From positions 930,001 to 994,000 of the forward strand of contig NZ_CP041091.1 in NCBI RefSeq assembly GCF_006494815.1: a DNA stretch of 64,000 nucleotides. The letters are read 5' to 3'. Below are positions 1 through 64,000 of this stretch, in pieces. The translations under genes and the position numbers were made by a program. The notes beneath the pieces were generated by a model that ran no database searches, had not been told where the DNA came from, and saw only the letters and a program-made list of their open reading frames with translations. Source of the DNA: Nocardioides sambongensis (lineage in GTDB: Bacteria > Actinomycetota > Actinomycetes > Propionibacteriales > Nocardioidaceae). The first letter of the stretch is position 1, and every line of letters starts with the position of its first letter.

Positions 1-173
1 CGTGCGGCCGCCTGCTCGGCGTCCTCGTCCGGCTCGACGAACCCGCCGGGCAGGGCCCAGGATCCGGCGAACGGGTCCTCGCCGCGTCGGACCAGCAGGA
101 CCGCGAGTGCGCCGTCGCGGATGGTGAAGACCGCCAGGTCGACGGTCACGGCGAAGGGAGGGTGATCGGTCAT
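1..173 (-). CDS. nrtR: NrtR-like NUDIX-domain transcriptional regulator (N-terminal fragment)
   Basis: The gene runs off the left window edge; about 57 N-terminal residues are visible. They read as the start of a NUDIX fold of the NrtR type ([20 protein letters not shown], then [13 protein letters not shown]). NrtR proteins pair a NUDIX-like ADP-ribose sensor with a C-terminal winged helix and repress NAD-biosynthesis genes. The ATG at 173 overlaps the stop of the upstream pncB-pncA gene (ATGA), so the two are co-transcribed, and an NrtR-type palindrome precedes the operon. That context favours a regulator over a housekeeping NUDIX hydrolase, but the DNA-binding domain lies outside the window. 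Confidence 0.7.
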
Positions 174-2137
174 CGCCGCTGCACCCCCGCTGCCTCCATC
201 TCCGCCAACGCGGCGGCCGAGCTCTCCGCGGCGACTCCGGCATGCAGGCCGTCGAGCAGGGTGACCGTGAAGCCCTCCTTGACGGCATCCAGGGCGGTCG
301 CCCGGACGCAGTAGTCGGTGGCGATCCCGGTGACGTCGACCTCCTCGACGCCGGCTTCGCGCAGGATGTCGGCGAGCCGGCGGCCCTCCTCGCTCACCCC
401 CTCGAACGCCGAGTACGCCGGCTCGCCCATGCCCTTGACCACGTGGTGCGTCACCGCGTCGGTCACCAGGTCGGGGGCGTAGTGCGACCCGTCCTCGCCC
501 TGCACGCAGTGCACCGGCCAGGTCTCCACGAAGTCGGGGTCCTCGCCCGGGGCCGCGAAGTGTCCGCCGTTGGTGCCCTCGCCGTGGTGCCAGTCCCGCG
601 ACGCCGCGACCACGCGGTAGTCGTCGGCGCGTGCGTCGAGGTGCTCGCTGATCCGGCGGGCCACGTCGTTGCCGCCGTCGACGCCGAGCGAGCCGCCCTC
701 GACGAAGTCGTTCTGGACGTCGACGATCAGCAGGGCCCTGGCGGCCCGGGGCCCGGTGCTGCCGGTGCCGTCGAGGGTGCTCGGGGTGGTCGAGGTATTG
801 GTCTGGTTCATCGGGGTCTCCTCCCGCTGGGTGGGTGGGGCGTGCAGGTCGGGTGCGTCCGCGGTCACGGTGAGGTAGGCGTCGCCGGCCGCCACTGTGC
901 GCTCACCGGGCGGCAGGGTGGCCAGGGTGGCCCGGGTGTGCTCGCGGACCTCGGCGAGGCCGGGGGCGTGGACCACCTCGCCGGCCCGGACCAGGGCCAC
1001 CTGTGCGGGCGTGGCGCCCTCCGGCGGCCCGGCGGTGTCGGCGGTGTACCACTCCGCGGTGAGCACGCCGGCGTCGTACCGGCGCCAGGCGCGCTTGGCG
1101 CCGCCCACCGAGGCCTTGGCCGCCGACCTCTTCGCCACCGGGCGCAGGGTGCCGCCGGGCTCGTCGGCGACCGCGACGAGCTTGTAGACCATGCTCGCGG
1201 TCGGGTGTCCGGACCCGGTGGCCACGCGGGTGCCGACGCCGTAGCCGTCGATCGGGGCGTCGGCGAGCGCGGCGATCACGAACTCGTCGAGGTCGCTGGT
1301 CACGGTGATCCGGGTGCTGGTGGCGCCCAGTTCGTCGAGCAGCGCGCGGGCCCGCACCGACTCCTCGGCCAGGTCGCCGGAGTCGATCCGGATCGCGCCG
1401 AGGCCGGTGCCGGCGACCCGCACCGCGGTCCGGATCCCCTCGGTGGTGTCGTAGGTGTCGACGAGCAGCGTGGTGCCCGCGCCGAGCGCCTCGACCTGGC
1501 TGCGGAAGGCCTCCGCCTCGCTGCGGTGGGCGAGGGTGAAGGCGTGGGCGGCGGTGCCGACGGTGGGCACGCCGTGCAGACGCCCGGCGGCGAGGTTGCT
1601 GGTGGAGGCGAACCCGGCCAGGTACGCAGCCCGCGCGGTCGCGATCGCCGCCTGCTCGTGGGTACGACGACTGCCCATCTCGATCAGCGGCCGGCCGCCG
1701 GCGGCGACCGCCATGCGCGCCGCCGCACTGGCGATCGCGGTGTCGTGGTTCAGCACGCTGAGCACCAGCGTCTCCAGCACCACGCACTCGCCGAGGGTGC
1801 CGCGCACCGTGAGCACCGGGCTGCCCGGGAAGTAGAGGTCGCCCTCCCGGTAGCCGTCGATGTCGCCGCGGAAGCGGAAGTCGCGCAGATAGCGGGCGGT
1901 CTCCGTGCCGACCACGCCCTGGGCGGCGAGCCATTCGACCTCCGCCCCGCCGAAGGAGAAGTCGGTGATCATCGGCAGCAGCCGGCCGAGTCCGGCGAGC
2001 ACGCCGTAGCGGCGGCCCTCGGGCAGTCGGCGGGCGAACGCCTCGAACACCGCCGGGTTGTCGACGCTGCCGTCGCGGACCCAGGAGTCGAGCATCGTCA
2101 GCTCGTAGCGATCGGTCAGCAGGCCGGTCCGGTCCAT
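170..2137 (-). CDS. pncB-pncA: Nicotinate phosphoribosyltransferase fused in frame to nicotinamidase
   Basis: One 655-residue frame joins two NAD-salvage enzymes. Residues 1 to about 430 are nicotinate phosphoribosyltransferase (start [38 protein letters not shown]), which makes NaMN from nicotinate and PRPP. From residue about 460 it is an isochorismatase-fold nicotinamidase ([17 protein letters not shown], then DWHH, HCVQG, and [15 protein letters not shown] with the nucleophilic Cys), which makes nicotinate from nicotinamide. The joint is a short Pro/Thr-rich stretch. An ATG at codon 443 with a strong upstream ribosome site could also start a separate 213-residue nicotinamidase. The start at 2137 follows GGAGGTG. 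The NrtR-like gene is coupled downstream. Fusion in the DNA is clear; a fused polypeptide in the cell is uncertain. Confidence 0.9.
811..825 (-). promoter_or_regulatory. Internal ribosome binding site and ATG for the nicotinamidase half
   Basis: On the minus strand GGGAGGAG (825-818) lies six bases before an in-frame ATG (811-809) inside the pncB-pncA frame. This is as good a Shine-Dalgarno as any in the window and sits exactly at the domain boundary, so free nicotinamidase may be made by internal initiation. Confidence 0.6.
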
Positions 2138-2152
2138 CGCAGCACCTCCACG

Positions 2153-2173
2153 TTGTAGTCAGAATGACTATAA
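2153..2173. promoter_or_regulatory. NrtR-type operator upstream of pncB-pncA
   Basis: An inverted repeat TTGTAGTCA-N3-TGACTATAA (one mismatch between arms) lies 15 bp before the pncB start codon, between the divergent pncB and methyltransferase genes. It matches the TAGTCA/TGACTA half-site pattern known for NrtR in other actinobacteria, and an NrtR-like gene is last in the operon, which predicts autoregulation. It overlaps the likely minus-strand -10 region. Confidence 0.75.
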
Positions 2174-2208
2174 CACGGAGGGGTGCGCTCCTCTATAGGC
2201 TGCCCGCC

Positions 2209-3771
2209 ATGACCGCCGCACGCGAGGAGGCCGAGGCCCTCGCCGAGGCCTATGAGACGGACCTGCGCGCGGCCACCGTCGAGCGGCGCTCCCGCGGCGC
2301 CTTCTACACGCCACCCGCGCTCGTCGCCTGGGTGCTGGACCACGCGCTGCCGGCGTCGACCGACGGCGCGGACGCTCCGCGGGTGCTCGACCCCGCCTGC
2401 GGCACCGGCCACTTCCTGGTCGCTGCCGCACGACGACTCGGTGACGTGCGCGCGGTCTGGGGCTCGGACCTGGACCCCGAGGCGGTGCGCATCGCCCGGC
2501 TGCGGCTGGCGGCGCTCGCGCCGGAGGTCCCCCCGGCCGAGATCGAGGCGCGGGTCAGGGTCGCCGACGGACTGGCCGAGTGGGCCGGCGAACACTTCGA
2601 CGCGGTGGTCGGCAACCCGCCGTTCCTCGGACAGCTGCGGGCACGCACCGCCGGGCGCACCGGAGGCCTCGGTGCCTACACCGACACCAGCGCCGCCTTC
2701 CTGCACGCCGCCCTCGACCTGGTGCAGCCGGGTGGCACGGTCGCGCTGGTGCAGCCGCTCTCGGTGCTCGCGGCCCGCGACGCGGGACCGGTCCGGGCGG
2801 CCGTCGCCGGCAGGGGTGCGGTCACCGCCTTCTGGTGCAGCCCCACCCCGGTCTTCGCCGACACCCCGGTGCTGACCTGCGTGCCGGTGGTCCGGATCGG
2901 CGCCGCGGCGGCCATCGGCCCGGACGAGTGGGGCGCGCTCGCCGCGCCGTCCTTCGGCATCCCGGCCGTGACCCTGCCGAGGGGCCCCGGGACGCTCGGT
3001 GACCTGGCCGTGACCACCGCGGACTTCCGGGACCAGTACTACGGGCTGCGGCCCTACGTGGCCGAGTCGCCGGGGCGGAGCGACCCGGCCCGCTGGGCCC
3101 CACTGGTGACCACCGGCCTGATCGACCCCGCCGACCTGCGCTGGGGCGGCTTCCCGACCCGCTTCGACCGCCGCCGGTACGACGCCCCGGTGGTCGACGT
3201 CGCCGCGCTGTCCGCCGGTCCCGACCGGGCACTGGCCCGCTGGGCGGCTGCCCGCCGGGTGCCCAAAGTACTGGTGGCCGGGCAGGGCAGGGTGATCGAG
3301 GCGATCGCCGACGCCGAAGGCGGGCTGCTGCCGTCGGTGCCGGTGCTGACCGTGGTGCCGCGCGACGGGCAGGACGTCTGGCCGCTGCTCGCGCTGACCC
3401 TGGCGCCACCCCTGGTGGCGGCCGCGGCGGCGCGCTACCTGGGCACCGGTCTGACGGCGGCGTCGATCAAGGTCAGTGCCACCCAGTTGGCCGCGCTCCC
3501 GCTGCCCGGCGACGGCCGCTCCGAGCGCGCCGCCTGGCGGGAGGCCGCCCGAGGGGCCCGACGCGCGCAGCAGGCCCGCGCGGCCGGCGCGGACGACCTC
3601 CAGCACGCCGAGGCCCTGGAGGAGGTCGGGGTGCTGATGACCGCGGCCTACGGGCTGGACCCGCACGGGGCGGACCAGGAGCTCTGCGGCTGGTGGAGCG
3701 GGCGCCTGCGGCGGAACGCCGTCGGCGTTCGGACCGATAACCGTTCGGACCCTGGCGGCCCGGGCTCCTAG
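2209..3771 (+). CDS. N6-adenine-type DNA methyltransferase-like protein
   Basis: A 520-residue class I methyltransferase. Near the N-terminus are RGAFYTPPALVAWVLDHAL (typical of the Eco57I/type IIG methylase family), the SAM-binding motif VLDPACGTGHFLVAAARR and the catalytic NPPF motif (VVGNPPFLGQLRA). The C-terminal half resembles a target-recognition region (KVSATQLAALPLP). No restriction endonuclease domain or partner gene is visible, so it may be an orphan modification enzyme or a distant relative acting on another substrate. An earlier in-frame ATG at 2164 lies inside the NrtR operator; I chose ATG 2209 because a TATAGG box at 2194-2199 fits a leaderless transcript starting there. Confidence 0.7.
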   Translation: MTAAREEAEALAEAYETDLRAATVERRSRGAFYTPPALVAWVLDHALPASTDGADAPRVLDPACGTGHFLVAAARRLGDVRAVWGSDLDPEAVRIARLRLAALAPEVPPAEIEARVRVADGLAEWAGEHFDAVVGNPPFLGQLRARTAGRTGGLGAYTDTSAAFLHAALDLVQPGGTVALVQPLSVLAARDAGPVRAAVAGRGAVTAFWCSPTPVFADTPVLTCVPVVRIGAAAAIGPDEWGALAAPSFGIPAVTLPRGPGTLGDLAVTTADFRDQYYGLRPYVAESPGRSDPARWAPLVTTGLIDPADLRWGGFPTRFDRRRYDAPVVDVAALSAGPDRALARWAAARRVPKVLVAGQGRVIEAIADAEGGLLPSVPVLTVVPRDGQDVWPLLALTLAPPLVAAAAARYLGTGLTAASIKVSATQLAALPLPGDGRSERAAWREAARGARRAQQARAAGADDLQHAEALEEVGVLMTAAYGLDPHGADQELCGWWSGRLRRNAVGVRTDNRSDPGGPGS

Positions 3772-3780
3772 GATCACGGG

Positions 3781-4770
3781 GTGACGCACCCTGAGGCCGG
3801 ACCCGCGCCGTTCCCGGCGCCCGACGACTCCGGACCACCCGCCGAGCCGGAGTCGATGATCCGGGCCCGGGGCCTGCGCAAGTCCTTCGGCTCGTTCGAG
3901 GCGGTCCGCGGGGTCGACCTCGACGTGCGTCCCGGCGAGGTGTTCGGGTTCCTCGGGCCCAACGGGGCGGGCAAGTCCTCCACGATGCGGATGATCGCCT
4001 CGGTCTCCCCGGTCACCGCCGGTGAGCTCCGGATCCTGGGCATGGACCCGGCCGTGGACGGGCCGGCGATCCGTGCGCGGATCGGGGTGTGCCCGCAGGA
4101 GGACAACCTGGACAACGAGATCAACGTCGCCGACAACCTCTACGTCTACGGGCGCTACTTCGGGCTGCCGAAGGCGGTGGTCCGCGAGCGCGTCGCCGAG
4201 CTGCTGGAGTTCGCCAAGCTGACCGACAAGGCCGGCGCGCAGGTCGACGAGCTCTCCGGTGGCATGAAGCGTCGGCTGACCATCGCCCGCTCCCTGATCA
4301 ACCGTCCCGACCTGCTGCTGCTCGACGAGCCCACCACCGGGCTGGACCCGCAGGCGCGCCACCTGCTCTGGGACCAGCTGTACCGGCTCAAGCAGGCCGG
4401 CGTGACCCTGGTGATCACCAGCCACTACATGGACGAGGTCGAGCAGCTCGCGGACCGCCTGGTGGTGATGGACAAGGGCGTCATCGTCGCGGAGGGCTCC
4501 CCGATGGAGCTGATCCGCGCGCACTCCACCCGCGAGGTGGCCGAGTTGCGCTTCGGGGTGGGGGAGCACCAGGCGCTGGAGGCGGAGATCGCCGACCTCG
4601 GGGACCGCGTCGAGGTGCTGCCGGACCGGCTGCTCGTCTACGCCGCCGACGGCGAGGAGGTGGTGGCGCAGGTGCACGCACGCGGTCTGGTGCCGCTGGC
4701 CACCCTGGTCCGGCGCTCCACGCTGGAGGACGTCTTCCTGCGCCTCACCGGCCGGACGCTGGTCGAGTGA
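3781..4770 (+). CDS. ABC transporter ATP-binding protein, DrrA-like
   Basis: A 329-residue ATPase of the ABC-2/daunorubicin-resistance class. Walker A is GPNGAGKSS, the signature is LSGGMKRR, Walker B is LLLLDEPTTGLD, and the switch His lies in TSHYMDEVEQLADR. The C-terminal extension of about 100 residues is typical of DrrA-type subunits. It starts at GTG 3781, nine bases after the methyltransferase stop. Its stop overlaps the start of the first permease (TGATG), so this is a three-gene exporter operon. The substrate cannot be told from sequence. Confidence 0.92.
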   Translation: MTHPEAGPAPFPAPDDSGPPAEPESMIRARGLRKSFGSFEAVRGVDLDVRPGEVFGFLGPNGAGKSSTMRMIASVSPVTAGELRILGMDPAVDGPAIRARIGVCPQEDNLDNEINVADNLYVYGRYFGLPKAVVRERVAELLEFAKLTDKAGAQVDELSGGMKRRLTIARSLINRPDLLLLDEPTTGLDPQARHLLWDQLYRLKQAGVTLVITSHYMDEVEQLADRLVVMDKGVIVAEGSPMELIRAHSTREVAELRFGVGEHQALEAEIADLGDRVEVLPDRLLVYAADGEEVVAQVHARGLVPLATLVRRSTLEDVFLRLTGRTLVE

Positions 4771-5576
4771 TGGCGGCCGCGACGCCGGGCTCGCTCGGCC
4801 TGCGGGAGGGGATCGGCCGCCAGGTCGACTACTGGGCCACCCTGTGGCGCCGGACCTGGCGGGGCGTGATCGTCTCCTCGTTCCTCTCGCCGTTCCTCTA
4901 CGTGCTCGCCATGGGGGTGCTCCTCGGCGGGTTCGTCGAGGCCGACCCGGACGTGCTGGAGGGCGCGACGTCGTACCTGGCCTTCGTGGTGCCGGGGCTG
5001 ATCGCGGCGCACGCGATGCAGACCGCGGTCTCCGAGACGACCTACCCGGTGATGGGCATGATCAAGTGGCAGCGGGTCTACGAGTCGATGCTGGCCACCC
5101 CGCTCGAGCCTCGCCACGTGGTGGGCGCGCACCTGTCGTCGGTGGTGCTGCACCTCGCCGTCACCTGCGGTCTCTACAACCTGGTGATGGTTCCGTTCGG
5201 GGTCTTCGAGGCGTGGTGGTCACCGTTCCTGGCGTTCGTCGCACAGGTGCTCTGCGGGACCGCCTTCGCCGCGATCGTCTACGGCTACGCCACGCGGGTC
5301 CGCTCGGAGGAGAGCTTCGGCGTGCTGTTCCGGGTCGGTGTCTTCCCGCTGTTCCTGTTCTCCGGTGCCTTCTTCCCGGTCGTCAACCTCGGGGAGGCCG
5401 GTGCCTGGCTGGCCCGGGTGACGCCACTGTGGCACGGGGTGAACCTCTCCCGGATGCTCACCCTGGACCACGTGACCTGGTGGGTGGCGGCGGTCAACGC
5501 CGGCGTCCTGGTGGCCCTGGTCGTGCTGGGTTGGCGCTGGTCGGTCTCCGGGCTGCAGAAGCGGATGATCGCGTGA
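4770..5576 (+). CDS. ABC-2 type permease subunit
   Basis: A 268-residue membrane protein with about six hydrophobic segments (first at SSFLSPFLYVLAMGVLLGGF) and the conserved ABC-2 region FRVGVFPLFLFSGAFFPV followed by a Pro-Leu-Trp-His-Gly motif. The ATG at 4770 overlaps the ATPase stop. Its stop overlaps the next permease start (GTGA). It should form a heterodimeric exporter with the next gene product and the DrrA-like ATPase. Confidence 0.9.
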   Translation: MAAATPGSLGLREGIGRQVDYWATLWRRTWRGVIVSSFLSPFLYVLAMGVLLGGFVEADPDVLEGATSYLAFVVPGLIAAHAMQTAVSETTYPVMGMIKWQRVYESMLATPLEPRHVVGAHLSSVVLHLAVTCGLYNLVMVPFGVFEAWWSPFLAFVAQVLCGTAFAAIVYGYATRVRSEESFGVLFRVGVFPLFLFSGAFFPVVNLGEAGAWLARVTPLWHGVNLSRMLTLDHVTWWVAAVNAGVLVALVVLGWRWSVSGLQKRMIA

Positions 5577-6376
5577 GCGCCGCCGCGGCGGCCTCCGCGG
5601 CACCGCCGCTGCGTCCCTGGCAGGCCGTTCGTCTCCTGCTGCTGCGCAACTACATGTCCTACCGGCGCGCCTGGCCGCTCTTCTTGACCGGCTTCCTCGA
5701 GCCGTTCTTCTACCTCCTCTCCATCGGCATCGGCGTCGGTGCCCTGGTCGACTCGTTCTCCTTCGGTGGGAGGGAGATCGACTACGCGACCTTCGTCGCC
5801 CCCGGGATGCTCGCGGTCTCCGCCTTCAACGGGGCACTGATGGACTCCACGTTCAACGTCTACTTCAAGCTCCGGCTCAACAAGCTCTACGACCAGATCC
5901 TCGCCACACCGATGACCACGTCCGACGTCGCCCGTGGGGAGATCGCCTGGGGGCAGTTGCGGGGCGGGATCTACGCCACCGGCTTCCTGCTGGTGATGCT
6001 CGCGATGGGTCTGATCGAGTCCTGGTGGGCGCTGCTGGCGCTGCCGGCCGTGCTGCTGCTGGGCTTCGCCTTCAGCGCGGTCTGCATGGCCGCCACGACC
6101 TGGATGAAGTCGTTCCAGGACTTCGACAAGATCACCTTGATCCAGCTCCCGTTGTTCCTCTTCTCGGCCACCTTCTTCCCGATCGACACCTATCCGGAGC
6201 CGGTGCGCTGGCTGGTCGAGTGCACCCCGCTCTACCGCGGCGTGGTGCTCTGTCGCGAGCTCACCACCGGCGAGGTCTCCTGGGCCTCGGCGGTCTCGGT
6301 GGTGTATCTGGTCGCGATGGGTCTGGCAGGGTTGTGGCTGGTGCGGCGCCGGCTGGACGCGCTGCTGCTCACCTGA
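5573..6376 (+). CDS. ABC-2 type permease subunit
   Basis: A 267-residue second permease with the same six-segment layout and the same conserved C-terminal stretch (LPLFLFSATFFPIDTYPEPV, then CTPLYRGVVLCRELT). The GTG start at 5573 overlaps the preceding stop by four bases, so all three exporter genes are translationally coupled. The two permeases are diverged paralogues, consistent with a heterodimer. No resistance or biosynthetic gene next to the operon indicates a substrate. Confidence 0.9.
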   Translation: MSAAAAASAAPPLRPWQAVRLLLLRNYMSYRRAWPLFLTGFLEPFFYLLSIGIGVGALVDSFSFGGREIDYATFVAPGMLAVSAFNGALMDSTFNVYFKLRLNKLYDQILATPMTTSDVARGEIAWGQLRGGIYATGFLLVMLAMGLIESWWALLALPAVLLLGFAFSAVCMAATTWMKSFQDFDKITLIQLPLFLFSATFFPIDTYPEPVRWLVECTPLYRGVVLCRELTTGEVSWASAVSVVYLVAMGLAGLWLVRRRLDALLLT

Positions 6377-6434
6377 GCGGCGGACGCCGGCCGGGCGACG
6401 CGCGGGACGGGATGTGCAGGACGGAGGAGGTCCG

Positions 6435-7034
6435 GTGGGGCGACGACGGGTGATCGGGATCGGTGCCGGGGCGGTGGTCGTGGTGGCCGTCGCTGTCGCG
6501 CTCGCGCTCTTCCAGCCCTGGCTGCTGGTGGTCGACGAGACGGTGGAGGAGGACCTGCCCGACGACGTGGTCGCCACCGACGACAGCGGTCTGGCCGGGG
6601 ACGGGGAGTCCGACGGCGCGACCGACGCCGCCGAGCAGGCGCAGAGCCCGGAGCCGACGCGGTCCGCGCCTGCCTGGACCGAGCTCGCATCCGGCGACTT
6701 CATCGACGCCGAGCACGGCACCACCGGCCGGGCGCGGATCGTGCGCAGCGCCGACGGCGACCGTCAGCTCTGGCTGGAGGGCCTGGACACCTCCAACGGC
6801 CCGGACCTGCACGTGTGGGTCACCGACCGCCCCAGCGGGGGCGACTGCGCCGGCTGCTCGGACTCGTGGGGCATCTACGACGACGGCGCCTACGCGCGGC
6901 TCGGCGAGCTCAAGGGAAACCGCGGTGACCAGCGCTATCCGATCCCGGACGACGCGGACCTGTCGGCGATGACGTCGGTCGTGATCTGGTGCGACCGGTT
7001 CAACGTCGCCTTCGGCACTGCCGCGATCGCCTGA
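6435..7034 (+). CDS. Membrane-anchored DM13-domain protein
   Basis: A 199-residue protein with one N-terminal membrane anchor (about residues 7-28), an acidic linker (VEEDLPDDVVATDDSG onward) and a C-terminal DM13 domain, recognised by LHVWVTDRP, a CAGC pair and a final WCDRFNVAFGTAAI. DM13 domains carry a conserved cysteine and are proposed to act in redox or electron transfer outside the membrane. I chose GTG 6435 over ATG 6414 because AGGAGG lies four bases upstream of it. The gene follows the ABC exporter by 58 bases and may be expressed with it. Confidence 0.75.
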   Translation: MGRRRVIGIGAGAVVVVAVAVALALFQPWLLVVDETVEEDLPDDVVATDDSGLAGDGESDGATDAAEQAQSPEPTRSAPAWTELASGDFIDAEHGTTGRARIVRSADGDRQLWLEGLDTSNGPDLHVWVTDRPSGGDCAGCSDSWGIYDDGAYARLGELKGNRGDQRYPIPDDADLSAMTSVVIWCDRFNVAFGTAAIA

Positions 7035-7064
7035 TCGGGGTCGCCCTGAGCGCGCCCGCGCCGC

Positions 7065-7844
7065 TCAGCGCCCCGAGACGCGGGCGCCGACCGCCTCGGC
7101 GGTGCGGCGCACGGCGACCACCGTGCTCGCGACCTCGGCCGGGGTGGGGTCGTCGGCCTCGCGCCAGGTGACCGCGATCGCGGCGACCGGGTGGTCGTTG
7201 TGGTCGCGCACCGCCACGGCCACCGAGGCGAAGCCGGGCGTGACCTCGCCGGACTCCTCGGCGTGCCCGCGGGTCCGGGTCTCCACGAGGACGCGACGCA
7301 GGGCGGTCGGTCCGTCCGGTCCCCGCCCGTGCCGGTCGGTGAACGCCGCTCGGTCGGGGTAGAGCGCCCGGACCTGCGCGGCGGGCAGCGCCGCGAGGAT
7401 GGCGCGGCCGCTGGCGGTCAGGTGCGAGGGCATCCGCACCCCGACGTCGGTGACCAGCGGCGGCCGGCCGGGTGCGCGCTCCTCGATCACGTAGAGCACG
7501 TCGCGGCCGTGCAGCACCGCGAGGTGGGCCGACTGCCCGACGGCATCGACCAGCATCGCCAGCGGACGCCGGGCGATCCGCTGCAGCGGCTCCTGGCGCA
7601 CGTAGCCGGAGCCGACCTCGAACGCGGCCACGCCGACGCCGTACCGGCGCTCGTCGGGGAGGTGCACGACAAAGCCCTCGTCGACCATCGCCGCCAGCAG
7701 GTGGTACGTCGAGGACCGGGGCAGTCCGGTCGCGCGGGCGATGCGCTCGACCGGGACCGGTCCCGGCTGCGCCGCCAGGAAGCGGAGCACGCGCAGCGCC
7801 CGGGTGGCCGCCGGCACCTGGGACCGCTCCGGCACCGGTGTCAT
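7065..7844 (-). CDS. IclR-family transcriptional regulator, likely hut regulator
   Basis: A 259-residue IclR protein. The N-terminal winged helix covers about residues 10-70 (AATRALRVLRFLAAQPGPVP, GLPRSSTYHLLAAMVDEGFV). The effector domain follows (HLTASGRAILAALP and the usual C-terminal AIAVTWR stretch). The frame is open further upstream, but the ATG at 7844 has GGGAGG five bases before it and gives the normal family length. It is transcribed away from the histidine-utilisation operon, with a perfect inverted repeat between them, which makes it the likely regulator of that operon. The inducer (urocanate or histidine) is inference. Confidence 0.85.
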   Translation of the reverse strand: MTPVPERSQVPAATRALRVLRFLAAQPGPVPVERIARATGLPRSSTYHLLAAMVDEGFVVHLPDERRYGVGVAAFEVGSGYVRQEPLQRIARRPLAMLVDAVGQSAHLAVLHGRDVLYVIEERAPGRPPLVTDVGVRMPSHLTASGRAILAALPAAQVRALYPDRAAFTDRHGRGPDGPTALRRVLVETRTRGHAEESGEVTPGFASVAVAVRDHNDHPVAAIAVTWREADDPTPAEVASTVVAVRRTAEAVGARVSGR

Positions 7845-7877
7845 CCCCGCCTCCCGTCCGCGCCGCCCCCGGCGAAG

Positions 7878-7895
7878 TGTCTCGTATCCGAGACA
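7878..7895. promoter_or_regulatory. Inverted repeat, likely IclR operator for the hut operon
   Basis: TGTCTCG-N4-CGAGACA is a perfect 7-bp inverted repeat in the 104-bp gap between the IclR gene and hutH, 53 bp before the hutH start. Location and symmetry fit an IclR-family binding site. Binding is not shown by sequence alone. Confidence 0.55.
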
Positions 7896-7948
7896 GCAGG
7901 GTCTCATGGGCCCTGGTCGCAGGGAGGGTTCGGGCATTGGATGGAGCC

Positions 7949-9489
7949 ATGACCGCCCCCATCGCCGTCGGCACCGGCCCGGTGAGCCGTACCGACCTGT
8001 TCGCCGTCGCCCGCGACGGCGCACCCGTCCGGCTCACCGACGAAGCCCTGCTCGCCATCGACGGTGCGCGCACCGTCGTCGAGGAGCTCGCCGCGGGGGA
8101 GACGCCCGCCTACGGCATCTCCACCGGCTTCGGCGCGCTGGCCACCCGCCACATCGCCGAGGACCTGCGTGCGCGGTTGCAGCGCTCGCTGGTCCGATCC
8201 CATGCGGCGGGCTCGGGCCCGGAGGTCGAGCGCGAGGTGGTCCGCGGCCTGATGCTGCTGCGGCTCTCCACCCTGGCCACCGGACACACCGGTGTCCGCC
8301 GCGAGACCGCAGAGCTGTTGGCGGCGCTGCTGAGCCACGGCATCACCCCGGTGGTCCACGAGTACGGCTCGCTCGGCTGCTCGGGGACCTCGCCCCGCTG
8401 GCCCACTGCGCGCTGGCGCTGATCGGCGAGGGGGAGGTGCGCGACGCCGCGGGAGCGCGGGTGCCCGCCGCCGACGCCCTGGCCGCGGTCGGGCTGGAGC
8501 CGGTCGTGCTGGCGGCCAAGGAGGGCCTGGCGCTGATCAACGGCACCGACGGCATGCTCGGCATGCTGGTGCTCGCCCTGGCCGACCTGGACCGGCTGTT
8601 GCGCACCGCGGACGTCGCCGCGGCGATGAGCGTGGAGGGGCAGCTCGGCACCGACCGGGTCTTCGCCGCCGACCTGCAGGCGCTGCGGCCGCACCCCGGG
8701 CAGGCGGCCAGCGCGGCCAACCTGGTCGCGCTGCTGGCCGACTCCGGGGTCGTCGCCTCGCACCGCGGCCCGGACTGCAACCGGGTCCAGGACGCCTACT
8801 CGCTGCGCTGCTCGCCGCAGGTCCACGGCGCCGCGCGGGACACCCTGGACCATGCTGCCGCGGTGGCCGAACGCGAGCTGGCCAGTGCGGTGGACAATCC
8901 GGTCGTGGTGGACGGCCGGGTCGAGTCCAACGGCAACTTCCACGGCGCTCCGGTCGCCTACGTGCTCGACTTCCTGGCGATCGCGGTCGCCGACGTCGCC
9001 TCGATCAGCGAGCGTCGTACCGACCGGTTCCTGGACCGGTCCCGCAGCCACGGGCTGCCGCCGTTCCTCGCTGACGACCCGGGGGTCGACTCCGGGCTGA
9101 TGATCGCCCAGTACACCCAGGCGGCGGTGGTCTCGGAGCTGAAGCGGCTCGCCGTCCCGGCCAGCGTCGACTCGATCCCCTCCAGCGCGATGCAGGAGGA
9201 CCACGTCTCGATGGGCTGGTCGGCGGCGCGCAAGCTTCGGCGGGCGGTGGACGGGCTGACCCGGGTGGTGGCGATCGAGGTGCTCACCGCGGCCCGGGCC
9301 CTCGACCTCCGGGCGCCGCTGGAGCCGGCCGCAGGCACCGGGGCGGTCGTCGCCCTGCTGCGCTCGCGCGGCGTCGCCGGGCCGGGGCCGGACCGGCACC
9401 TGGCCCCCGACATCGAGACCTGCGTCGACCTCGTCAGCAGCGGCGCCGTGCTCGCCGCGGCCGCCTCGGCGATCGGAGACCTCCGGTGA
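7949..9489 (+). pseudogene. hutH: Histidine ammonia-lyase, broken by a minus-one frameshift at the MIO motif
   Basis: Histidine ammonia-lyase turns L-histidine into urocanate and ammonia. The first frame runs from ATG 7949 to a stop at 8422 (158 residues ending SLGCSGTSPRWPT); the second continues from about 8384 to 9489 (DLAPLAHCALALIGEGEV onward, with GTDGMLGML, ELASAVDNPVV, NGNFHGAPVA). Inserting one base in the G4 run at 8383-8386 restores a 513-residue protein of normal length reading GCSGDLAPLAH. The break falls at the Cys-Ser-Gly triad that cyclises to the MIO cofactor. The downstream frame shows no decay and hutU still overlaps its stop, so a base-call error or very recent mutation is likelier than an old pseudogene. 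Confidence 0.85.
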
Positions 9490-11156
9490 CCACCACGAAC
9501 CCCCGACTCCCCATCCACGCCGCCACCGGCACCACGCTGACCGCGCGGAGCTGGCAGACCGAGGCCGCGCTGCGGATGCTGATGAACAACCTCGACCCGG
9601 ACGTGGCCGAGGACCCCGCGGAGCTCGTCGTCTACGGCGGCACCGGGCGCGCAGCGAGGTCGTGGGAGGCCTACGACGCGATCGTGCGCGCCCTGACCGA
9701 CCTGCACGACGACGAGACCCTGCTGGTGCAGAGCGGCAAGCCGGTCGGCGTGCTGCGCACCCACGTCTGGGCCCCGCGGGTGCTGATCGCCAACTCCAAC
9801 CTGGTCGGGGACTGGGCGAACTGGGAGGAGTTCCGTCGGCTCGAGGACCTCGGGCTCACCATGTACGGCCAGATGACCGCGGGCTCGTGGATCTACATCG
9901 GCACCCAGGGGATCCTCCAGGGCACCCACCTGACCTTCGCCGCGGTCGCCGACAAGTGCTTCGGCGGGACACTGGCGGGCACCATCACGCTGACCGCCGG
10001 GCTGGGCGGGATGGGCGGTGCGCAGCCGCTGGCCGTGACCATGAACGACGGCGTCGCGATCTGCATCGAGTGCGACCCGCAGCGGATCGAGCGCCGGCTG
10101 CAGACCCGCTACCTCGACGTCCGGGCCGAGTCGCTCGACCATGCCCTCGAGCTGGCCGTCGCCGCCCGGGACGAGCGCCGCGGACTCTCCATCGGGGTGC
10201 TCGGCAACGCTGCCGAGCTGGTCCCGGCGCTGCTGGATCGTGGCGCTCCGATCGACGTGGTGACCGACCAGACCTCGGCGCACGACCCGCTCGCCTACCT
10301 GCCGGCCGGGGTGCCGTTCGAGGAGTGGCGGGCGCGCCGCGAGGCCGACCCGGACGGGTTCACCCGGCTGGCCCGGGACTCGATGGCCGCGCACGTGCGG
10401 GCGATGGTCGGGTTCGCCGACCGGGGCGCGGAGGTCTTCGACTACGGCAACTCGATCCGCGACGAGGCCCGCAAGGGCGGCTTCGACCGCGCCTTCGACT
10501 TCCCGGGGTTCGTGCCGGCCTACATCCGGCCGCTCTTCTGCGAGGGGAAGGGGCCGTTCCGCTGGGCGGCCCTCTCCGGCGACCCGGCCGACATCGCGGC
10601 GACCGACCGCGCGGTGCGTGAGCTGTTCCCGGCGGAGGCCGATCCGTCGTACGCGCGGCTGCACCGGTGGCTGGACATGGCCGCCGAGCGGGTGGAGTAC
10701 CAGGGGCTGCCGGCCCGGATCTGCTGGTTGGGCTACGGCGAGCGGCACCGGGCCGGGCTGCGCTTCAACGAGATGGTGGCCTCCGGCGAGCTCCGTGCGC
10801 CGGTGGTGATCGGGCGCGACCACCTGGACTGCGGTTCGGTGGCCTCGCCCTACCGGGAGACCGAGGCGATGGCCGACGGCTCGGACGCCATCGCGGACTG
10901 GCCGCTGCTCAACGCCCTGGTGAACACCGCGTCGGGGGCCACCTGGGTCTCCCTGCACCACGGCGGCGGTGTCGGGATCGGTCGCTCGCTGCACGCCGGT
11001 CAGGTGGTCGTCGCCGACGGCACCCCGCTGGCGGCTGAGAAGATCGGGCGCGTGCTGACCAACGACCCGGCGATGGGCGTCATCCGTCACGTCGACGCCG
11101 GCTACCCGCGGGCCGCCGCGGTCGCCGAGGAGCGCGGCGTGGTGGTGCCGCGATGA
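9486..11156 (+). CDS. hutU: Urocanate hydratase
   Basis: A 556-residue urocanase, the NAD-dependent enzyme that hydrates urocanate to imidazolonepropionate. Diagnostic stretches are the N-terminal [16 protein letters not shown], the NAD-site glycines [18 protein letters not shown], and [18 protein letters not shown], whose Cys413 corresponds to the catalytic Cys410 of the Pseudomonas enzyme. Length matches the family. It starts at GTG 9486 overlapping the hutH stop (GTGA) and ends overlapping the next gene (ATGA), so it is second in a tightly coupled operon. Confidence 0.97.
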
Positions 11157-12379
11157 GCTCCGGCGGCCCCGACTTCGAGCGGATGTGGGCGGAGCTCGCC
11201 CCCGTCGGCCGGTCGGCGCGCAGCGGCGGCTACTTCCGGCAGCCCTGGACCGCCGCCGAGACCGAGCTGCGGGGGTGGTTCGCCGAGCAGGCGCGCGACC
11301 GCGGCCTGGTGCTGGACGAGGACCCCTTCGGCAACCTGGTCGCCTGGTGGCGGCCGGCCGACGCGGACCCGGCGCGGCCCGCCGTGCTCACCGGCAGTCA
11401 CCTGGACTCGGTCCTCGACGGTGGTGCCTACGACGGACCGCTCGGCGTCGCCTCCGCCTTCTGTGCCGTCGACCTGCTCCGCGAGCGGGGAATCCGTGCG
11501 CGGCGTCCGCTGGCGATCGCCGCGTTCGCGGAGGAGGAGGGCTCCCGCTTCGGCCGGGCGTGCCTCGGGTCGCGCCTTGCCGCCGGCGCCGCGGCCTGGA
11601 CCGACGTCCGGGACCTCACCGACCGGGACGGCGTCCGGCTCGGCGACCTGCTGCCCGGCGGTCCGGCGGAGCCGTGGCTCGCCGGGATCGGCTGCTACCT
11701 CGAGCTGCACGTCGAGCAGGGCAGGGCCCTGGTCGACCACGACGCCCCGATCGGCGTCGCCGCCGGGATCTGGCCGCACGGGCGATGGCGGTTCGACCTG
11801 CAGGGTCGCGCCGACCACGCCGGCACCACCCGGATGGAGGACCGCGCCGACCCGATGCTGACCTATGCGATGACCGCCCTCGCGGCCAACAAGCAGGCGC
11901 GGCTGGCCGGTCAGCGCGCCACGTTCGGACGAGTGGAGGTGGCCCCGAACGGCACCAACGCGGTGCCCGGGCGGGTCCGCGCCTGGCTGGACGCTCGGGC
12001 GGACTCCGCCGATGAGCTGGCGGCGATGGTCGCCGCGATCGAGACCCAGGCCCGGGCGCGGGCGGACCGGGACGGCACCCGGGTCGAGGTCACCGCCGAG
12101 TCGGTCAGCGACGCGGTCGCCTTCGACGAGCCGCTGGCCCGGCGCGTCGTGGGGCTGGTCGCCGGCGAGGACCCCGGCACCGCCCGACGGATCCCGGTGC
12201 TGCCCACCCAGGCCGGCCACGACGCCGGCATCCTGCAGGCCGCGGGCATCCCGTCCGCGATGCTGTTCGTCCGCAACCCCACCGGTGTCTCGCACGCTCC
12301 CGAGGAGTTCGCGCCGATGGCCGACTGCCTGGCGGGGGTGGAGGCACTGGCCGACACGTTGGCGGGGCTGCTGCAGTGA
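11153..12379 (+). CDS. M20-family amidohydrolase (allantoate/N-carbamoyl-amino-acid hydrolase type) in the hut operon
   Basis: A 408-residue zinc peptidase-fold amidohydrolase. Metal-site motifs are TGSHLDSV and GAYDGPLGV near residues 80-100, then [21 protein letters not shown], a dimerisation-domain [13 protein letters not shown], and TQAGHDA near the C-terminus. By family it would be called allantoate amidohydrolase or N-carbamoyl-L-amino-acid hydrolase. It sits between hutU and hutF with 4-bp overlaps on both sides. Because HutF yields N-formyl-glutamate and no HutG deformylase is present, a role in releasing glutamate from N-formyl-glutamate is a reasonable inference, not shown by the sequence. 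Confidence 0.85.
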
Positions 12380-13707
12380 CCGGCGCGGCGTCGTACCTGT
12401 TGGAGCGGGCGTGGGTCGACGGCGCCGTGCACACCGACGTGCGGGTGGTGGTCGAGGACGGCCTGATCGCCTCCGTCACCCCCGACGGGTCGGGGCCGGC
12501 GGACCCGCGCGCCGAGGGGACAACCACCGCGATCCCCGGTCTCACCCTGCCCGGTTTCCGCAACACCCACAGCCACGCCTTCCACCGGGCACTGCGCGGT
12601 CGTGCCCAACGCGGCCCCGGCACCTTCTGGACCTGGCGCGAGCAGATGTACGACGTCGCCGCCCGGCTCGACCCCGACGGCTACCACCGGCTCGCGGTCG
12701 CGGTCTACGCCGAGATGCTGGCTGCGGGCTACACCGCGGTGACCGAGTTCCACTACCTGCACCACCAGCCCGACGGCACCCCGTACGACGACCCGAACGC
12801 GATGGGCCACGCACTGATCGCCGCCGCCGCCGAGGCCGGTATCGAGCTCACCCTGGTGGACGCCTGCTACCTGGCCGGTGGGATCGACCGCCCGCTCACT
12901 CCCGCCCAGCGCCGGTTCAGCGACGGCGACGCCGAGGCCTGGGCGGCCCGGATGGGGCGGATCGAGGGGGACCGGGTCGGCGGCGCGATCCACTCCGTCC
13001 GCGCGGTGCCCCGCGAGCAGCTGGGCACCGTCGTCGCTGCCTGCACGGGGCGACCACTGCACGCACACGTCAGCGAGCAGCCCGCGGAGAACCGGGCCTG
13101 CCGCGCCGCGCACGGTCTGACCCCGGTCGAGCTGCTCGCCCGGACCGGCGCGCTCGGGCCGCGCACGACTGCGGTGCACGCCACCCATCTCACCTCCGCG
13201 GACGTGGCACTGCTGGCGGAGAGCGACACCGAGGTGAGCCTCTGCCCGACCACCGAGCGCGACCTCGGTGACGGGATCGGACCGGCGCGCCGCCTCGCCG
13301 ACGCCGGGGTTCGCCTGAGTATCGGCAGCGACAGCCACGCCGTGATCGACGCGTTCGAGGAGATCCGTGCCGTGGAGACCGACGAGCGGCTGGCGTCGCT
13401 GGTCCGCGGTCGGTTCCACGCCGCGGACCTGCTGGGGCTGGGTGGCGGCCGGATCGCGGCCGGTGCACCCGCGGACCTGGTCACGATCGACCTGCGCAGC
13501 CCGCGCACCGCCGGCGCCGGTGCCGACGAGCACGCCGCCGTCTTCGCCGCCACCGCTGCCGACGTGGTCCGGGTGATGGCGCGGGGTCGCGTGCTGCTCG
13601 GCGACGACAGCGGCGACCCCGGAGTCGCCCACGCCCACCGTGCCGACCTGGGTCGCCGGCTCGCCGAGGTCCTGGAGGACCTGTCCACCCACGGGGAGGC
13701 ACCGTGA
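12376..13707 (+). CDS. hutF: Formimidoylglutamate deiminase
   Basis: A 443-residue amidohydrolase-superfamily enzyme. The metal site shows as [18 protein letters not shown] near residue 60, later [11 protein letters not shown] and [10 protein letters not shown], and the catalytic Asp in [11 protein letters not shown]. It converts N-formimidoyl-L-glutamate to N-formyl-L-glutamate and ammonia, the fourth step of the five-step histidine route. GTG 12376 overlaps the upstream stop and its own stop overlaps hutI (GTGA). Confidence 0.92.
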
Positions 13708-14888
13708 CGGCGACGCTGCTGACCGGCATCGGTGAGCTGACCACCAACGACCCCACCCGTACGACGCCGGGCGACCCGCTCGCGCTGCAGCGGGACGCCG
13801 CCGTGGTGTGGGAGGCGGGCACGATCGTCTGGGTCGGCAGCGCGGACCGGGCGCCCGCGGCGGACGAGCGGATCGACGCCGCCGGTCGCGCGGTGCTCCC
13901 GGGGTTCGTGGACAGCCACAGCCACCTGGTGTTCGCCGGCGACCGCACCGATGAGTTCCGCGCCCGGATGGCGGGGGAGCGGTATGCGGCCGGCGGCATC
14001 CGCTCGACGGTCGCCGCCACCCGCGCCGCGACCGACGACCAGCTGCGCGCCAACCTGCACCGCCTGGTCGCGGAGATGGCACGGCAGGGCACGACGACGG
14101 TCGAGGTGAAGTCCGGCTACGGACTGACGGTGACCGACGAGGCACGGGCGCTGCGCCTGGCCCGGGAGGTCACCGAGGAGACCACGTTCCTCGGCGCCCA
14201 TGTCGTCCCGGCCGAGCTGGAGCACGACCCGGCCGCCTACCTGGACCTGGTCACCGGCCCGATGCTGGAGGCCGCAGGGCCGCACGCGCGCTGGATCGAC
14301 GCGTTCTGCGAGACCGGCGCGTTCGACGCGGACCAGGCCCGGGCCGTGCTGGCGGCGGGCGCCGCGGTCGGCCTGCGCGGCCGGCTGCACGCCAACCAGC
14401 TGGGACCGGGGCCGGGCGTCGCGCTGGCCTGCGAGCTCGGGCTGGTCGCGGTGGACCACTGCACCCACCTCACCGACGCCGACGTCACCGCGCTCGCCGA
14501 CTCCGGCACCGTGGCGACCCTGCTGCCCGGTGTGGACTTCTCCACCCGCCAGCCCTACCCCGACGCCCGGCGGCTGGTCGATGCCGGCGTGCGGGTCGCC
14601 CTGGCCAGCGACTGCAACCCGGGGTCGAGCTTCACCAGCTCGCTGCCGTTCTGCATCGCCGTCGCGGTGCGGGACCTGGGGCTCACCGCCGAGGAGGCGG
14701 TCCGTGCCGCGACCGCCGGCGGCGCGGACGCCCTCGACCGGCCCGACCTCGGCAGGGTGGTGCCGGGGGCCCCGGCCGACCTGGTGCTGCTGGACGCCCC
14801 CAGCCACGTGCACCTCGCCTACCGCCCGGGAGTGCCGCTGGTGGCCCGTACCTGGCGCGGCGGACGTCCGGTCGCGTCCGCGGGCTGA
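13704..14888 (+). CDS. hutI: Imidazolonepropionase
   Basis: A 394-residue metal-dependent amidohydrolase that opens 4-imidazolone-5-propionate to N-formimidoyl-glutamate. Motifs: [55 protein letters not shown], and [11 protein letters not shown]. Length is normal for HutI. It is the last gene of the overlapping hutH-hutU-M20-hutF-hutI operon. Confidence 0.95.
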
Positions 14889-14920
14889 GCCGGCAGCCCC
14901 GGGCCCGCGGATGGCGGGCG

Positions 14921-14950
14921 CTTGGCAGGGGATGGCAGGGGTTGGCAGGG
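14921..14950. repeat. Three tandem copies of a 10-bp unit
   Basis: TGGCAGGG recurs at exact 10-bp spacing (14923, 14933, 14943) in the 128-bp gap between hutI and the next gene. The unit is short and its function unknown; it may be a relic of slippage. Confidence 0.5.
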
Positions 14951-15016
14951 GATCGCGCACCGCTGTCCGTCCTCGGCCTCACGCTCGGTCGCCGTCGCGG
15001 TCGAGGATGGTCGGCG

Positions 15017-15565
15017 ATGAACGACGACGCCGTCCCCGTGATCACCCCGGACACCAAGGACTGGACCTGGGTCCTGGAGCGAGCCTGCCCCGAGTGCGGC
15101 TTCGACGCCTCCCGGATCGAGCCGACCGACGTCGCCGGGCTGCTGCGGGCCGAGCTGCCCCACTGGCGGCACGCCCTCGCCGCGCCGACCGCGCGCAGGC
15201 GACCGGCCGCGACCACCTGGTCGCCGTCGGAGTACGGCTGCCACGTGCGTGACGTCCACCGCGTCTTCGCCGGCCGGGTCCGCCGGATCCTCGACGAGGA
15301 CGGCGCGGTCTTCGCCGACTGGGACCAGGACGCGACCGCGGTCGCCGAGCGCTACCACGCCCAGGAGCCCGCGACGGTGCTCGCCGGACTCCAGGCGGCC
15401 TCCGCCGACGTGTCCGCCGCCTACGACGCGGTGCCCGCCGACGCGTGGACCCGGGTGGGCGTGCGGAGCAACGGAAGCAGGTTCACCCTGGGCACGTTGG
15501 CCGCCTACCACCTGCACGACGTGGTGCACCACCGGTGGGACGTCGCCCGGTGCTCACGGCCGTGA
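15017..15565 (+). CDS. DinB-like (mycothiol-dependent isomerase fold) protein
   Basis: A 182-residue protein of the DinB/maleylpyruvate-isomerase-like four-helix family. The helices can be followed through TTWSPSEYGCHVRDVHRVFA, and the closing motif TLGTLAAYHLHDVVHHRWDV supplies the usual metal-binding histidines. Members are putative metal-dependent hydrolases or thiol transferases; the substrate is unknown. I chose ATG 15017 because GAGG lies just upstream and the protein then has the family length. Its position upstream of the recA neighbourhood does not clarify its role. Confidence 0.7.
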   Translation: MNDDAVPVITPDTKDWTWVLERACPECGFDASRIEPTDVAGLLRAELPHWRHALAAPTARRRPAATTWSPSEYGCHVRDVHRVFAGRVRRILDEDGAVFADWDQDATAVAERYHAQEPATVLAGLQAASADVSAAYDAVPADAWTRVGVRSNGSRFTLGTLAAYHLHDVVHHRWDVARCSRP

Positions 15566-15586
15566 CGCGTCGGGGATGATGGGCAG

Positions 15587-15781
15587 GTGCGGCACACGGA
15601 GCTCTGGGAGCGTCTCGACCACCACCTGGGTGGTGCCTACGCGGGCAGTTGGGCGGAGCAGTTCGTGATCGGGTCGCTCGGCCACCGCACGGTGCGGGAG
15701 GCGCTGGACGCCGGCGTGCCGCCCCAGCAGGTGTGGCGCGCCGTGCACGAGGTCCTCGACCTGCCGGCCAGCGAGCGATGA
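15587..15781 (+). CDS. DUF3046 protein
   Basis: A 64-residue protein beginning MRHTELWERLDHHLG and ending VWRAVHEVLDLPASER, which matches DUF3046 from end to end. DUF3046 genes commonly lie just upstream of recA in actinobacteria, as here. No function is established. The start is GTG 15587, 21 bases after the previous stop. Confidence 0.85.
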   Translation: MRHTELWERLDHHLGGAYAGSWAEQFVIGSLGHRTVREALDAGVPPQQVWRAVHEVLDLPASER

Positions 15782-15788
15782 GGACCCG

Positions 15789-17102
15789 GTGACCGGGCAC
15801 ACCGCACCCGCGGCACCCGACGCGGAGATCGAGCGGATCCAGCGTCGTACCGTCCGGGTGCTGGTGCTCACCCAAGCGGTCGGTGCGGTCGGGATCACCA
15901 TCGGCGTCGCCACCGCCTCGCTGCTGGCCCGCGACCTCTCCGGGTCCGAGGCGCTCTCCGGCCTGGCCCAGACCGCACAGGTCCTCGGCGCCGCCGTGAT
16001 CTCGTTCCTCCTGGCCGGCCTGATGCACCGGCGCGGACGACGTACCGGCCTCACCACCGGCTACCTGCTCGGCGCGGCCGGAGCGGGGTTGGCGGTGCTC
16101 TCCGGCGCCGTCGGTTCCATGCTGCTGCTGATCGCGGGTGCCGGGCTGCTGGGGGCGGCCACGTCGGCCAACAACGCCGCCCGCTACGCGGCCACCGATC
16201 TCGCCGGTGACCACGATCGCGCGCGCTCCCTCTCGATCGTGGTCTGGGCGACCACCGTGGGGGCCGTCGCGGGCCCGAACCTGTCCGGACCGGCCGGCGC
16301 GTTCGCCCGCGCCCTCGATCTGCCCGAGCTGGTCGGTCCCTTCCTGATCGCCGCCATCGGGATGGCCGTGGCGGCGATCGTGGTCTCGGTCGCGCTGCGC
16401 CCCGACCCGCTGCGGATCGCGCAGCAGCGCGCCGCGGATCCCGCGCACGACCCCGCCCACGACCCCGCCCACGACCCCGCGCCGCCCGCGGGCGGGTCCT
16501 CCTGGACGCGTGCCCGGGCGGCGGTCGCGGACCGCCCGGTGCTCGGCCACGCGATCGCGGGCCTGGCCCTCGCGCACGCCACGATGATCGCGGTGATGGT
16601 GATGACACCGCTGCACATGGACCACGGGCACGCCGGCCTGGAGGTGATCGGTGTGGTGATCAGCGTGCACGTGCTGGGCATGTTCGCGTTCTCGCCGTTG
16701 GTCGGCATGCTCGCCGACCGGGTCGGACGCGAGCCCGTGCTGGCCGGCGGCGGTGGCACCCTGATCCTCGCCCTGCTGCTCTGTGCGTCCGCACCGGCCG
16801 GGATGTCGTGGCAGATCACCGCCGGGCTCTTCCTGCTCGGCGTGGGCTGGTCGCTGGCGATGGTCGCCGCGTCCACGCTGGTCGCCGAGCACGCGCCGCT
16901 GCACGCGCGCACGGCGGTCCAGGGCACCTCGGACCTGGTGATGGGGGTGACCGCGGCCGGCGCCGGTGCGCTGGCCGGTCTGGTCGTCGACCTGGCCGGA
17001 TACCCGACCCTCGCGCTCCTCGCCCTGGTCCTCGCCGGCGGCGTGGTGGCCGCCGGTCTCCGCGCCGGTACGACGTCGGCCCGGTCCCTCGACCTCGCGT
17101 GA
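15789..17102 (+). CDS. MFS transporter
   Basis: A 437-residue major facilitator with about 12 hydrophobic segments. It has the loop 2-3 signature (LMHRRGRRTGLTTGY) and a matching second-half loop (LADRVGREPVLAGGG). The central cytoplasmic loop contains four tandem DPAH/DPAP units encoded by a 12-bp repeat near 16437-16482. It starts at GTG 15789, seven bases after the DUF3046 stop, so the two are probably co-transcribed. The substrate is unknown. Confidence 0.85.
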   Translation: MTGHTAPAAPDAEIERIQRRTVRVLVLTQAVGAVGITIGVATASLLARDLSGSEALSGLAQTAQVLGAAVISFLLAGLMHRRGRRTGLTTGYLLGAAGAGLAVLSGAVGSMLLLIAGAGLLGAATSANNAARYAATDLAGDHDRARSLSIVVWATTVGAVAGPNLSGPAGAFARALDLPELVGPFLIAAIGMAVAAIVVSVALRPDPLRIAQQRAADPAHDPAHDPAHDPAPPAGGSSWTRARAAVADRPVLGHAIAGLALAHATMIAVMVMTPLHMDHGHAGLEVIGVVISVHVLGMFAFSPLVGMLADRVGREPVLAGGGGTLILALLLCASAPAGMSWQITAGLFLLGVGWSLAMVAASTLVAEHAPLHARTAVQGTSDLVMGVTAAGAGALAGLVVDLAGYPTLALLALVLAGGVVAAGLRAGTTSARSLDLA

Positions 17103-17136
17103 GCGTGGATCCGACACGCCGCGCCAGGTGCATGCT

Positions 17137-17152
17137 TCGAACAGGTGTTCGT
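17137..17152. promoter_or_regulatory. LexA-binding SOS box upstream of recA
   Basis: TCGAAC-AGGT-GTTCGT matches the actinobacterial LexA consensus TCGAAC-N4-GTTCGA at all but the last base. It lies 218 bp before the recA ATG, so recA and recX should be DNA-damage inducible from a promoter with a long leader. Apart from this box I see only the recA ribosome site in the 267-bp gap. Confidence 0.85.
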
Positions 17153-17369
17153 CTATCGTTGGGACGACAACGAAACACCGTTACCGCGATGCGCCGAGTC
17201 GAGCGTGCTTCCTGGGGACAACACGCGCTTGCGCCGGTGCCCTCCACAGGTCCATGGCGGTCACCACGATCTGTCGGAGGACAGGACTAGCGTCCAACGC
17301 GAGATGACCCGCAAGAACCGCACCAAGACTTCCACGTCCACGCAGCACCCCAGCACAAGGAGATCCGAC

Positions 17370-18413
17370 ATGGCCGCTGACGACCGGCTGAAGGCGCTCG
17401 ACACCGCGCTGCTCAACATCGAGAAGGCTCACGGCAAGGGCTCCGTGATGCGGCTGGGTGACGACGCCCGTGCCCCGCTCGATGTGATCCCCACGGGCGC
17501 GATCGCGCTCGACGTCGCCCTCGGCCTCGGCGGCCTGCCCCGCGGCCGTGTGGTCGAGATCTACGGCCCGGAGTCCTCCGGTAAGACGACCGTCGCGCTG
17601 CACGCGGTGGCCAACGCCCAGCGGGCCGGCGGCATCGTCGCGTTCATCGACGCCGAGCACGCCCTCGACCCGGAATACGCGAAGGCGCTGGGCGTCGACA
17701 CCGACGCCCTGCTGGTCTCCCAGCCGGACTCCGGCGAGCAGGCCCTGGAGATCGCGGACATGCTGATCCGCTCGGGCGCGCTCGACCTGATCGTCATCGA
17801 CTCGGTCGCCGCCCTGGTGCCCCGGGCCGAGATCGAGGGTGAGATGGGTGACAGCCACGTCGGCCTGCAGGCCCGCCTGATGAGCCAGGCGCTGCGCAAG
17901 ATGACCGGTGCGCTCAGCCAGTCCAAGACCACCGCGATCTTCATCAACCAGCTGCGCGAGAAGATCGGCGTCATGTTCGGTTCGCCGGAGACCACGACCG
18001 GTGGCCGGGCGTTGAAGTTCTACTCCTCCGTGCGGCTCGACGTGCGCCGGATCGAGACCCTCAAGGACGGGACCGACATGGTCGGCAACCGCACCCGGGT
18101 CAAGGTCGTCAAGAACAAGGTCGCGCCGCCGTTCAAGCAGGCCGAGTTCGACATCATGTACGGCCAGGGCATCAGCCGCGAGGGCGGCCTGATCGACGTC
18201 GGCGTGGAGGCCGGCCTGGTTCGCAAGGCCGGTGCTTGGTACACCTACGAGGGCGACCAACTCGGTCAGGGCAAGGAGAACGCCCGCAAGTTCCTCAAGG
18301 ACAACCCGGACCTCGCCAACGAGCTGGAGAAGAAGATCCTGGAGAAGCTCGGGGTGACGCCGAGCGTCGAGGACGACCTCACCGACGACCCGATCGGCGT
18401 CGACAGCTTCTGA
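17370..18413 (+). CDS. recA: Recombinase A
   Basis: A 347-residue RecA, the ATP-dependent strand-exchange protein that also triggers LexA self-cleavage. Walker A GPESSGKT is at residues 66-73, followed by [21 protein letters not shown] (Walker B) and the L2 region [10 protein letters not shown]. No intein is present. The ATG at 17370 has AAGGAGAT six bases upstream; an earlier in-frame start at 17145 overlaps the SOS box and is rejected. The stop overlaps recX (TGATG). Confidence 0.99.
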
Positions 18414-18988
18414 TGTCGGCGCAGCGACGGCGTGCTTCCGGCGGCCTAGGCTCGCCGGGGGCCCCGGCGTCCGACCAGCCTCCCGTGCCCGAGCAGGACC
18501 CGGAGCCGGACCACGAGGCGGTCGCGCGCAAGATCCTGCTCGACCAGTTGACCGGGCAGGCGCGCAGCCGTCACGAGCTCGCCGCTCGACTGGCCCGGCG
18601 CAACGTCCCCGACGACGTGGCGGAGCCGTTGCTCGACCGGTTCACCGAGGTCGGCCTGATCGACGACGAGGCCTTCGCTCGCTCCTGGGTGGACAGCCGC
18701 CGACGGACCCGGGGCCTGGCCCGACCCGCCCTGGCCCAGGAGTTGCGCCGCAAGGGCATCGACAACGAGACGATGCAGACGGTCCTCGACGAGGTCGACC
18801 CCGGCGACGAGGAGGAGTCCGCCCGCCTCCTGGTCCGCAAGAAGCTGCGCTCGCTGCGCAACGTGGACGAGACGGTGGCGGCACGCCGGCTGACCGGCAT
18901 GCTCGCCCGCAAGGGTTACTCCGCCGGGATCGTCTACACCGTGGTGCGTCAGGAGCTCGGTGCCTCAGAATGGCAGAGTGACTCCTGA
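18413..18988 (+). CDS. recX: Regulatory protein RecX
   Basis: A 191-residue RecX with an acidic, Pro-rich N-terminal extension of about 45 residues followed by the three-helix repeats (ILLDQLTGQARSRHELAARL; VGLIDDEAFARSWVDSRRR; RRLTGMLARKGYSAGIVYTV). RecX inhibits RecA filament growth. The ATG shares one base with the recA stop, so it is translationally coupled to recA. Confidence 0.96.
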   Translation: MSAQRRRASGGLGSPGAPASDQPPVPEQDPEPDHEAVARKILLDQLTGQARSRHELAARLARRNVPDDVAEPLLDRFTEVGLIDDEAFARSWVDSRRRTRGLARPALAQELRRKGIDNETMQTVLDEVDPGDEEESARLLVRKKLRSLRNVDETVAARRLTGMLARKGYSAGIVYTVVRQELGASEWQSDS

Positions 18989-19484
18989 GAGCGGCACGGA
19001 TCGCGAGATCCTGACCTACGACCTCTTCGGCACCGCGGTGCGCGACCTGGCCCACCAGATCGTCGACGACGGCTACGAGCCCGACATCGTGCTCGCGATC
19101 GCGCGCGGCGGTCTGGGCCTCGCGATGGGGCTGGGCTACGCGCTTGACGTGAAGAACCTCTCCGCGGTGAACGTGGAGTTCTACACCGGCGTCGACCAGC
19201 GCCTCGACGTGCCGATGATGCTCCCGCCGACCCCGGCGGCGATCGACCTGACCGGCCTCAACGTGCTGATCGCCGACGACGTCGCGGACACCGGCAAGAC
19301 GCTCGAGGTGGTGCGGGACTTCTGCGCCGACCACGTGGCGCAGGCGCGCACCGCCGTCATCTACGAGAAGCCGTGGTCGGTGATCCGGCCCGAGTACGTC
19401 TGGCGACGCACCGAGCGGTGGATCGACTTCCCGTGGTCCGCGACGCCGCCGCTGGTCGACCGGCGCGGCGGCGCCGCGCACTGA
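18960..19484 (+). CDS. Phosphoribosyltransferase-domain protein
   Basis: A 174-residue PRTase-fold protein. The PRPP-binding loop is VLIADDVADTGKTLEVV, and the N-terminal half has IVLAIARGGLGLAMGL. It most resembles xanthine/hypoxanthine-type or uncharacterised purine PRTases; the base used is not clear. The GTG at 18960 has AGGAG six bases upstream and overlaps the recX 3' end by 29 bases; a GTG at 18978 is an alternative. It is probably co-transcribed with recA-recX. Confidence 0.8.
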   Translation: MPQNGRVTPESGTDREILTYDLFGTAVRDLAHQIVDDGYEPDIVLAIARGGLGLAMGLGYALDVKNLSAVNVEFYTGVDQRLDVPMMLPPTPAAIDLTGLNVLIADDVADTGKTLEVVRDFCADHVAQARTAVIYEKPWSVIRPEYVWRRTERWIDFPWSATPPLVDRRGGAAH

Positions 19485-19488
19485 TCGC

Positions 19489-20070
19489 ATGGCCGCCGGC
19501 ACCGACCTGACGGCGCCGTCGGAGGGCACGCCGACGGTGCTGCTGCGGCCGATGGAGCGCGGTGACCTCGCCCACCTGCTGCGCTGGTTGCTCGATGCCG
19601 AGGTCGCCCGATGGTTCCCCGGACCGTCGGGGGAGCCGTTGAGCCTGGCGCACGTGGAGGCCGAGTACGGCCCGCGGCTCGAGCCGATCAGTCCGATCAG
19701 GATGTGGGTGGTGGAGGCGAACGGCCGCTCGGTCGGTTTCGTCCAGGACTACCGGATCCGCGACCATCCCGACGGCGGCGCGCACCAGCCGCCGCCGGAC
19801 GCGGTGGCCGTCGACTACGGGATCGGCGAGCCGGCTTGGCGCGGCCGGGGCATCGGCGCGCTGATGCTCACCGAGTGGTTCCGGCTGGCCCGTTGGCACC
19901 ATCCCGACGCCCCGGCCTACTTCGCGGCCGTCGATCACCGCAACCGAGCGTCGCGGCGACTGCTGCGGGGGGTCGGCTTCGTCGAGGGCCTGTGGTTCGA
20001 CCAGCCCCGCCCGGACGGGGGCACGGTGACCTTGGTCGGGCACCTGCGCGCGCCGGAGGTGGTTGGATGA
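19489..20070 (+). CDS. GNAT acetyltransferase, AAC(6')-like
   Basis: A 193-residue GNAT protein. The acetyl-CoA motif is WRGRGIGALMLTEWFRL, preceded by VAVDYGIGEPA and followed by AAVDHRNRASRRLLRGVGF. The layout resembles the aminoglycoside 6'-N-acetyltransferase/RimJ-type branch, but residues that would prove aminoglycoside use cannot be judged by eye, so no resistance is claimed. It starts four bases after the PRTase stop and its own stop overlaps the PPK2 gene. Confidence 0.8.
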   Translation: MAAGTDLTAPSEGTPTVLLRPMERGDLAHLLRWLLDAEVARWFPGPSGEPLSLAHVEAEYGPRLEPISPIRMWVVEANGRSVGFVQDYRIRDHPDGGAHQPPPDAVAVDYGIGEPAWRGRGIGALMLTEWFRLARWHHPDAPAYFAAVDHRNRASRRLLRGVGFVEGLWFDQPRPDGGTVTLVGHLRAPEVVG

Positions 20071-20930
20071 CGCCCATGACGAGCGACACCGTCTCGGCCT
20101 TCGCCGCAGCGCTCCGGGTGCCACAGGGTCCGGTCGACCTGACCGCGCTCGCCACGCACACCACTCCCGCCTTCGACGGCGGGAAGGCCGAGGGCCGGTC
20201 CGCGCTGGAAGCGCTCGGCCCGGAGCTCGCCGACCTGCAGGAGCAGCTCTTCGCGAACGGGCGCACGGGTGGTGCATGCCGGCTGCTGCTGGTGCTGCAG
20301 GGGATGGACACCTCCGGCAAGGGCGGCACCCTGCGCGCGACCGTCGGCCTGGTCGATCCCCAAGGCGTGCGGATCACCTCGTTCAAGGCGCCCACCGAGG
20401 AGGAGCGTGCCCACGACTTCCTGTGGCGCGTCGACCGGGCGCTGCCCGTCCCCGGGGAGATCGGTGTCTTCGACCGCTCGCACTACGAGGACGTGCTGAT
20501 CGGCCGGGTGCGGCGACTCGCGCCCGCTGCCGAGATCGAGCGGCGCTACGCGGCGATCAACGACTGGGAGGAGATGCTGGCGGCCGGCGGGGTGACCATC
20601 GTCAAGTGCATGCTCCACATCAGTCGGGACGAGCAGAAGCAGCGCTTGCTGGAGCGCTTGGACCGTCCCGACAAGCACTGGAAGTTCAACCCCGGCGACA
20701 TCGACGAGCGTGAGGTGTGGCCGGACTACCGGCGCGCGTACGAGATCGCGATCGAGCGCACCAACACCGACCACGCTCCGTGGCACGTGATCCCGGCCGA
20801 CCGCAAGTGGTACCGGAACCTCGCCGTCGCCGAGCTGCTCCTCGGAGCGCTCCAGGGCATGGGCCTCACCTGGCCGGAGGCGGACTTCGACGTGGAGAGC
20901 GAACGGACCCGACTGCTCACCGAGGGGTGA
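20067..20930 (+). CDS. ppk2: Polyphosphate kinase 2 family protein
   Basis: A 287-residue PPK2 that moves phosphate between polyphosphate and nucleotides. Walker A is GMDTSGKGGT (about residues 79-88), Walker B GVFDRSHYEDVLIGRV, and the lid module includes DRPDKHWKFNPGDIDERE. It is a single-domain enzyme of normal length. The ATG at 20067 overlaps the GNAT stop (ATGA). Whether it prefers AMP, ADP or GDP cannot be decided here. Confidence 0.93.
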   Translation: MTPMTSDTVSAFAAALRVPQGPVDLTALATHTTPAFDGGKAEGRSALEALGPELADLQEQLFANGRTGGACRLLLVLQGMDTSGKGGTLRATVGLVDPQGVRITSFKAPTEEERAHDFLWRVDRALPVPGEIGVFDRSHYEDVLIGRVRRLAPAAEIERRYAAINDWEEMLAAGGVTIVKCMLHISRDEQKQRLLERLDRPDKHWKFNPGDIDEREVWPDYRRAYEIAIERTNTDHAPWHVIPADRKWYRNLAVAELLLGALQGMGLTWPEADFDVESERTRLLTEG

Positions 20931-20980
20931 GCGGCCGGGCCCGTCACGGACGACCCGTGGAAGGCTCGGGCCGCACCGAC

Positions 20981-21685
20981 TCAGTAGGAGTAGGTGTAGA
21001 ACTTCTCGGACTGGCTGGTCGCGAAGCCGCCGCCGGCAGCGATCTTGATCTGCCAGTAGTACTTCCCGTTGCGCGGGGCCGGCAGACCGACCCGGAAGGC
21101 GCTCTTGCGGTTGGTGCGGACGGTCCGCCAAGGCTTGTAGGAGCGCCCCTGCTTCTTCAGGATGGTGACCTTGCCGCTGTACTTCGGGGCGACCTTGCCA
21201 GCCAGGACGACCTTGTTGCCGCCGACGTCCTTGTAGCTGATCTTGCGCTGGACCGCGACGGCCTTGGTGGCCGAGGACCCGGTCCAGGTGGTCGAGCTGC
21301 TCGATCCGCCGCTGTACACGGCGCGGTAGCTCGCGTTCTTCACGGCCTTGGTCGAGCCCGAGAGGCCGGAGTAGGTCGACGTGGCGACGGTGGTCCAGGT
21401 GCTCTGGCCGGCGAGCTTGCGCTCGACCTTGACCGTGCCGTAGTACGGGTCGTCGACGCCCGGGGTGGTGCTGACGACGTCGATCGAGAAGTAGATCGTG
21501 TCACCGGCGGCGGCAGGTCCGGGCTGCGACTTGTAGGAGGAGCCGTAGAGCCAGCTCTTCGAGCTGAAGCCCACGATCTTGGTGGAGCCGGTGGCGGCGG
21601 AGGCCGGAGCGGTGCTGACGGCACCCAGCGAGACGGTGGCGACGGCCGCCGCGAGGGCGGTGCCGAGGAGTCGGCGCATACGCAT
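20981..21685 (-). CDS. Exported protein with Ig-like beta repeats
   Basis: A 234-residue protein with a Sec signal peptide (RMRRLLGTALAAAVATVSLG, cleavage near ASA-AT). The mature part is Ser/Thr/Tyr/Lys-rich with alternating beta patterns: one segment around DTIYFSIDVVSTTPGVDDPY and a second around GKVAPKYSGKVTILKKQGRS. It looks like two Ig-like or YtkA-like beta domains of the kind found in secreted actinobacterial proteins. No catalytic motif is visible. It is a single gene, convergent with ppk2. Confidence 0.7.
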   Translation of the reverse strand: MRMRRLLGTALAAAVATVSLGAVSTAPASAATGSTKIVGFSSKSWLYGSSYKSQPGPAAAGDTIYFSIDVVSTTPGVDDPYYGTVKVERKLAGQSTWTTVATSTYSGLSGSTKAVKNASYRAVYSGGSSSSTTWTGSSATKAVAVQRKISYKDVGGNKVVLAGKVAPKYSGKVTILKKQGRSYKPWRTVRTNRKSAFRVGLPAPRNGKYYWQIKIAAGGGFATSQSEKFYTYSY

Positions 21686-21843
21686 GGAGTTGGTCTTTCT
21701 TTCCCGTGATGTCAGGCGCCGCGATCGCGGAGCCGGGTGGTCGGGCCCGAGCTCCGCCGCGCGTAAACTATCGGGTAACGCCCGGCTCTCCGCGGGCGTC
21801 CCACCCGGCGGGCGCGGGAGGTCGCACGCCTAGAGTGTGCGCC

Positions 21844-22611
21844 GTGGTCCCCACCGTCGCCGTCACCCGCTACGTGACTCCGCTCCGCGAGGGCGGCAGC
21901 CTGCCCGGCATCGTCGAGGCCGAGGATCTGGGCACCTACGTCTGCAAGTTCCGGGGTGCCGGTCAGGGGCTGAAGGTGCTGGTCGCCGAGCTGGTCGTCG
22001 CCGCTCTCGCCCGGCGCCTGGAGATCCCCACACCGGACCAGGTGCTGCTCGACCTGGACCCGTCACTGGCGCGCTACGAGGCCGACGAGGAGGTGCAGGA
22101 CCTGCTCAACGCGAGTGCCGGCATCAACCTGGGCATCGACTTCCTCCCGGGATCGTTCGGGTTCGACTCCAGCGTCGAGCCGGACCCCTCGCTGGCGGGG
22201 CGGGTGCTGTGGCTCGACGCGATGACCGCCAACGTCGACCGGAGCTGGCGCAACCCGAACCTGCTGGTCTGGCGCGGCGTGCTCTATGCCATCGACCACG
22301 GCGCCTCCCTCTACTTCCACTACTCCTGGCCCGGTGGCCCCGGCGACCCCGCCCGGTTCGCCCGGCAGCCCTACGACGTCACCGAGCACGTCTTCGCCCG
22401 GTTCGCCGCGCAAGCGCGCGAGCAGGACGCCGCACTGGCCGGTCTCCTCGAGCCGGCGGTGCTGACCGAGGTCCTCGCCGAGGTGCCCGACGAGTTCCTG
22501 GAGCCGGTCCCGGAGGCGGAGACCCCTGCAGCGGTGCGGGAGCGCTACGTGGCGTTCCTCGCCGCCCGGGTCGACGGCGCGCGCGAGTGGCTCCCCGGCG
22601 GTGCCGCGTGA
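21844..22611 (+). CDS. HipA-like kinase-fold protein paired with DUF3037
   Basis: A 255-residue protein related to the C-terminal kinase lobe of HipA: YVCKFRGAGQGLKVLVAELV (lysine-bearing strand), LWLDAMTANVDRSWRNPNLL (catalytic-loop-like Asp and Asn) and YAIDHGASLYFHY (metal-binding Asp). It lacks the N-terminal HipA domain. The stop overlaps the DUF3037 gene, a pairing seen widely in bacteria. A TAGAGT box at 21831-21836 places a leaderless start at GTG 21844. Kinase activity and target are inference. Confidence 0.75.
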   Translation: MVPTVAVTRYVTPLREGGSLPGIVEAEDLGTYVCKFRGAGQGLKVLVAELVVAALARRLEIPTPDQVLLDLDPSLARYEADEEVQDLLNASAGINLGIDFLPGSFGFDSSVEPDPSLAGRVLWLDAMTANVDRSWRNPNLLVWRGVLYAIDHGASLYFHYSWPGGPGDPARFARQPYDVTEHVFARFAAQAREQDAALAGLLEPAVLTEVLAEVPDEFLEPVPEAETPAAVRERYVAFLAARVDGAREWLPGGAA

Positions 22612-23042
22612 GTGGTACGACGCCCGCGACCCGCCTGCCCTACCAGTACGTCGTGCTGCGCTGCGTGCCACGCGTCGAGCGCGAGGAGTTCCTCAACGTC
22701 GGCGTGGTGCTGTACTGCCCCGAGGCCGACTACCTCGCCTCGGCGTCCCGGGTCGACCCGGCGCGGGTGGAGGCGCTCGCGCCGGGGTTCGACGTGGTCG
22801 GGTTGCGCAGTGCGCTGGCCGCGGTGGAGGCGGTCTGCCGCGGCGAGGCGCACGCGTCCTACGCGGCGGCGCTGCGGGCCACCGCGTACGGGACGCGTGA
22901 GGCGGTGGACACGCCGGGGACCCGGTTCGGTCTGCTGAAGGCTCCGCGCAGCACCGTGCTCCAGCCGGGGCCGGTGCACGGCGGGGTCACCGACGACCCG
23001 GCCGGGACGCTGGCCCACCTGCTCGAGCGCCTGGTCGACTGA
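22608..23042 (+). CDS. DUF3037 protein
   Basis: A 144-residue protein with the DUF3037 opening pattern YQYVVLRCVPRVEREEFLNV and GVVLYCPEADYLA. DUF3037 genes usually follow a HipA-like kinase gene, as here with a GTGA overlap. Its function is unknown; regulator, antitoxin or substrate of the kinase are all possible. Confidence 0.8.
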   Translation: MSGTTPATRLPYQYVVLRCVPRVEREEFLNVGVVLYCPEADYLASASRVDPARVEALAPGFDVVGLRSALAAVEAVCRGEAHASYAAALRATAYGTREAVDTPGTRFGLLKAPRSTVLQPGPVHGGVTDDPAGTLAHLLERLVD

Positions 23043-23094
23043 CCGGCGCCCGAGTCGCGCGGGGAGCGATGGCTACCAGGGATCGGGCCGGGGA

Positions 23095-23838
23095 TCAGAC
23101 CGGGACGAGCTCGACCGCGCCGACCGCGTAGCGGGCCAGCAGGATCCGGGCGACCTCGGGGTGCGCACCGAGCGGTTCGGAGACCGCCACGGCGCCGGCC
23201 TCGACCGCCAGCTCGGCGGCGCGGTCGACCAGGGTGCCCGGGGCCAGGAACAGCGACGCGACGGCGATGTGGCGGCGACCCTCGGCGCGGAAGGCACGCA
23301 CCGCCTCGCCCGTGGCCGGGGGAGCGCTGGTCGCGTAGGCCGCCGAGACCGGCAGCTTGTGGTGGGCGCCCCACACCCGGGCCAGGCGGGCGACGGCCTG
23401 GTTGGCGAGCGGGTCGGAGGAGCCGGCCGCGGCCAGCACCAGCGCGTCCAGCTCGCGGACCCGGTTCTCCGAGAGGGCGGCCCGCAACCGCTGGTCGAGC
23501 ACCTCGAGGAAGCACGACTCCAGGCCGAGCACACCGGTGGTGCGGATCTTGAGGCCGGGGTGACGGGCGGTCGCCTCCGCGACCATCTCGGGGATGTCGA
23601 CGCGCGCGTGGAACGCCTCGACGAGCAGCAGCGGGACGACCACGATCTCGTCGTACCCGGCCCGGACCAGCTTGTCGACGACGGTCTGGAAGCCGGGCTT
23701 GGAGAGCTCCAGGAAGGCCTTCTCGATGCGCAGGTCGGGGCGCTGGGCCTTGGCCTCGTCGACGAGAGCGGAGATGGTGGCAGCGGAACGGGAGTCGCGG
23801 CTGCCGTGGGCGAGGGCCACCAGGGCGGGAGCGGTCAT
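23095..23838 (-). CDS. Sirohydrochlorin chelatase (CbiX/SirB-like)
   Basis: A 247-residue protein of the class II chelatase family, with the metal-site histidine in LVALAHGSRDSRSA near the N-terminus and an internal second half-domain (DALVLAAAGSSDPLANQAV; VASLFLAPGTLVDRAAE). It inserts Fe2+ into sirohydrochlorin to give the siroheme needed by the sulfite reductase encoded in the same operon. The ATG at 23838 follows GGAGGAG, 22 bases after cysH. An unrelated cobaltochelatase role is less likely in this context. Confidence 0.85.
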   Translation of the reverse strand: MTAPALVALAHGSRDSRSAATISALVDEAKAQRPDLRIEKAFLELSKPGFQTVVDKLVRAGYDEIVVVPLLLVEAFHARVDIPEMVAEATARHPGLKIRTTGVLGLESCFLEVLDQRLRAALSENRVRELDALVLAAAGSSDPLANQAVARLARVWGAHHKLPVSAAYATSAPPATGEAVRAFRAEGRRHIAVASLFLAPGTLVDRAAELAVEAGAVAVSEPLGAHPEVARILLARYAVGAVELVPV

Positions 23839-23860
23839 CGGACGCTCCTCCTCTCGTGAA

Positions 23861-24607
23861 TCATGAGTGAATGCCGCATTCGGTCTTGTTGGTGCCGGCC
23901 CACCGTCCGCTGCGGGGATCGTCCCCGGGGGCGACACGGCGGGTGCACGGCGCGCAACCGATCGACGGGTAGCCGTCGTAGACCAAGGGGTTGACCAGGA
24001 CTCCGTTGTCGGCGATGTAGCGCTCGACCTGCTCGTCGCTCCATCGCGCGATCGGGGAGACCTTGACCTTGCCCTTCTTGGCGTCCCAGCCGATCACCGG
24101 CGCGATCACACGGTTGTGCGTCTCGGCGCGGCGAAGCCCGGTCGCCCATGCGTCGTAGCCGGCCAGCGACGCTGCCAGCGGCTTGACCTTCCGCAGTTGG
24201 CAGCACAGGTCCGGGTTCGTCCGGAACAGGTCCTTGCCGTACTCCGCGTCCTGCTCGGCCACGGTCTGCTCGGGGGTGAGGGTGATCAGGTTGACGTCCA
24301 TCGTCGCCTCGACGGCATCGCGGGTGCCGATGGTCTCGACGAAGTGGTAGCCGGTGTCGAGGAAGACGACGTCGATCCCGGGCACCACCTTCGCGGCGAG
24401 GTGCGCCAAGAGGGCGTCGCCCATCGAGGAGGTCACGCAGAAACGCTCGCCGAAGGTGGCGGCGGCCCACTCGATGATCACCTCTGCGGGGGCCAGCTCG
24501 AGCTCGGCACCCCAGTGGGAGACGAGCTCACGCAACTCCTCCGGGGAGCGTCCGGCGGTCTCGGTGCCACGTGCGCTGCGCGCACGGGCGGTGGTCGGTG
24601 CGGTCAT
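23861..24607 (-). CDS. cysH: Adenylyl-sulfate (APS) reductase
   Basis: A 248-residue assimilatory reductase. It has the PAPS-reductase-family core (VTSSMGDALLAHLA, VVFLDTGYHF), the catalytic Cys244 in the C-terminal ECGIH motif, and the Cys135-Cys136 and Cys218-x-x-Cys221 pairs that bind a [4Fe-4S] cluster. The cluster cysteines indicate APS rather than PAPS as substrate. The ATG overlaps the stop of the small zinc-ribbon gene, and GGGAGGTG precedes it. Confidence 0.95.
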   Translation of the reverse strand: MTAPTTARARSARGTETAGRSPEELRELVSHWGAELELAPAEVIIEWAAATFGERFCVTSSMGDALLAHLAAKVVPGIDVVFLDTGYHFVETIGTRDAVEATMDVNLITLTPEQTVAEQDAEYGKDLFRTNPDLCCQLRKVKPLAASLAGYDAWATGLRRAETHNRVIAPVIGWDAKKGKVKVSPIARWSDEQVERYIADNGVLVNPLVYDGYPSIGCAPCTRRVAPGDDPRSGRWAGTNKTECGIHS

Positions 24608-24780
24608 CAGGCACCTCCCGTCACTGGTCGGTCGGGTCGGACCATGCCGAGCATGGTCACGGTGAAAGCGCGCAGGCACGCGCGGCACTCCCAGCCCTTC
24701 TCGGCCGGGAAGAGGTCGGTCTCGCCGCAGAACGGGCAGTGGAAGGGGACGGCCCGGGCGTTGCTGCCCTCGGCGGTCAT
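24607..24780 (-). CDS. Small zinc-ribbon protein between sirA and cysH
   Basis: A 57-residue protein missed by usual length cut-offs. It contains FHCPFCGETDLFPAEKGWEC and RACLRAF, so Cys15, Cys18, Cys32 and Cys35 form a zinc- or iron-binding ribbon. Its stop shares a base with the cysH start (TGATG) and it begins ten bases after the sirA stop, so it is a genuine operon member. Similar short Cys-rich genes occupy this position in other actinobacterial sulfite-reductase operons. A role as electron carrier or assembly factor is conjecture. Confidence 0.85.
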   Translation of the reverse strand: MTAEGSNARAVPFHCPFCGETDLFPAEKGWECRACLRAFTVTMLGMVRPDRPVTGGA

Positions 24781-24790
24781 GCCGGGCCCC

Positions 24791-26512
24791 TCATCCGACC
24801 GTCTCCACGGTCTTGTCGCCGCGCAGCAGGTCGTCGTCCGCGCGGGCGGCCCAGGCGGCGAAGGTCTCGCCGTCGGAGCGGTCGGCCAGGAAGTTGGTGA
24901 CCACGTTGGTGACGTAGTCGTCCAGCCCGGCGCTGGTGATCTTGTGGGCGCGCAGCTTGCGGCCGAAGGCGGCGTGCAGCCCGGTCGCGCCGCCGAGGTG
25001 CACCTGGAACCCCTCGACCTGGTTGCCGTCGTCGTCCATCACCAGCTGGCCCTTGAGGCCGATGTCGGCCACCTGGGTCCGGGCGCAGGCGTTCGGGCAG
25101 CCGTTGACGTTGATCGAGATCGGCGTGTCCAGCGCCGGGAACCGCCGCTCCAGCTCGTCGACGAGCTTGCGGGCGCGCTCCTTGGTGTCGACGATCGCGA
25201 GCTTGCAGAACTCGATGCCGGTGCAGGCCATCGTGTTGCGGCGCCATCCGGAGGGACGCCCGGAGAGACCGATCGTGTCGAGCCGGTCGAGCAGCTCCTC
25301 GACCGTCTCCGGCGCGACACCGATCAGCACGATCTTCTGGTACGGCGTCAGGCGGGCCCCGGTGACGCCGTACTGCTCCATCAGGTCGGCGAGCTGCACC
25401 AGCAGGGTGCCGCTCACCCGGCCGGCGGTGGGGGCGATGCCGATGTAGCGGTCGCCGTCCTTCTGCTCGTGGACGCCGATGTGGTCGCGGTACCCGACCG
25501 GGGCGGCGGGGGAGTCGAGGCTGACCAGCTGGCGGCCGAGGTACTCGTTCTCCAACACCTCGCGGAACTTCTCGACGCCCCAGTCGGCCACCAGGAACTT
25601 CAGCCGGGCGCGGGAGCGGAGCCGTCGGTAGCCGTAGTCGCGGAAGATTCCGGCGACGCCGGCCCACACGTCCGGCACGGCGTCCAGCGGGACCCACACA
25701 CCGAGCTTCTGCGCGAGCATCGGGTTGGTGGAGAGTCCGCCGCCGACCCAGACGTCGAAGCCGGGGCCGTGCTCGGGGTGCACGGTGCCGACGAAGGAGA
25801 CGTCGTTGGTCTCGGGGGAGACGTCCATGCTCGGGTGTCCGGTGAGGGCGGTCTTGAACTTCCGCGGGAAGTTCGAGAACTCCGGGTTGTTCAGGTAGCG
25901 CCGCTCGATCTCGGCCAGGGCCGAGGTGCCGTCGATGATCTCGTCCGCGGCGACGCCGGCGACCGGCGAGCCGAGGAAGGGGCGCGGCGAGTCGCCGCAC
26001 GCCTCCATCGAGTGCAGGCCGACCTCGTCGAGACGTTCCCAGATGGCGGGCACGTTCTCGATCTCGATCCAGTGGTACTGGATGTTCTCGCGGTCGGTGA
26101 CGTCGGCGGTGTCGCGGGCGAAGTCGACGCCGATCGAGCCGAGGGCCCGGACGGCGGCCGGCGAGAGCAGCTTGCCGTCGGAGCGCACCCGCAGCATGAA
26201 GTAGCGGTCGTCGAGCTCCTCCTCGTCCAGCGCCGCGGTCTTGCCGCCGTCGATGCCGGGCTTGCGCTGGGTGTAGAGGCCCATCCAGCGGAAGCGGCCG
26301 CGCAGGTCGGCCGGGTCGATCGAGTCGAACCCGCGCTTGGAGTAGGTGTAGAGGATCCGGTCGCGGACGTTGAGCGGGTCGTCGTCCTTCTTGGACTGCT
26401 CGTTCTTGTTCAGCGGCTCGGTGTAGCCCAGGGCCCACTGGCCTTCGGCCCGACGCGGGCGGGGGATCTCGGTGAGCTGGGCCTTCTTGGCCTGGAAGCG
26501 CAGATCGGACAT
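24791..26512 (-). CDS. sirA: Ferredoxin-dependent sulfite (nitrite) reductase
   Basis: A 573-residue siroheme/[4Fe-4S] reductase with two ferredoxin-like halves. The cofactor cysteines are visible in MACTGIEFCKLAIVDTKERA and in NVNGCPNACARTQVADIGL. It reduces sulfite to sulfide with ferredoxin as donor. The family also contains nitrite reductases, but cysH and a sirohydrochlorin chelatase in the same operon argue for sulfite. It is first in the minus-strand operon sirA, zinc ribbon, cysH, chelatase. Confidence 0.95.
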   Translation of the reverse strand: MSDLRFQAKKAQLTEIPRPRRAEGQWALGYTEPLNKNEQSKKDDDPLNVRDRILYTYSKRGFDSIDPADLRGRFRWMGLYTQRKPGIDGGKTAALDEEELDDRYFMLRVRSDGKLLSPAAVRALGSIGVDFARDTADVTDRENIQYHWIEIENVPAIWERLDEVGLHSMEACGDSPRPFLGSPVAGVAADEIIDGTSALAEIERRYLNNPEFSNFPRKFKTALTGHPSMDVSPETNDVSFVGTVHPEHGPGFDVWVGGGLSTNPMLAQKLGVWVPLDAVPDVWAGVAGIFRDYGYRRLRSRARLKFLVADWGVEKFREVLENEYLGRQLVSLDSPAAPVGYRDHIGVHEQKDGDRYIGIAPTAGRVSGTLLVQLADLMEQYGVTGARLTPYQKIVLIGVAPETVEELLDRLDTIGLSGRPSGWRRNTMACTGIEFCKLAIVDTKERARKLVDELERRFPALDTPISINVNGCPNACARTQVADIGLKGQLVMDDDGNQVEGFQVHLGGATGLHAAFGRKLRAHKITSAGLDDYVTNVVTNFLADRSDGETFAAWAARADDDLLRGDKTVETVG

Positions 26513-26883
26513 GCGGGAGTTCTGGTCCTTCGCTGACTTGGTGCGCGCATCGGTGCCACGGCGCGCAGAGGGTGGAAGTGGTCTGCGGTGGGGATCAGCG
26601 GGGCCAACACATCATGCTGCGGGTGCGCCCGAGGTCCACGTGGCGACGTACCACGAGGAACGCATGGGTTGCAGCGGAGACCATGTCAAGAAGTCTCAGC
26701 CTGCGGACGGGGTCGCCACAACGTCGAATCTCATGTTGTGGACCCTCGTGTCATGATGTGAGACATGCGAATGCCTTTCGCGGCGTGGGCCCGGGGGGCG
26801 GTGCGACCGAGGTCACACTGCGTCGGACGGTGCTCGGATCGTGAAGGACGGCGATGGGACTCGCCGCCACTACGCTGTCTGTC
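26513..26883. promoter_or_regulatory. Divergent promoter region between sirA and glyA, with a perfect inverted repeat
   Basis: This 371-bp gap holds no gene. CCACAAC-N12-GTTGTGG is a perfect 7-bp inverted repeat at 26716-26741. On the minus strand TTGACA at 26689-26684 is a good -35 for sirA, flanked by GAGAC/GTCTC half-sites 11 bp apart. On the plus strand TACGCT at 26871-26876 fits a -10 for a leaderless glyA. I looked for a SAM-type riboswitch and do not see a convincing one. Confidence 0.5.
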
Positions 26884-28362
26884 ATGAGCGAGAACGCCGC
26901 CGCGACCCCGTCTGATTCCCCCGCCGCGCAGGCGGGCCTGGTCTCCAGCGCCTACCAGCAGGCGCTGGAGGTGATCGCCGGCGTCGAGCCGCGCGTCGCC
27001 GAGGCGACCCGGCAGGAGCTCGCGGACCAGCGCGCGTCGCTGAAGCTGATCGCCTCGGAGAACTACGCCTCTCCGGCCGTGCTGCTCACCATGGGCACCT
27101 GGTTCTCCGACAAGTACGCCGAGGGCACCGTCGGGCACCGGTTCTACGCCGGCTGCCAGAACGTCGACACCGTGGAGGCGCTGGCGGCCGAGCATGCCCG
27201 CGAGCTCTTCGGTGCCGAGTACGCCTACGCGCAGCCGCACTCCGGCATCGACGCCAACCTGGTCGCCTTCTGGTCGATCCTGGCGCACCGCGTCGAGGGT
27301 CCGTGGCTGGAGAAGTTCGGCGCGAAGAACGTGAACGAGCTCAGCGAGGCGGACTGGGAGTCGCTGCGCCAGGAGCTGGGCAACCAGCGGCTGCTCGGGA
27401 TGAGCCTCGACGCCGGGGGCCACCTGACCCACGGGTTCCGTCCGAACATCAGCGGCAAGATGTTCCACCAGCAGCAGTACGGCACCGACCCGGAGACCGG
27501 GTTGCTCGACTACGACGCCGTCCGCGCCAAGGCGAAGGAGTTCAGGCCGCTGGTGCTCGTTGCGGGCTACTCGGCCTACCCGCGACGGGTGAACTTCGCC
27601 AAGATGCGCGAGATCGCCGACGAGGTCGGCGCCACCCTGATGGTCGACATGGCCCACTTCGCCGGCCTGGTCGCGGGCAAGGTGTTCACCGGCGAGGAGG
27701 ACCCGGTTCCCCACGCCCACGTGGTCACCACCACCACGCACAAGTCGCTGCGCGGCCCGCGTGGCGGCCTGGTGCTGGCGCAGGAGGAGTACGCCTCGTC
27801 GGTGGACCGCGGCTGCCCGATGGTGCTGGGCGGCCCGCTCTCGCACGTGATGGCCGCCAAGGCGGTCGCGCTCGCCGAGGCGCGCCAGCCCTCCTTCAGC
27901 GGCTATGCACAGCAGATCGCGGACAACGCCAAGAGCCTGGCCGACGGGTTCCTCTCCCGCGGTGCGGACCTGGTCACCGGCGGCACCGACAACCACCTGG
28001 TGCTGCTCGACGTCTCCGCGTTCGGGCTGACCGGTCGCCAGGCCGAGTCGGCGCTGCTCGACGCCGGCGTGGTCACCAACCGCAACTCGGTGCCGGCCGA
28101 CCCGAACGGCGCCTGGTACACCTCGGGCATCCGCCTCGGCACGCCGGCGCTGACCACCCGCGGCTTCGGCCACGACGAGTTCGACCGGGTCGCCGAGCTG
28201 ATCGTCGAGGTGCTCAAGGCCACCACGCCGGGCACCACCAAGGCGGGGGCGCCGTCCAAGGCGTCGTACCAGCTGGCCGACGGGGTCGCGGACCGGACCC
28301 GCGCCGCCTCGGCCGAGATGCTGGACAAGCACCCGCTCTACCCGGGTCTCGAGCTGGTCTGA
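26884..28362 (+). CDS. glyA: Serine hydroxymethyltransferase
   Basis: A 492-residue PLP enzyme interconverting serine and glycine with tetrahydrofolate. Motifs: [31 protein letters not shown], and the PLP lysine in [17 protein letters not shown]. It has the insertion after the first third (around [17 protein letters not shown]) found in one actinobacterial GlyA subgroup, which makes it about 60 residues longer than E. coli GlyA. ATG 26884 fits a leaderless transcript; an in-frame ATG at 26854 with AAGGA upstream would add ten residues. Confidence 0.96.
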
Positions 28363-28388
28363 GCGGGCGGCCGACGGACGCAGGGCGC

Positions 28389-29399
28389 GTGCCGGACGAC
28401 GACCGGCAGGACGCGACCGCGGGGGAGCCCCCCGTGGTCGCGTCGTCGTCTCCGGAGCGCGCGGACCCGGCCACCGGCCCCTGGTGGCGCCGCCGCCTGC
28501 ACGAGCTGTGGCGGATCGTGGTCACCGCCGCCGGCGCCTGCCTGCGCTACCGGGTGACCGGGCTGGCCGCCGAAGCCGCCTTCTTCGCCGTGCTCTCGGT
28601 GCCGCCGCTGATCTTCGCGCTCGCCGGCGCCGTCGGCTACGTCTCCGACCAGTTCACCGCGGCGCAGGTCGCCGACGTGCAGCAGGCCGTGACCGACCTG
28701 ACCTCGACGTTCCTGACCGAGAGTGCGGTCAACCGGGTGATCACGCCGACCATGAACGAGGTCCTCGACGGCGGCCGGTTCGACGTCATCTCCCTCGGCT
28801 TCGTGCTGGCGCTGTGGTCCGGGTCGCGTGCGCTCAACGTCTTCGTCGACACCATCACGATCATGCACGGCCTGGGCGGCCACCGGGGGATCGTCCGGAC
28901 CCGGGCGCTCTCGTTCGTGCTCTACATCCTGGCCCTGGTCACCGGGGCGGTCTCGATCCCGCTGCTGATCGCCGGACCCGAGCTGGTGCGGCGGTGGCTG
29001 CCCAACCGGGCCGAGTTCCTGATGCACTTCTACTGGCCCACGGTGATCGTGGTCTGCATCTGCTTCCTCGCCACGCTCTACCACGTCTCGGTCCCGGTCC
29101 GGACCAACTGGAGCTTCAACCTGCCCGGCGCCTGCTTCTCGCTGGTGGCCTGGATCATCGGCTCCTACGTGCTCCGCTGGGTGCTGACCGTGACCGCCGC
29201 CGACTCCCGCTCGATCTACGGTCCGCTCGCCGCGCCGATCGCCGTCCTGCTGTGGCTCTACGTCGTCGCCCTCGCCGTGCTGATCGGCGCGGCGGTCAAC
29301 GCCGCCTTCGACCATGTCTACCCGCAGCAGACCACCACGCGGGCGCGCCGCGAGCTGATGAACCGCCTCCTCCGACGCCCCGCGGCGGACGTGGACTAG
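28389..29399 (+). CDS. YihY/BrkB-family membrane protein
   Basis: A 336-residue membrane protein with six predicted transmembrane segments. It has family landmarks: YRVTGLAAEAAFFAVLSVPP, a central region around GSRALNVFVDTITIMHGL, and the last pair of segments after SIYGPLAAPIAVLLWLY. It was once mislabelled ribonuclease BN; the true role is unclear, with envelope or transport functions proposed. The start is GTG 28389, 26 bases after glyA. Confidence 0.88.
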   Translation: MPDDDRQDATAGEPPVVASSSPERADPATGPWWRRRLHELWRIVVTAAGACLRYRVTGLAAEAAFFAVLSVPPLIFALAGAVGYVSDQFTAAQVADVQQAVTDLTSTFLTESAVNRVITPTMNEVLDGGRFDVISLGFVLALWSGSRALNVFVDTITIMHGLGGHRGIVRTRALSFVLYILALVTGAVSIPLLIAGPELVRRWLPNRAEFLMHFYWPTVIVVCICFLATLYHVSVPVRTNWSFNLPGACFSLVAWIIGSYVLRWVLTVTAADSRSIYGPLAAPIAVLLWLYVVALAVLIGAAVNAAFDHVYPQQTTTRARRELMNRLLRRPAADVD

Positions 29400-29409
29400 A
29401 TTCGCCGCC

Positions 29410-30525
29410 GTGAGGGACGTCCACCAGCCGATCGAGGGCAGCGCCGCCCTGGGGAAGGTCGCGCTGCCGGAGACGGTGCGATCCCCGTGGTGGGAGCTGG
29501 GCCGGCGACTCCTGGCGGCGATGGCGATCCTGGTCGGCACGGTGCTGTTGGTCTACTTCGACCGGGAGGGGTATCGGGACGCCGGCGATGCCACCGAGGC
29601 GAACCCGTTCGGCACCGTCAGCCTGATCGACGCGCTCTACTACACGACGGTCACCCTCAGCACGACCGGGTACGGCGACATCGCGCCGGTCAGCGACGGT
29701 GCGCGACTGATCAACGCGTTCGTGATCACCCCGGCCAGGATCGCGTTCCTGGTCCTCTTGATCGGTACCACGCTCGAGGTGCTCGCCCAGCGTGGACGAG
29801 AGCAGTTCCGAGTCGCTCGTTGGAGGAAGAAGATGGACCACCACGTCGTGGTGATCGGCTACGGCACCAAGGGCCGCAGCGCGATCGACACGTTGGTCAA
29901 CAACGGCCTCGACCGGGACCACGTGGTCGTGGTCGACCCCAGCCCCGCGGCCCTGTCCGAGGCGAACGCGCAGCAGCTGGCGGTGGTGACCGGCGACGCC
30001 ACCCGGCGGGAGGTGCTCCGCCAGGCCCGGGTGCGCGATGCCGACCAGATCGTGATCACCACCGGCAACGACGCGACCAACGTGCTGGCCGCGCTGACCG
30101 TGCGCCAGCTCAACCCCGACGCCTGGATCGTCGCCTCCGTCAGTGAGCACGAGAACGCGCCCCTGATGCGTCAGTCGGGTGCGGACTCGGTGATCACGTC
30201 CTCCGACGCCGTGGGACGCCTGCTCGGTCTGTCCACCCTCTCCCCGAAGCTCGGCTCGGTGATGGAGGACCTGCTCACCTACGGCGAGGGCCTCGAGGTC
30301 GCGGAGCGGGACCTGCTGGTCTCCGAGGTCGGCCGGCCGCCCCAGTCACTTCCGGACCAGGTGATCGCCGTGGTCCGGGACGAGAAGGTGTACCGCTACT
30401 TCGACCCGGTGGTCACCCTGCTGGCGCGCGGTGACCGGCTGGTCGTCGTACGACCGGCCAAGGAGCTGCCGTGGGCACCGCGGCCCGGCACCCACAACGA
30501 GGACTCGGCCTCCGAGCCGGACTGA
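29410..30525 (+). CDS. Two-TM potassium channel with RCK (TrkA-N) domain
   Basis: A 371-residue channel subunit. Two transmembrane helices (about 35-50 and 100-120) flank a pore loop with the selectivity filter TTGYGD at residues 85-90. A cytoplasmic RCK/TrkA-N Rossmann domain follows (HHVVVIGYGTKGRSAIDTLV; VVTGDATRREVLRQA) and then a TrkA-C-like tail. It should form a tetrameric ligand-gated K+ channel. TAGATT at 29397-29402 and the first GTG at 29410 suggest a leaderless mRNA. Confidence 0.92.
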   Translation: MRDVHQPIEGSAALGKVALPETVRSPWWELGRRLLAAMAILVGTVLLVYFDREGYRDAGDATEANPFGTVSLIDALYYTTVTLSTTGYGDIAPVSDGARLINAFVITPARIAFLVLLIGTTLEVLAQRGREQFRVARWRKKMDHHVVVIGYGTKGRSAIDTLVNNGLDRDHVVVVDPSPAALSEANAQQLAVVTGDATRREVLRQARVRDADQIVITTGNDATNVLAALTVRQLNPDAWIVASVSEHENAPLMRQSGADSVITSSDAVGRLLGLSTLSPKLGSVMEDLLTYGEGLEVAERDLLVSEVGRPPQSLPDQVIAVVRDEKVYRYFDPVVTLLARGDRLVVVRPAKELPWAPRPGTHNEDSASEPD

Positions 30526-30551
30526 CCGGCCGGGGCTGGGTCGGCCGGGGC

Positions 30552-30908
30552 TCAGTCCTCGCTGGCCGCCGCCTTCGCGGCGTCGACGTCGAACTCGCGG
30601 ACCGCTGAGATGACCTGCTCCAACGCGGGCGCCGGCAATGCGCCGGCCTGGGAGAAGACCAGTGCTCCCTGCTTGAACGCCATCAGCGTGGGGATCGAGG
30701 TCACCTTCGCGGCGGCGGCGAGCTGCTGTTCGTCCTCGGTGTTGACGGAGCCGAAGACGAGGTCGCCGTGCTGCTCGGCGGCGGCCTGGTAGATCGGGGC
30801 GAAGTTGCGGCAGGGGCCGCACCACGACGCCCAGAAGTCGACGAAGACGATGTCGTTGTCGAGGACCGTGGACTCGAAGTTGGCGGCGGTCAGATCGGTC
30901 GTGGCCAT
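30552..30908 (-). CDS. Thioredoxin
   Basis: A 118-residue thioredoxin with the active site FWASWCGPCRNFAPIY and the cis-Pro region VTSIPTLMAFKQGALV. The C-terminal tail (AVREFDVDAAKAAASED) is slightly longer than in E. coli TrxA. It is a single gene on the minus strand, convergent with the channel gene. It may serve as one electron donor for the CysH-type reductase nearby, but it is not in that operon. Confidence 0.93.
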   Translation of the reverse strand: MATTDLTAANFESTVLDNDIVFVDFWASWCGPCRNFAPIYQAAAEQHGDLVFGSVNTEDEQQLAAAAKVTSIPTLMAFKQGALVFSQAGALPAPALEQVISAVREFDVDAAKAAASED

Positions 30909-31038
30909 GGTGGTGCAACGTACCGGGGAGCGGGATATTCCCGTCGGGGCCCCGGCCCACCCGTGCGGGGGGTGCGGTGGGTTGGGCCGTGGTGGTTGGG
31001 TGGAGACAACCGAACCCCCTTCCCTCAGGAGGCTCCTC

Positions 31039-31545
31039 ATGTCCCGGACGGACGTACAGGACGAGATCAAGAACCTGGTCGACACCGCGTCGCCGAAGGT
31101 CGAGGCCGCCGCACTGGTCGCGGCCGAGCGCGGCGCCGCGCTCGCCGACATCGCCGCGCAGCGCAGCGCTGACTTCGCCGAGGTCGCGGCCGAGCGCGGG
31201 GGCGAGTTCGCGGGGCTCGCCGCGGAGCGCGGTGCCGTGATGGCCGAGGTCGCCGCCGAGCGCGGCGCCCAGCTGGCCGGGCTGGTGGCCGCGAAGAGCA
31301 ACGAGGCCGCTGTGCGGCTGGCCGAACGGATCCCCGACGACGTCGTGGACCGGCTCCCGGACACCATCTCCGACCACCTGCCGAGGAAGAGCCGCAAGGG
31401 CCGCAAGGTGCTGCTCGCCTTCGCCGCCCTCGCCGCGGGCGGGGCGCTGGCCTACGCACTCTCCACCCGCAAGAAGTCCGCCCCGGCCCCGGCCCCGGTC
31501 CCGCCGCCGGAGCCGAGGGACACCAACGAACCGCCCGGAGCCTGA
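31039..31545 (+). CDS. Ala-rich repeat protein with C-terminal membrane anchor
   Basis: A 168-residue protein with AAERG-type units repeated about every 11 residues from residue 26 to 85 (VAAERGAALADIAA, VAAERGGEFAGLAA), which predict a long amphipathic helix or coiled coil. A single hydrophobic segment lies near residue 130 (VLLAFAALAAGGALAYAL), then a basic and Pro-rich tail. AGGAGG lies six bases before the ATG. I do not recognise a family; it may be a membrane-tethered coiled coil or stress-related protein. Confidence 0.7.
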   Translation: MSRTDVQDEIKNLVDTASPKVEAAALVAAERGAALADIAAQRSADFAEVAAERGGEFAGLAAERGAVMAEVAAERGAQLAGLVAAKSNEAAVRLAERIPDDVVDRLPDTISDHLPRKSRKGRKVLLAFAALAAGGALAYALSTRKKSAPAPAPVPPPEPRDTNEPPGA

Positions 31546-31559
31546 CTCCGCACGAACGA

Positions 31560-31591
31560 CGAAGGCCCCGGTCCTAGGACCGGGGCCTTCG
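31560..31591. terminator. Perfect 32-bp palindromic terminator
   Basis: The 16-base arms (left arm CGAAGGCCCCGGTCCT) pair perfectly. It ends the upstream plus-strand gene and directly abuts the displaced tRNA-Val 3' end (attL). Before the element inserted it would have been the terminator of tRNA-Val(CAC) on the minus strand as well. Confidence 0.8.
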
Positions 31592-31621
31592 TGTCGGTGG
31601 GCGATACTGGGTTCGAACCAG
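31592..31621. repeat. attL: duplicated 3' end of tRNA-Val(CAC)
   Basis: These 30 bp are identical to 40058-40087, which covers the acceptor 3' strand and T-arm of the intact tRNA-Val plus six flanking bases. The match stops abruptly at both ends. This is the displaced native tRNA end left by integration. Confidence 0.93.
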
Positions 31622-31700
31622 ATTTCAACTGGTCGGCCGATCTGGCCGCTGGCCAGCAAAAACCCGGCGTGACCTGCGCATATAACCCGTTCCGGCGAGT

Positions 31701-31728
31701 GAAGCATCCGGAAGCATCCGGAAGCATC
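31701..31728. repeat. Three tandem 10-bp repeats next to attL
   Basis: GAAGCATCCG occurs twice in full and once as GAAGCATC, directly before the heptamer palindrome cluster. This could be an additional arm-type or accessory-factor site for the integrase. Confidence 0.7.
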
Positions 31729-31771
31729 GTGCCCTATGATTGGGCACGTTGAGGGCACGAAGGGCGTGCCC
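31728..31771. promoter_or_regulatory. Left-end cluster of four GGGCACG heptamers
   Basis: CGTGCCC at 31728, GGGCACG at 31742 and 31753, and CGTGCCC at 31765 form two inverted pairs (7-bp and 5-bp spacers). The same set, with one pair identically arranged, recurs inside the right end at 39961-40013. This pattern fits arm-type integrase or excisionase sites, and it overlaps the region where the integrase promoter should be. Confidence 0.65.
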
Positions 31772-31789
31772 GACCCGATCGGAGACCGC

Positions 31790-32899
31790 ATGGCCAGCAC
31801 CGGCAAGACCAAGTTCGGCACCACGAGGAAGCTGCCGTCCGGTCGTTACCAGGCGCGCTACACCGGCCCTGACGGCATCCGCCGCAAGGCGCCGGTCACG
31901 TTCGACACGCTCCGCGACGCTGAGACCTGGCTGGCCACCGTGCGGGCCGACATCGTGCGTGACGTCTGGGTGCCCAGCAAGCAGACCGCACCCGATCTGA
32001 CGTTCGGCGAGTACGCAGACGCCTGGCTCGCCGGCCGCACGCTCAAGGCCCGCACCCGCGCCCACTACCGCAAGCTCCTCGACCAGCAGATCCTCCCGAC
32101 GTTCGCCGCGACGACGCTCAAGACGATCACCCCGGACAGCGTGCGCGCCTGGCACGCCGTGACCGCGACGGACCGCCCCACCCTCCGCTCCCACGCCTAC
32201 GGCCTGCTGCGCACCATCCTTGGCCAGGCCGAGCGCGACGACCTCATCGGCCGCAACCCGTGCCACATCCGCGGCGCGGGCAACGCCAAGCGCGTGCACA
32301 AGGTCGAGCCCGCCACTCTGGGCGAGCTCGAGCACATCGTCACCGCGATGCCGCAGCGCTACCAGCTCCTGGTGCTCCTCGCCGCCTGGTGCGGCCTGCG
32401 GTTCGGTGAGCTCACCGAACTGCGCCGCGGTGACGTCGACACCCGCAAGGGCGTACTGCGCATCCGCCGCGGCGTCGTGCGCGCGGACGGGGAGACCCTG
32501 GTGACCACCCCGAAGTCCGACGCAGGCATCCGCGACGTGTCCATCCCGCCACACCTGCTGCCGCTGGTCCGCGAGCACCTGCTGCAGCACGCGGCACCCG
32601 GCCGCGACGGCCTACTGTTCCCCGCCCGGTCAGGTGGCCACCTCGCCCCCGCGAGCCTCTACCGCGTCTACTACCCGGCACGCGCACAAGCCGGACGCCC
32701 AGACCTCCGATTCCACGACCTCCGCCACACCGGCGCGGTCCTCGCCGCCTCGACAGGCGCCACCCTCGCCGAGCTCATGGGCAGGCTTGGCCACTCCACC
32801 CCCGGCGCTGCGCTGCGCTACCAGCACGCCGCCCAGGGCCGCGACGCCGCGATCGCCGAAGCCCTATCCCGCCTCGCCCAGGGCACCCCACCACAGTGA
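31790..32899 (+). CDS. int: Tyrosine-family site-specific integrase
   Basis: A 369-residue phage-type integrase: an N-terminal AP2-like arm-binding region (FGTTRKLPSGRYQARYTGPD), a SAM-like core-binding domain (LTFGEYADAWLAGRTLKART), and the catalytic domain with Arg204 (CGLRFGELTELRRGDV), His309-x-x-Arg312 (HDLRHT), His335 and Tyr344 (LRYQHA). It lies just inside attL and should catalyse insertion at tRNA-Val. ATG 31790 is preferred over 31736, which lies within the heptamer cluster, because GGAG precedes 31790. The stop overlaps the next gene (GTGA). Confidence 0.96.
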   Translation: MASTGKTKFGTTRKLPSGRYQARYTGPDGIRRKAPVTFDTLRDAETWLATVRADIVRDVWVPSKQTAPDLTFGEYADAWLAGRTLKARTRAHYRKLLDQQILPTFAATTLKTITPDSVRAWHAVTATDRPTLRSHAYGLLRTILGQAERDDLIGRNPCHIRGAGNAKRVHKVEPATLGELEHIVTAMPQRYQLLVLLAAWCGLRFGELTELRRGDVDTRKGVLRIRRGVVRADGETLVTTPKSDAGIRDVSIPPHLLPLVREHLLQHAAPGRDGLLFPARSGGHLAPASLYRVYYPARAQAGRPDLRFHDLRHTGAVLAASTGATLAELMGRLGHSTPGAALRYQHAAQGRDAAIAEALSRLAQGTPPQ

Positions 32900-33387
32900 G
32901 AACCCTCTGGCTCACCTGCCCACGCTGCGGTCGCAACCTCGCCCGCGTTACCCGTGGTCCCGGCGCCGGCCCCGCCAGGCGCGTAGTCGGCGCCGACGTC
33001 CTCGACATCGCCGCGGCCGGCACCGGCACGGTGAGGGAATGGCGAGCGGTCGAGGATCCCCGGTTCAGAGACGTCCCCGAGGACGTCATGGTTCGTGACC
33101 TCGCCGCGACATGTCTAGGCGTCACCTGGCCAGACAACGACCCACCCGACCGCGGCACGCAGTCGCTGCTCCGCGCCCGCCTGGCGCTGGTCCGCGCACT
33201 GTCGTTCACCTGCACAGGGCGAGCGGGCACCGCGAGCCGCGGCCCGATCGGGTGCGGGGTCGAGGTCAGGAGAACCGACGCATGGCTCTGGCGCGCTTGG
33301 CTCGAGGAGGCCGAGGCAGGCGAGGGGTCGCGGCACCGGTCGCTGCACGACGACCCATCCCCGCCCAGCGGAAGCGTCACCGACTGA
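32896..33387 (+). CDS. Zinc-ribbon protein coupled to the integrase
   Basis: A 163-residue protein of unknown function. It begins LWLTCPRCGRNLARVTRGPG, a CxxC zinc-knuckle half, and has a second Cys pair farther on (FTCTGRAGTASRGPIGCGVE). The two halves may make one treble-clef site. GTG 32896 overlaps the integrase stop, which implies joint expression. It could assist the integrase or silence host functions; nothing in the sequence decides this. Confidence 0.65.
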   Translation: MRTLWLTCPRCGRNLARVTRGPGAGPARRVVGADVLDIAAAGTGTVREWRAVEDPRFRDVPEDVMVRDLAATCLGVTWPDNDPPDRGTQSLLRARLALVRALSFTCTGRAGTASRGPIGCGVEVRRTDAWLWRAWLEEAEAGEGSRHRSLHDDPSPPSGSVTD

Positions 33388-33455
33388 CGAGCGTGGGAGG
33401 CATGGTGGTGTCGTTTGCTGTGGTCTACAGTTCCCACACACAACCGCATGGCGAT

Positions 33456-33499
33456 TGGTTCACGCTGCAGCCCTCAACGGGCACGGTCAGCGCGAACCA
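33456..33499. promoter_or_regulatory. Inverted repeat with a central GGGCACG upstream of the excisionase
   Basis: TGGTTCACGCTG (33456-33467) and CAGCGCGAACCA (33488-33499) are 12-base arms with one mismatch and a 20-base spacer containing one GGGCACG heptamer (33479-33485), the same heptamer found at the element ends. It may be an operator linking excisionase expression to the integrase or excisionase protein. The rest of the 202-bp gap contains no gene I can support. Confidence 0.5.
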
Positions 33500-33589
33500 T
33501 GCACCTCGCCCGAGGACGCACTAGGGAACCTCGCCCAAGCCTTGTGCAGCCGATCGGCCCCGGCAGGCCGGTCATACGGAGGCTGCCCA

Positions 33590-33817
33590 ATGGCAACGAA
33601 GAACCAGCGCCCCACCACCGCCGCGACCCCGCAGAAGCGACTCCGCAACCTGACGGTCGCCGCCGAGTACTTCGACGTCACCCCGCGCACGGTCCGCCAG
33701 TGGATCGCTGACGGCCGACTCACCGGCTACCGCGTCGGCGCCAAGCACGTCCGCGTCGACATGAACGAAGTGGAAGCCATGGCCGAGGTGATCCCGAGCA
33801 GCGCGGCCGGTCGGTGA
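33590..33817 (+). CDS. xis: Helix-turn-helix excisionase
   Basis: A 75-residue protein with an excisionase/MerR-like winged helix: LRNLTVAAEYFDVTPRTVRQ, WIADGRLTGYRVGAKHVRV, DMNEVEAMA. Such proteins bend DNA and turn tyrosine integrases toward excision. The ATG at 33590 has ACGGAGG eight bases before it. Its stop overlaps the next gene start (GTGA). Confidence 0.88.
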   Translation: MATKNQRPTTAATPQKRLRNLTVAAEYFDVTPRTVRQWIADGRLTGYRVGAKHVRVDMNEVEAMAEVIPSSAAGR

Positions 33818-34784
33818 GGGCGGTCGTAACCGCCGAGCCGCAGTGGTTCGGAAAGGTCCCCGACAAGCTAATCCGGCGAGCGGGGAGGCGCCGCGCGTCG
33901 CGATAGCTCTCTACGCTCTCGTGGCGCGTCAGAGCGTCGGACGCGACGAGTGGTTTCGCACGTGGCGCCAAGTGGCCGCCGACTTGAAGACCTCCATCAG
34001 CACCGCCAAGCGGGCTGCGAAGTGGCTCGAGGACGAAGGCTGGATCGAGAAGGCTCATCAGGTCTACACCGGCCCGGGGTCGACCCGGTTGGCCAAGGAG
34101 GGCGAGGCGCCCTCGGCCGGGAACGTCTGGCGTTTACGCGACCAGGACGAGGTGCGGCGCGAGAGCCTTACCTGTGACACCGAGGGGGTGGTCACGGCTG
34201 ACCAGGGGAGGGTGGTCACGGGTGACCAGGGGAGGGTGGTCACGGGTGACCACCAAAAGGAGAACCTCGTAAGGGAGAGCAGTAGTAGTACCGGCTCGCA
34301 CTCGCAAGCGACCGCCACAGCGGCCGAGAGATCCAGGGCTGCCGCCGACTGCGCGCTGGTAGCCGCCCTCTCCGCGCTGCCAAGAAGGGTGCGACCAAGG
34401 CCTACTGCCAAAGTGGTCGAAGTGCTCTCCGAGCTCGAGGCCGCGGGCTGGACCGTGCCCGATCTGCGCGAGCACCTGGCCGACCTCGGCTGGCCCGAGT
34501 CCGCGACGCCTGGCCTCGCAGTCGAGCGCCTACGTGACCTACGCGACTGCCAACCTCCCGAACGAGCCGCCGAGCCGCCCGACCCATCGGCGCGCTGCGA
34601 GGTGTGCGGGCAGACGGACGAACGCCGCTGCCGTCTCGCAGGCTCCAAGGTTCACCCGGACGATCGACACGCCTATCGGCCGGTCGGCCTCAGCGCTTCG
34701 GCGAGAACGACAGACTGGGAACTGCCGGCCACCAGAGCGAGAGCCGGCCTCGGCGGCGTGGTGAGAGGCGGGTCCAGTGGCTGA
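33814..34784 (+). pseudogene. Winged-helix replication-initiator-like protein, frameshifted near the N-terminus
   Basis: The frame from GTG 33814, overlapping the excisionase stop, reads VTAEPQWFGKVPDKLIRRAG and stops at 33906. One base added in the G4 run at 33882-33885 joins it to VAIALYALVARQSVGRDEWF and gives 323 residues. The G/C-rich third codon positions switch frame at that point, which supports a frameshift over a late GTG start at 33843. A winged helix (WRQVAADLKTSISTAKRAAK, WLEDEGWIEK) resembles phage/plasmid replication organisers. The middle holds 8-residue repeats (VVTGDQGR) encoded by iterons, and the C-terminus has a CEVCGQT zinc module. The initiator role is inference. Confidence 0.65.
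34188..34251. repeat. Iteron-like 24-bp repeats inside the initiator-like gene
   Basis: Two full 24-bp units begin at 34188 and 34212, and a third partial unit begins at 34236. Each centres on the palindrome GGTCAC-GG-GTGACC (first copy GGTCACGGCTGACC). Repeats inside an initiator gene recall the lambda O arrangement, so this is a candidate replication origin of the excised element. Confidence 0.7.
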
Positions 34785-34974
34785 CAACCGATCAGGGAAC
34801 CGGCCCGGAGGCCGGACGGTGCGGGTCGAGGTGCGTGGTGATCCCGACGCGGTGGCCGAGGTCGACCAGATCATCTCGGCAGCGCTGTCCGCGGCTGGCT
34901 TGACTGCCGCGCCTCGGCCGCGGCATCTGCGTGTGGTGCCGCCACCGGACCGCCGGAAGCGAGCGACGCGGTGA
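34777..34974 (+). CDS. Small element protein of unknown function
   Basis: A 65-residue basic protein with VEVRGDPDAVAEVDQIISAA followed by an Arg/Pro-rich tail. GTG 34777 overlaps the preceding gene by eight bases, and the stop overlaps the next start. Overlaps on both sides make translation likely. I do not recognise a family. Confidence 0.6.
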   Translation: MADNRSGNRPGGRTVRVEVRGDPDAVAEVDQIISAALSAAGLTAAPRPRHLRVVPPPDRRKRATR

Positions 34975-35171
34975 GGCGCCGACGTCCGTCGTCGCGGCGC
35001 TTGGGTGCGGCGCTGGTCGAGGAGCGGTGCTGGTGCGGGCGGCCGCGGCGCGGCGTCGTGGCCGCGGCCCGCGGTGTGCTGGCGCATCACTGCGGACAGT
35101 GTGCCGAGCACTGCACGGTCGCGCTGTACCTCGAGCGGGTGCCCACGCTGCTGCGACGGGGCACCTCGTGA
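34971..35171 (+). CDS. Small Cys-rich element protein
   Basis: A 66-residue protein with CWCGRPRRG and HCGQCAEHC, which gives five closely placed cysteines plus histidines suited to one zinc site. The N-terminus is Arg-rich. Overlaps of four bases on each side place it in a coupled chain that runs to the second recombinase. Function unknown. Confidence 0.6.
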   Translation: MRRRRPSSRRLGAALVEERCWCGRPRRGVVAAARGVLAHHCGQCAEHCTVALYLERVPTLLRRGTS

Positions 35172-35398
35172 CGGCCGCAGGCGCCCAGGCCGGTCCTGGT
35201 GGCGACGCGCCGGCATCGGCCTGGCGTGCGCGGTTCGCTGGTGCGCGGGTCGGGATCGTGTTCGGTCAGCGGGTGCGGATTGTGTCGGTGGCTCGTGCTG
35301 GGGTGCGGTGTCGGTTCCCGGACGGTCACGTCGAGCGGGTCCACCCCGACGACGTCGAGCCGGGCCCGCCGTTCCCGATCGGGGAGGCGGCGCGGTGA
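35168..35398 (+). CDS. Small element protein with SH3-like beta motif
   Basis: A 76-residue protein. The segment GQRVRIVSVARAGVRCRFPD, then GHVERVHPDDVEPG, looks like a small beta-barrel of the SH3/KOW kind. It begins at GTG 35168 (overlap GTGA) and ends overlapping the next gene. No family name can be given. Confidence 0.55.
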   Translation: MTAAGAQAGPGGDAPASAWRARFAGARVGIVFGQRVRIVSVARAGVRCRFPDGHVERVHPDDVEPGPPFPIGEAAR

Positions 35399-35598
35399 CT
35401 GAGGACTACGGCGAGCACCCCGCAGCGTGGAAGGCCACGACCCACTGCACGGTCTGCGGTCAGACCGAGGACGCTTGCCGCCGCAACCCGTACGGCGGGC
35501 ACGAGTACGTAGGCGCGGCGACGCATCAGGTGCAGCTCAACCGCGAGCGCCGCCAGCACCTGGCTGCACGCCACGGCACGGGGGAGGGCGACCGGTGA
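35395..35598 (+). CDS. Small zinc-finger element protein
   Basis: A 67-residue protein with TTHCTVCGQTEDACRRNPYG followed by GHEYVGA. The pattern CxxCGQT-x3/4-CR-H-x-Y is shared with the C-terminus of the initiator-like gene product upstream, so the element encodes the same zinc module twice. It is coupled on both sides by GTGA overlaps. Confidence 0.65.
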   Translation: MTEDYGEHPAAWKATTHCTVCGQTEDACRRNPYGGHEYVGAATHQVQLNRERRQHLAARHGTGEGDR

Positions 35599-37304
35599 CC
35601 CCGCAGCCGCTGCTGCGCCTGGTCGACGTGCAGCACCCGACCACGCCCACCGTCGCGGGCGCCGCCGTCGCGGCCGGTCTGCCGGGGGAGGTGCTGGCGT
35701 GGGATCGGTTGCTCGAGGCCTACCGCGGTGCGGCCGGACGGGACGGGCTCAAGGCGTCCACGGTCGGCATGCACGTCTCGCACTGCCGCGACCTGGCCCG
35801 CCAGGTCGACCGGGCGCCTGGCGAGGTGACCGCGGACGAGGTCCGCGCCTGGCTGGCACGCCCGGGGTGGTCATACCGCACCCGCAAGGCACACCGGGCA
35901 TCGGTCGCCGCCGTGCTCGGCTGGGCAGCCCGCACGGGCCTGGTCGAGGTCGACCCAACCGCAGGCGTCTACGCCTCCCAACTGCTGCCCACCGCCGCAG
36001 TGCCCGACCTGCCTTCACCGCACGGTGTCGAGAACGCCGAGGGTGGTCCGGTCGAGCAGGACGGGCCCGTGGACAGGCCGGGTGTGCCCGTGGACGCCCG
36101 CACCGCGGCGTCCGCGGCCGAGCACCCGGCCAGGCTCTGGGCGCGCCGCAGCGGCGTGTCCGTCGCGGCCACGGGTGCACTGCCGGTCCAGGTGCTCGAG
36201 GCGTGGGCGGCCGCTGGTGCGCCGCGGGTCGAGGTCGCCGGCCACACCGCGGCCGCGGCGTGGGCGCAACTGCTGGACGGCTACGAGGTCGCGGCCCGCG
36301 CTCGAGGACTGCGACCCGGCACCATCCGCCAGCGCCGCCACCACTGCGAGCACCTGGCCCACGCCACCGGACTAGCGCCCCTCGACGTCGAGCCGGACGA
36401 CCTGCTCGAGTGGCAGGCCCGCGAGCACCTGGCACCGGCCACCCGCCGATCCGTACGCGCCAGCATGCGCGCTGTGCTGGGCTGGGCACACCAGGCCGGC
36501 CACCTGCCCGACGATCCCGCCGCCGACCTGCCCCCGGTACGGGTGCCCTCCGGCGTGCCACGGCCCGCGACCGAGACCGCGATCCGCGACGCAGTGAACC
36601 GCGCCTCGCCCAAGCAACGCATGATCCTGCTGCTCGCCGCCTACGAGGGGCTGCGCCGCGCCGAGATCGCCGCGCTCCGCGTCGAGGACCTCACCCCGAC
36701 CGGGTGGCACATCGTCGGCAAGGGCGGCCGCGAGCGCCTGGTCCCCGCCCACGCCGCCCTGCTGGACGAGCTCGCCGCCTACCTCGACCACACCGGGATC
36801 CGCGGCGGCTGGCTGTTCCCGACCGAGGACGGCGCCGGCCACCTCACCACCGAGCACATCGGTCGCACGGTCAGCAGACTGCTGCCCCCTGGCGTATCGC
36901 TGCACAAGCTGCGCCACCGGTTCGCCTCTCAGGCCTACGCATCGGCCTACGACATCCGATCCGTGCAGGAGCTGCTGGGCCACGCCTCGCCCGCCGTCAC
37001 CGCACGCTACGTCGCGGTCCCCACCCCACAGCTCGAGGCCGCCGTCCGCGCCGTGCCACCCGTCCCAGGCATCACCACCCCACACCCACCCCGGTCACCG
37101 ATCCGCAGCGCCTCGACCAGGCGCCCGACCTCGACCAGGCGCCCGACGTCGACCAGGCGCCCGACCTCGACCAGGCGCCCGACGTCGACCAGGCGCCCGA
37201 CGTCGACCAGGCGCCCGACCTCGACCAGGCGCCCGACGTCGACCAGGCGCCCGACCTCGACCAGGCGCAGAGCGGCTGCGCGGGAGGAGCCTGACTCAGG
37301 ATGA
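35595..37304 (+). CDS. Second tyrosine recombinase with duplicated core-binding module and repeat tail
   Basis: A 569-residue recombinase. Residues about 35-124 and 222-311 align to each other (AW..LL..Y..AA...GL, HC..LA, AVLGWA) and both look like SAM-like core-binding domains, joined by a roughly 97-residue linker. The catalytic domain has Arg354 (GLRRAEIAALRVEDL), His437-x-x-Arg440 (HKLRHRF), His463 and Tyr472 (TARYVAV). From about residue 506 the tail is nine STRRPT units encoded by an 18-bp minisatellite. The complete catalytic set indicates activity. Its target is unknown; resolution of element multimers or inversion of an internal segment are options. Confidence 0.88.
   Translation: MTPQPLLRLVDVQHPTTPTVAGAAVAAGLPGEVLAWDRLLEAYRGAAGRDGLKASTVGMHVSHCRDLARQVDRAPGEVTADEVRAWLARPGWSYRTRKAHRASVAAVLGWAARTGLVEVDPTAGVYASQLLPTAAVPDLPSPHGVENAEGGPVEQDGPVDRPGVPVDARTAASAAEHPARLWARRSGVSVAATGALPVQVLEAWAAAGAPRVEVAGHTAAAAWAQLLDGYEVAARARGLRPGTIRQRRHHCEHLAHATGLAPLDVEPDDLLEWQAREHLAPATRRSVRASMRAVLGWAHQAGHLPDDPAADLPPVRVPSGVPRPATETAIRDAVNRASPKQRMILLLAAYEGLRRAEIAALRVEDLTPTGWHIVGKGGRERLVPAHAALLDELAAYLDHTGIRGGWLFPTEDGAGHLTTEHIGRTVSRLLPPGVSLHKLRHRFASQAYASAYDIRSVQELLGHASPAVTARYVAVPTPQLEAAVRAVPPVPGITTPHPPRSPIRSASTRRPTSTRRPTSTRRPTSTRRPTSTRRPTSTRRPTSTRRPTSTRRPTSTRRRAAAREEPDSG
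37112..37273. repeat. 18-bp minisatellite, nine units, at the 3' end of the second recombinase gene
   Basis: The unit is (C/G)TCGACCAGGCGCCCGAC. The first base gives the order C,C,G,C,G,G,C,G,C; the ninth unit is degenerate. In the gene frame it encodes STRRPT; in another open frame it encodes (L/V)DQAPD. Copy number should vary between strains. Confidence 0.95.
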
Positions 37305-37356
37305 GAACGTCAGCACAACGCTGCCGCTGTCCACATCCGTGGGCACACTGGTCGCC

Positions 37357-37620
37357 ATGCCTTCGACCAGGTACGACCAGGCAATCGCCGACATGCGCGG
37401 CCTGGTCGAGCACCGCAGTCGCGTCGAGGCGAGCATCAAACGTCGGTTCGTTGAAACGCTGGCCTGGCACCGCAGCCACGGCGTGCCGTGGACCGTGCTG
37501 GCCGATGGGCTCGGAATCGCCAAGCAGACCGCGCACCGAGCCTGGTCCACCGCGGTCGCGGACCGGCTCAGGGCTGGCGAACCCGCCCGCCCCACGGAAC
37601 CCGACGTCGAGCTCTGGTAG
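37357..37620 (+). CDS. Small helix-turn-helix protein
   Basis: An 87-residue protein with a predicted helix-turn-helix (VPWTVLADGLGIAKQTAHRA) near residues 43-66, preceded by a basic helical region (RVEASIKRRFVETLAW). It could regulate the following genes or act in plasmid maintenance. ATG 37357 is chosen; a GTG at 37339 would add six residues. Confidence 0.6.
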   Translation: MPSTRYDQAIADMRGLVEHRSRVEASIKRRFVETLAWHRSHGVPWTVLADGLGIAKQTAHRAWSTAVADRLRAGEPARPTEPDVELW

Positions 37621-37687
37621 TCACCGGCCGGCGCCGACCATCCCGCCGCGCCGCCCGCGCCACCACACAATCGAGGAGCCGCCGGAC

Positions 37688-37921
37688 ATGGTCGCCTACG
37701 CCGCCCTGGTCGTTGCGCTGGTCGCCCTGACCATCGCCACCGCGACCTACGTCGCCGTCCGCCGCTACGCCACCACCACGTCGGCATGCCTGCGCGCTCA
37801 GCGCGGACGACCATCCACCAGCCAACCGGCAACACCCCCGCGCCCCGACGCCAGCCGCACCCACCCCGCGCCACCCGCGGCCACCCCTGCCACCGACCAG
37901 CCGAGAGGACCCCGACAGTGA
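37688..37921 (+). CDS. Single-TM small protein
   Basis: A 77-residue protein with one N-terminal hydrophobic helix (YAALVVALVALTIATATYVA) followed by a Pro/Thr/Ala-rich hydrophilic tail. GAGGAG lies nine bases before the ATG. The stop overlaps the next gene. It could be a membrane anchor or a small toxin-like peptide; neither is supported by motif. Confidence 0.6.
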   Translation: MVAYAALVVALVALTIATATYVAVRRYATTTSACLRAQRGRPSTSQPATPPRPDASRTHPAPPAATPATDQPRGPRQ

Positions 37922-38742
37922 GCATGTTCGGCACCAGCAGAGCCACCAGCAAGAAGCACGCCACCGGCAACACGACCACCACGACCACCACGACCGCCGC
38001 CGACCCGACGACGCCAGTACCGAACCCCGACCTGCCCGCCGGTTACGACGACCCCGCCTCGCCGTTCCACGTCCCCGGTGACCTACGCGAGCACTACCGA
38101 GTCGACCCTGACCAGGACCTGGAGAGGTCGACCAGCTTCGACTTCAAGAAGTGGTGCGCGACCAGGATCGCGGTCCGCGAGTTCGACCAGCTCGCCGCCG
38201 AGGAGACCGCCCAGCTCGGCAACATGTCCGACGAGCGGATCGGGCTCCGCATGCCCGACTTCATCGGGACCGCCTCGCCCTTGTACGCGACTCCCCGCGG
38301 CCGGCGCCGCGAATACGATCCCGACGCGGACCCCGCGAAGAAGCTCGGAGTGATGATCCGCAAGTGGGGGATGGGCACCACCGCGATCACCGACGTGCAG
38401 TACTCCGCTGCCGACGTGGCGCTCTACTGCCACGCGGTCAACCTCGCTGACGCCCGCACCCGGCGGGACCAGGCGCAGCGCGAGGTCGAGGCGCAGGCCC
38501 GGTTCGAGGCGCAGCACACGTGCGAGGTCTGCGGCCGCTTCGACCCGACCACCGCCAGCCACGACCTGGACGGGCTGCGCGTCCCGCGGTGCTGCGCGCC
38601 GTGCAGCCGGGTCCTCACCCACGAGGCCCGCCGCCTCGAGGCTCTCGCCGTCGAGGGGCTCGCCGCCGAGGAGGTCGAGGGCCGCGCACGTCTCGACCTC
38701 GCCCGCACCTGGATCCACGAGCGCACCGGCCTACGCTCCTGA
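37918..38742 (+). CDS. Element protein with Thr-rich leader and zinc-binding C-terminal region
   Basis: A 274-residue protein. Residues 1-35 are low complexity, with eight consecutive Thr. A middle acidic/aromatic segment (STSFDFKKWCATRIAVREFD) follows, and a Cys cluster HTCEVCGRFDPTTASHDLDG, then RCCAPCSRVL, is likely to bind zinc and resembles an HNH-like treble-clef without an obvious catalytic HNH. GTG 37918 overlaps the preceding stop; an ATG two codons later is also possible. No family is recognised. Confidence 0.65.
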   Translation: MSMFGTSRATSKKHATGNTTTTTTTTAADPTTPVPNPDLPAGYDDPASPFHVPGDLREHYRVDPDQDLERSTSFDFKKWCATRIAVREFDQLAAEETAQLGNMSDERIGLRMPDFIGTASPLYATPRGRRREYDPDADPAKKLGVMIRKWGMGTTAITDVQYSAADVALYCHAVNLADARTRRDQAQREVEAQARFEAQHTCEVCGRFDPTTASHDLDGLRVPRCCAPCSRVLTHEARRLEALAVEGLAAEEVEGRARLDLARTWIHERTGLRS

Positions 38743-38825
38743 CCACCCACTGACCGGTGCGGCCGTGGTGGTCCCGCACCGAGGGCGGGCAGGCCCGCGG
38801 TGGCTCAGGCGTCTGCCCGCCCGCC

Positions 38826-39128
38826 TCACCCCTCGACGTCCCACGCACGCCGTGACCTGACCACCGCGTCACGCGCTGCTGGTGACGTCCACTCCACCCG
38901 CAGTACCAGCCCGCGCGCTGCGAGCTGCCCGACCAGGTGCGCAGCCGCATGCTCTGCGACCAGGTCGGCCCGCACAGGGCCCACGCCTGCCACCCGCGCC
39001 GACCGGAAGATCGCGGCCCGAATCGCGGCGACCTGGTCGCCGTCCTCGAGCCGCAGCACCGGCTCCACGTCCCCGCCCATCGCGCGCGTCACCGCGCCAT
39101 CGTCGCCGACCTCCACCGCGAAACGCAT
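38826..39128 (-). CDS. Small element protein, minus strand
   Basis: A 100-residue protein (start RFAVEVGDDGAVTRAMGGDV; end SRRAWDVEG), convergent with the preceding gene. The alternating pattern suggests a mixed alpha/beta fold. The frame is open farther upstream through the 30-bp repeats, but ATG 39128 gives a compact protein with GGGGGCG eight bases before it. No family recognised; coding status is moderately supported by third-position GC. Confidence 0.5.
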   Translation of the reverse strand: MRFAVEVGDDGAVTRAMGGDVEPVLRLEDGDQVAAIRAAIFRSARVAGVGPVRADLVAEHAAAHLVGQLAARGLVLRVEWTSPAARDAVVRSRRAWDVEG

Positions 39129-39321
39129 CAACACGCCCCCGGTTTCTGATCCGCCGCGGGGTCGCGGCAGCCCCCGACCTGCCTTTTCTTCCCGACGCGG
39201 GCCCCAACCCCGAAACCGGACGGAATCGAACAGATGTTCGGAATAACGGCCGTAGGCAATGTCTACGCGACGTCGCCAACGTCTACGACAACGCGGGACG
39301 CACCCCGACGACTCACCGCCC

Positions 39322-39510
39322 CTCGAGCTGCACCGCGGCGTGCGGGCCGCCTCGAGCTGCACCGCGGCGGCCTGGTCGACGTCGAGGCGCACCGCGGCGT
39401 GCGGGGCCGCGTCGAGCTGCACCGCGGCGTGCGGGCCCGCGTCGAGCTGCACCGCGGCGTGCGGGCCGCGTCGGCTGCAGCGCGTCGAGCTGCACCGCCG
39501 GCGCGACCTG
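39322..39510. repeat. 30-bp repeat array in a 389-bp gap
   Basis: Six imperfect units built on (C/G)TCGAGCTGCACCGCGGCG start at 39322, 39351, 39381, 39411, 39441 and 39484. The minus strand could encode AVQLDAGPHA-type decapeptides, but unit lengths of 29 and 43 break the frame, so I regard the array as non-coding or decayed. GACGTCGACCAGG, the junction of the 18-bp minisatellite, occurs here twice in the opposite orientation. I see no gene in the rest of the gap 39129-39517. Confidence 0.85.
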
Positions 39511-39517
39511 GTCGACG

Positions 39518-39832
39518 TCAGGCAGGATCGTGCGTCGGCTGCGCAGCGGCTGCGCGGTCAACCACGCGGCGCATCGCGGCCTGGTGCTGCGCCCGCTCGG
39601 CTGGCGACGCCGGCCAGTCCCGCAGCATCGCCGCTGCAGCTGCGCCGTCCTCGACCAGGACGGTCTGCACGGGGCGGCCGAGAGAGCGTGCAGCACGCCG
39701 AGCAGCGCGCCGCCATGCAGCGACGTCTGCGCCTTGGGTGCTGCGCGCTTGCCCCGTCGCGATGAGGTCGGCGCGGATCGTCGCCTCGAGCCGATCGCGC
39801 CGAACGTTGATCGAGGTGACCGGTGACGCCAT
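39518..39832 (-). CDS. Small basic element protein, minus strand
   Basis: A 104-residue helical, basic protein (INVRRDRLEATIRADLIATG; AAWRRAARRAARSLGRPVQT; MLRDWPASPAERAQHQAAMR). ATG 39832 is the last plausible start, near the right end of the element. The composition suggests nucleic-acid binding, but no motif is recognised. Confidence 0.5.
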   Translation of the reverse strand: MASPVTSINVRRDRLEATIRADLIATGQARSTQGADVAAWRRAARRAARSLGRPVQTVLVEDGAAAAAMLRDWPASPAERAQHQAAMRRVVDRAAAAQPTHDPA

Positions 39833-39960
39833 GGGCCACGGTCTACCACGGCGGTCCGACCGCGCTCCACCCAACCGGCGGGGCCGGCCGATCCGGCTGG
39901 CTCTTGCGGTCCGAGCGTGGTCGGGAGACCGTGTGAATCAGTCGAGCCGTCGTGCCCCCG

Positions 39961-40013
39961 CGTGCCCAATCAGTGGGCACGCGCCGGGGCGAATCGGGCA
40001 CGTACAGGGCACG
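39961..40013. promoter_or_regulatory. Right-end cluster of four GGGCACG heptamers
   Basis: CGTGCCC at 39961 and GGGCACG at 39975, 39996 and 40007. The first pair has the same 7-bp spacing as the left-end pair at 31728. The last pair plus flanks (39996-40014) matches 31742-31760 at 17 of 19 bases. These are the best candidates for arm-type binding sites of the integrase or excisionase. Confidence 0.65.
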
Positions 40014-40044
40014 AGGCCGGACTCCGTGGTGGGAATCCGGCCTC
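40013..40044. terminator. Element-borne hairpin just downstream of tRNA-Val
   Basis: GAGGCCGGA and TCCGGCCTC form a perfect 9-bp stem with a 14-base loop, 20 bp beyond the tRNA 3' end in the direction of tRNA transcription. It can replace the native terminator (31560-31591) that integration moved 8.5 kb away. Confidence 0.65.
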
Positions 40045-40057
40045 TGACCTGCGCTTA

Positions 40058-40087
40058 TGTCGGTGGGCGATACTGGGTTCGAACCAG
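40058..40087. repeat. attR within tRNA-Val(CAC)
   Basis: Identical over 30 bp to attL at 31592-31621. It spans the tRNA T-arm and acceptor 3' strand. The copy here was delivered by the element and restores a functional tRNA gene. Confidence 0.93.
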
Positions 40088-40135
40088 TGACCTCTTCGGT
40101 GTGAACGAAGCGCGCTACCACTGCGCCAATCGCCC
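40064..40135 (-). tRNA. tRNA-Val(CAC)
   Basis: A 72-nt cloverleaf on the minus strand: acceptor GGGCGAT/ATCGCCC, anticodon stem CTTCG/CGAAG with loop TTCACAC (anticodon CAC), T-arm CTGG-TTCGAAC-CCAG. The 3' CCA is not encoded (CCG follows). It is the integration target of the adjacent element and differs from the second tRNA-Val at 42316 mainly in the anticodon arm. Confidence 0.95.
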
Positions 40136-40250
40136 GACAGCGCGCGGTCGTCGACCGCGCGGAGGCGACTCTAACGCATACCGCGAGCAGGGTTCACATC
40201 GGGACCGGTGCGGGGTGGGGCGAGGGCCGAGCCGGGCCGTTGGCCGGCGC

Positions 40251-41076
40251 TCAACGGTCGAGCCCGAGCAGCTCGGGCTCCCGCGCGCGCCAGCGTTCGG
40301 CCGCCTCGCGGGTGACCGGTCCGGGGCGGGCAGCTCGCGGTCGTCCCACGTCGCGACGGCCTGGACGTCACGCGTGGTGGAGACCAGGAAGACCTCGTCG
40401 GCGCCGCGGGCGACCTCGATGGGCTCATCGACCTCGCGGCCGCCGTACCACTCCAGGACGAGGGCACGGGTGACACCGGCCAGGCATCCACTGGCCAGGG
40501 TCGGGGTGCGCAGCTCGCCGTCGACGACGTAGAAGACGTTCGTCCCGGTGCCCTCGCACAGGTGGCCGGCGAGATTGGCGAAGACCGACTCGCTGGCGCC
40601 GCGCTCGGCGGCCCGGGCGAGCGCCATCACGTTCTCGGCGTACGACGTCGTCTTGAGGCCGGCGAGCGCCCCGCGCTCGTTGCGTGGCCAGGGTGCGGTG
40701 ACGATCGCGGTGGTGGGCGGCATCGGAGCCATCGGCGCCGCCACGACGGCGACCGTGCAGGCCTCGTCGCCCCGGCCCGAGCCCAGCGGCGCGTTCCCTC
40801 CGGTGACGGTGATCCGCAGGCGCCCCAGGGGCAGGGGTGGCCGTCGAGCACTGCTGCCACTCCCTCGCGGACGTGGTCGAGGTCGACCGCGGGCAACCCG
40901 AGTCCGGTCGCCGACCGCTGCAGCCGCTCCAGGTGCCGGTCGAGGGCGAACGGCCGGTCCTGCACCACCTTCACCGCCTCGAAGACGCCGTCGCCGACGG
41001 TGAAGCCGTGGTCGGTGAGGGGCACGGCGGCCGCCGTCGGGTCGGCCAGCAGGTCTCCGTTGATCCAGGCGCGCAC
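40251..41076 (-). pseudogene. Aminotransferase class IV (aminodeoxychorismate lyase-like), two frameshifts
   Basis: The PLP fold type IV enzyme is split over three frames: RAWINGDLLADPTAAAVPLT to ALDRHLERLQRSATGLGLP, then GALAGLKTTSYAENVMALAR (the PLP lysine) with VFANLAGHLCEGTGTNVFYV, then a tail reading EAAERWRAREPELLGLDR in the third frame. Adding one base in a G4 run near 40828-40837 and one at 40323-40326 yields an intact 275-residue protein ending at 40251. The sequence is otherwise undecayed. PabC (4-aminobenzoate synthesis) is the best guess; D-amino acid or branched-chain aminotransferase is possible. Start GTG 41076. Confidence 0.75.
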
Positions 41077-41117
41077 GCGGTCAGCCTAGGGCCAACGGCC
41101 GCGCGCTGACCGAGGCA

Positions 41118-41795
41118 TCAGTAGATGGTGACCGTGACGGTGTTCGAGCAGGAGCCGGCATAGCTGTTGAGCACGCTTTTCTCGCTCGCGTCGGCGCTCA
41201 GCCCCCACCGGACCTTCACCGCGACCCACTCCGCCACGTAGCGGCACCTCGACCGGGTGGGCAGCCACTGGGCCGGGTCCTGGTCGCTCTTGGACTGGTT
41301 CACGTTGTCGGTGACGCCGACCAGCGTGCGGTGGTCGCCGAGGTCGTTGGCGTAGGCCTGGCGCCGCGCGGTGGTCCAGGAGCGTGCACCCGAGCCCCAT
41401 GCCTCGGCGAGCGGGACCATGTGGTCGATGTCGACGTCGGAGGCTGCGGTCCAGGAGACGCCGTCGTAGTAGGAGTACCAGCGTCCGCTCTTCACGGTGC
41501 ACTTGCTCGCGCTGGTGTAGGTCAGCGGGGTGTCGGTCTCGCGCTCGCTGATCAGCACCTCCGCGCGGGTGTTCTGGCAGTCGCCGTTGGCGTCGACCCA
41601 GTGCGGGAAGAGGTCGCGGTCGTAGCCGCTGTTGGACTCGCTCGCGGTGGGTATCTGGGCGACGGCCTGGGCGAGGGTGCCGGAGAAGGTCGCGGCCTGT
41701 GCCGGAGCAGCCGGTACGCCGAGCAGCCCGGCAGCGAGCAGCGACAGGACGGCCAGGAGGCGGGTGGTGGAGAACAGCATCCGAGAACGAAGCAT
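41118..41795 (-). CDS. Secreted HNH endonuclease-family protein (GmrSD C-terminal/DUF1524-like)
   Basis: A 225-residue exported protein: a signal peptide with hydrophobic core LLAVLSLLAAGLLGVPAAPA and cleavage near AQA-AT. The nuclease core is SDVDIDHMVPLAEAWGSGAR with downstream Asn/His-like residues (NDLGDHRTLVGVTDNVNQSK), a beta-beta-alpha metal site. Four cysteines could form disulfides outside the cell. AGGAG precedes the ATG. Likely an extracellular nuclease for nutrient acquisition or competition. Confidence 0.88.
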   Translation of the reverse strand: MLRSRMLFSTTRLLAVLSLLAAGLLGVPAAPAQAATFSGTLAQAVAQIPTASESNSGYDRDLFPHWVDANGDCQNTRAEVLISERETDTPLTYTSASKCTVKSGRWYSYYDGVSWTAASDVDIDHMVPLAEAWGSGARSWTTARRQAYANDLGDHRTLVGVTDNVNQSKSDQDPAQWLPTRSRCRYVAEWVAVKVRWGLSADASEKSVLNSYAGSCSNTVTVTIY

Positions 41796-41925
41796 GAGAG
41801 CTCCTGCTGGTCGGTGCCGGACCGGATGCCCGGCGTGGCTGTCTCCTTCCTACGGCCTCCGGTGCCTCGTGCGCGAGCCCCACATCGGGGAGTTCGGCAC
41901 TGTTCACCGAGTCGTCACAACCGCC

Positions 41926-41949
41926 GACCACCCGGTCGACCACCCGGTC
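41926..41949. repeat. Tandem 12-bp repeat upstream of the tRNA cluster
   Basis: GACCACCCGGTC occurs twice in tandem, followed by GACGG. It lies between the divergent HNH gene and the tRNA cluster. Function unknown. The rest of 41796-42071 holds the tRNA promoter region and no gene. Confidence 0.6.
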
Positions 41950-41994
41950 GACGGGGCCCGGGCACGGCCGCGACACCCTGGAGGGACCCCGGTT

Positions 41995-42023
41995 TTGGCC
42001 CCCTCCGAGCGATCCGCTAATGT
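41995..42023 (+). promoter_or_regulatory. Putative promoter of the tRNA cluster
   Basis: TTGGCC (41995-42000) and TAATGT (42018-42023) are spaced 17 bp apart, 48 bp before tRNA-Gly, in the most AT-rich part of the gap. Confidence 0.4.
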
Positions 42024-42071
42024 TCTTTCTCGCACGGGAACGGCGCCGGAAACGGGGCCGGGAAGTGTCAG

Positions 42072-42144
42072 GCGGACGTAGCTCAGTTGGTAGAGCGCAA
42101 CCTTGCCAAGGTTGAGGTCGCGAGTTCGAGCCTCGTCGTCCGCT
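42072..42144 (+). tRNA. tRNA-Gly(GCC)
   Basis: A 73-nt cloverleaf: acceptor GCGGACG/CGTCCGC, anticodon loop TTGCCAA (GCC), T-loop TTCGAGC. First of three tRNA genes in one orientation. No CCA is encoded. Confidence 0.96.
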
Positions 42145-42179
42145 CGGAGAGGTCAGACCACTGGCTGGCCAGCGGTCAG

Positions 42180-42207
42180 CCTGGTCCCATCGCACGATGG
42201 GACCAGG
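42180..42207. terminator. Perfect hairpin between tRNA-Gly and tRNA-Cys
   Basis: CCTGGTCCCATCG and CGATGGGACCAGG form a 13-bp stem with a two-base loop. It may act as an attenuator or processing site between tRNA genes; no T-tract follows. Confidence 0.5.
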
Positions 42208-42222
42208 GCCTGACGCTCGCAC

Positions 42223-42293
42223 GGTGGGTTGGCCGAGAGGCGAGGCAACGGACTGCAAATCCGTCTACACGGGTTCAAATCCCGTACCCACCT
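42223..42293 (+). tRNA. tRNA-Cys(GCA)
   Basis: A 71-nt cloverleaf: acceptor GGTGGGT/ACCCACC, anticodon GCA in GGACTGCAAATCC, T-arm CGGG-TTCAAAT-CCCG. CCA is encoded at 42294-42296. Confidence 0.96.
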
Positions 42294-42315
42294 CCACCAC
42301 CACAACTCAAGACTT

Positions 42316-42387
42316 GGGCGATTGGCGCAGCGGTAGCGCGCTTCCTTGACACGGAAGAGGTCACTGGTTCAAACCCAGTATCGCCCA
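42316..42387 (+). tRNA. tRNA-Val(GAC)
   Basis: A 72-nt cloverleaf: acceptor GGGCGAT/ATCGCCC, anticodon stem CTTCC/GGAAG with loop TTGACAC (GAC), T-loop TTCAAAC. CCA is encoded at 42388-42390. Paralogue of tRNA-Val(CAC) at 40064; the one-base T-loop difference may explain why the element chose the other copy. Confidence 0.96.
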
Positions 42388-42394
42388 CCAGCGG

Positions 42395-42427
42395 ATCCGC
42401 CCCTCACCCGAACCGGTGAGGGCGGAT
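42395..42427. terminator. Terminator of the tRNA cluster
   Basis: ATCCGCCCCTCACC and GGTGAGGGCGGAT pair with one bulged C around a short loop, immediately after tRNA-Val(GAC). Confidence 0.65.
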
Positions 42428-42537
42428 TGCATTTCCGCCCGCCCTCCTCACGGAGGAGGCCGATACTCCGCACGGCCGATGTATCCGGACCTCCGACGCG
42501 GTTGACTCCGCCCCACACGGGTCATGGAGGAGTTCGG

Positions 42538-43698
42538 ATGGAGCTGAAGTGGCGATCTCGTCGCGGCACCGCCGTCGCGGTGGCACTCGGGTGCTCGGTG
42601 GCGCTCCTGCCGATGCTGGTGCAGCCTCGGCCTGCCAGCGGCGCGGAGGCGCCGGAGACCCGGCTGATCACCTACACCTGGTCCCACACGGCTCATCTGG
42701 CCACCTTCAACTTCGATGCGCCGGGATCGGTCGGTGCCACCTTCGAGTGCAGCCTGACCGGGCCGGGGGAGGCGAGCGCTTGGTCGGCTTGCGTCAGCCC
42801 CCGCCAGTACGACGAGCTCACCCCCCGGGTCTACGAGTTCAGGGTCCGGGCGCGCGCCGGGGACGGTACGGCGGATCCGACGCCGGCGGCGCGACGGTTC
42901 AACATCGGGGTCGACACGGTCTGGCCGGAGACGAGCCTCTCCGACATCGTCGCGCCGACGACGGCGCGCACGGCGACCTTCGGGTTCGCCTCGAGCGAGG
43001 GCGGCACGTTCGAGTGCCGGCGGCGTCATTCGGGCCGACTGCTCGGTGACTGGGCGCCCTGCACCACCCCGGTGCGCCTCGCTGACCTTCCCGACGGGAC
43101 GCACCAGTTCGAGGTACGCGCCGTCGACCTGGCGGGGGAGTACGACCGCACGCCCGCGTCGTACACCTGGCTGCTGGACGCCACACCTCCCGACACCACG
43201 ATGTCGGTCGGAGACCTCGACGGCCGAGCGGCGTCGTTCTCCTTCGCCGGCGGCACGACGCACGAGTGTCGGCTCGTCGGCCCCGGTCGGGTCGCAGTCT
43301 GGACCCTCTGCCGCTCTCCCCAGAAGTACGAGGCGCTCGCGGACGGTCGGTACACCTTCGCGGTGCGCGCGCTCGACCGCCACGGCAACGCCGATCGGAC
43401 GCCCAGCGTGCACACGTGGGTCGTGTCGACGGGGTTGCGGATGCTCGTCCGCCCGCGTGTGGAGGGCGCCGCGCGTCCCGGCAGGATGCTGCGCGCCACG
43501 CCGGGCAGGTGGGCGCCGACACCCACCTCCGTCCGCTACCAGTGGCTGCGGGACGGTCGACCGATCCGCTCGGCGCGGTCGCGCGGCTACCGCGTGCGCC
43601 CGGCCGACCGGGGAGACCGCCTCAGCGTGAAGGTCAGCGTCACCAGGGCGGGTCATCCGAAGGCCACCGCGGTCTCCGCTTCGCGACGCGTCCGGTGA
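42538..43698 (+). CDS. Exported multi-domain beta-repeat protein
   Basis: A 386-residue protein with a signal peptide (core TAVAVALGCSVALLPMLV, cleavage near ASGA). Three repeats of about 85 residues follow, each with two cysteines and the pattern ATFxF...FECxL...PYxY..L..G.Y.FxVRAxD..G..D.TPA (for example YEFRVRARAGDGTADPTPAA), like the Ig-like/fibronectin-type repeats of surface proteins. The last 80 residues (RYQWLRDGRPIRSARSRGYR) match the C-terminus of the protein at 46459. GGAGGAG precedes the ATG. Confidence 0.75.
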   Translation: MELKWRSRRGTAVAVALGCSVALLPMLVQPRPASGAEAPETRLITYTWSHTAHLATFNFDAPGSVGATFECSLTGPGEASAWSACVSPRQYDELTPRVYEFRVRARAGDGTADPTPAARRFNIGVDTVWPETSLSDIVAPTTARTATFGFASSEGGTFECRRRHSGRLLGDWAPCTTPVRLADLPDGTHQFEVRAVDLAGEYDRTPASYTWLLDATPPDTTMSVGDLDGRAASFSFAGGTTHECRLVGPGRVAVWTLCRSPQKYEALADGRYTFAVRALDRHGNADRTPSVHTWVVSTGLRMLVRPRVEGAARPGRMLRATPGRWAPTPTSVRYQWLRDGRPIRSARSRGYRVRPADRGDRLSVKVSVTRAGHPKATAVSASRRVR

Positions 43699-43775
43699 GC
43701 GTCGGCGAACAAGGGGGACGGGCCGCGTCGTGGGGTGGGGGGATGCCGGGTGCCTGATCGAGCCATCGCACGAGA

Positions 43776-44432
43776 TCAGGCACCCGGCACGACCCACCCG
43801 CACTCGTAGGCGAGGACGACGGCATGGACACGGTCCGGCAGCCCGAGCTTGGCCAGGATCCGCGCGACATGGGTCTTGACGGTCGTCTCGGAGAGGTACA
43901 GCATCTCGGCGATCTCGGCGTTGCTCGCCCCGCGGGCCAGATGTCCGAACACCTCGAGCTCCCTCGCCGTGAGTGTGGACAGCGCCTCGGGCGTGCCGGG
44001 TGTGGCCGGAGCGCGACGCAGGTAGGTGTCGATCAGGCGGTGCGTCACCGTCGGTCCGAACAGCTGGCCACCGCCGTGCACGCAGCGCACGGCCTGGATG
44101 ATCTCCTGGGGCGTCGCGGTCTTGAGGAGGAAGCCGCTCGCGCCCGCTCGCAAGGCCCCGAAGACATGCTCATCGAGGTCGAACATCGTCAGCATGACCA
44201 CCTTCGCTGTCGGACGCGCGGCGCGGGTGAGCCGGACGCCCTCGATGCCGTCAGTACCCGGCATCTCGACATCCATCAGTACGACGTCCGCCTGTGCCGC
44301 ACGTGCACTGGCGGCGGCCTGACGTCCGTTCTCGGCCTCGGCGACCACGTCGATGTCGCCCTCGACGGCGAGGATCGTCCGCAGGCCACTGCGGATGAGG
44401 TGCTGGTCGTCGGCGAGGACGACGCGGATCAT
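43776..44432 (-). CDS. NarL/FixJ-type response regulator
   Basis: A 218-residue regulator: receiver domain with the phospho-acceptor Asp54 (VVLMDVEMPGTDG) and Lys in FLLKTATPQE, then a LuxR-type HTH (LTARELEVFGHLARGASNAE, IAEMLYLSETTVKTHVARIL). The ATG overlaps the stop of the histidine kinase gene, so the pair forms one two-component system. Its targets may include the two flanking exported-protein genes. Confidence 0.93.
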   Translation of the reverse strand: MIRVVLADDQHLIRSGLRTILAVEGDIDVVAEAENGRQAAASARAAQADVVLMDVEMPGTDGIEGVRLTRAARPTAKVVMLTMFDLDEHVFGALRAGASGFLLKTATPQEIIQAVRCVHGGGQLFGPTVTHRLIDTYLRRAPATPGTPEALSTLTARELEVFGHLARGASNAEIAEMLYLSETTVKTHVARILAKLGLPDRVHAVVLAYECGWVVPGA

Positions 44433-46312
44433 CGGACGGGCTCCGGGATCGGGCGGTCGCCGCCCGTCGTCGGCGCAGGGCGACCCGAGCCTTCCGATGC
44501 GTTCGTCCGCGCCACCGGCCACCGCGCCGCGAGGAGGAAGCCCGTTGCGACCGGTCGTGCCTCGAGGTGGCCGCCGAGGCGCGCCACCCGTTCCCGCAGT
44601 CCGGCGATGCCGAGCCGGGACCCCGGCCCGGAGGGGGAGCGCGTGGCGACACCGCTGCGGATCTCGATCGACACGGAGCCGTCCCGGCGCTCGACGCTCA
44701 GATCGGCGATCGTGTCGGGGGCGTGCTTGACGACGTTGGTCAGGCCCTCCTGGATCACGCGATAGGCCGTGTCCGCCGCGTCGCTCGGAGCGAGGTCGTC
44801 GAGCCGGTGGACCCGGATGACGAGGCCTCCCGCCTGCACCCGGGCCACCAGCTGTGCGACCTCCGTGGCGAAGGGCCCGGGGTGCCGGCGCTCCAACCTC
44901 CCCATCAGCGCGTCGAGCTCCCTGCGGGCATCGATGCCGACGGCCAGGGCCGCCTCGAGCGCGGCTCGGGCGGTCGCCGGAGCGTGCTGCCGCGTGGACT
45001 CAGCGGCGCCCAGCTGGAGCAGCATCACCCCGAGCGAGTGGCTCGCGACGTCGTGCAGCTCGCGCACCAGACGCGCGCGTTCCTCGACGACGAGTGGGGC
45101 CATCATCGTGTGGAGCTGGGCCTCCCAGGCGCGGACGCGGCCGACCTCCCGCTCGTGGTCGCGAACGAGCTGACGCCACACCAGTCTCGCGAGCACGACC
45201 AGGAACACCAGCGCCGCCGCGACCACGGCATGCTCCAACGATCGCTGTCCCGCTGCCGCCACGGCCGCCGCGGCGAGCGCGAGGAGGAGCAGTGTCTCGC
45301 GGACTCCCGCCCGGACCGCGATCCAGGCGGTCACCGTGAGGGCGCCCATCTCGGCGACGCCCTGCACCATCGGGGTGTGGGTGAGGGCCGCCGTCATCAG
45401 GACGATCGTCAGCGCAGCGACCGCCAGGGACGCCGAGAAGCGGCGCAGGACGAGGGTGGCGCACACGAGCGCGCCGAGTGCGGCGGAAGCCGGACGTAGG
45501 TGGACGTCGTCGGACAGGGTGAGCTCCACCAGCCCGAGGAGGCAGGCCCCGCTGGTGAGAGCGAGGTCCCAGGTCCACGGGACCCGTGAGGTCCGGCGTT
45601 CGGGGCCCGGCTCCGCGTCCGGAGCGACCGGCGCCCGGAGGAGGGTGAGCAGATCGCGCAGCTCGCGTACCGCGCCCTCGCCTCGGAGGCGCGCCTGCTC
45701 GAGCGATCCGGCATCGAGCGTCGCCAGCCCGCAATGGATGCGGTCGGTCATCTCCTCGACGGCGTAGCCGACCACCGTTGCGCTGCGGGCCATCAGGCGG
45801 CGCCGCTCGGACGCCAGCACTCGAGCTGACAACCCGCCGACGTCCTGCTGCTCCAACGCCAGTGCGCGACGACGCACCAGGTCGACGCGGCGTCGCCGAG
45901 CGCCGAGGTGGCGTGCCACCAGAAAGGTGCTCGTGAAGAGTGCCACGCCGACCGCGGTGCGCACCGGTGACAGACCGGTGGCGAGGATGATGCCGTTGAA
46001 CAGCGCGACCAGCGGAGCGGCGACGCGTAGCGGGACGCGCTGTCCGACCACCACCAGAGCGAGCAGCGCGGGCAGCAGGCCGGAGGCGTTGTCGCGGTCG
46101 ACACCGGCGAGCAGGCCGGCCGCCTGCGTCCCGCACACCACCAGGGCACCGCCGGCGGGGTGGCGACCCAGGAGCCAGCACCCCGCTGCGAATCCGCAGG
46201 GGATGAGCGCGACGGCGGGCCACTGGCCGAGCAGGAACGTCGCCGACCACGCGGCGGCAGCGGCAGCGGCAGCGGCGTGCCACCGGCTCCGCAGCGCTCG
46301 GCTCTCGCTCAC
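44429..46312 (-). CDS. Sensor histidine kinase with a degenerate second kinase-like module
   Basis: A 627-residue HisKA_3-family kinase, longer than the usual 380-450. Residues 14-135 are membrane segments. Residues about 168-228 look like a dimerisation domain ending VRELRDLLTLLRAPVAPD, but the ELHD box is replaced by ARSA, so the phospho-acceptor is lost and no ATPase follows. A second set of membrane segments covers about 250-385. A functional domain has His420 (VRELHDVASHSLG), N box RVIQEGLTNVVKHA and G box GSRLGIAGLRERVARLGG. This looks like internal duplication with decay of the first copy. Confidence 0.88.
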   Translation of the reverse strand: MSESRALRSRWHAAAAAAAAAWSATFLLGQWPAVALIPCGFAAGCWLLGRHPAGGALVVCGTQAAGLLAGVDRDNASGLLPALLALVVVGQRVPLRVAAPLVALFNGIILATGLSPVRTAVGVALFTSTFLVARHLGARRRRVDLVRRRALALEQQDVGGLSARVLASERRRLMARSATVVGYAVEEMTDRIHCGLATLDAGSLEQARLRGEGAVRELRDLLTLLRAPVAPDAEPGPERRTSRVPWTWDLALTSGACLLGLVELTLSDDVHLRPASAALGALVCATLVLRRFSASLAVAALTIVLMTAALTHTPMVQGVAEMGALTVTAWIAVRAGVRETLLLLALAAAAVAAAGQRSLEHAVVAAALVFLVVLARLVWRQLVRDHEREVGRVRAWEAQLHTMMAPLVVEERARLVRELHDVASHSLGVMLLQLGAAESTRQHAPATARAALEAALAVGIDARRELDALMGRLERRHPGPFATEVAQLVARVQAGGLVIRVHRLDDLAPSDAADTAYRVIQEGLTNVVKHAPDTIADLSVERRDGSVSIEIRSGVATRSPSGPGSRLGIAGLRERVARLGGHLEARPVATGFLLAARWPVARTNASEGSGRPAPTTGGDRPIPEPVR

Positions 46313-46458
46313 GCGGTCAGCGTAGAGCCGCGCCGAGAGGCACGCGGCGCTTTTCGGGCGACTGTTCCCTCATTCGGCCGATGCCGTCCTCCGGCAGAAC
46401 GAGGGGGTCGGTCCCGAGGATGACGCACCCTCCAGGCACGTCACGGGACGCTGAAAGC

Positions 46459-47748
46459 ATGCAGCCCCGACTCCGCATGCTCGCGACGATCGCGCTCGCA
46501 ACGGTCCTCGCCGCCGCACCGCTGACGGCCGCCACCGGTGACACCGGTGACACCGGTGACACCGGTGACACCGATGCGGTGGAGGTCAGCGGAGGAGCTG
46601 CGGGCACGATCGTCTACCTGAAGGGAGGCGATGTCTGGGTCGCCCGCGGCGACGGCACGGGGCAGCGGGCGGTGTCCGATGACGGCACCCCGCGGTCGTC
46701 GTACCTCTCACCGTCGATGGACGACGACGGCGTCATCGTGGCGATCCACGCGGGTCGCCTGGTGCGGATGCGACAAAGTGGTGAGCGGCTCGGCTCCTTC
46801 AGGCCGCCCGGGGTGCCGGACACGCTCGGGCACCTGCAGGACGACTTCCTCGTCTACGCCGCAGTCTCGCCGGACGGCTCGAAGGTCGCCTACACCTACG
46901 CCGGGCACGACTGCGATCCCACCGCCGGCTGTGGGTTCCGGGGCGTCACCGGGATCACCACCGCCACCCGTCCGACCGGACCGACCGTGCATGGTTCCAA
47001 CCTGCACTCCCAGCCCTCGTGGGTGGGGAACCGGAGGGTGATGGTGCACGGTGGCTACGGCTCCCAGATGATGCTCGACCCCGTCGGTGCGGCGCCCGAG
47101 TTCCACTGGTTCGATGACGAGGACGTCGTCGGCCCGGAGCGCTCCACCGATCTCGGGGATGCCGAGGTCTCGCCGGACGGCCGCATGCTCGCTGCCGTCC
47201 GCGGCTACGGGGCGGACACCCACATCGTCTGGTACTCGGTCGGCGCAAGCGCGTCGGTGGGGTCGCCGCCGCTGCCGGTCCTTCACTGTATGACCTCCAC
47301 CCTCGACGGGCTGGCCGGTCCGACCTGGGCGCCCGGTGCAGCCGCGCTGGCCTGGGAGGAGCCGGACGGGGTGTGGCTCAAGGAGGACCCGCGGGACTGC
47401 ACCACCATCCAGCCGCGCCTCGCTCTTCCGGGGGGCTCCTCGCCGGACTGGTCGCCGGCCGACTACGTCGCCGACCCGCGCGCCTTCCGCCTCCTCGACC
47501 GCCCTCGCTTGCGCGGCGTGGGAAGAGTGGGCCGGGTCCTCCACGCCACTCCTGGGCGCTGGGCGCCTTCGCCGGCCACGACCCGGTATCAGTGGCAGCG
47601 CAACGGACGGCCGATCCGGGGCGCGACGAAGGGTTCGTACCGGCTGCGTCGCAGTGACCGTGGTGACCGGATCAGCATCCGGGTGACCGCGCTCCGCAGC
47701 GGCTACCGCAGCCAGGCGGCGACCTCGCGCGCGGTGCGGGTCAGGTGA
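46459..47748 (+). CDS. Exported TolB-like beta-propeller protein with shared C-terminal module
   Basis: A 429-residue secreted protein. A signal peptide (core MLATIALATVLAAAPLTA) is followed by four GDT units encoded by a 9-bp repeat (46534-46571). Propeller-type blades follow (VWVARGDGTGQRAVSDDG; VSPDGSKVAYTYAG; VSPDGRMLAAVRGYG; DCTTIQPRLALPGGSSPDWS). The last 80 residues (RYQWQRNGRPIRGATKGSYR) are a close copy of the C-terminus of the exported protein at 42538. ATG 46459 is used; 46381 would push the signal peptide inward. Confidence 0.75.
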   Translation: MQPRLRMLATIALATVLAAAPLTAATGDTGDTGDTGDTDAVEVSGGAAGTIVYLKGGDVWVARGDGTGQRAVSDDGTPRSSYLSPSMDDDGVIVAIHAGRLVRMRQSGERLGSFRPPGVPDTLGHLQDDFLVYAAVSPDGSKVAYTYAGHDCDPTAGCGFRGVTGITTATRPTGPTVHGSNLHSQPSWVGNRRVMVHGGYGSQMMLDPVGAAPEFHWFDDEDVVGPERSTDLGDAEVSPDGRMLAAVRGYGADTHIVWYSVGASASVGSPPLPVLHCMTSTLDGLAGPTWAPGAAALAWEEPDGVWLKEDPRDCTTIQPRLALPGGSSPDWSPADYVADPRAFRLLDRPRLRGVGRVGRVLHATPGRWAPSPATTRYQWQRNGRPIRGATKGSYRLRRSDRGDRISIRVTALRSGYRSQAATSRAVRVR

Positions 47749-47754
47749 CGGAGG

Positions 47755-48147
47755 TCAGGAGAGGCAGACCCACCAGACGCCGGCGACGCCGGGCAGCAGC
47801 CCGAGGACCAGCCACCAGGAGAGCATCGGGCGGCGCAGCAGCGCGAGGGTGGCGGCGATGCCGCCGACGCCGAAGGCGGTGCCGATCGCGATCAGTCCGA
47901 GCTGGGCGTCGAGACGGTCCGGGTCGACGTGGTCGGCGGCGATGATCAGTCCGACGGAGAGGTGGAGCACCGTGGTCAGCGCGAGCACCGCGAGGACGCG
48001 CCGCTGCACCTTCTCCAAGCGGGCGAGGTCCTCGGGGTCGGTCCTCTTGCGCGGGGCGTTCGGGTCCATCAGGTGACGACGGCGGGGCGCCGACGTCGGT
48101 GGGGTCTGTGGAGCCTGCGGGGTGCTGCCGGTCGACCGCTCAGTCAC
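47755..48147 (-). CDS. Small integral membrane protein
   Basis: A 130-residue protein with a Pro/Thr-rich, charged N-terminal region of about 48 residues and three hydrophobic segments (RVLAVLALTTVLHLSVGLII; LGLIAIGTAFGVGGIAATLA; WWLVLGLLPGVAGVWWVCL). No known family. Convergent with the propeller gene, seven bases apart. Confidence 0.65.
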   Translation of the reverse strand: MTERSTGSTPQAPQTPPTSAPRRRHLMDPNAPRKRTDPEDLARLEKVQRRVLAVLALTTVLHLSVGLIIAADHVDPDRLDAQLGLIAIGTAFGVGGIAATLALLRRPMLSWWLVLGLLPGVAGVWWVCLS

Positions 48148-48263
48148 GAGCCCAGGCTACGCCCGCAAGGACCGGGACGGGCATCGATGCCACCCCGGTC
48201 GAGGGTGGCATCGAGCACAGGGCGCGGCGCCCCTCGCCAGCGCCGCGACCCGTGCCACCACCC

Positions 48264-49337
48264 TCAGAGCGCGTACGACGACGCGCGTCGGAGCTCCTGC
48301 GCCGCGTCGGCGACGATCCGCCCGATCAGCTCCTCGCAGGTGGGCAGGTCGTCGATCACGCCGACCACCTGACCGCTGGCCAGCACGCCGGCCGAGGTGT
48401 CGCCCTCGACCAGGCCCGCCTTGAGCATCATCGGGGTGTTGGCGGCCAGGGCCATCTGACCCAGCGTGCGCCCCTGCTGCTTGCGCATCTCCCGGCCGTC
48501 CTTGAGCAGCTGGCCCCAGGACATCCCGGACTCCCGCTTGAAGGCGAGGGTGCGCTTGGCGGTGGGGCCCATCCGCCGTACCGCGCTGGTCTCCTCCAGT
48601 TCCTCGACCAGCTCGGTGCGGAGCATGCGGTGCGGCATCCCGTCCACCTTCGCGGTGACCACGGTGTCGGTCAGGCCCCGCTCGAGGTAGAGCTGCTTCA
48701 CCGCGTCCGGCACCGCGCTGTCCCGGGTCAGCAGGAAGCGGGTGCCCATCCCGATGCCGGCAGCCCCGTAGGAGAGCGCGGCCGCGAGTCCGCGTCCGTC
48801 GAAGAACCCGCCGGCCGCGACCACGGGGATGTCGACGGCGTCCAGCACCGTCGGGAGCAGCAGGGTGGTCGGCACCGGTCCGGTGTGGCCGCCGCCCTCG
48901 CCGCCCTGCACCATCACCGCGTCGGCGCCCCAGGAGGCCACCTTCTTGGCGTGCTTCGCCGCTCCGATCGACGGCATCACGACGATGTCGTGCTCCTTCA
49001 GCGTCGCGATCAGCTCTGGCTTGGGGGCCAGCGCGAACGAGGCGACCTTGACGTCATGGTCGATCAACAGCCGGCAGCGGTCGGCGGCGTCCGCGGCGTC
49101 GGCACGCATGTTGACCCCGAACGGTGCGTCGGTGCGGCTCTTGACCTCGATGATCGCCTTCTCCAGCTCGGCGAAGGTCATCGTCGCCGAGGCCAGGATG
49201 CCGAGGCCGCCCGCGTTCGCCGTACCGGAGACCAGACGCGGGCCGGACACCCAGCCCATCCCGGTCTGGACGATCGGGTGGGGCACCCCGACCAGGTCGG
49301 TGAACGGGGTGCGCAGCGCCTGCGGGGCGACCGTCAT
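48264..49337 (-). CDS. ipdC: IpdC-like nitronate-monooxygenase-fold enzyme of steroid C/D-ring catabolism
   Basis: A 357-residue FMN TIM barrel of the NMO family: TPFTDLVGVPHPIVQTGMGW, then VMVQGGEGGGHTG and VVAAGGFFDGRGLAAALSYG. Position and sequence match Mycobacterium Rv3553 (IpdC), which acts on the hydroxylated hydrindane-CoA intermediate before ring opening. Operon order is echA20, ipdA, ipdB, ipdC with 4-bp overlaps. A generic nitronate monooxygenase is the alternative, which the context makes unlikely. Confidence 0.9.
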   Translation of the reverse strand: MTVAPQALRTPFTDLVGVPHPIVQTGMGWVSGPRLVSGTANAGGLGILASATMTFAELEKAIIEVKSRTDAPFGVNMRADAADAADRCRLLIDHDVKVASFALAPKPELIATLKEHDIVVMPSIGAAKHAKKVASWGADAVMVQGGEGGGHTGPVPTTLLLPTVLDAVDIPVVAAGGFFDGRGLAAALSYGAAGIGMGTRFLLTRDSAVPDAVKQLYLERGLTDTVVTAKVDGMPHRMLRTELVEELEETSAVRRMGPTAKRTLAFKRESGMSWGQLLKDGREMRKQQGRTLGQMALAANTPMMLKAGLVEGDTSAGVLASGQVVGVIDDLPTCEELIGRIVADAAQELRRASSYAL

Positions 49338-50107
49338 GCCGTCGCCTCCTCCGGCTCGGGCACCTCGCGGAACCGCAGCCCCTTGGGGTCCAGCATCTCG
49401 CGGATGATGGTGAGCTCCTCGAAGGTGGGCTCCCGGGTGGTGTCGACCTGCGCCGGGATGTCCAGCTCGAACCCGGTGGCGGCGACGACCTCGTCCACGG
49501 TGACACCCGGGTGCACGCTGCGCAGCCGCATGGTGTGCTCGGCGCCGGTCATGTCGAAGACGCCGAGGTTGGAGACGATCCGGTGGATGTCGTTGTACTT
49601 GGCGGCACCGGGTCCGGCCGCCGCGGCCCGGGCCGGACCGACACCGGAGACGATGTCGACGCTCTCCACGAAGACCCGCGAGGAGTGGCGCGGCACCCAG
49701 TAGGAGGTCCGGTTGTTCACCGTGTTGCCCGGTGCGCCGCGTGAGCCGAGCAGCTGCCGCTTCGGCTGGGCGAAGTCGCCGATCGCCGAGATGTTCTGGT
49801 TGCCGTGGCGGTCGACCTGGGTGGCGCCCATCATCACGTGTCGCTTGCCGTAGGCGACCACGTCGAAGACCCTCCGGAACGGGATCCAGCCCTCGACGAC
49901 GTCGGCCTTGGCGAAGAGCGGCGGCACGCCGGCCAGGAACAGCGACTCCCCGTCGGAGATCACCAGGTCGGGGTTGGAGGTCAGCTTGGCGAGGCGGACG
50001 CCGAGCATCGGCAGCAGGCCCATCGGGCTGCCGAAGATCTCCCCGTCCTCGGCGAACGCGTCTGCGATCGCGGCCGCGCACACGTCGGCCCGGGTGTAGT
50101 CGCTCAC
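49334..50107 (-). CDS. ipdB: IpdB, beta subunit of the COCHEA-CoA hydrolase
   Basis: A 257-residue CoA-transferase-fold subunit (VISDGESLFLAGVPPLFAKA; VMMGATQVDRHGNQNISAIG; LLGSRGAPGNTVNN). With IpdA it forms the enzyme that opens the last steroid ring. The typical catalytic Glu of CoA transferases is not apparent, in keeping with the hydrolase role reported for IpdAB. The ATG overlaps the ipdA stop and its stop overlaps the ipdC start. Confidence 0.92.
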   Translation of the reverse strand: MSDYTRADVCAAAIADAFAEDGEIFGSPMGLLPMLGVRLAKLTSNPDLVISDGESLFLAGVPPLFAKADVVEGWIPFRRVFDVVAYGKRHVMMGATQVDRHGNQNISAIGDFAQPKRQLLGSRGAPGNTVNNRTSYWVPRHSSRVFVESVDIVSGVGPARAAAAGPGAAKYNDIHRIVSNLGVFDMTGAEHTMRLRSVHPGVTVDEVVAATGFELDIPAQVDTTREPTFEELTIIREMLDPKGLRFREVPEPEEATA

Positions 50108-51000
50108 TTGTCCGCCTCCTCGTTGAACGCCTTCACCGCGTCCTGGTACGCCGCTTCGTCACCGGCCAGGAACCGGTCGTGGAACGCCTGCCAGTCGGCG
50201 TCATCGCCGCCGGCCGCCTTCGCGTAGGCCTTCTGGAACCGCTCGTCGCGCTCGTAGTCGGGCACGCAGTTGGTGAAGTGCGCGCCGTTCGGGGTCTCCA
50301 CGACGCCGGTGACCATCATCCGGTTCAGCAGCAGGCGCTGGACCGGGGTGTCGACGGTGAGTCCGGCGGTGTCGGTGATCTGCTCGACACTCAGGTAGGT
50401 CCGGTCGGCCGCCATCGCGAACAGGTCGTCGAAGTAGGGGTCGGGCCCGAGGTAGCTGGCGTTGCCGTGCACGTCGGCGCGGTTGAGGTGGACCAGGGCG
50501 GCGTCCAGGCGCAGCGCCGGCACCGCGACGAGTTCCTCGTGGGCACCGTCGGCGTCGGCGTACGGGCTGGTGACCGTCTCGATCCACGGGTTGTTGACCA
50601 GCACGTCGGAGCCGAGCCCGGCCCGCATCGGCAGGAACGGCAGCCGCTCGGCGGCAGCCTTCAGCCCGGTCTGGAACATCCCCTCGTCGAGCTCGACGAC
50701 CTCGGGGATGGACTTCTCCTGGCGCGCCCGCTGGAAGTTCGGCTCGAGCGGGACCGAGTCGAGGGAGACGAAGGCGTAGACCAGCCTGCGGATCTTGCCG
50801 GCCCGCGCGAGGAGGCCGACGTCGGCGCCGCCCCAGCTGACGACGGTCAGGTCGGTGAGGTCGGAGTTGTACAGCGCCCGGACCAGGGCCATCGGCTTGC
50901 GCCGGGGTCCCCAGCCCCCGATGCCGATGGTCATCCCGGACTCCAGGCTGCCGATCACCTCGTCGATCGACATCGTCTTGTCCCGTGGTCGACGGCTCAC
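50104..51000 (-). CDS. ipdA: IpdA, alpha subunit of the COCHEA-CoA hydrolase
   Basis: A 298-residue CoA-transferase alpha-type subunit (SGMTIGIGGWGPRRKPMALV; VVSWGGADVGLLARAGKIRR; ALVHLNRADVHGNASYLGPD). Mtb Rv3551 is the counterpart. The ATG region overlaps the echA20 stop by four bases. It should act with IpdB in steroid C/D-ring degradation. Confidence 0.92.
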   Translation of the reverse strand: MSRRPRDKTMSIDEVIGSLESGMTIGIGGWGPRRKPMALVRALYNSDLTDLTVVSWGGADVGLLARAGKIRRLVYAFVSLDSVPLEPNFQRARQEKSIPEVVELDEGMFQTGLKAAAERLPFLPMRAGLGSDVLVNNPWIETVTSPYADADGAHEELVAVPALRLDAALVHLNRADVHGNASYLGPDPYFDDLFAMAADRTYLSVEQITDTAGLTVDTPVQRLLLNRMMVTGVVETPNGAHFTNCVPDYERDERFQKAYAKAAGGDDADWQAFHDRFLAGDEAAYQDAVKAFNEEADK

Positions 51001-51773
51001 TTCGCGTTCTCCTTGCTCTTCGTCTCGCTCTTGTCGGTGCCCGCGAAGTCATCGCGCAGCTCGTCGCTGACGCCCATCAGGTTCAGCTCGAAGGTGAAGC
51101 CCTGCTCCCAGCGGTAGGACTTGTTGACGTTGACCGGGTCGATCCCGTTCAGCGCCTCCTTGGCCGCACGGATCACCCGGGTGTCCTTGGCCGCGATGTC
51201 GCGAGCCACCCGCAGCGCGGACTCGAGCAGCTCGTCGCGGGGGACGACCTCGAGCACCGAGCCGAACTGCACCAGGTCCTTGGCGGGGATCGTGCGGGCG
51301 GTGAAGTAGAGGGTGCGCATCATGTGCTGCGGCACCAGCCGCGCCATGTGGGTGGCCGCGCCCAGGGCTCCCTGGTTGACCTCGGGCACGCCGAAGAACG
51401 CGTCGTCGCTGGCGACCACCACGTCGGCATTGCCGACCAGGCCCACGCCACCGCCCACGCAGAACCCGTTGACCGCCGCGATCACCGGGACCGCGCACTC
51501 GTAGACCGCCTTGAAGGCCACGTAGCAACCCTTGTTGGCGCCCAGTAGGGCGTCGAAGCCGGTGGTGTTCTGCATCTCCTTGATGTCGACGCCGGCGTTG
51601 AAGCCCTTCCCCTCGGCGCGGAGGATCACGACCTTCGTGTCGAGGTCGGCACCCGCCTCGTCGAGGGCGGCGGCGACGTCGTACCAGCCCTGGACCGTGA
51701 GTGCGTTGACCGGGGGAGCGCTCATCGTGATGACGCGGATGCCGTCCTCACGCAGTTCACTGCTGATTGTCAT
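50997..51773 (-). CDS. echA20: EchA20, enoyl-CoA-hydratase-family ring hydrolase
   Basis: A 258-residue crotonase-fold protein (FNAGVDIKEMQNTTGFDALL; VNGFCVGGGVGLVGNADVVV; oxyanion-hole glycines in CVGGGVGL). The Mtb counterpart Rv3550 hydrolyses a ring of the steroid remnant. It is first in the minus-strand ipd operon. ATG 51773 is chosen over 51794 because the latter lies inside the operator. Confidence 0.9.
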   Translation of the reverse strand: MTISSELREDGIRVITMSAPPVNALTVQGWYDVAAALDEAGADLDTKVVILRAEGKGFNAGVDIKEMQNTTGFDALLGANKGCYVAFKAVYECAVPVIAAVNGFCVGGGVGLVGNADVVVASDDAFFGVPEVNQGALGAATHMARLVPQHMMRTLYFTARTIPAKDLVQFGSVLEVVPRDELLESALRVARDIAAKDTRVIRAAKEALNGIDPVNVNKSYRWEQGFTFELNLMGVSDELRDDFAGTDKSETKSKENAK

Positions 51774-51784
51774 GCGGCGGAGCC

Positions 51785-51804
51785 TACCAAGCATTTGCTT
51801 GGTA
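51785..51804. promoter_or_regulatory. KstR2-type operator between echA20 and the SDR operon
   Basis: TACCAAGCA-TT-TGCTTGGTA is a perfect 20-bp palindrome in the 41-bp gap between divergent steroid genes. It closely resembles the CAAG/CTTG core of KstR2 sites known from mycobacteria and rhodococci. It would control both directions; kstR2 itself is not in the window. Confidence 0.8.
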
Positions 51805-51814
51805 GGGTATCGGC

Positions 51815-52591
51815 ATGTCTCTCTCCATCGACCTCAGCGGCCGGATCGCCCTCGTCACCGGCGGTGCGCGCGGGATCGGCCGCGGTGTCACCGAGGTGCT
51901 GCTCGAGGCGGGCGCCACGGTGGTCACCTGCGGGCGCTCGCCGGCCGAGCCGCCGGCCGGCGCCGGCCACCGGATCTGCGACGTCCGCGAGCCCGACTCC
52001 GTCGCCGCCCTCGTCGACGGGATCGTCGCCGACCACGGACGACTCGACCTGGTGGTCAACAACGCCGGGGGAGCGCCGTACGCGATGGCGGCCGACGCCT
52101 CGCCCCGCTTCCACGACAAGATCGTGGCCCTCAACCTCGACGCGACGCTGCTGGTCAGCCAGGCCGCCAACCGGGTGATGCAGACCCAGGACGGCGGAGG
52201 ATCGATCGTGAACATCTCCTCGGTCTCCGCCCTGCGACCGTCACCGGGCACGGCCGCCTACGGCGCCGCGAAGGCCGGGGTCGACTCGCTGACCACGTCG
52301 CTCGCCCAGGAGTGGGGTCCCCGGGTCCGCGTCAACGTGATCAACGTCGGCCTGGTGCGCACCGCGGACACCGCCGACCACTACGGCGGCGACGAGACCG
52401 TGGCCGCCATCGAGGCCACGATCCCGCTGCGCCGGATGGCCCAGGTGCGCGAGATCGGGCAGGTGGCCGCCTTCCTCGGCAGCGACCTGGCCTCCTACGT
52501 CTCCGGTGCCCACATCGCCTGCCACGGCGGGGGCGAACAGCCGATCTTCTTGTACATCGCCCAGAACGCAACAACGGAGGAGACCAAGTGA
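51815..52591 (+). CDS. Short-chain dehydrogenase of the ipd cluster (Rv3549c-like)
   Basis: A 258-residue SDR: cofactor motif VTGGARGIGRG, NNAGG, catalytic Ser...Tyr-x-x-x-Lys (SSVSALRPSPGTAAYGAAKA). Gene position beside echA20 matches Rv3549c of Mtb. It probably oxidises or reduces a hydroxy/keto group of the steroid remnant as CoA ester. TAGGGT at 51803-51808 suggests a leaderless start at ATG 51815, with the operator over the promoter. Confidence 0.88.
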   Translation: MSLSIDLSGRIALVTGGARGIGRGVTEVLLEAGATVVTCGRSPAEPPAGAGHRICDVREPDSVAALVDGIVADHGRLDLVVNNAGGAPYAMAADASPRFHDKIVALNLDATLLVSQAANRVMQTQDGGGSIVNISSVSALRPSPGTAAYGAAKAGVDSLTTSLAQEWGPRVRVNVINVGLVRTADTADHYGGDETVAAIEATIPLRRMAQVREIGQVAAFLGSDLASYVSGAHIACHGGGEQPIFLYIAQNATTEETK

Positions 52592-53469
52592 GCAGGTTGC
52601 TGGAAGGACGCGTCGCCATCGTCACCGGTGCCGGACGCGGCATCGGTCGTGCCCACGCGCTGGAGCTGGCACGGCACGGCGCGAAGGTCGTCGTCAACGA
52701 CTACGGCGTGACCCTGGCCGGGGAGGACTCCCAGGACACCCCCGCGCACGACGTGGTCGCCGAGATCGGTGACATGGGCGGCGAGGCCGTCGTGAACGGC
52801 GCCGACGTGGCGGACTTCGAGGCCGCCGAGGCGATGGTGCAGCTGGCCGTCGAGGCCTTCGGTGGCCTCGACATCCTGGTGAACAACGCCGGGTTCGTGC
52901 GTGACCGGATGCTGGTCAACACCTCCGAGGAGGAGTGGGACTCGGTGATCCGGGTGCACCTCAAGGGTCACTTCGCCCCGCTGCGGCACGCCGGCGCCTA
53001 CTGGCGTGCCGAGGCGAAGGCGGGGCGTCAGCGTGCCGCCCGGGTGATCAACACCTCCTCCGGCGCGGGCCTGCAGGGCTCCGTGGGGCAGGCGACCTAC
53101 TCGGCGGCCAAGGCCGGCATCGCGGGTCTCACGCTCGTCGCCGCCCAGGAGATGGGCCGGTACGGCGTCACCGTGAACGCGATCGCGCCGGTCGCCAGGA
53201 CCCGGATGACCGAGGGTGCCTTCGACACCTCGGGCATGGCACTGCCGGAGGACAACTCGCCGATCGTCGCCTGGCTCGCCTCGGAGGAGGCCGGCGACAT
53301 CACCGGGCGCGTGATCGAGATCGACGGCTCCCAGCTGACCGTCGAGTCGGGGTGGCGCCACGCCGCCAGCAACGACCGCGGTCAGCGCTGGGCGGCCGAC
53401 GAGGTCGGCCCGGCGCTGCGCGACCTGCTCGACCGGTCGCCCGCACCGGAGCCCGTGTACGGAGCGTGA
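52588..53469 (+). CDS. Short-chain dehydrogenase of the ipd cluster (Rv3548c-like)
   Basis: A 293-residue SDR of the multifunctional-enzyme type: VTGAGRGIGRAHALELARHG, VVVNDYGV, NNAGFVRD, catalytic NTSSGAGLQGSVGQATYSAA followed by Lys. The C-terminal tail is longer than in classical SDRs. The GTG start overlaps the previous stop and GGAGGAGA precedes it. Substrate likely a steroid-derived CoA ester; exact step unknown. Confidence 0.88.
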   Translation: MSRLLEGRVAIVTGAGRGIGRAHALELARHGAKVVVNDYGVTLAGEDSQDTPAHDVVAEIGDMGGEAVVNGADVADFEAAEAMVQLAVEAFGGLDILVNNAGFVRDRMLVNTSEEEWDSVIRVHLKGHFAPLRHAGAYWRAEAKAGRQRAARVINTSSGAGLQGSVGQATYSAAKAGIAGLTLVAAQEMGRYGVTVNAIAPVARTRMTEGAFDTSGMALPEDNSPIVAWLASEEAGDITGRVIEIDGSQLTVESGWRHAASNDRGQRWAADEVGPALRDLLDRSPAPEPVYGA

Positions 53470-53470
53470 C

Positions 53471-53506
53471 CCCACCGGTCCGCCGGTGCTTCGGCGGACC
53501 GGTGGG
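53471..53506. terminator. Terminator after the SDR operon
   Basis: CCCACCGGTCCGCCG pairs perfectly with CGGCGGACCGGTGGG around a six-base loop, two bases after the SDR stop. Confidence 0.8.
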
Positions 53507-53596
53507 CCCCGCCCCCTTGGGAGACACGCCCTAGCCTGGTGGCGTCCCCGGTGTGCCCTCCTCGGCCACCGTCGAGACGGACAGGAGCGTGGGGCG

Positions 53597-55075
53597 ATGT
53601 CGGAACAGGCGCACGTCGACGCCGCCCCGACCGAGGGTGCAGCGGGAGCGCCAGGAGCAGCCGCGACCGGACCGGGGGCTCCCGACCCCCGGCGGTGGCG
53701 GATCCTCGGCGTCACCCTGGCCGTGGGCTTCATGGTGCTGCTCGACGTCACCATCGTGAACGTCGCGATCCCGTCGATGCGATCCGGGCTGGACGCCGGG
53801 GCCGGCGAGATCCAGTGGGTGGTGTCGGGCTACGCCCTCGCCTTCGGCCTGACCCTGGTGACGGGCGGTCGCCTGGGTGACGCGTACGGGCGGCGCCGGC
53901 TGATGGTGGTGGGACTCGTCGGCTTCGTCGCGGCCAGTGCCGTCGCCGGTTCCGCCCCGACGGTGGAGACGGTCGTCGCCGCGCGGCTCGCCCAGGGATG
54001 CGCCGCCGGGTTGCTGACCCCGCAGAGCTCCGGGCTGATCCAGACGCTGTTCCGCGGTCGTGAGCGCGGGATCGCGTTCGGGCTGTTCGGACTGACGGTC
54101 TCGGTCTCCTCCGCGATCGGACCCGTGCTCGGTGGTGTGCTCATCGCCGCCTTCGGCGCCGCCGACGGATGGCGATGGATCTTCCTGGTCAACGTGCCGA
54201 TCGGGCTGGTCCTGCTGGTGCCGATCGCACGGCTGGTGCCGGGCCGGGAGCGGGAGGCCGAGGTGGACACCCGGCTCGACCTGTGGGGTGCCGTCCTGCT
54301 CGGCATCACGGTCCTGCTGGTGCTGCTGCCCGTGGTGCGACTGGAGGCCGGCCAGCGGGGTGCGCTCGTGCTGCTGGCCGCGGTCCCGGCGGCGGCCGCG
54401 GCGTTCGTGTGGTGGGAGCGACGTGTGGTGCGCCGCGGAGGAGCTCCGCTGCTCGACGTCGGCCTGCTGCGGCGAGTGCCCGGCTACGCCAGCGGGATCG
54501 CGGTCGGGACGCTGTACTTCACCGGGTTCACCGGTGTCTTCCTCGTGATGAGCGTGTACCTGCAGGACGGGCGTGGCCTCTCCGCGCTGCAGACCGGACT
54601 GGTGCTCACCCCGTTCGCCGTCGGGTCCGCGGTCGCGTCACCTCTGGCCGGGCGGTTCGTGGACCGGGTGGGGCGACTGATGACGGTGCTGGCGCTGGTC
54701 ACGATGATGGTGGGCATCGGGTGCCTCTCGGTGACCGCGGCGCGCGCCGACAGCGCCGGCGGGTGGGTGCTGGCCGGCGCGTCCCTGCTGCTCGCGGGCC
54801 TGGGCGGTGGCGCGGTGGTCTCGCCGAACATGACGCTCGCGCTGGCGGAGGTCCCCACCCGGATGGGCGGCGCGGCCGGTGCCGCGTTGCAGACCGGGCA
54901 GCGGATCGGCGCCGCCGTGGGTGCGGCGCTGGTGATGACGGCCTACCACCTCGCGCTCGACGAGAGCGAGCCCGGGACGGCTCTGCGGGCCGCGCTGGGA
55001 CTGTCGGCCGCGCTGCTGGCGCTGGCGCTCGCCGCCGCCGTGCTGTCCTGGCGTGCCGCGCGGCGGGAGAGCTGA
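53597..55075 (+). CDS. DHA2-family MFS drug exporter (EmrB/QacA type)
   Basis: A 492-residue transporter with 14 predicted segments; motif A is [20 protein letters not shown] and motif C-like glycines follow ([16 protein letters not shown]). The N-terminal 35 residues are Ala/Pro-rich and hydrophilic. It may export a toxic compound or a steroid intermediate; the steroid link rests only on location. ATG 53597 follows AGGAG by nine bases. Confidence 0.88.
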
Positions 55076-55156
55076 CGGCGGGCCCGACCAGCGGCCTCCC
55101 GGCGCGCCGGGAGGCCCTCAGCGCATGCCGTCGGCCCCTACCGTCAGCGTCGCTGG

Positions 55157-57722
<2,566 letters not shown>

Positions 57723-57741
57723 CCTGAGGTCCCGGCGTGCG

Positions 57742-57773
57742 AGGGCCCGGTCCCGGGGAGGGGGCCGGGCCCT
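57742..57773. terminator. Terminator after cyp125
   Basis: AGGGCCCGGTCCC pairs with GGGGCCGGGCCCT with one mismatch, 20 bases after the stop and before TTCG. Confidence 0.7.
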
Positions 57774-57854
57774 TCGTCCGTGGCGGGGATCTGCCGCCGC
57801 CCGGCGACCGATCGGGACGGCGGCGGCCGTCGCGTGCTGGCAGGATCGCCTGAC

Positions 57855-59093
57855 GTGACCACGAAGACCGATGTCGCGACCTGGACGCCGCGCCGCGCGA
57901 TCGTCACCTTCGGACTGGTCAGCCTCTCGGCCGACATGGTCTACGAGGGCATGCGGTCGGTGGCGGGGCCCTACCTGGGCTCGCTCGGCGCCTCCGCACT
58001 CGCCGTCGGGTTGATCACCGGCGCCGGCGAGGCGGTGGCGCTGCTGCTCCGGCTCGGCACCGGCGCCTGGGCCGACCGCAGTGGCCGGCCGTGGCGACTG
58101 GTGGTGCTGGGCTACGGCCTGACCGCTGTCTGCGTGCCACTGCTCGCGGTCGCGCCGGCGCTCGGGGCCGCAGGACTGGCCTTCGCCGCGCTACTGATCC
58201 TGCTCGAGCGGTCGGGCAAGGCGATCCGGAGCCCGGCCAAGTCCGCCCTGCTCGCGGGAGTCGCGGGGAACGGTGGCCTGGGCAGGGCGTTCGGCATCCA
58301 CAAGGCCCTGGACCAGGTGGGCGCCTTCGCCGGGCCCCTGGTGGTCGCCGGGGTCGCGGCACTGACCGGGGCGCTCTGGCCCTCGTTCGCGGTGCTGCTG
58401 GTGCCGGGCGTGGTCGCACTCGCGTTGTTGGCGCTGCTCGGCAGCCGGGTCCCGTCACTGGCCGCGCCGACGGTGCGGGCCCCCGCCGATGAGATCACCG
58501 GCGCCCCGGCGACCGGGTGGGCCGCCCGGCTCGGGCTCGACCTGCCCGCGCGCTTCCACCGACTCTCCGCGGCGTGCGCACTCGCGACGGGCGGCCTGAT
58601 GACGTTCGGCATCATCTCCTACCGGTTCGTCGAGGACGACCTCGTCCCGGCCGCCGCCGCGCCGCTGGTCTACGCGCTGGCGATGGCCACCGGTGCGGTG
58701 GCGGCGCTGGTCACCGGCGCCGTGTTCGACCGGGTCGGAGCGGCGGTGCTGTACGTCGTACCGGTGCTGGTGGCGATGGTCCCGCCGCTGGCGTTCGGTG
58801 GCACCCTCGCGCCGGTGCTGCTCGGCGTCGCGGTGTGGGGCGTCGCCACCGGGCTGCTCGACTCGACCGTGAAGGCCCAGGTCGCCGCCGTGGTGCCGAC
58901 GCACCACCGCGCCACCGGGTACGGCGTCTTCGCCGCCGCCCAGGGAGTCGGCGCGGTGCTGGGCGGGCTGGTCGCCGGTGCCCTGGTCACCGATCACCTC
59001 ACGGCACTGGTCGGCGTCGTCGCCGCCACGCAGGTCGCCGCCCTCGCCCTGTTGGCCTGGGCCGGGGTCGGCTCACCGCGCCCGCGCGGCTGA
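57855..59093 (+). CDS. MFS transporter
   Basis: A 412-residue transporter with 12 predicted segments; motif A is GTGAWADRSGRPWRLVVLGY. The N-terminal VSLSADMVYEGMRSVAGPYL recalls the YhfC/MFS subgroup with a conserved SADMVYEG. Substrate unknown. GTG 57855 lies eight bases after CAGGAT, possibly a -10 for a leaderless mRNA. No operator of the KstR type precedes it. Confidence 0.83.
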   Translation: MTTKTDVATWTPRRAIVTFGLVSLSADMVYEGMRSVAGPYLGSLGASALAVGLITGAGEAVALLLRLGTGAWADRSGRPWRLVVLGYGLTAVCVPLLAVAPALGAAGLAFAALLILLERSGKAIRSPAKSALLAGVAGNGGLGRAFGIHKALDQVGAFAGPLVVAGVAALTGALWPSFAVLLVPGVVALALLALLGSRVPSLAAPTVRAPADEITGAPATGWAARLGLDLPARFHRLSAACALATGGLMTFGIISYRFVEDDLVPAAAAPLVYALAMATGAVAALVTGAVFDRVGAAVLYVVPVLVAMVPPLAFGGTLAPVLLGVAVWGVATGLLDSTVKAQVAAVVPTHHRATGYGVFAAAQGVGAVLGGLVAGALVTDHLTALVGVVAATQVAALALLAWAGVGSPRPRG

Positions 59094-59124
59094 GGGCCCG
59101 GAGGAGCCGGGGGAGTCCGGGGCG

Positions 59125-59892
59125 TCAGCCCCGCGCGGTGAGCACGATCGGGTCGCCGTCGGTGATCGCGATGGTGTGCTCGACGTGGGCGCCGCGGGAG
59201 CCGTCGGCGGAGCGGATCGTCCAGCCGTCCGGGTCGAAGACGATCTCGTCGGTGGTGTGCAGGAACCACGGCTCGATCGCGATGACCAGGCCGGGCTTCA
59301 GCTTCAGGCCGCGCCCGGCGCGACCGTCGTTGGGCACGTGGGGCTCGCCGTGCATGGTGCGACCCACGCCGTGGCCGCCGAACTGCAGGTTGACGGCGAG
59401 GTCGGCTCCCCGTGCCACGTCGCCGATGGCGGCCGAGATGTCCCCGAGGCGGTTGCCGCCGCGGGCCTGGGCGATGCCCGCGTCCAGCGCCTGCTGGGCG
59501 GTGTCGATCAACCACTGGTCCTTGGGGTCGGGCGTCCCGACGATGACCGACAGCGCGGAGTCGGAGACCCAGCCGTCGATCGAGGCCGCGAAGTCGACCG
59601 AGAGCAGGTCGCCGTCGGCGAGCGTGTAGTCGTGCGGCAGGCCGTGCAGCACGGCGTCGTTGACCGAGGTGCACAGCACCTTGCCGAACGGGCTGGCGCC
59701 GAACGACGGGTGGTAGTCGATGTAGCAGGACTCGGCGCCCGCGTCCTTGATCATCCGGTGCGCGAGCTCGTCGAGCTCGAGCAGGTTCACCCCGACGGCC
59801 GCCTTCTCCGCAAGTGCGGTGATGACGGAGGCGACGAAGCGGCCGGCGGGACGCATCTGCTCGATCTGGGTCGGGGTGCGCAGTTCGATCAC
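59125..59892 (-). CDS. map: Type I methionine aminopeptidase
   Basis: A 255-residue MetAP. Metal ligands are recognisable in SVDFAASIDGWVSDSALSV (two Asp), the His of FGGHGVGRTMHGEPHVPN, and Glu residues in AIEPWFL and HVEHTIAI. It lacks the N-terminal zinc-finger or SH3 extension. It removes N-terminal Met from nascent proteins. Start GTG 59892 (VIELRTPTQIEQMRPAG). It sits between steroid genes without apparent link. Confidence 0.95.
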   Translation of the reverse strand: MIELRTPTQIEQMRPAGRFVASVITALAEKAAVGVNLLELDELAHRMIKDAGAESCYIDYHPSFGASPFGKVLCTSVNDAVLHGLPHDYTLADGDLLSVDFAASIDGWVSDSALSVIVGTPDPKDQWLIDTAQQALDAGIAQARGGNRLGDISAAIGDVARGADLAVNLQFGGHGVGRTMHGEPHVPNDGRAGRGLKLKPGLVIAIEPWFLHTTDEIVFDPDGWTIRSADGSRGAHVEHTIAITDGDPIVLTARG

Positions 59893-59973
59893 GGGGTCAG
59901 CCTACGGCGCCGCCGTCGACTCGTGGGAGTCGGCGACGGCGCCGCGGATGAGGGGTGGGGCGACCACCTGCGC

Positions 59974-61149
59974 TCAGTTGCTGGGCTTGTCGGCCCCGAC
60001 GACCCACATCGCGAAGAACTGCGAGCCGCCGCCGTACGCGTGGCCGAGGGCGCGGCGGGCGCCGTCGACCTGGTGGTCCCCGGCCGCGCCGCGGACCTGG
60101 AGCGCCGCCTCGCCGAAGCGCAGCATCCCCGAGGCGCCGATAGGGTTGGAGGAGAGGACGCCGCCGGAGGCGTTGAACGGGATCCGGCCGCCCATCGCGG
60201 TCTCGCCCGACTCGGTCAGCTTCCACCCCTCGCCCTCCCCGGCGAAGCCGAGGTTCTCCAGCCACATCGGCTCGAACCAGGAGAACGGCACGTAGACCTC
60301 GGCAGCGTCGATCTCCTCGATCGGGTTGGTGATCCCGGCCTGCTTCCACAGGGCCGCGGCGGCGTCGCGCCCGGCCTGGGGATTGACCTGGTCGCGCTCG
60401 GCGGCGGTGGTCGGCTCCGAGCGCATCACCGTGCCGTGGATCCAGGCCGGGTTGGGCGAGGACCTGGCGACGTCCTCGTCGGCGATCACCAGCGCGCAGG
60501 CCCCGTCGGAGGACGGGCAGGTCTCCTCGTAGCGGATCGGGTCCCAGAGCATCTGCGAGGCGAGGACGTCGTCGACGGTCTTCTTCTCCCGCAGGTGGGC
60601 GTAGGGGTTGTTCAGCGCGTTCGTGCGGTCCTTGGCGGCCACGATCGCGCCGATGTGCGTCGGCGCCCCGGAGCGCCGGATGTAGGAGCGCACGTGCGGC
60701 GCGAAGTAGCCACCGGCACCGGCGTGGACCGGCATCACGAACGGCACGGGCACCGACAGAGCCCACATCGCGTTCGACTCCGACTGCTTCTCGAAGGAGA
60801 CGGTGAGCACCTTCTTGTGCACGCCGGACTGCACCAGCGAGCTGGCCACGATCGCGGTGGACCCACCGACCGAGCCGGCCGTGTGCACCCGCAGCAGCGG
60901 CTTGCCGGCGGCGCCGAGGGCCTCGGCGAGGTACAGCTCGGGCATCATCACCCCTTCGAAGAGGTCCGGTGCCTTGCCGACCACGATGGCGTCGACCTCG
61001 TCCAGGGTCATCTGGGCGTCGGCCAGCGCCCGGTCCATCGCCTCGCGGCACAGCCCGGCCATCGAGACGTCCTCACGCTTCGCGCGGTGGTGGGTCTGGC
61101 CCACGCCGATCACCGCGGCAGGCCGCTTCGAGTTCGATCCAGCGCCCAT
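59974..61149 (-). CDS. ltp3: Ltp3-like thiolase-fold lipid-transfer protein
   Basis: A 391-residue SCP-x/thiolase-like protein matching Rv3523: VGQTHHRAKREDVSMAGLCR, VHTAGSVGGSTAIVASSLVQ, EKQSESNAMWALSVPVPF, NASGGVLSSNPIGASG, LGHAYGGGSQFF. The usual nucleophile Cys site reads TAGSVGGS, so it is unlikely to be a standard thiolase; related Ltp2 is a retro-aldolase. ATG overlaps the ltp4 stop. Confidence 0.9.
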   Translation of the reverse strand: MGAGSNSKRPAAVIGVGQTHHRAKREDVSMAGLCREAMDRALADAQMTLDEVDAIVVGKAPDLFEGVMMPELYLAEALGAAGKPLLRVHTAGSVGGSTAIVASSLVQSGVHKKVLTVSFEKQSESNAMWALSVPVPFVMPVHAGAGGYFAPHVRSYIRRSGAPTHIGAIVAAKDRTNALNNPYAHLREKKTVDDVLASQMLWDPIRYEETCPSSDGACALVIADEDVARSSPNPAWIHGTVMRSEPTTAAERDQVNPQAGRDAAAALWKQAGITNPIEEIDAAEVYVPFSWFEPMWLENLGFAGEGEGWKLTESGETAMGGRIPFNASGGVLSSNPIGASGMLRFGEAALQVRGAAGDHQVDGARRALGHAYGGGSQFFAMWVVGADKPSN

Positions 61150-62225
61150 CAGTTGCTCGCCCCTTCCGACGACATCACGCACACCAGGTTCTGCTGCAGG
61201 GCCGGACCGCTGGTCGCGTGGCCGAGCGTCTTGTCGGCGGAGCCGTCCCAGATCCGGCGAGCGGCCTCGCCGATCCGGATGCCTCCGCCGGTGAACATCG
61301 GGTTGCCGCCCAGTGCGCCTCCCGAGGGGTTGATCCTGGCGTCGGTGCCGAGGCCGAGCTCGGCACGCAGGATCAGCTCCTGGTGGCTGAACGGCGCGTG
61401 CAGCTCGGCCACCTCGACGTCGGTGAGCCCGCCGGCGGACGCGCCCGCCGCGGCACCCGCGCGCCCGGCGGAGGCCGAGCGGGTCAGGTCACGGGTGCCC
61501 AGGTGAAGCCCGTCGGTGAAGTGGGACAAGCCGGTGATCCAGGCGGGTCGGTCGCGCACCTCCCGTGCCCGGTCCCCGGCTGCGAGGACGATCGCCGCCG
61601 CACCGTCGGTCACCGGCGCGGCGTCGTGCTTGCGCAGCGGGTCGGCGAACATCGGTCGCTTGAGCAGCTCTTCCACCGAGGAGCCGCCCGAGCGCACCGC
61701 GAACTCGTTCTTCTCCGCGTCGGTCAGCGAGCGGTTCACCACCTCGGCCATCGCGGCCTCGTCCCACAACCCGGCGTCCAGGCCGAGGCGCGCCTGCAGC
61801 GCGGCGATGGAGACGGTGTCGGGCCACAACGGGGTCATCGTGTAGGGATCCAGCTGCAGCGCCAGGGTGCGGCGCAGCACGCCCGCCGACGCCTTGCCGA
61901 AGCCGAACACCAGTGCGGTGTCGACCTCGCCGGTCTGGATCTTCAGCCAGGCCTCGTAGAGCGCCCAGGCCGCGTCCATCTCCACGTGGGACTCGTTCAC
62001 CGGCGGCAGCACGCCGATGGCGTCGATGGCGCTCACGAACGAGAAGGACCGCCCGGCCAGGTAGTCCGAGGAGCCGGAGCACCAGAACCCGATGTCCTTC
62101 TTGGTCCAGCCGGTCTGCTCGTAGCAGTCGGCGAAGAGGGGGACGAGCATCTCCGCGCACTGCGGGGACCCGTCGTAGTCCTGCAACTGTCGCTGGGCGA
62201 ACCCGACGACGGCGACGTCACGCAT
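61149..62225 (-). CDS. ltp4: Ltp4-like thiolase-fold lipid-transfer protein
   Basis: A 358-residue protein matching Rv3522: IGFWCSGSSDYLAGRSFSFV, NESHVEMDAAWALYEAWLKI, DGAAAIVLAAGDRAREV, NPSGGALGGNPMFTGG. It has a short Ala/Gly-rich stretch (SASAGRAGAAAGASAGG) near residue 255. It is coupled by ATGA to ltp3 and probably forms a heteromer with Ltp3 and the OB-fold protein. Exact reaction unknown. Confidence 0.9.
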   Translation of the reverse strand: MRDVAVVGFAQRQLQDYDGSPQCAEMLVPLFADCYEQTGWTKKDIGFWCSGSSDYLAGRSFSFVSAIDAIGVLPPVNESHVEMDAAWALYEAWLKIQTGEVDTALVFGFGKASAGVLRRTLALQLDPYTMTPLWPDTVSIAALQARLGLDAGLWDEAAMAEVVNRSLTDAEKNEFAVRSGGSSVEELLKRPMFADPLRKHDAAPVTDGAAAIVLAAGDRAREVRDRPAWITGLSHFTDGLHLGTRDLTRSASAGRAGAAAGASAGGLTDVEVAELHAPFSHQELILRAELGLGTDARINPSGGALGGNPMFTGGGIRIGEAARRIWDGSADKTLGHATSGPALQQNLVCVMSSEGASN

Positions 62226-62246
62226 GTCAGTACCTTTCCGGTCCGC

Positions 62247-63221
62247 TCAGAGGTGGTGCTTGTAGGTGTCGTAGTCCGCGTCCGGGTCACCGGTCGGCGC
62301 GAAGTGGCTGATGTTCTCGATGGTGGTGCCCCACTCCTCGCGGGGCTTCCAGGCGGCCTTGACCCGCAGTCCCATCCGCACCTCGTCGACGGGGATGTCG
62401 AGGATCAGGTGCTGCAGGGCGATGTCGGCGCCGTCGAGCAGGATGTAGGCGGAGACGTAGGGCGGCTTGATCTTCTGACCCATGAACGGCACGTTGACGA
62501 TGCAGAACGTGGTGACGGTGCCGGTGTCGGAGAGCTCGACCTCCTCGACGGTCGGCACGCCGTCGGTGGGGCAGGCCGGACGCGGTGGCACGTACACCTT
62601 CTGGCAGCTCGGGCACCGCTGGCCGACGATCCGTCCCTGCGCCAGGCCGCGGAAGAAGGCGGACTCCTCGGGGGAGGCGGCGTAGGTGTAGTCGAGGCTG
62701 ACCGGCGTGACGATGCCGCTGACCGGGTCGGCGGAGGATGCCGCGGCGGCGCCTGGCTCGGCGTCTGTCCCGGCGGCTGTCCCGGCGGCGTCGGCCGGCT
62801 CGAAGACGACGTCGGTGATCAGTCCGGTGCGCTCGGCCGCCCAACGGGCGCGCACCCGCATCCCGGTGGTGATCTGATCGGGCGCGCTGACGTCGACCGC
62901 GTGCAGGATCGGCGCGTCCGCCCCGTCCAGGGTGACCAGGGCGAAGGCGAACGGCCGGTCGAAGGGCTGCCCGGCGACCGGCTCGCTCACCCAGGTCCAC
63001 GAGGAGACCGTTCCGGTGTCGGGCAGGTCGACGAAGTCGGTGGTCGGCCGGTGGGAGACCGGGTCGAACTCCGGAGGCGGTACGACGACGCGGCCGTCGC
63101 TGGTGCGAGCACCCACGAACGTTGCGTCGCGCAGGCCGGTGAGGAATCGTCCGAGCACCGGGCCGACGGATCGGGTGTAGTCGAAGGCGACCGTCACCGG
63201 CGCCGAGAGTGTGCGACTCAT
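62247..63221 (-). CDS. Double OB-fold (DUF35) zinc-ribbon protein (Rv3521-like)
   Basis: A 324-residue protein with two OB-fold halves: TGTVSSWTWVSEPVAGQPFD in the first and TGTVTTFCIVNVPFMGQKIK in the second. A zinc ribbon (RCPSCQKVYVPPRPACPTDG) precedes the second, and a spacer rich in Ala/Gly separates the halves. DUF35 proteins bind thiolase-like Ltp subunits and channel CoA esters. It is first in the minus-strand operon with ltp4 and ltp3, downstream of a perfect KstR site. Confidence 0.88.
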   Translation of the reverse strand: MSRTLSAPVTVAFDYTRSVGPVLGRFLTGLRDATFVGARTSDGRVVVPPPEFDPVSHRPTTDFVDLPDTGTVSSWTWVSEPVAGQPFDRPFAFALVTLDGADAPILHAVDVSAPDQITTGMRVRARWAAERTGLITDVVFEPADAAGTAAGTDAEPGAAAASSADPVSGIVTPVSLDYTYAASPEESAFFRGLAQGRIVGQRCPSCQKVYVPPRPACPTDGVPTVEEVELSDTGTVTTFCIVNVPFMGQKIKPPYVSAYILLDGADIALQHLILDIPVDEVRMGLRVKAAWKPREEWGTTIENISHFAPTGDPDADYDTYKHHL

Positions 63222-63230
63222 GCCCGAAAG

Positions 63231-63244
63231 TGAAACACGTTCTA
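63231..63244. promoter_or_regulatory. KstR operator between the DUF35 gene and the F420 oxidoreductase
   Basis: TGAAACACGTTCTA is a perfect match to TNNAAC-N2-GTTNNA, nine bp before the DUF35 ATG and 45 bp before the F420 gene. It should control both. Confidence 0.9.
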
Positions 63245-63289
63245 CTATTCTCGACAAGCATTCAGCAGCAGGGATCGAAGGAGACCGGA

Positions 63290-64000
63290 TGAAGCTCGGA
63301 CTGCAACTGGGGTACTGGGGCGCGCAGCCGCCGACCGGCGTCGCGGAGTTGGTGCGCGCCGCGGAGGAGGCCGGGTGGGACGCGCTGTTCACCGCGGAGG
63401 CCTGGGGGAGTGACGCGTTCACCCCGTTGGCCTGGTGGGGCCGCGAGACCTCGACCCTGCGGCTGGGCACCTCGATCGTCCAGATGTCGGGTCGGACCCC
63501 GACCTCCATCGCGATGCACGCACTGACGCTCGACCACCTCACCGGCGGCCGGATGATCCTCGGGATGGGGGTGAGCGGTCCCCAGGTGGTCGAGGGCTGG
63601 TACGGCCAGCCCTTCTCCAAGCCGCTGGCGCGCACCCGCGAGGCGGTCTCGATCATCCGGCAGGTGCTCGCCCGCGAGACACCGGTCACCAACGACGGCG
63701 AGCACTATCCGCTGCCCTACGCCGGCCCGCGCTCGGTCGGTCTCGGCAAGCCGCTCAAGCCGATCGTGCACCCGCTGCGCGCCGACCTGCCGATCTGGCT
63801 CGGCGCGGAGGGACCCAAGAACGTGGCTCAGACCGCGGAGATCGCCGACGGCTGGATACCGATCTTCTACACGCCCCGGTCCGCTGGGATGTACCAGCCC
63901 TGGCTCGACGAGGGCTTCGCTCGCCCGGGTGCACGACGTACCCGTGAGGACTTCGAGATCGCGGCCACCTGCCACCTGCAGATCGTGGAGAACGCCGAGC
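63290..64000 (+). CDS. LLM-class F420-dependent oxidoreductase (Rv3520c-like), 3' end beyond window
   Basis: 237 residues are visible and the frame is open at the window edge. It begins KLGLQLGYWGAQPPTGVAEL and continues FTAEAWGSDAFTPLAWWGRE, RLGTSIVQMSGRTPTSIAMH and IWLGAEGPKNVAQTAEIADG, which identify the luciferase-like F420 family and match Rv3520c. AAGGAGA lies six bases before the ATG. The KstR site upstream places it in the steroid regulon; its substrate is unknown. Confidence 0.9.

Follow-up and report, generated by a model that had tools for sequence, protein, structure and literature searches.

A capsid-less integrative element with an iteron-bearing, initiator-like gene in tRNA-Val(CAC) of Nocardioides sambongensis

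The window analysed here, i.e., the whole stretch of 64,000 nucleotides of Nocardioides sambongensis DNA, contains an element of 8,466 bp (8.5 kb) lying between two repeats in tRNA-Val(CAC) (Table 1). On balance, we consider this element to be an integrative, self-replicating island without capsid genes, belonging to a phage-satellite and mini-phage lineage and dependent on a helper, which it probably needs in order to move. The earlier note on this DNA had described a minimal replicating integrative element or satellite. This description fits the att boundaries, the int and xis genes, an initiator-like gene bearing iterons and an integrase nested among those of elements with phage genes. The assignment of the initiator itself is less firm.

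Table 1. Coordinates of the features of the element in the window.
Feature	Position	Strand	Evidence
attL, copy of tRNA-Val 3' end	31592..31621	+	exact 30-bp repeat; core common to relatives' att sites
int, tyrosine integrase, 387 aa	31736..32899	+	PF00589 4.4e-15; phrog_1 5e-66; trees
o2, Zn-ribbon-like start (by eye), GTGA overlap with int stop	32896..33387	+	no family match
xis, excisionase-type HTH protein, 75 aa	33590..33817	+	TIGR01764 1e-9; relatives known
rep, winged-helix initiator-like protein, 313 aa	33843..34784	+	weak PHROG/Pfam matches; P0003
three palindromic iterons GGTCACNNNTGACC, 24-bp period, candidate origin	34190..34251	+	inside rep, codons 116-137
o5, 65-aa ORF, weak coding signal	34777..34974	+	no family match
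o6, 66-aa Cys-rich protein	34971..35171	+	47% over 34 aa to gene just upstream of rec2-like recombinase in L181
o7, 76-aa ORF, weak coding signal	35168..35398	+	sub-threshold matches only
o8, 67-aa protein	35395..35598	+	12 aa around CxxC resemble rep C-terminus (E 0.002, single comparison)
rec2, tyrosine recombinase, 569 aa	35595..37304	+	family matches, alignment
18-bp direct-repeat array in 3' end of rec2	37113..37268	+	
o10, 87-aa HTH-like protein	37357..37620	+	PF19889 7e-6, below cut-off; phrog_6836 6e-5
o11, 77 aa, hydrophobic N-terminus (by eye)	37688..37921	+	no family match
o12, 274-aa protein with CxxC motifs	37918..38742	+	single other relative P0002, 26% identity, E 6e-6
o13, 100-aa convergent ORF	38826..39128	-	no family match
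imperfect 30-bp repeats separating o13 from o14, about five by eye	39321..39490	.	
o14, 104-aa convergent ORF, weak coding signal	39518..39832	-	ORF list, base composition
attR, overlaps 3' end of tRNA-Val(CAC)	40058..40087	+	exact repeat; ARAGORN, Rfam

The borders are exact, as had been claimed: the repeat cannot be extended, is present in two copies in the window, and its right copy forms the 3' end of an intact minus-strand tRNA-Val(CAC) (40062-40135 according to ARAGORN, 40064-40135 according to Rfam). The GC content of the element (72.6%) equals that of its flanks, and a search for k-mers enriched inside it gave nothing convincing. The earlier note had named the lack of an empty tRNA-Val site in close relatives as a refutation, and this did not occur. 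When 20 tRNA-Val(CAC) loci of relatives were fetched and searched within about 15 kb on the element side, 19 had no match to the element's integrase; a second partial tRNA copy lay close by in three of the 20 (L208, L210, L213). No relative with the element's left neighbour gene directly beside the tRNA was found among these 20 loci and 14 further regions, nor was an exact empty site found in the latter. One genome (G020) has the same neighbours as the element, pabC to the right and glyA-YihY-TrkA-Trx to the left; there, Trx and an unoccupied tRNA are separated by about 11 kb of genes that look ordinary by eye.

The integrase and the excisionase previously proposed were both recovered by family searches, the excisionase match being above cut-off. 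The xis protein also gave the only packaging-named matches of the element, to PHROG families of terminase small subunits (phrog_57, 4e-5; phrog_141, 0.008), which we read as a shared HTH, the PHROG excisionase match being stronger (5e-7). An internal ATG at 31790 is a possible alternative start of int. In an integrase tree of 50 rows, the element grouped with L276 (99/91) inside a six-row clade also including L286, L292, L277 and L278 (99/97). The same clade was obtained in a tree of 22 rows (97/95), where the pair with L276 was unresolved and L284 and L197 fell weakly (78/85) on the relaxase side; the element was on a long branch in both trees. All five other members of the clade carry phage genes, namely a PF05065 capsid in L276, L277 and L286, TerL, portal and head protein in L278, and a tape measure in L292 (phrog_305, 1e-7).

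Integrases related to that of the element also serve relaxase-bearing islands, and these integrases are exchangeable between element types. Among 54 loci with related integrases (22 + 32; from one set of 19 integrase loci 12 were examined, and two genomes, G124 and G127, gave two loci each), 17 were bounded by tRNA-Val repeats, defined as 14 bp or more in common without shuffle control, and the other 37 were left out of the cargo count. Seven bounded loci carried a TrwC relaxase, one only its helicase half (L323), seven carried phage genes (capsid, terminase, portal, tape measure) and two carried neither, i.e., the element itself and L288, whose genes were read by eye as ordinary metabolism. 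The eight relaxase-type elements had first been sorted by similarity, and Pfam recognised TrwC in seven of them (L280, L282, L279, L283, L287, L294, L324).

An integrative plasmid of the IME type, i.e., a replicating circle that a conjugative element mobilises in trans, using an oriT that has escaped recognition, would fit the sharing of related integrases with TrwC islands at the same tRNA genes, the resemblance of the catalytic half of rec2 to recombinases of small Corynebacterium plasmids (37-40%), and the adjacency of o6 and rec2 relatives in a 41-kb contig that also has a terminase and a match to a VirB4-type ATPase. We nevertheless regard this reading as quite unlikely. IMEs are defined by a relaxase and/or an oriT. 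No relaxase match was obtained among the 14 proteins of the element, its integrase lies outside the relaxase-bearing clades in both trees, and its xis stands beside int, whereas in the seven of eight relaxase-type elements where xis was called, this gene is at the opposite end, on the tRNA side (at most 1 kb from the tRNA in six).

The element was then compared with eight loci of the genus carrying phage genes, a set chosen after their content had been seen and in which each locus has at least a tape-measure or a capsid gene; no family match was obtained for the candidate capsids of L197 and L284 or for a 171-aa L284 gene clustering with the L197 protease. In all nine, xis lies downstream of int, with an opposite-strand gene of 406 aa between them in L319. 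Six of the nine have a gene that overlaps the int stop, by 4 nt in the element, L277, L284 and L197 and by 1 nt in L278 and L292.

All 14 proposed proteins of the element were searched against Pfam, PHROGs and NCBIfam (E up to 0.1 for ten, 0.01 for four), and no capsid, terminase large subunit, portal or tape-measure gene was recognised, nor any match to a primase. Ten of the 14 (o2, rep, o5, o7, o8, rec2, o10, o12, o13 and o14) were submitted to PADLOC without any match, and a defence island was rejected on this basis. These results agree with the claim that none of the small genes resembles a known defence, transfer or phage gene. Besides, when the called genes of 15 relatives were compared with the six frames of the element, only int, xis and recombinase domains matched. 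The genome itself gave neither a PF05065 capsid nor a PF03354 terminase in searches that were positive in just 4 and 3 of 14 control genomes, respectively, so that a resident helper of these types was not seen. The definition of an AICE includes an FtsK-type Tra protein. An AICE resembling pSAM2 with a diverged transfer gene of this type would account for the actinobacterial host, the tRNA site and the int-xis-rep order; it is highly improbable, given that no FtsK/SpoIIIE-type match was obtained among the 14 proteins and that the two recombinases are the only ones exceeding 320 aa.

Concerning replication, the earlier note had proposed an initiator-like gene with iterons. The iterons are present inside rep: GGTCACNNNTGACC occurs at three places in the 64 kb, all within this gene and 24 bp apart, and counting both strands gives five matches where 0.11 are expected. 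The initiator assignment is less secure, with PHROG matches to phrog_391 (replication initiation O-like, 0.005), phrog_270 (0.008) and phrog_428 (0.018), and Pfam matches below cut-off (PF25213, 4e-4; PF13545, 0.005). The protein is 313 aa long here and 270 aa in a public prediction. In the layout of lambda O-type initiators, the origin iterons lie inside the initiator gene, and such a layout is present in the element. Iterons are found inside the gene in initiator position in six of nine cases, i.e., the element and five of the eight phage-type relatives (L278, L284, L197, L286, L319). A repeat cluster at most 3.6 kb downstream of int surpassed all 200 shuffles in six of nine (the element, L284, L197, L286, L292, L319), and iterons were absent from L276 and L277 and, by the 10-mer rule, from L278. 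Among phage-type loci, the O-like matches of L319 (phrog_391, 2e-4) and L286 (phrog_270, 0.0024) exceed that of the element; the genes in initiator position had no PHROG match in L277, L284 and L197 and an HTH-type match only (0.019) in L278. No similarity was detected between rep and the corresponding gene of L181 (E 0.12).

As had been noted, small genes are coupled by GTGA overlaps, which join int/o2, o5/o6, o6/o7, o7/o8, o8/rec2 and o11/o12. The o2 protein shares 45% identity over 20 aa with the product of the gene that overlaps int in L197 (E 0.001, single comparison). An automatic gene caller missed o2, rep, o5, o6, o7 and o14, and base composition does not clearly mark o5, o7, o13 and o14 as coding (GC1 > GC3). 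The view of the middle genes as an undescribed system was not borne out as stated, their co-occurrence failing at the DNA level and o12 having one distant relative. Indeed, a search with 34777-37100 in 214 other genomes of the genus (two candidates scored per genome) returned only short matches, the best of 121 bp and mostly in the recombinase active-site region, and a conserved cargo or system was rejected at this level. No relatives of o12 were found in viral contigs, and neither o12 in plasmids nor P0002 in phages gave a match. The possibility that o10 is the HTH tail of P0011 was discarded, as no similarity was seen.

Decay of a satellite or mini-prophage, with deletion of the virion genes and insertion of a recombinase-bearing module, would leave a remnant that perhaps excises and no longer spreads. 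This reading, which we hold to be unlikely, draws on the lack of any virion gene in the element as opposed to all eight phage-type relatives, on the module without DNA relatives in the genus beyond short matches, on the low-complexity arrays in rec2 and between o13 and o14, and on several small ORFs with a weak coding signal. Against it speak the open frames of int, xis, rec2 and o12, with a GC3 of 0.89 to 0.93, the intact active-site motifs of both recombinases, the intact iterons, and the metagenome relatives of rec2, which have its architecture and are 42-66% identical to it.

The second recombinase reported earlier was confirmed, rec2 keeping R, K, H, R, H and Y in columns invariant over 13 aligned rows, which we take to be the catalytic residues of tyrosine recombinases. 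Its predicted architecture is unusual, with a core-binding domain, a weakly Lsr2-like stretch, a second core-binding domain and a catalytic domain in this order. The top phage matches of the catalytic half are integrases of McGonagall, GMA5 and GRU3 (41-45%), complete 17-kb phages of Gordonia, but the alignment includes neither the first core-binding domain nor the Lsr2-like stretch. No relatives of the N-terminal half were found in viral contigs, and a motif test detected no Lsr2-like stretch among the 160 rec2 loci listed. Loci of named species (at least 80 matches) were mostly general XerC/XerD-like proteins, none of which was used as evidence; from a second set of 80 loci, L181 alone was used. 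A second tyrosine recombinase also occurs in L197 and L319 among the phage-type loci. No description of two core-binding domains around an Lsr2-like stretch was found in the available parts of the literature on tyrosine recombinases and Lsr2, and nothing was found that combined both with core-binding domains.

Coming back to the self-replicating, helper-dependent island, the borders, the integrase tree and the layout common to the element and the phage-type loci speak for this reading. Against it speak the lack of recognised virion genes in the element, the exchangeability of integrases, the long branch of the element and the weak placement of L284 and L197, the weak O-like matches, the lack of iterons in L276 and L277, and the lack of a resident helper of the types searched. 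In this reading, int and xis would excise the element as a circle; rep would bind the iterons, open the origin as lambda O does and then recruit the helicase of the host. The coupled small genes would regulate copy number or host take-over, and rec2 may resolve multimers of the replicating circle. Phage satellites in general are induced and packaged by a helper phage; in the weakest step of this scheme, such a helper would supply packaging, and the element would spread like a capsid-less PICI or PICMI.

The known systems are compared here as far as the available text of each cited paper describes them. Phage satellites in general are flanked by att sites, measure 7-20 kb and carry an integrase with regulatory and replication genes, without structural genes (PMC13376191), a gene content that the element shares, with rep as its presumed replication gene. 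Candidate PICIs of Mycobacterium with tyrosine integrases lie in tRNA genes, some of them with replication genes (PMC10654092); candidate PICIs and cf-PICIs are recognised there by a major capsid gene beside the integrase, which the element lacks, unlike L276, L277 and L286, which would be included. PICMI of Vibrionaceae (PMC10803314) and the element both have a minimal gene set, an integrase, a 4-nt gene overlap with the int stop and a replication gene of their own (putative in the element), without a capsid-remodelling gene. However, PICMI lie beside fis with int, alpA and primase, whereas the element is in tRNA-Val and gave no primase match. The MulchRoom and MiniFlayer satellites of Streptomyces (PMC10690885) also have actinobacterial hosts; they carry capsid genes without an obvious replicase, the reverse of the element. 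The TrwC (MobF) islands of the same genus have a related integrase at the same tRNA-Val genes, but with a relaxase-helicase and xis at the tRNA end, neither of which is seen in the element. An atypical replicative element of Rhodococcus (PMC12169178), of 75-80 kb and without island features, was set aside as a match.

A broader proposal, which we put forward only tentatively, is that one tRNA-Val integrase lineage in one genus serves three kinds of cargo, i.e., conjugation hitch-hikers with a relaxase, capsid-bearing satellites and mini-phages, and, as in the element, neither. The third would be a minimal self-replicating satellite chassis reduced to int, xis, an O-type replicon and a recombinase of a new kind, with two core-binding domains around an Lsr2-like reader, which would resolve the multimers of the chassis; more than one type of helper could move it.

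According to the available text of the papers concerned, candidate satellites have been surveyed in Mycobacterium (PMC10654092), satellites have been shown in Streptomyces (PMC10690885), and a satellite nature has been suggested for small actinobacterial prophage-like elements below 15 kb (PMC10023795); no report was found in the literature pairing phage satellites with Nocardioides. At one att site, the collected loci fall into a natural series that starts with a 17-kb mini-prophage, continues with capsid carriers of 8-10 kb and ends with an island lacking a capsid; relaxase islands whose integrases are related stand next to it. Iterons inside the gene in initiator position could mark such replicons. 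With this series and these islands, both the gain and loss of virion genes by satellites and the exchange of integrases between phage and conjugation hitch-hikers become testable.

The observation made in the earlier note, that an element of the Nocardioides sambongensis window is bounded by an exact repeat in tRNA-Val(CAC), was confirmed by the repeat and the intact tRNA, in a genome made of one contig of 4.43 Mb. Fourteen genes are proposed for it, 6 of which were missed by our own gene caller. On the plus strand, the integrase is followed by a GTGA-overlapping small gene, an excisionase, the initiator-like gene rep, four small genes that are coupled, and a tyrosine recombinase of 569 aa (rec2). 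Further along come an HTH-like protein, a short protein whose N-terminus is hydrophobic, and o12, of 274 aa. Two ORFs in opposite orientation (o13 and o14) lie near the tRNA. The coding signal was weak for o5, o7, o13 and o14. Confident family matches were restricted to the two recombinases and the excisionase (Pfam, PHROGs and NCBIfam for 14/14 proteins, PADLOC for 10/14). The excisionase also matches two terminase-small-subunit PHROGs (4e-5 and 0.008), more weakly than its excisionase match.

Coordinates of the element and of features in related loci (L-handles)
Locus	Position	Feature
Window	31592-40087	Element; 30-bp exact repeat at both ends, right copy overlapping the 3' end of intact tRNA-Val(CAC)
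Window	39321-39490	Some five imperfect repeats of 30 bp separating the convergent ORFs o13 and o14
Window	42316-42390	tRNA-Val(GAC)
Window	42366-42388	att core of 23 bp, a T replacing one C; 3' end of tRNA-Val(GAC)
L278	1248-18335	17-kb mini-prophage in tRNA-Val(CAC); terminase, portal, head and tail genes compactly ordered
L280	5588-8305 (within the island)	TrwC island
L282	4930-7620 (within the island)	TrwC island
L279, L283, L287, L294, L324		TrwC islands
L323		TrwC island, in part
L319	2471-3691	Opposite-strand gene between integrase and excisionase
L319	13207-14037	PHROG family 5931 gene, ParB-like by eye, near second recombinase

The chassis of the element is conserved. Among 54 integrase loci (40 fetched stretches, the window, L197 and 12/19 virus loci, the integrase DNA search having covered 215 genomes of the genus), 17 are bounded by tRNA-Val repeats, either (CAC) or (GAC). 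The (GAC) gene is the integration site of L276, L277 and L286; no second copy of the T-for-C core variant occurs within the window. A TrwC relaxase with helicase was found in 7 of the 17, and an eighth relaxase-type locus, L323, has the helicase half only. These islands of the same genus measure 8-18 kb and use the same tRNA-Val genes. Since their integrases are related to that of the element, its trans-mobilisation by conjugation is possible. Phage genes occur in another 7 loci: L276, L277 and L286 have a capsid gene; L278 (17 kb) has a terminase, a portal and a head protein; L197 has a protease and a tape measure; and L284 and L319 each have a tape measure. Neither type was found in the element or in L288. 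The genes of L288 look like those of ordinary metabolism, and its integrase falls within a relaxase-bearing clade.

In the 50-row integrase tree, the element pairs with L276 (support 99/91) and belongs to a six-row clade with L276, L286, L292, L277 and L278 (99/97). The 22-row tree upheld this clade (97/95), left the pair unresolved and placed L284/L197 weakly on the relaxase side; in both trees the element sits on a long branch. Most parsimoniously, the element is read as a capsid-less island of a satellite lineage, a decayed element being a serious rival. The PF05065 capsid and PF03354 terminase profiles found nothing in the element's own genome; hence, a helper would come from outside it or be of a different type. 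PICMIs share with it the minimal gene set and the gene overlapping the integrase stop (PMC10803314). Candidate mycobacterial PICIs (PMC10654092) resemble the element in site type, but their capsid criterion excludes it.

The best functional clue is that the initiator-like gene contains iterons. Across the window, GGTCACNNNTGACC is present three times, with a 24-bp spacing, all within codons 116-137 of rep. Iterons within the initiator gene are the layout of lambda O, and from this likeness the element probably replicates in circular form once excised. The same-position gene of L278, L284, L197, L286 and L319 also holds repeats, quite different in sequence. Under a 10-mer cluster rule applied to the element and the eight genus loci with phage genes, 6/9 (the element, L284, L197, L286, L292 and L319) exceeded all 200 shuffles and L276, L277 and L278 did not; the L292 cluster sits between called genes. 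The initiator-position gene is winged-helix by weak matches in the element and L319, and by eye in the other loci with repeats in it. O-like or other initiator families were matched weakly by the element, L319 and L286; no initiator-family match was obtained for L277, L284 and L197, and L278 gave an HTH-type match only.

Within rec2, residues 30-130 align with residues 215-335 at 40% identity over 91 aa (single comparison, E 8e-18); these are two core-binding domains, a duplication present in 7/7 relatives compared. The stretch between them weakly matches Lsr2 models (PF23359, 0.009, below cut-off; phrog_1223, 3e-4), and the eight metagenome relatives whose alignment covers this stretch conserve its motif. 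Integrases of 17-kb Gordonia phages and recombinases of small Corynebacterium plasmids are among the relatives of the catalytic half; tyrosine recombinases also lie near attR of L197 and L319. On the virus contig L181, an o6-like gene directly precedes a rec2-like gene. This contig, possibly a phage-plasmid, carries a terminase (phrog_9, 2e-52), and its 41-kb record (G236, classed viral) a VirB4-type ATPase match; by eye, one gene there also looks like a lytic transglycosylase. We infer that rec2 would resolve multimers.

The cargo does not form a conserved system. In a word-sharing search of ~5.8 billion proteins, o12 had one relative besides itself (26% identity, on a 1.7-kb contig), which it resembles most clearly in a block of the N-terminal part and around CEVCG; of the 7,998 candidates scored for rep, the sole match was rep. 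Besides the window itself, the matches listed, best first, for 34777-37100 in the DNA of the 215 genus genomes were all short (best 121 bp), mostly in the recombinase active-site region; the co-occurrence of middle genes that had been proposed as a check is thus negative at this level. The earlier interpretation is partly supported: a satellite or minimal replicating element agrees with what was found, and an undescribed system of middle genes, in the form proposed, lacks support. The element is of interest chiefly for its place in a graded series found at a single att site, and for its recombinase architecture.
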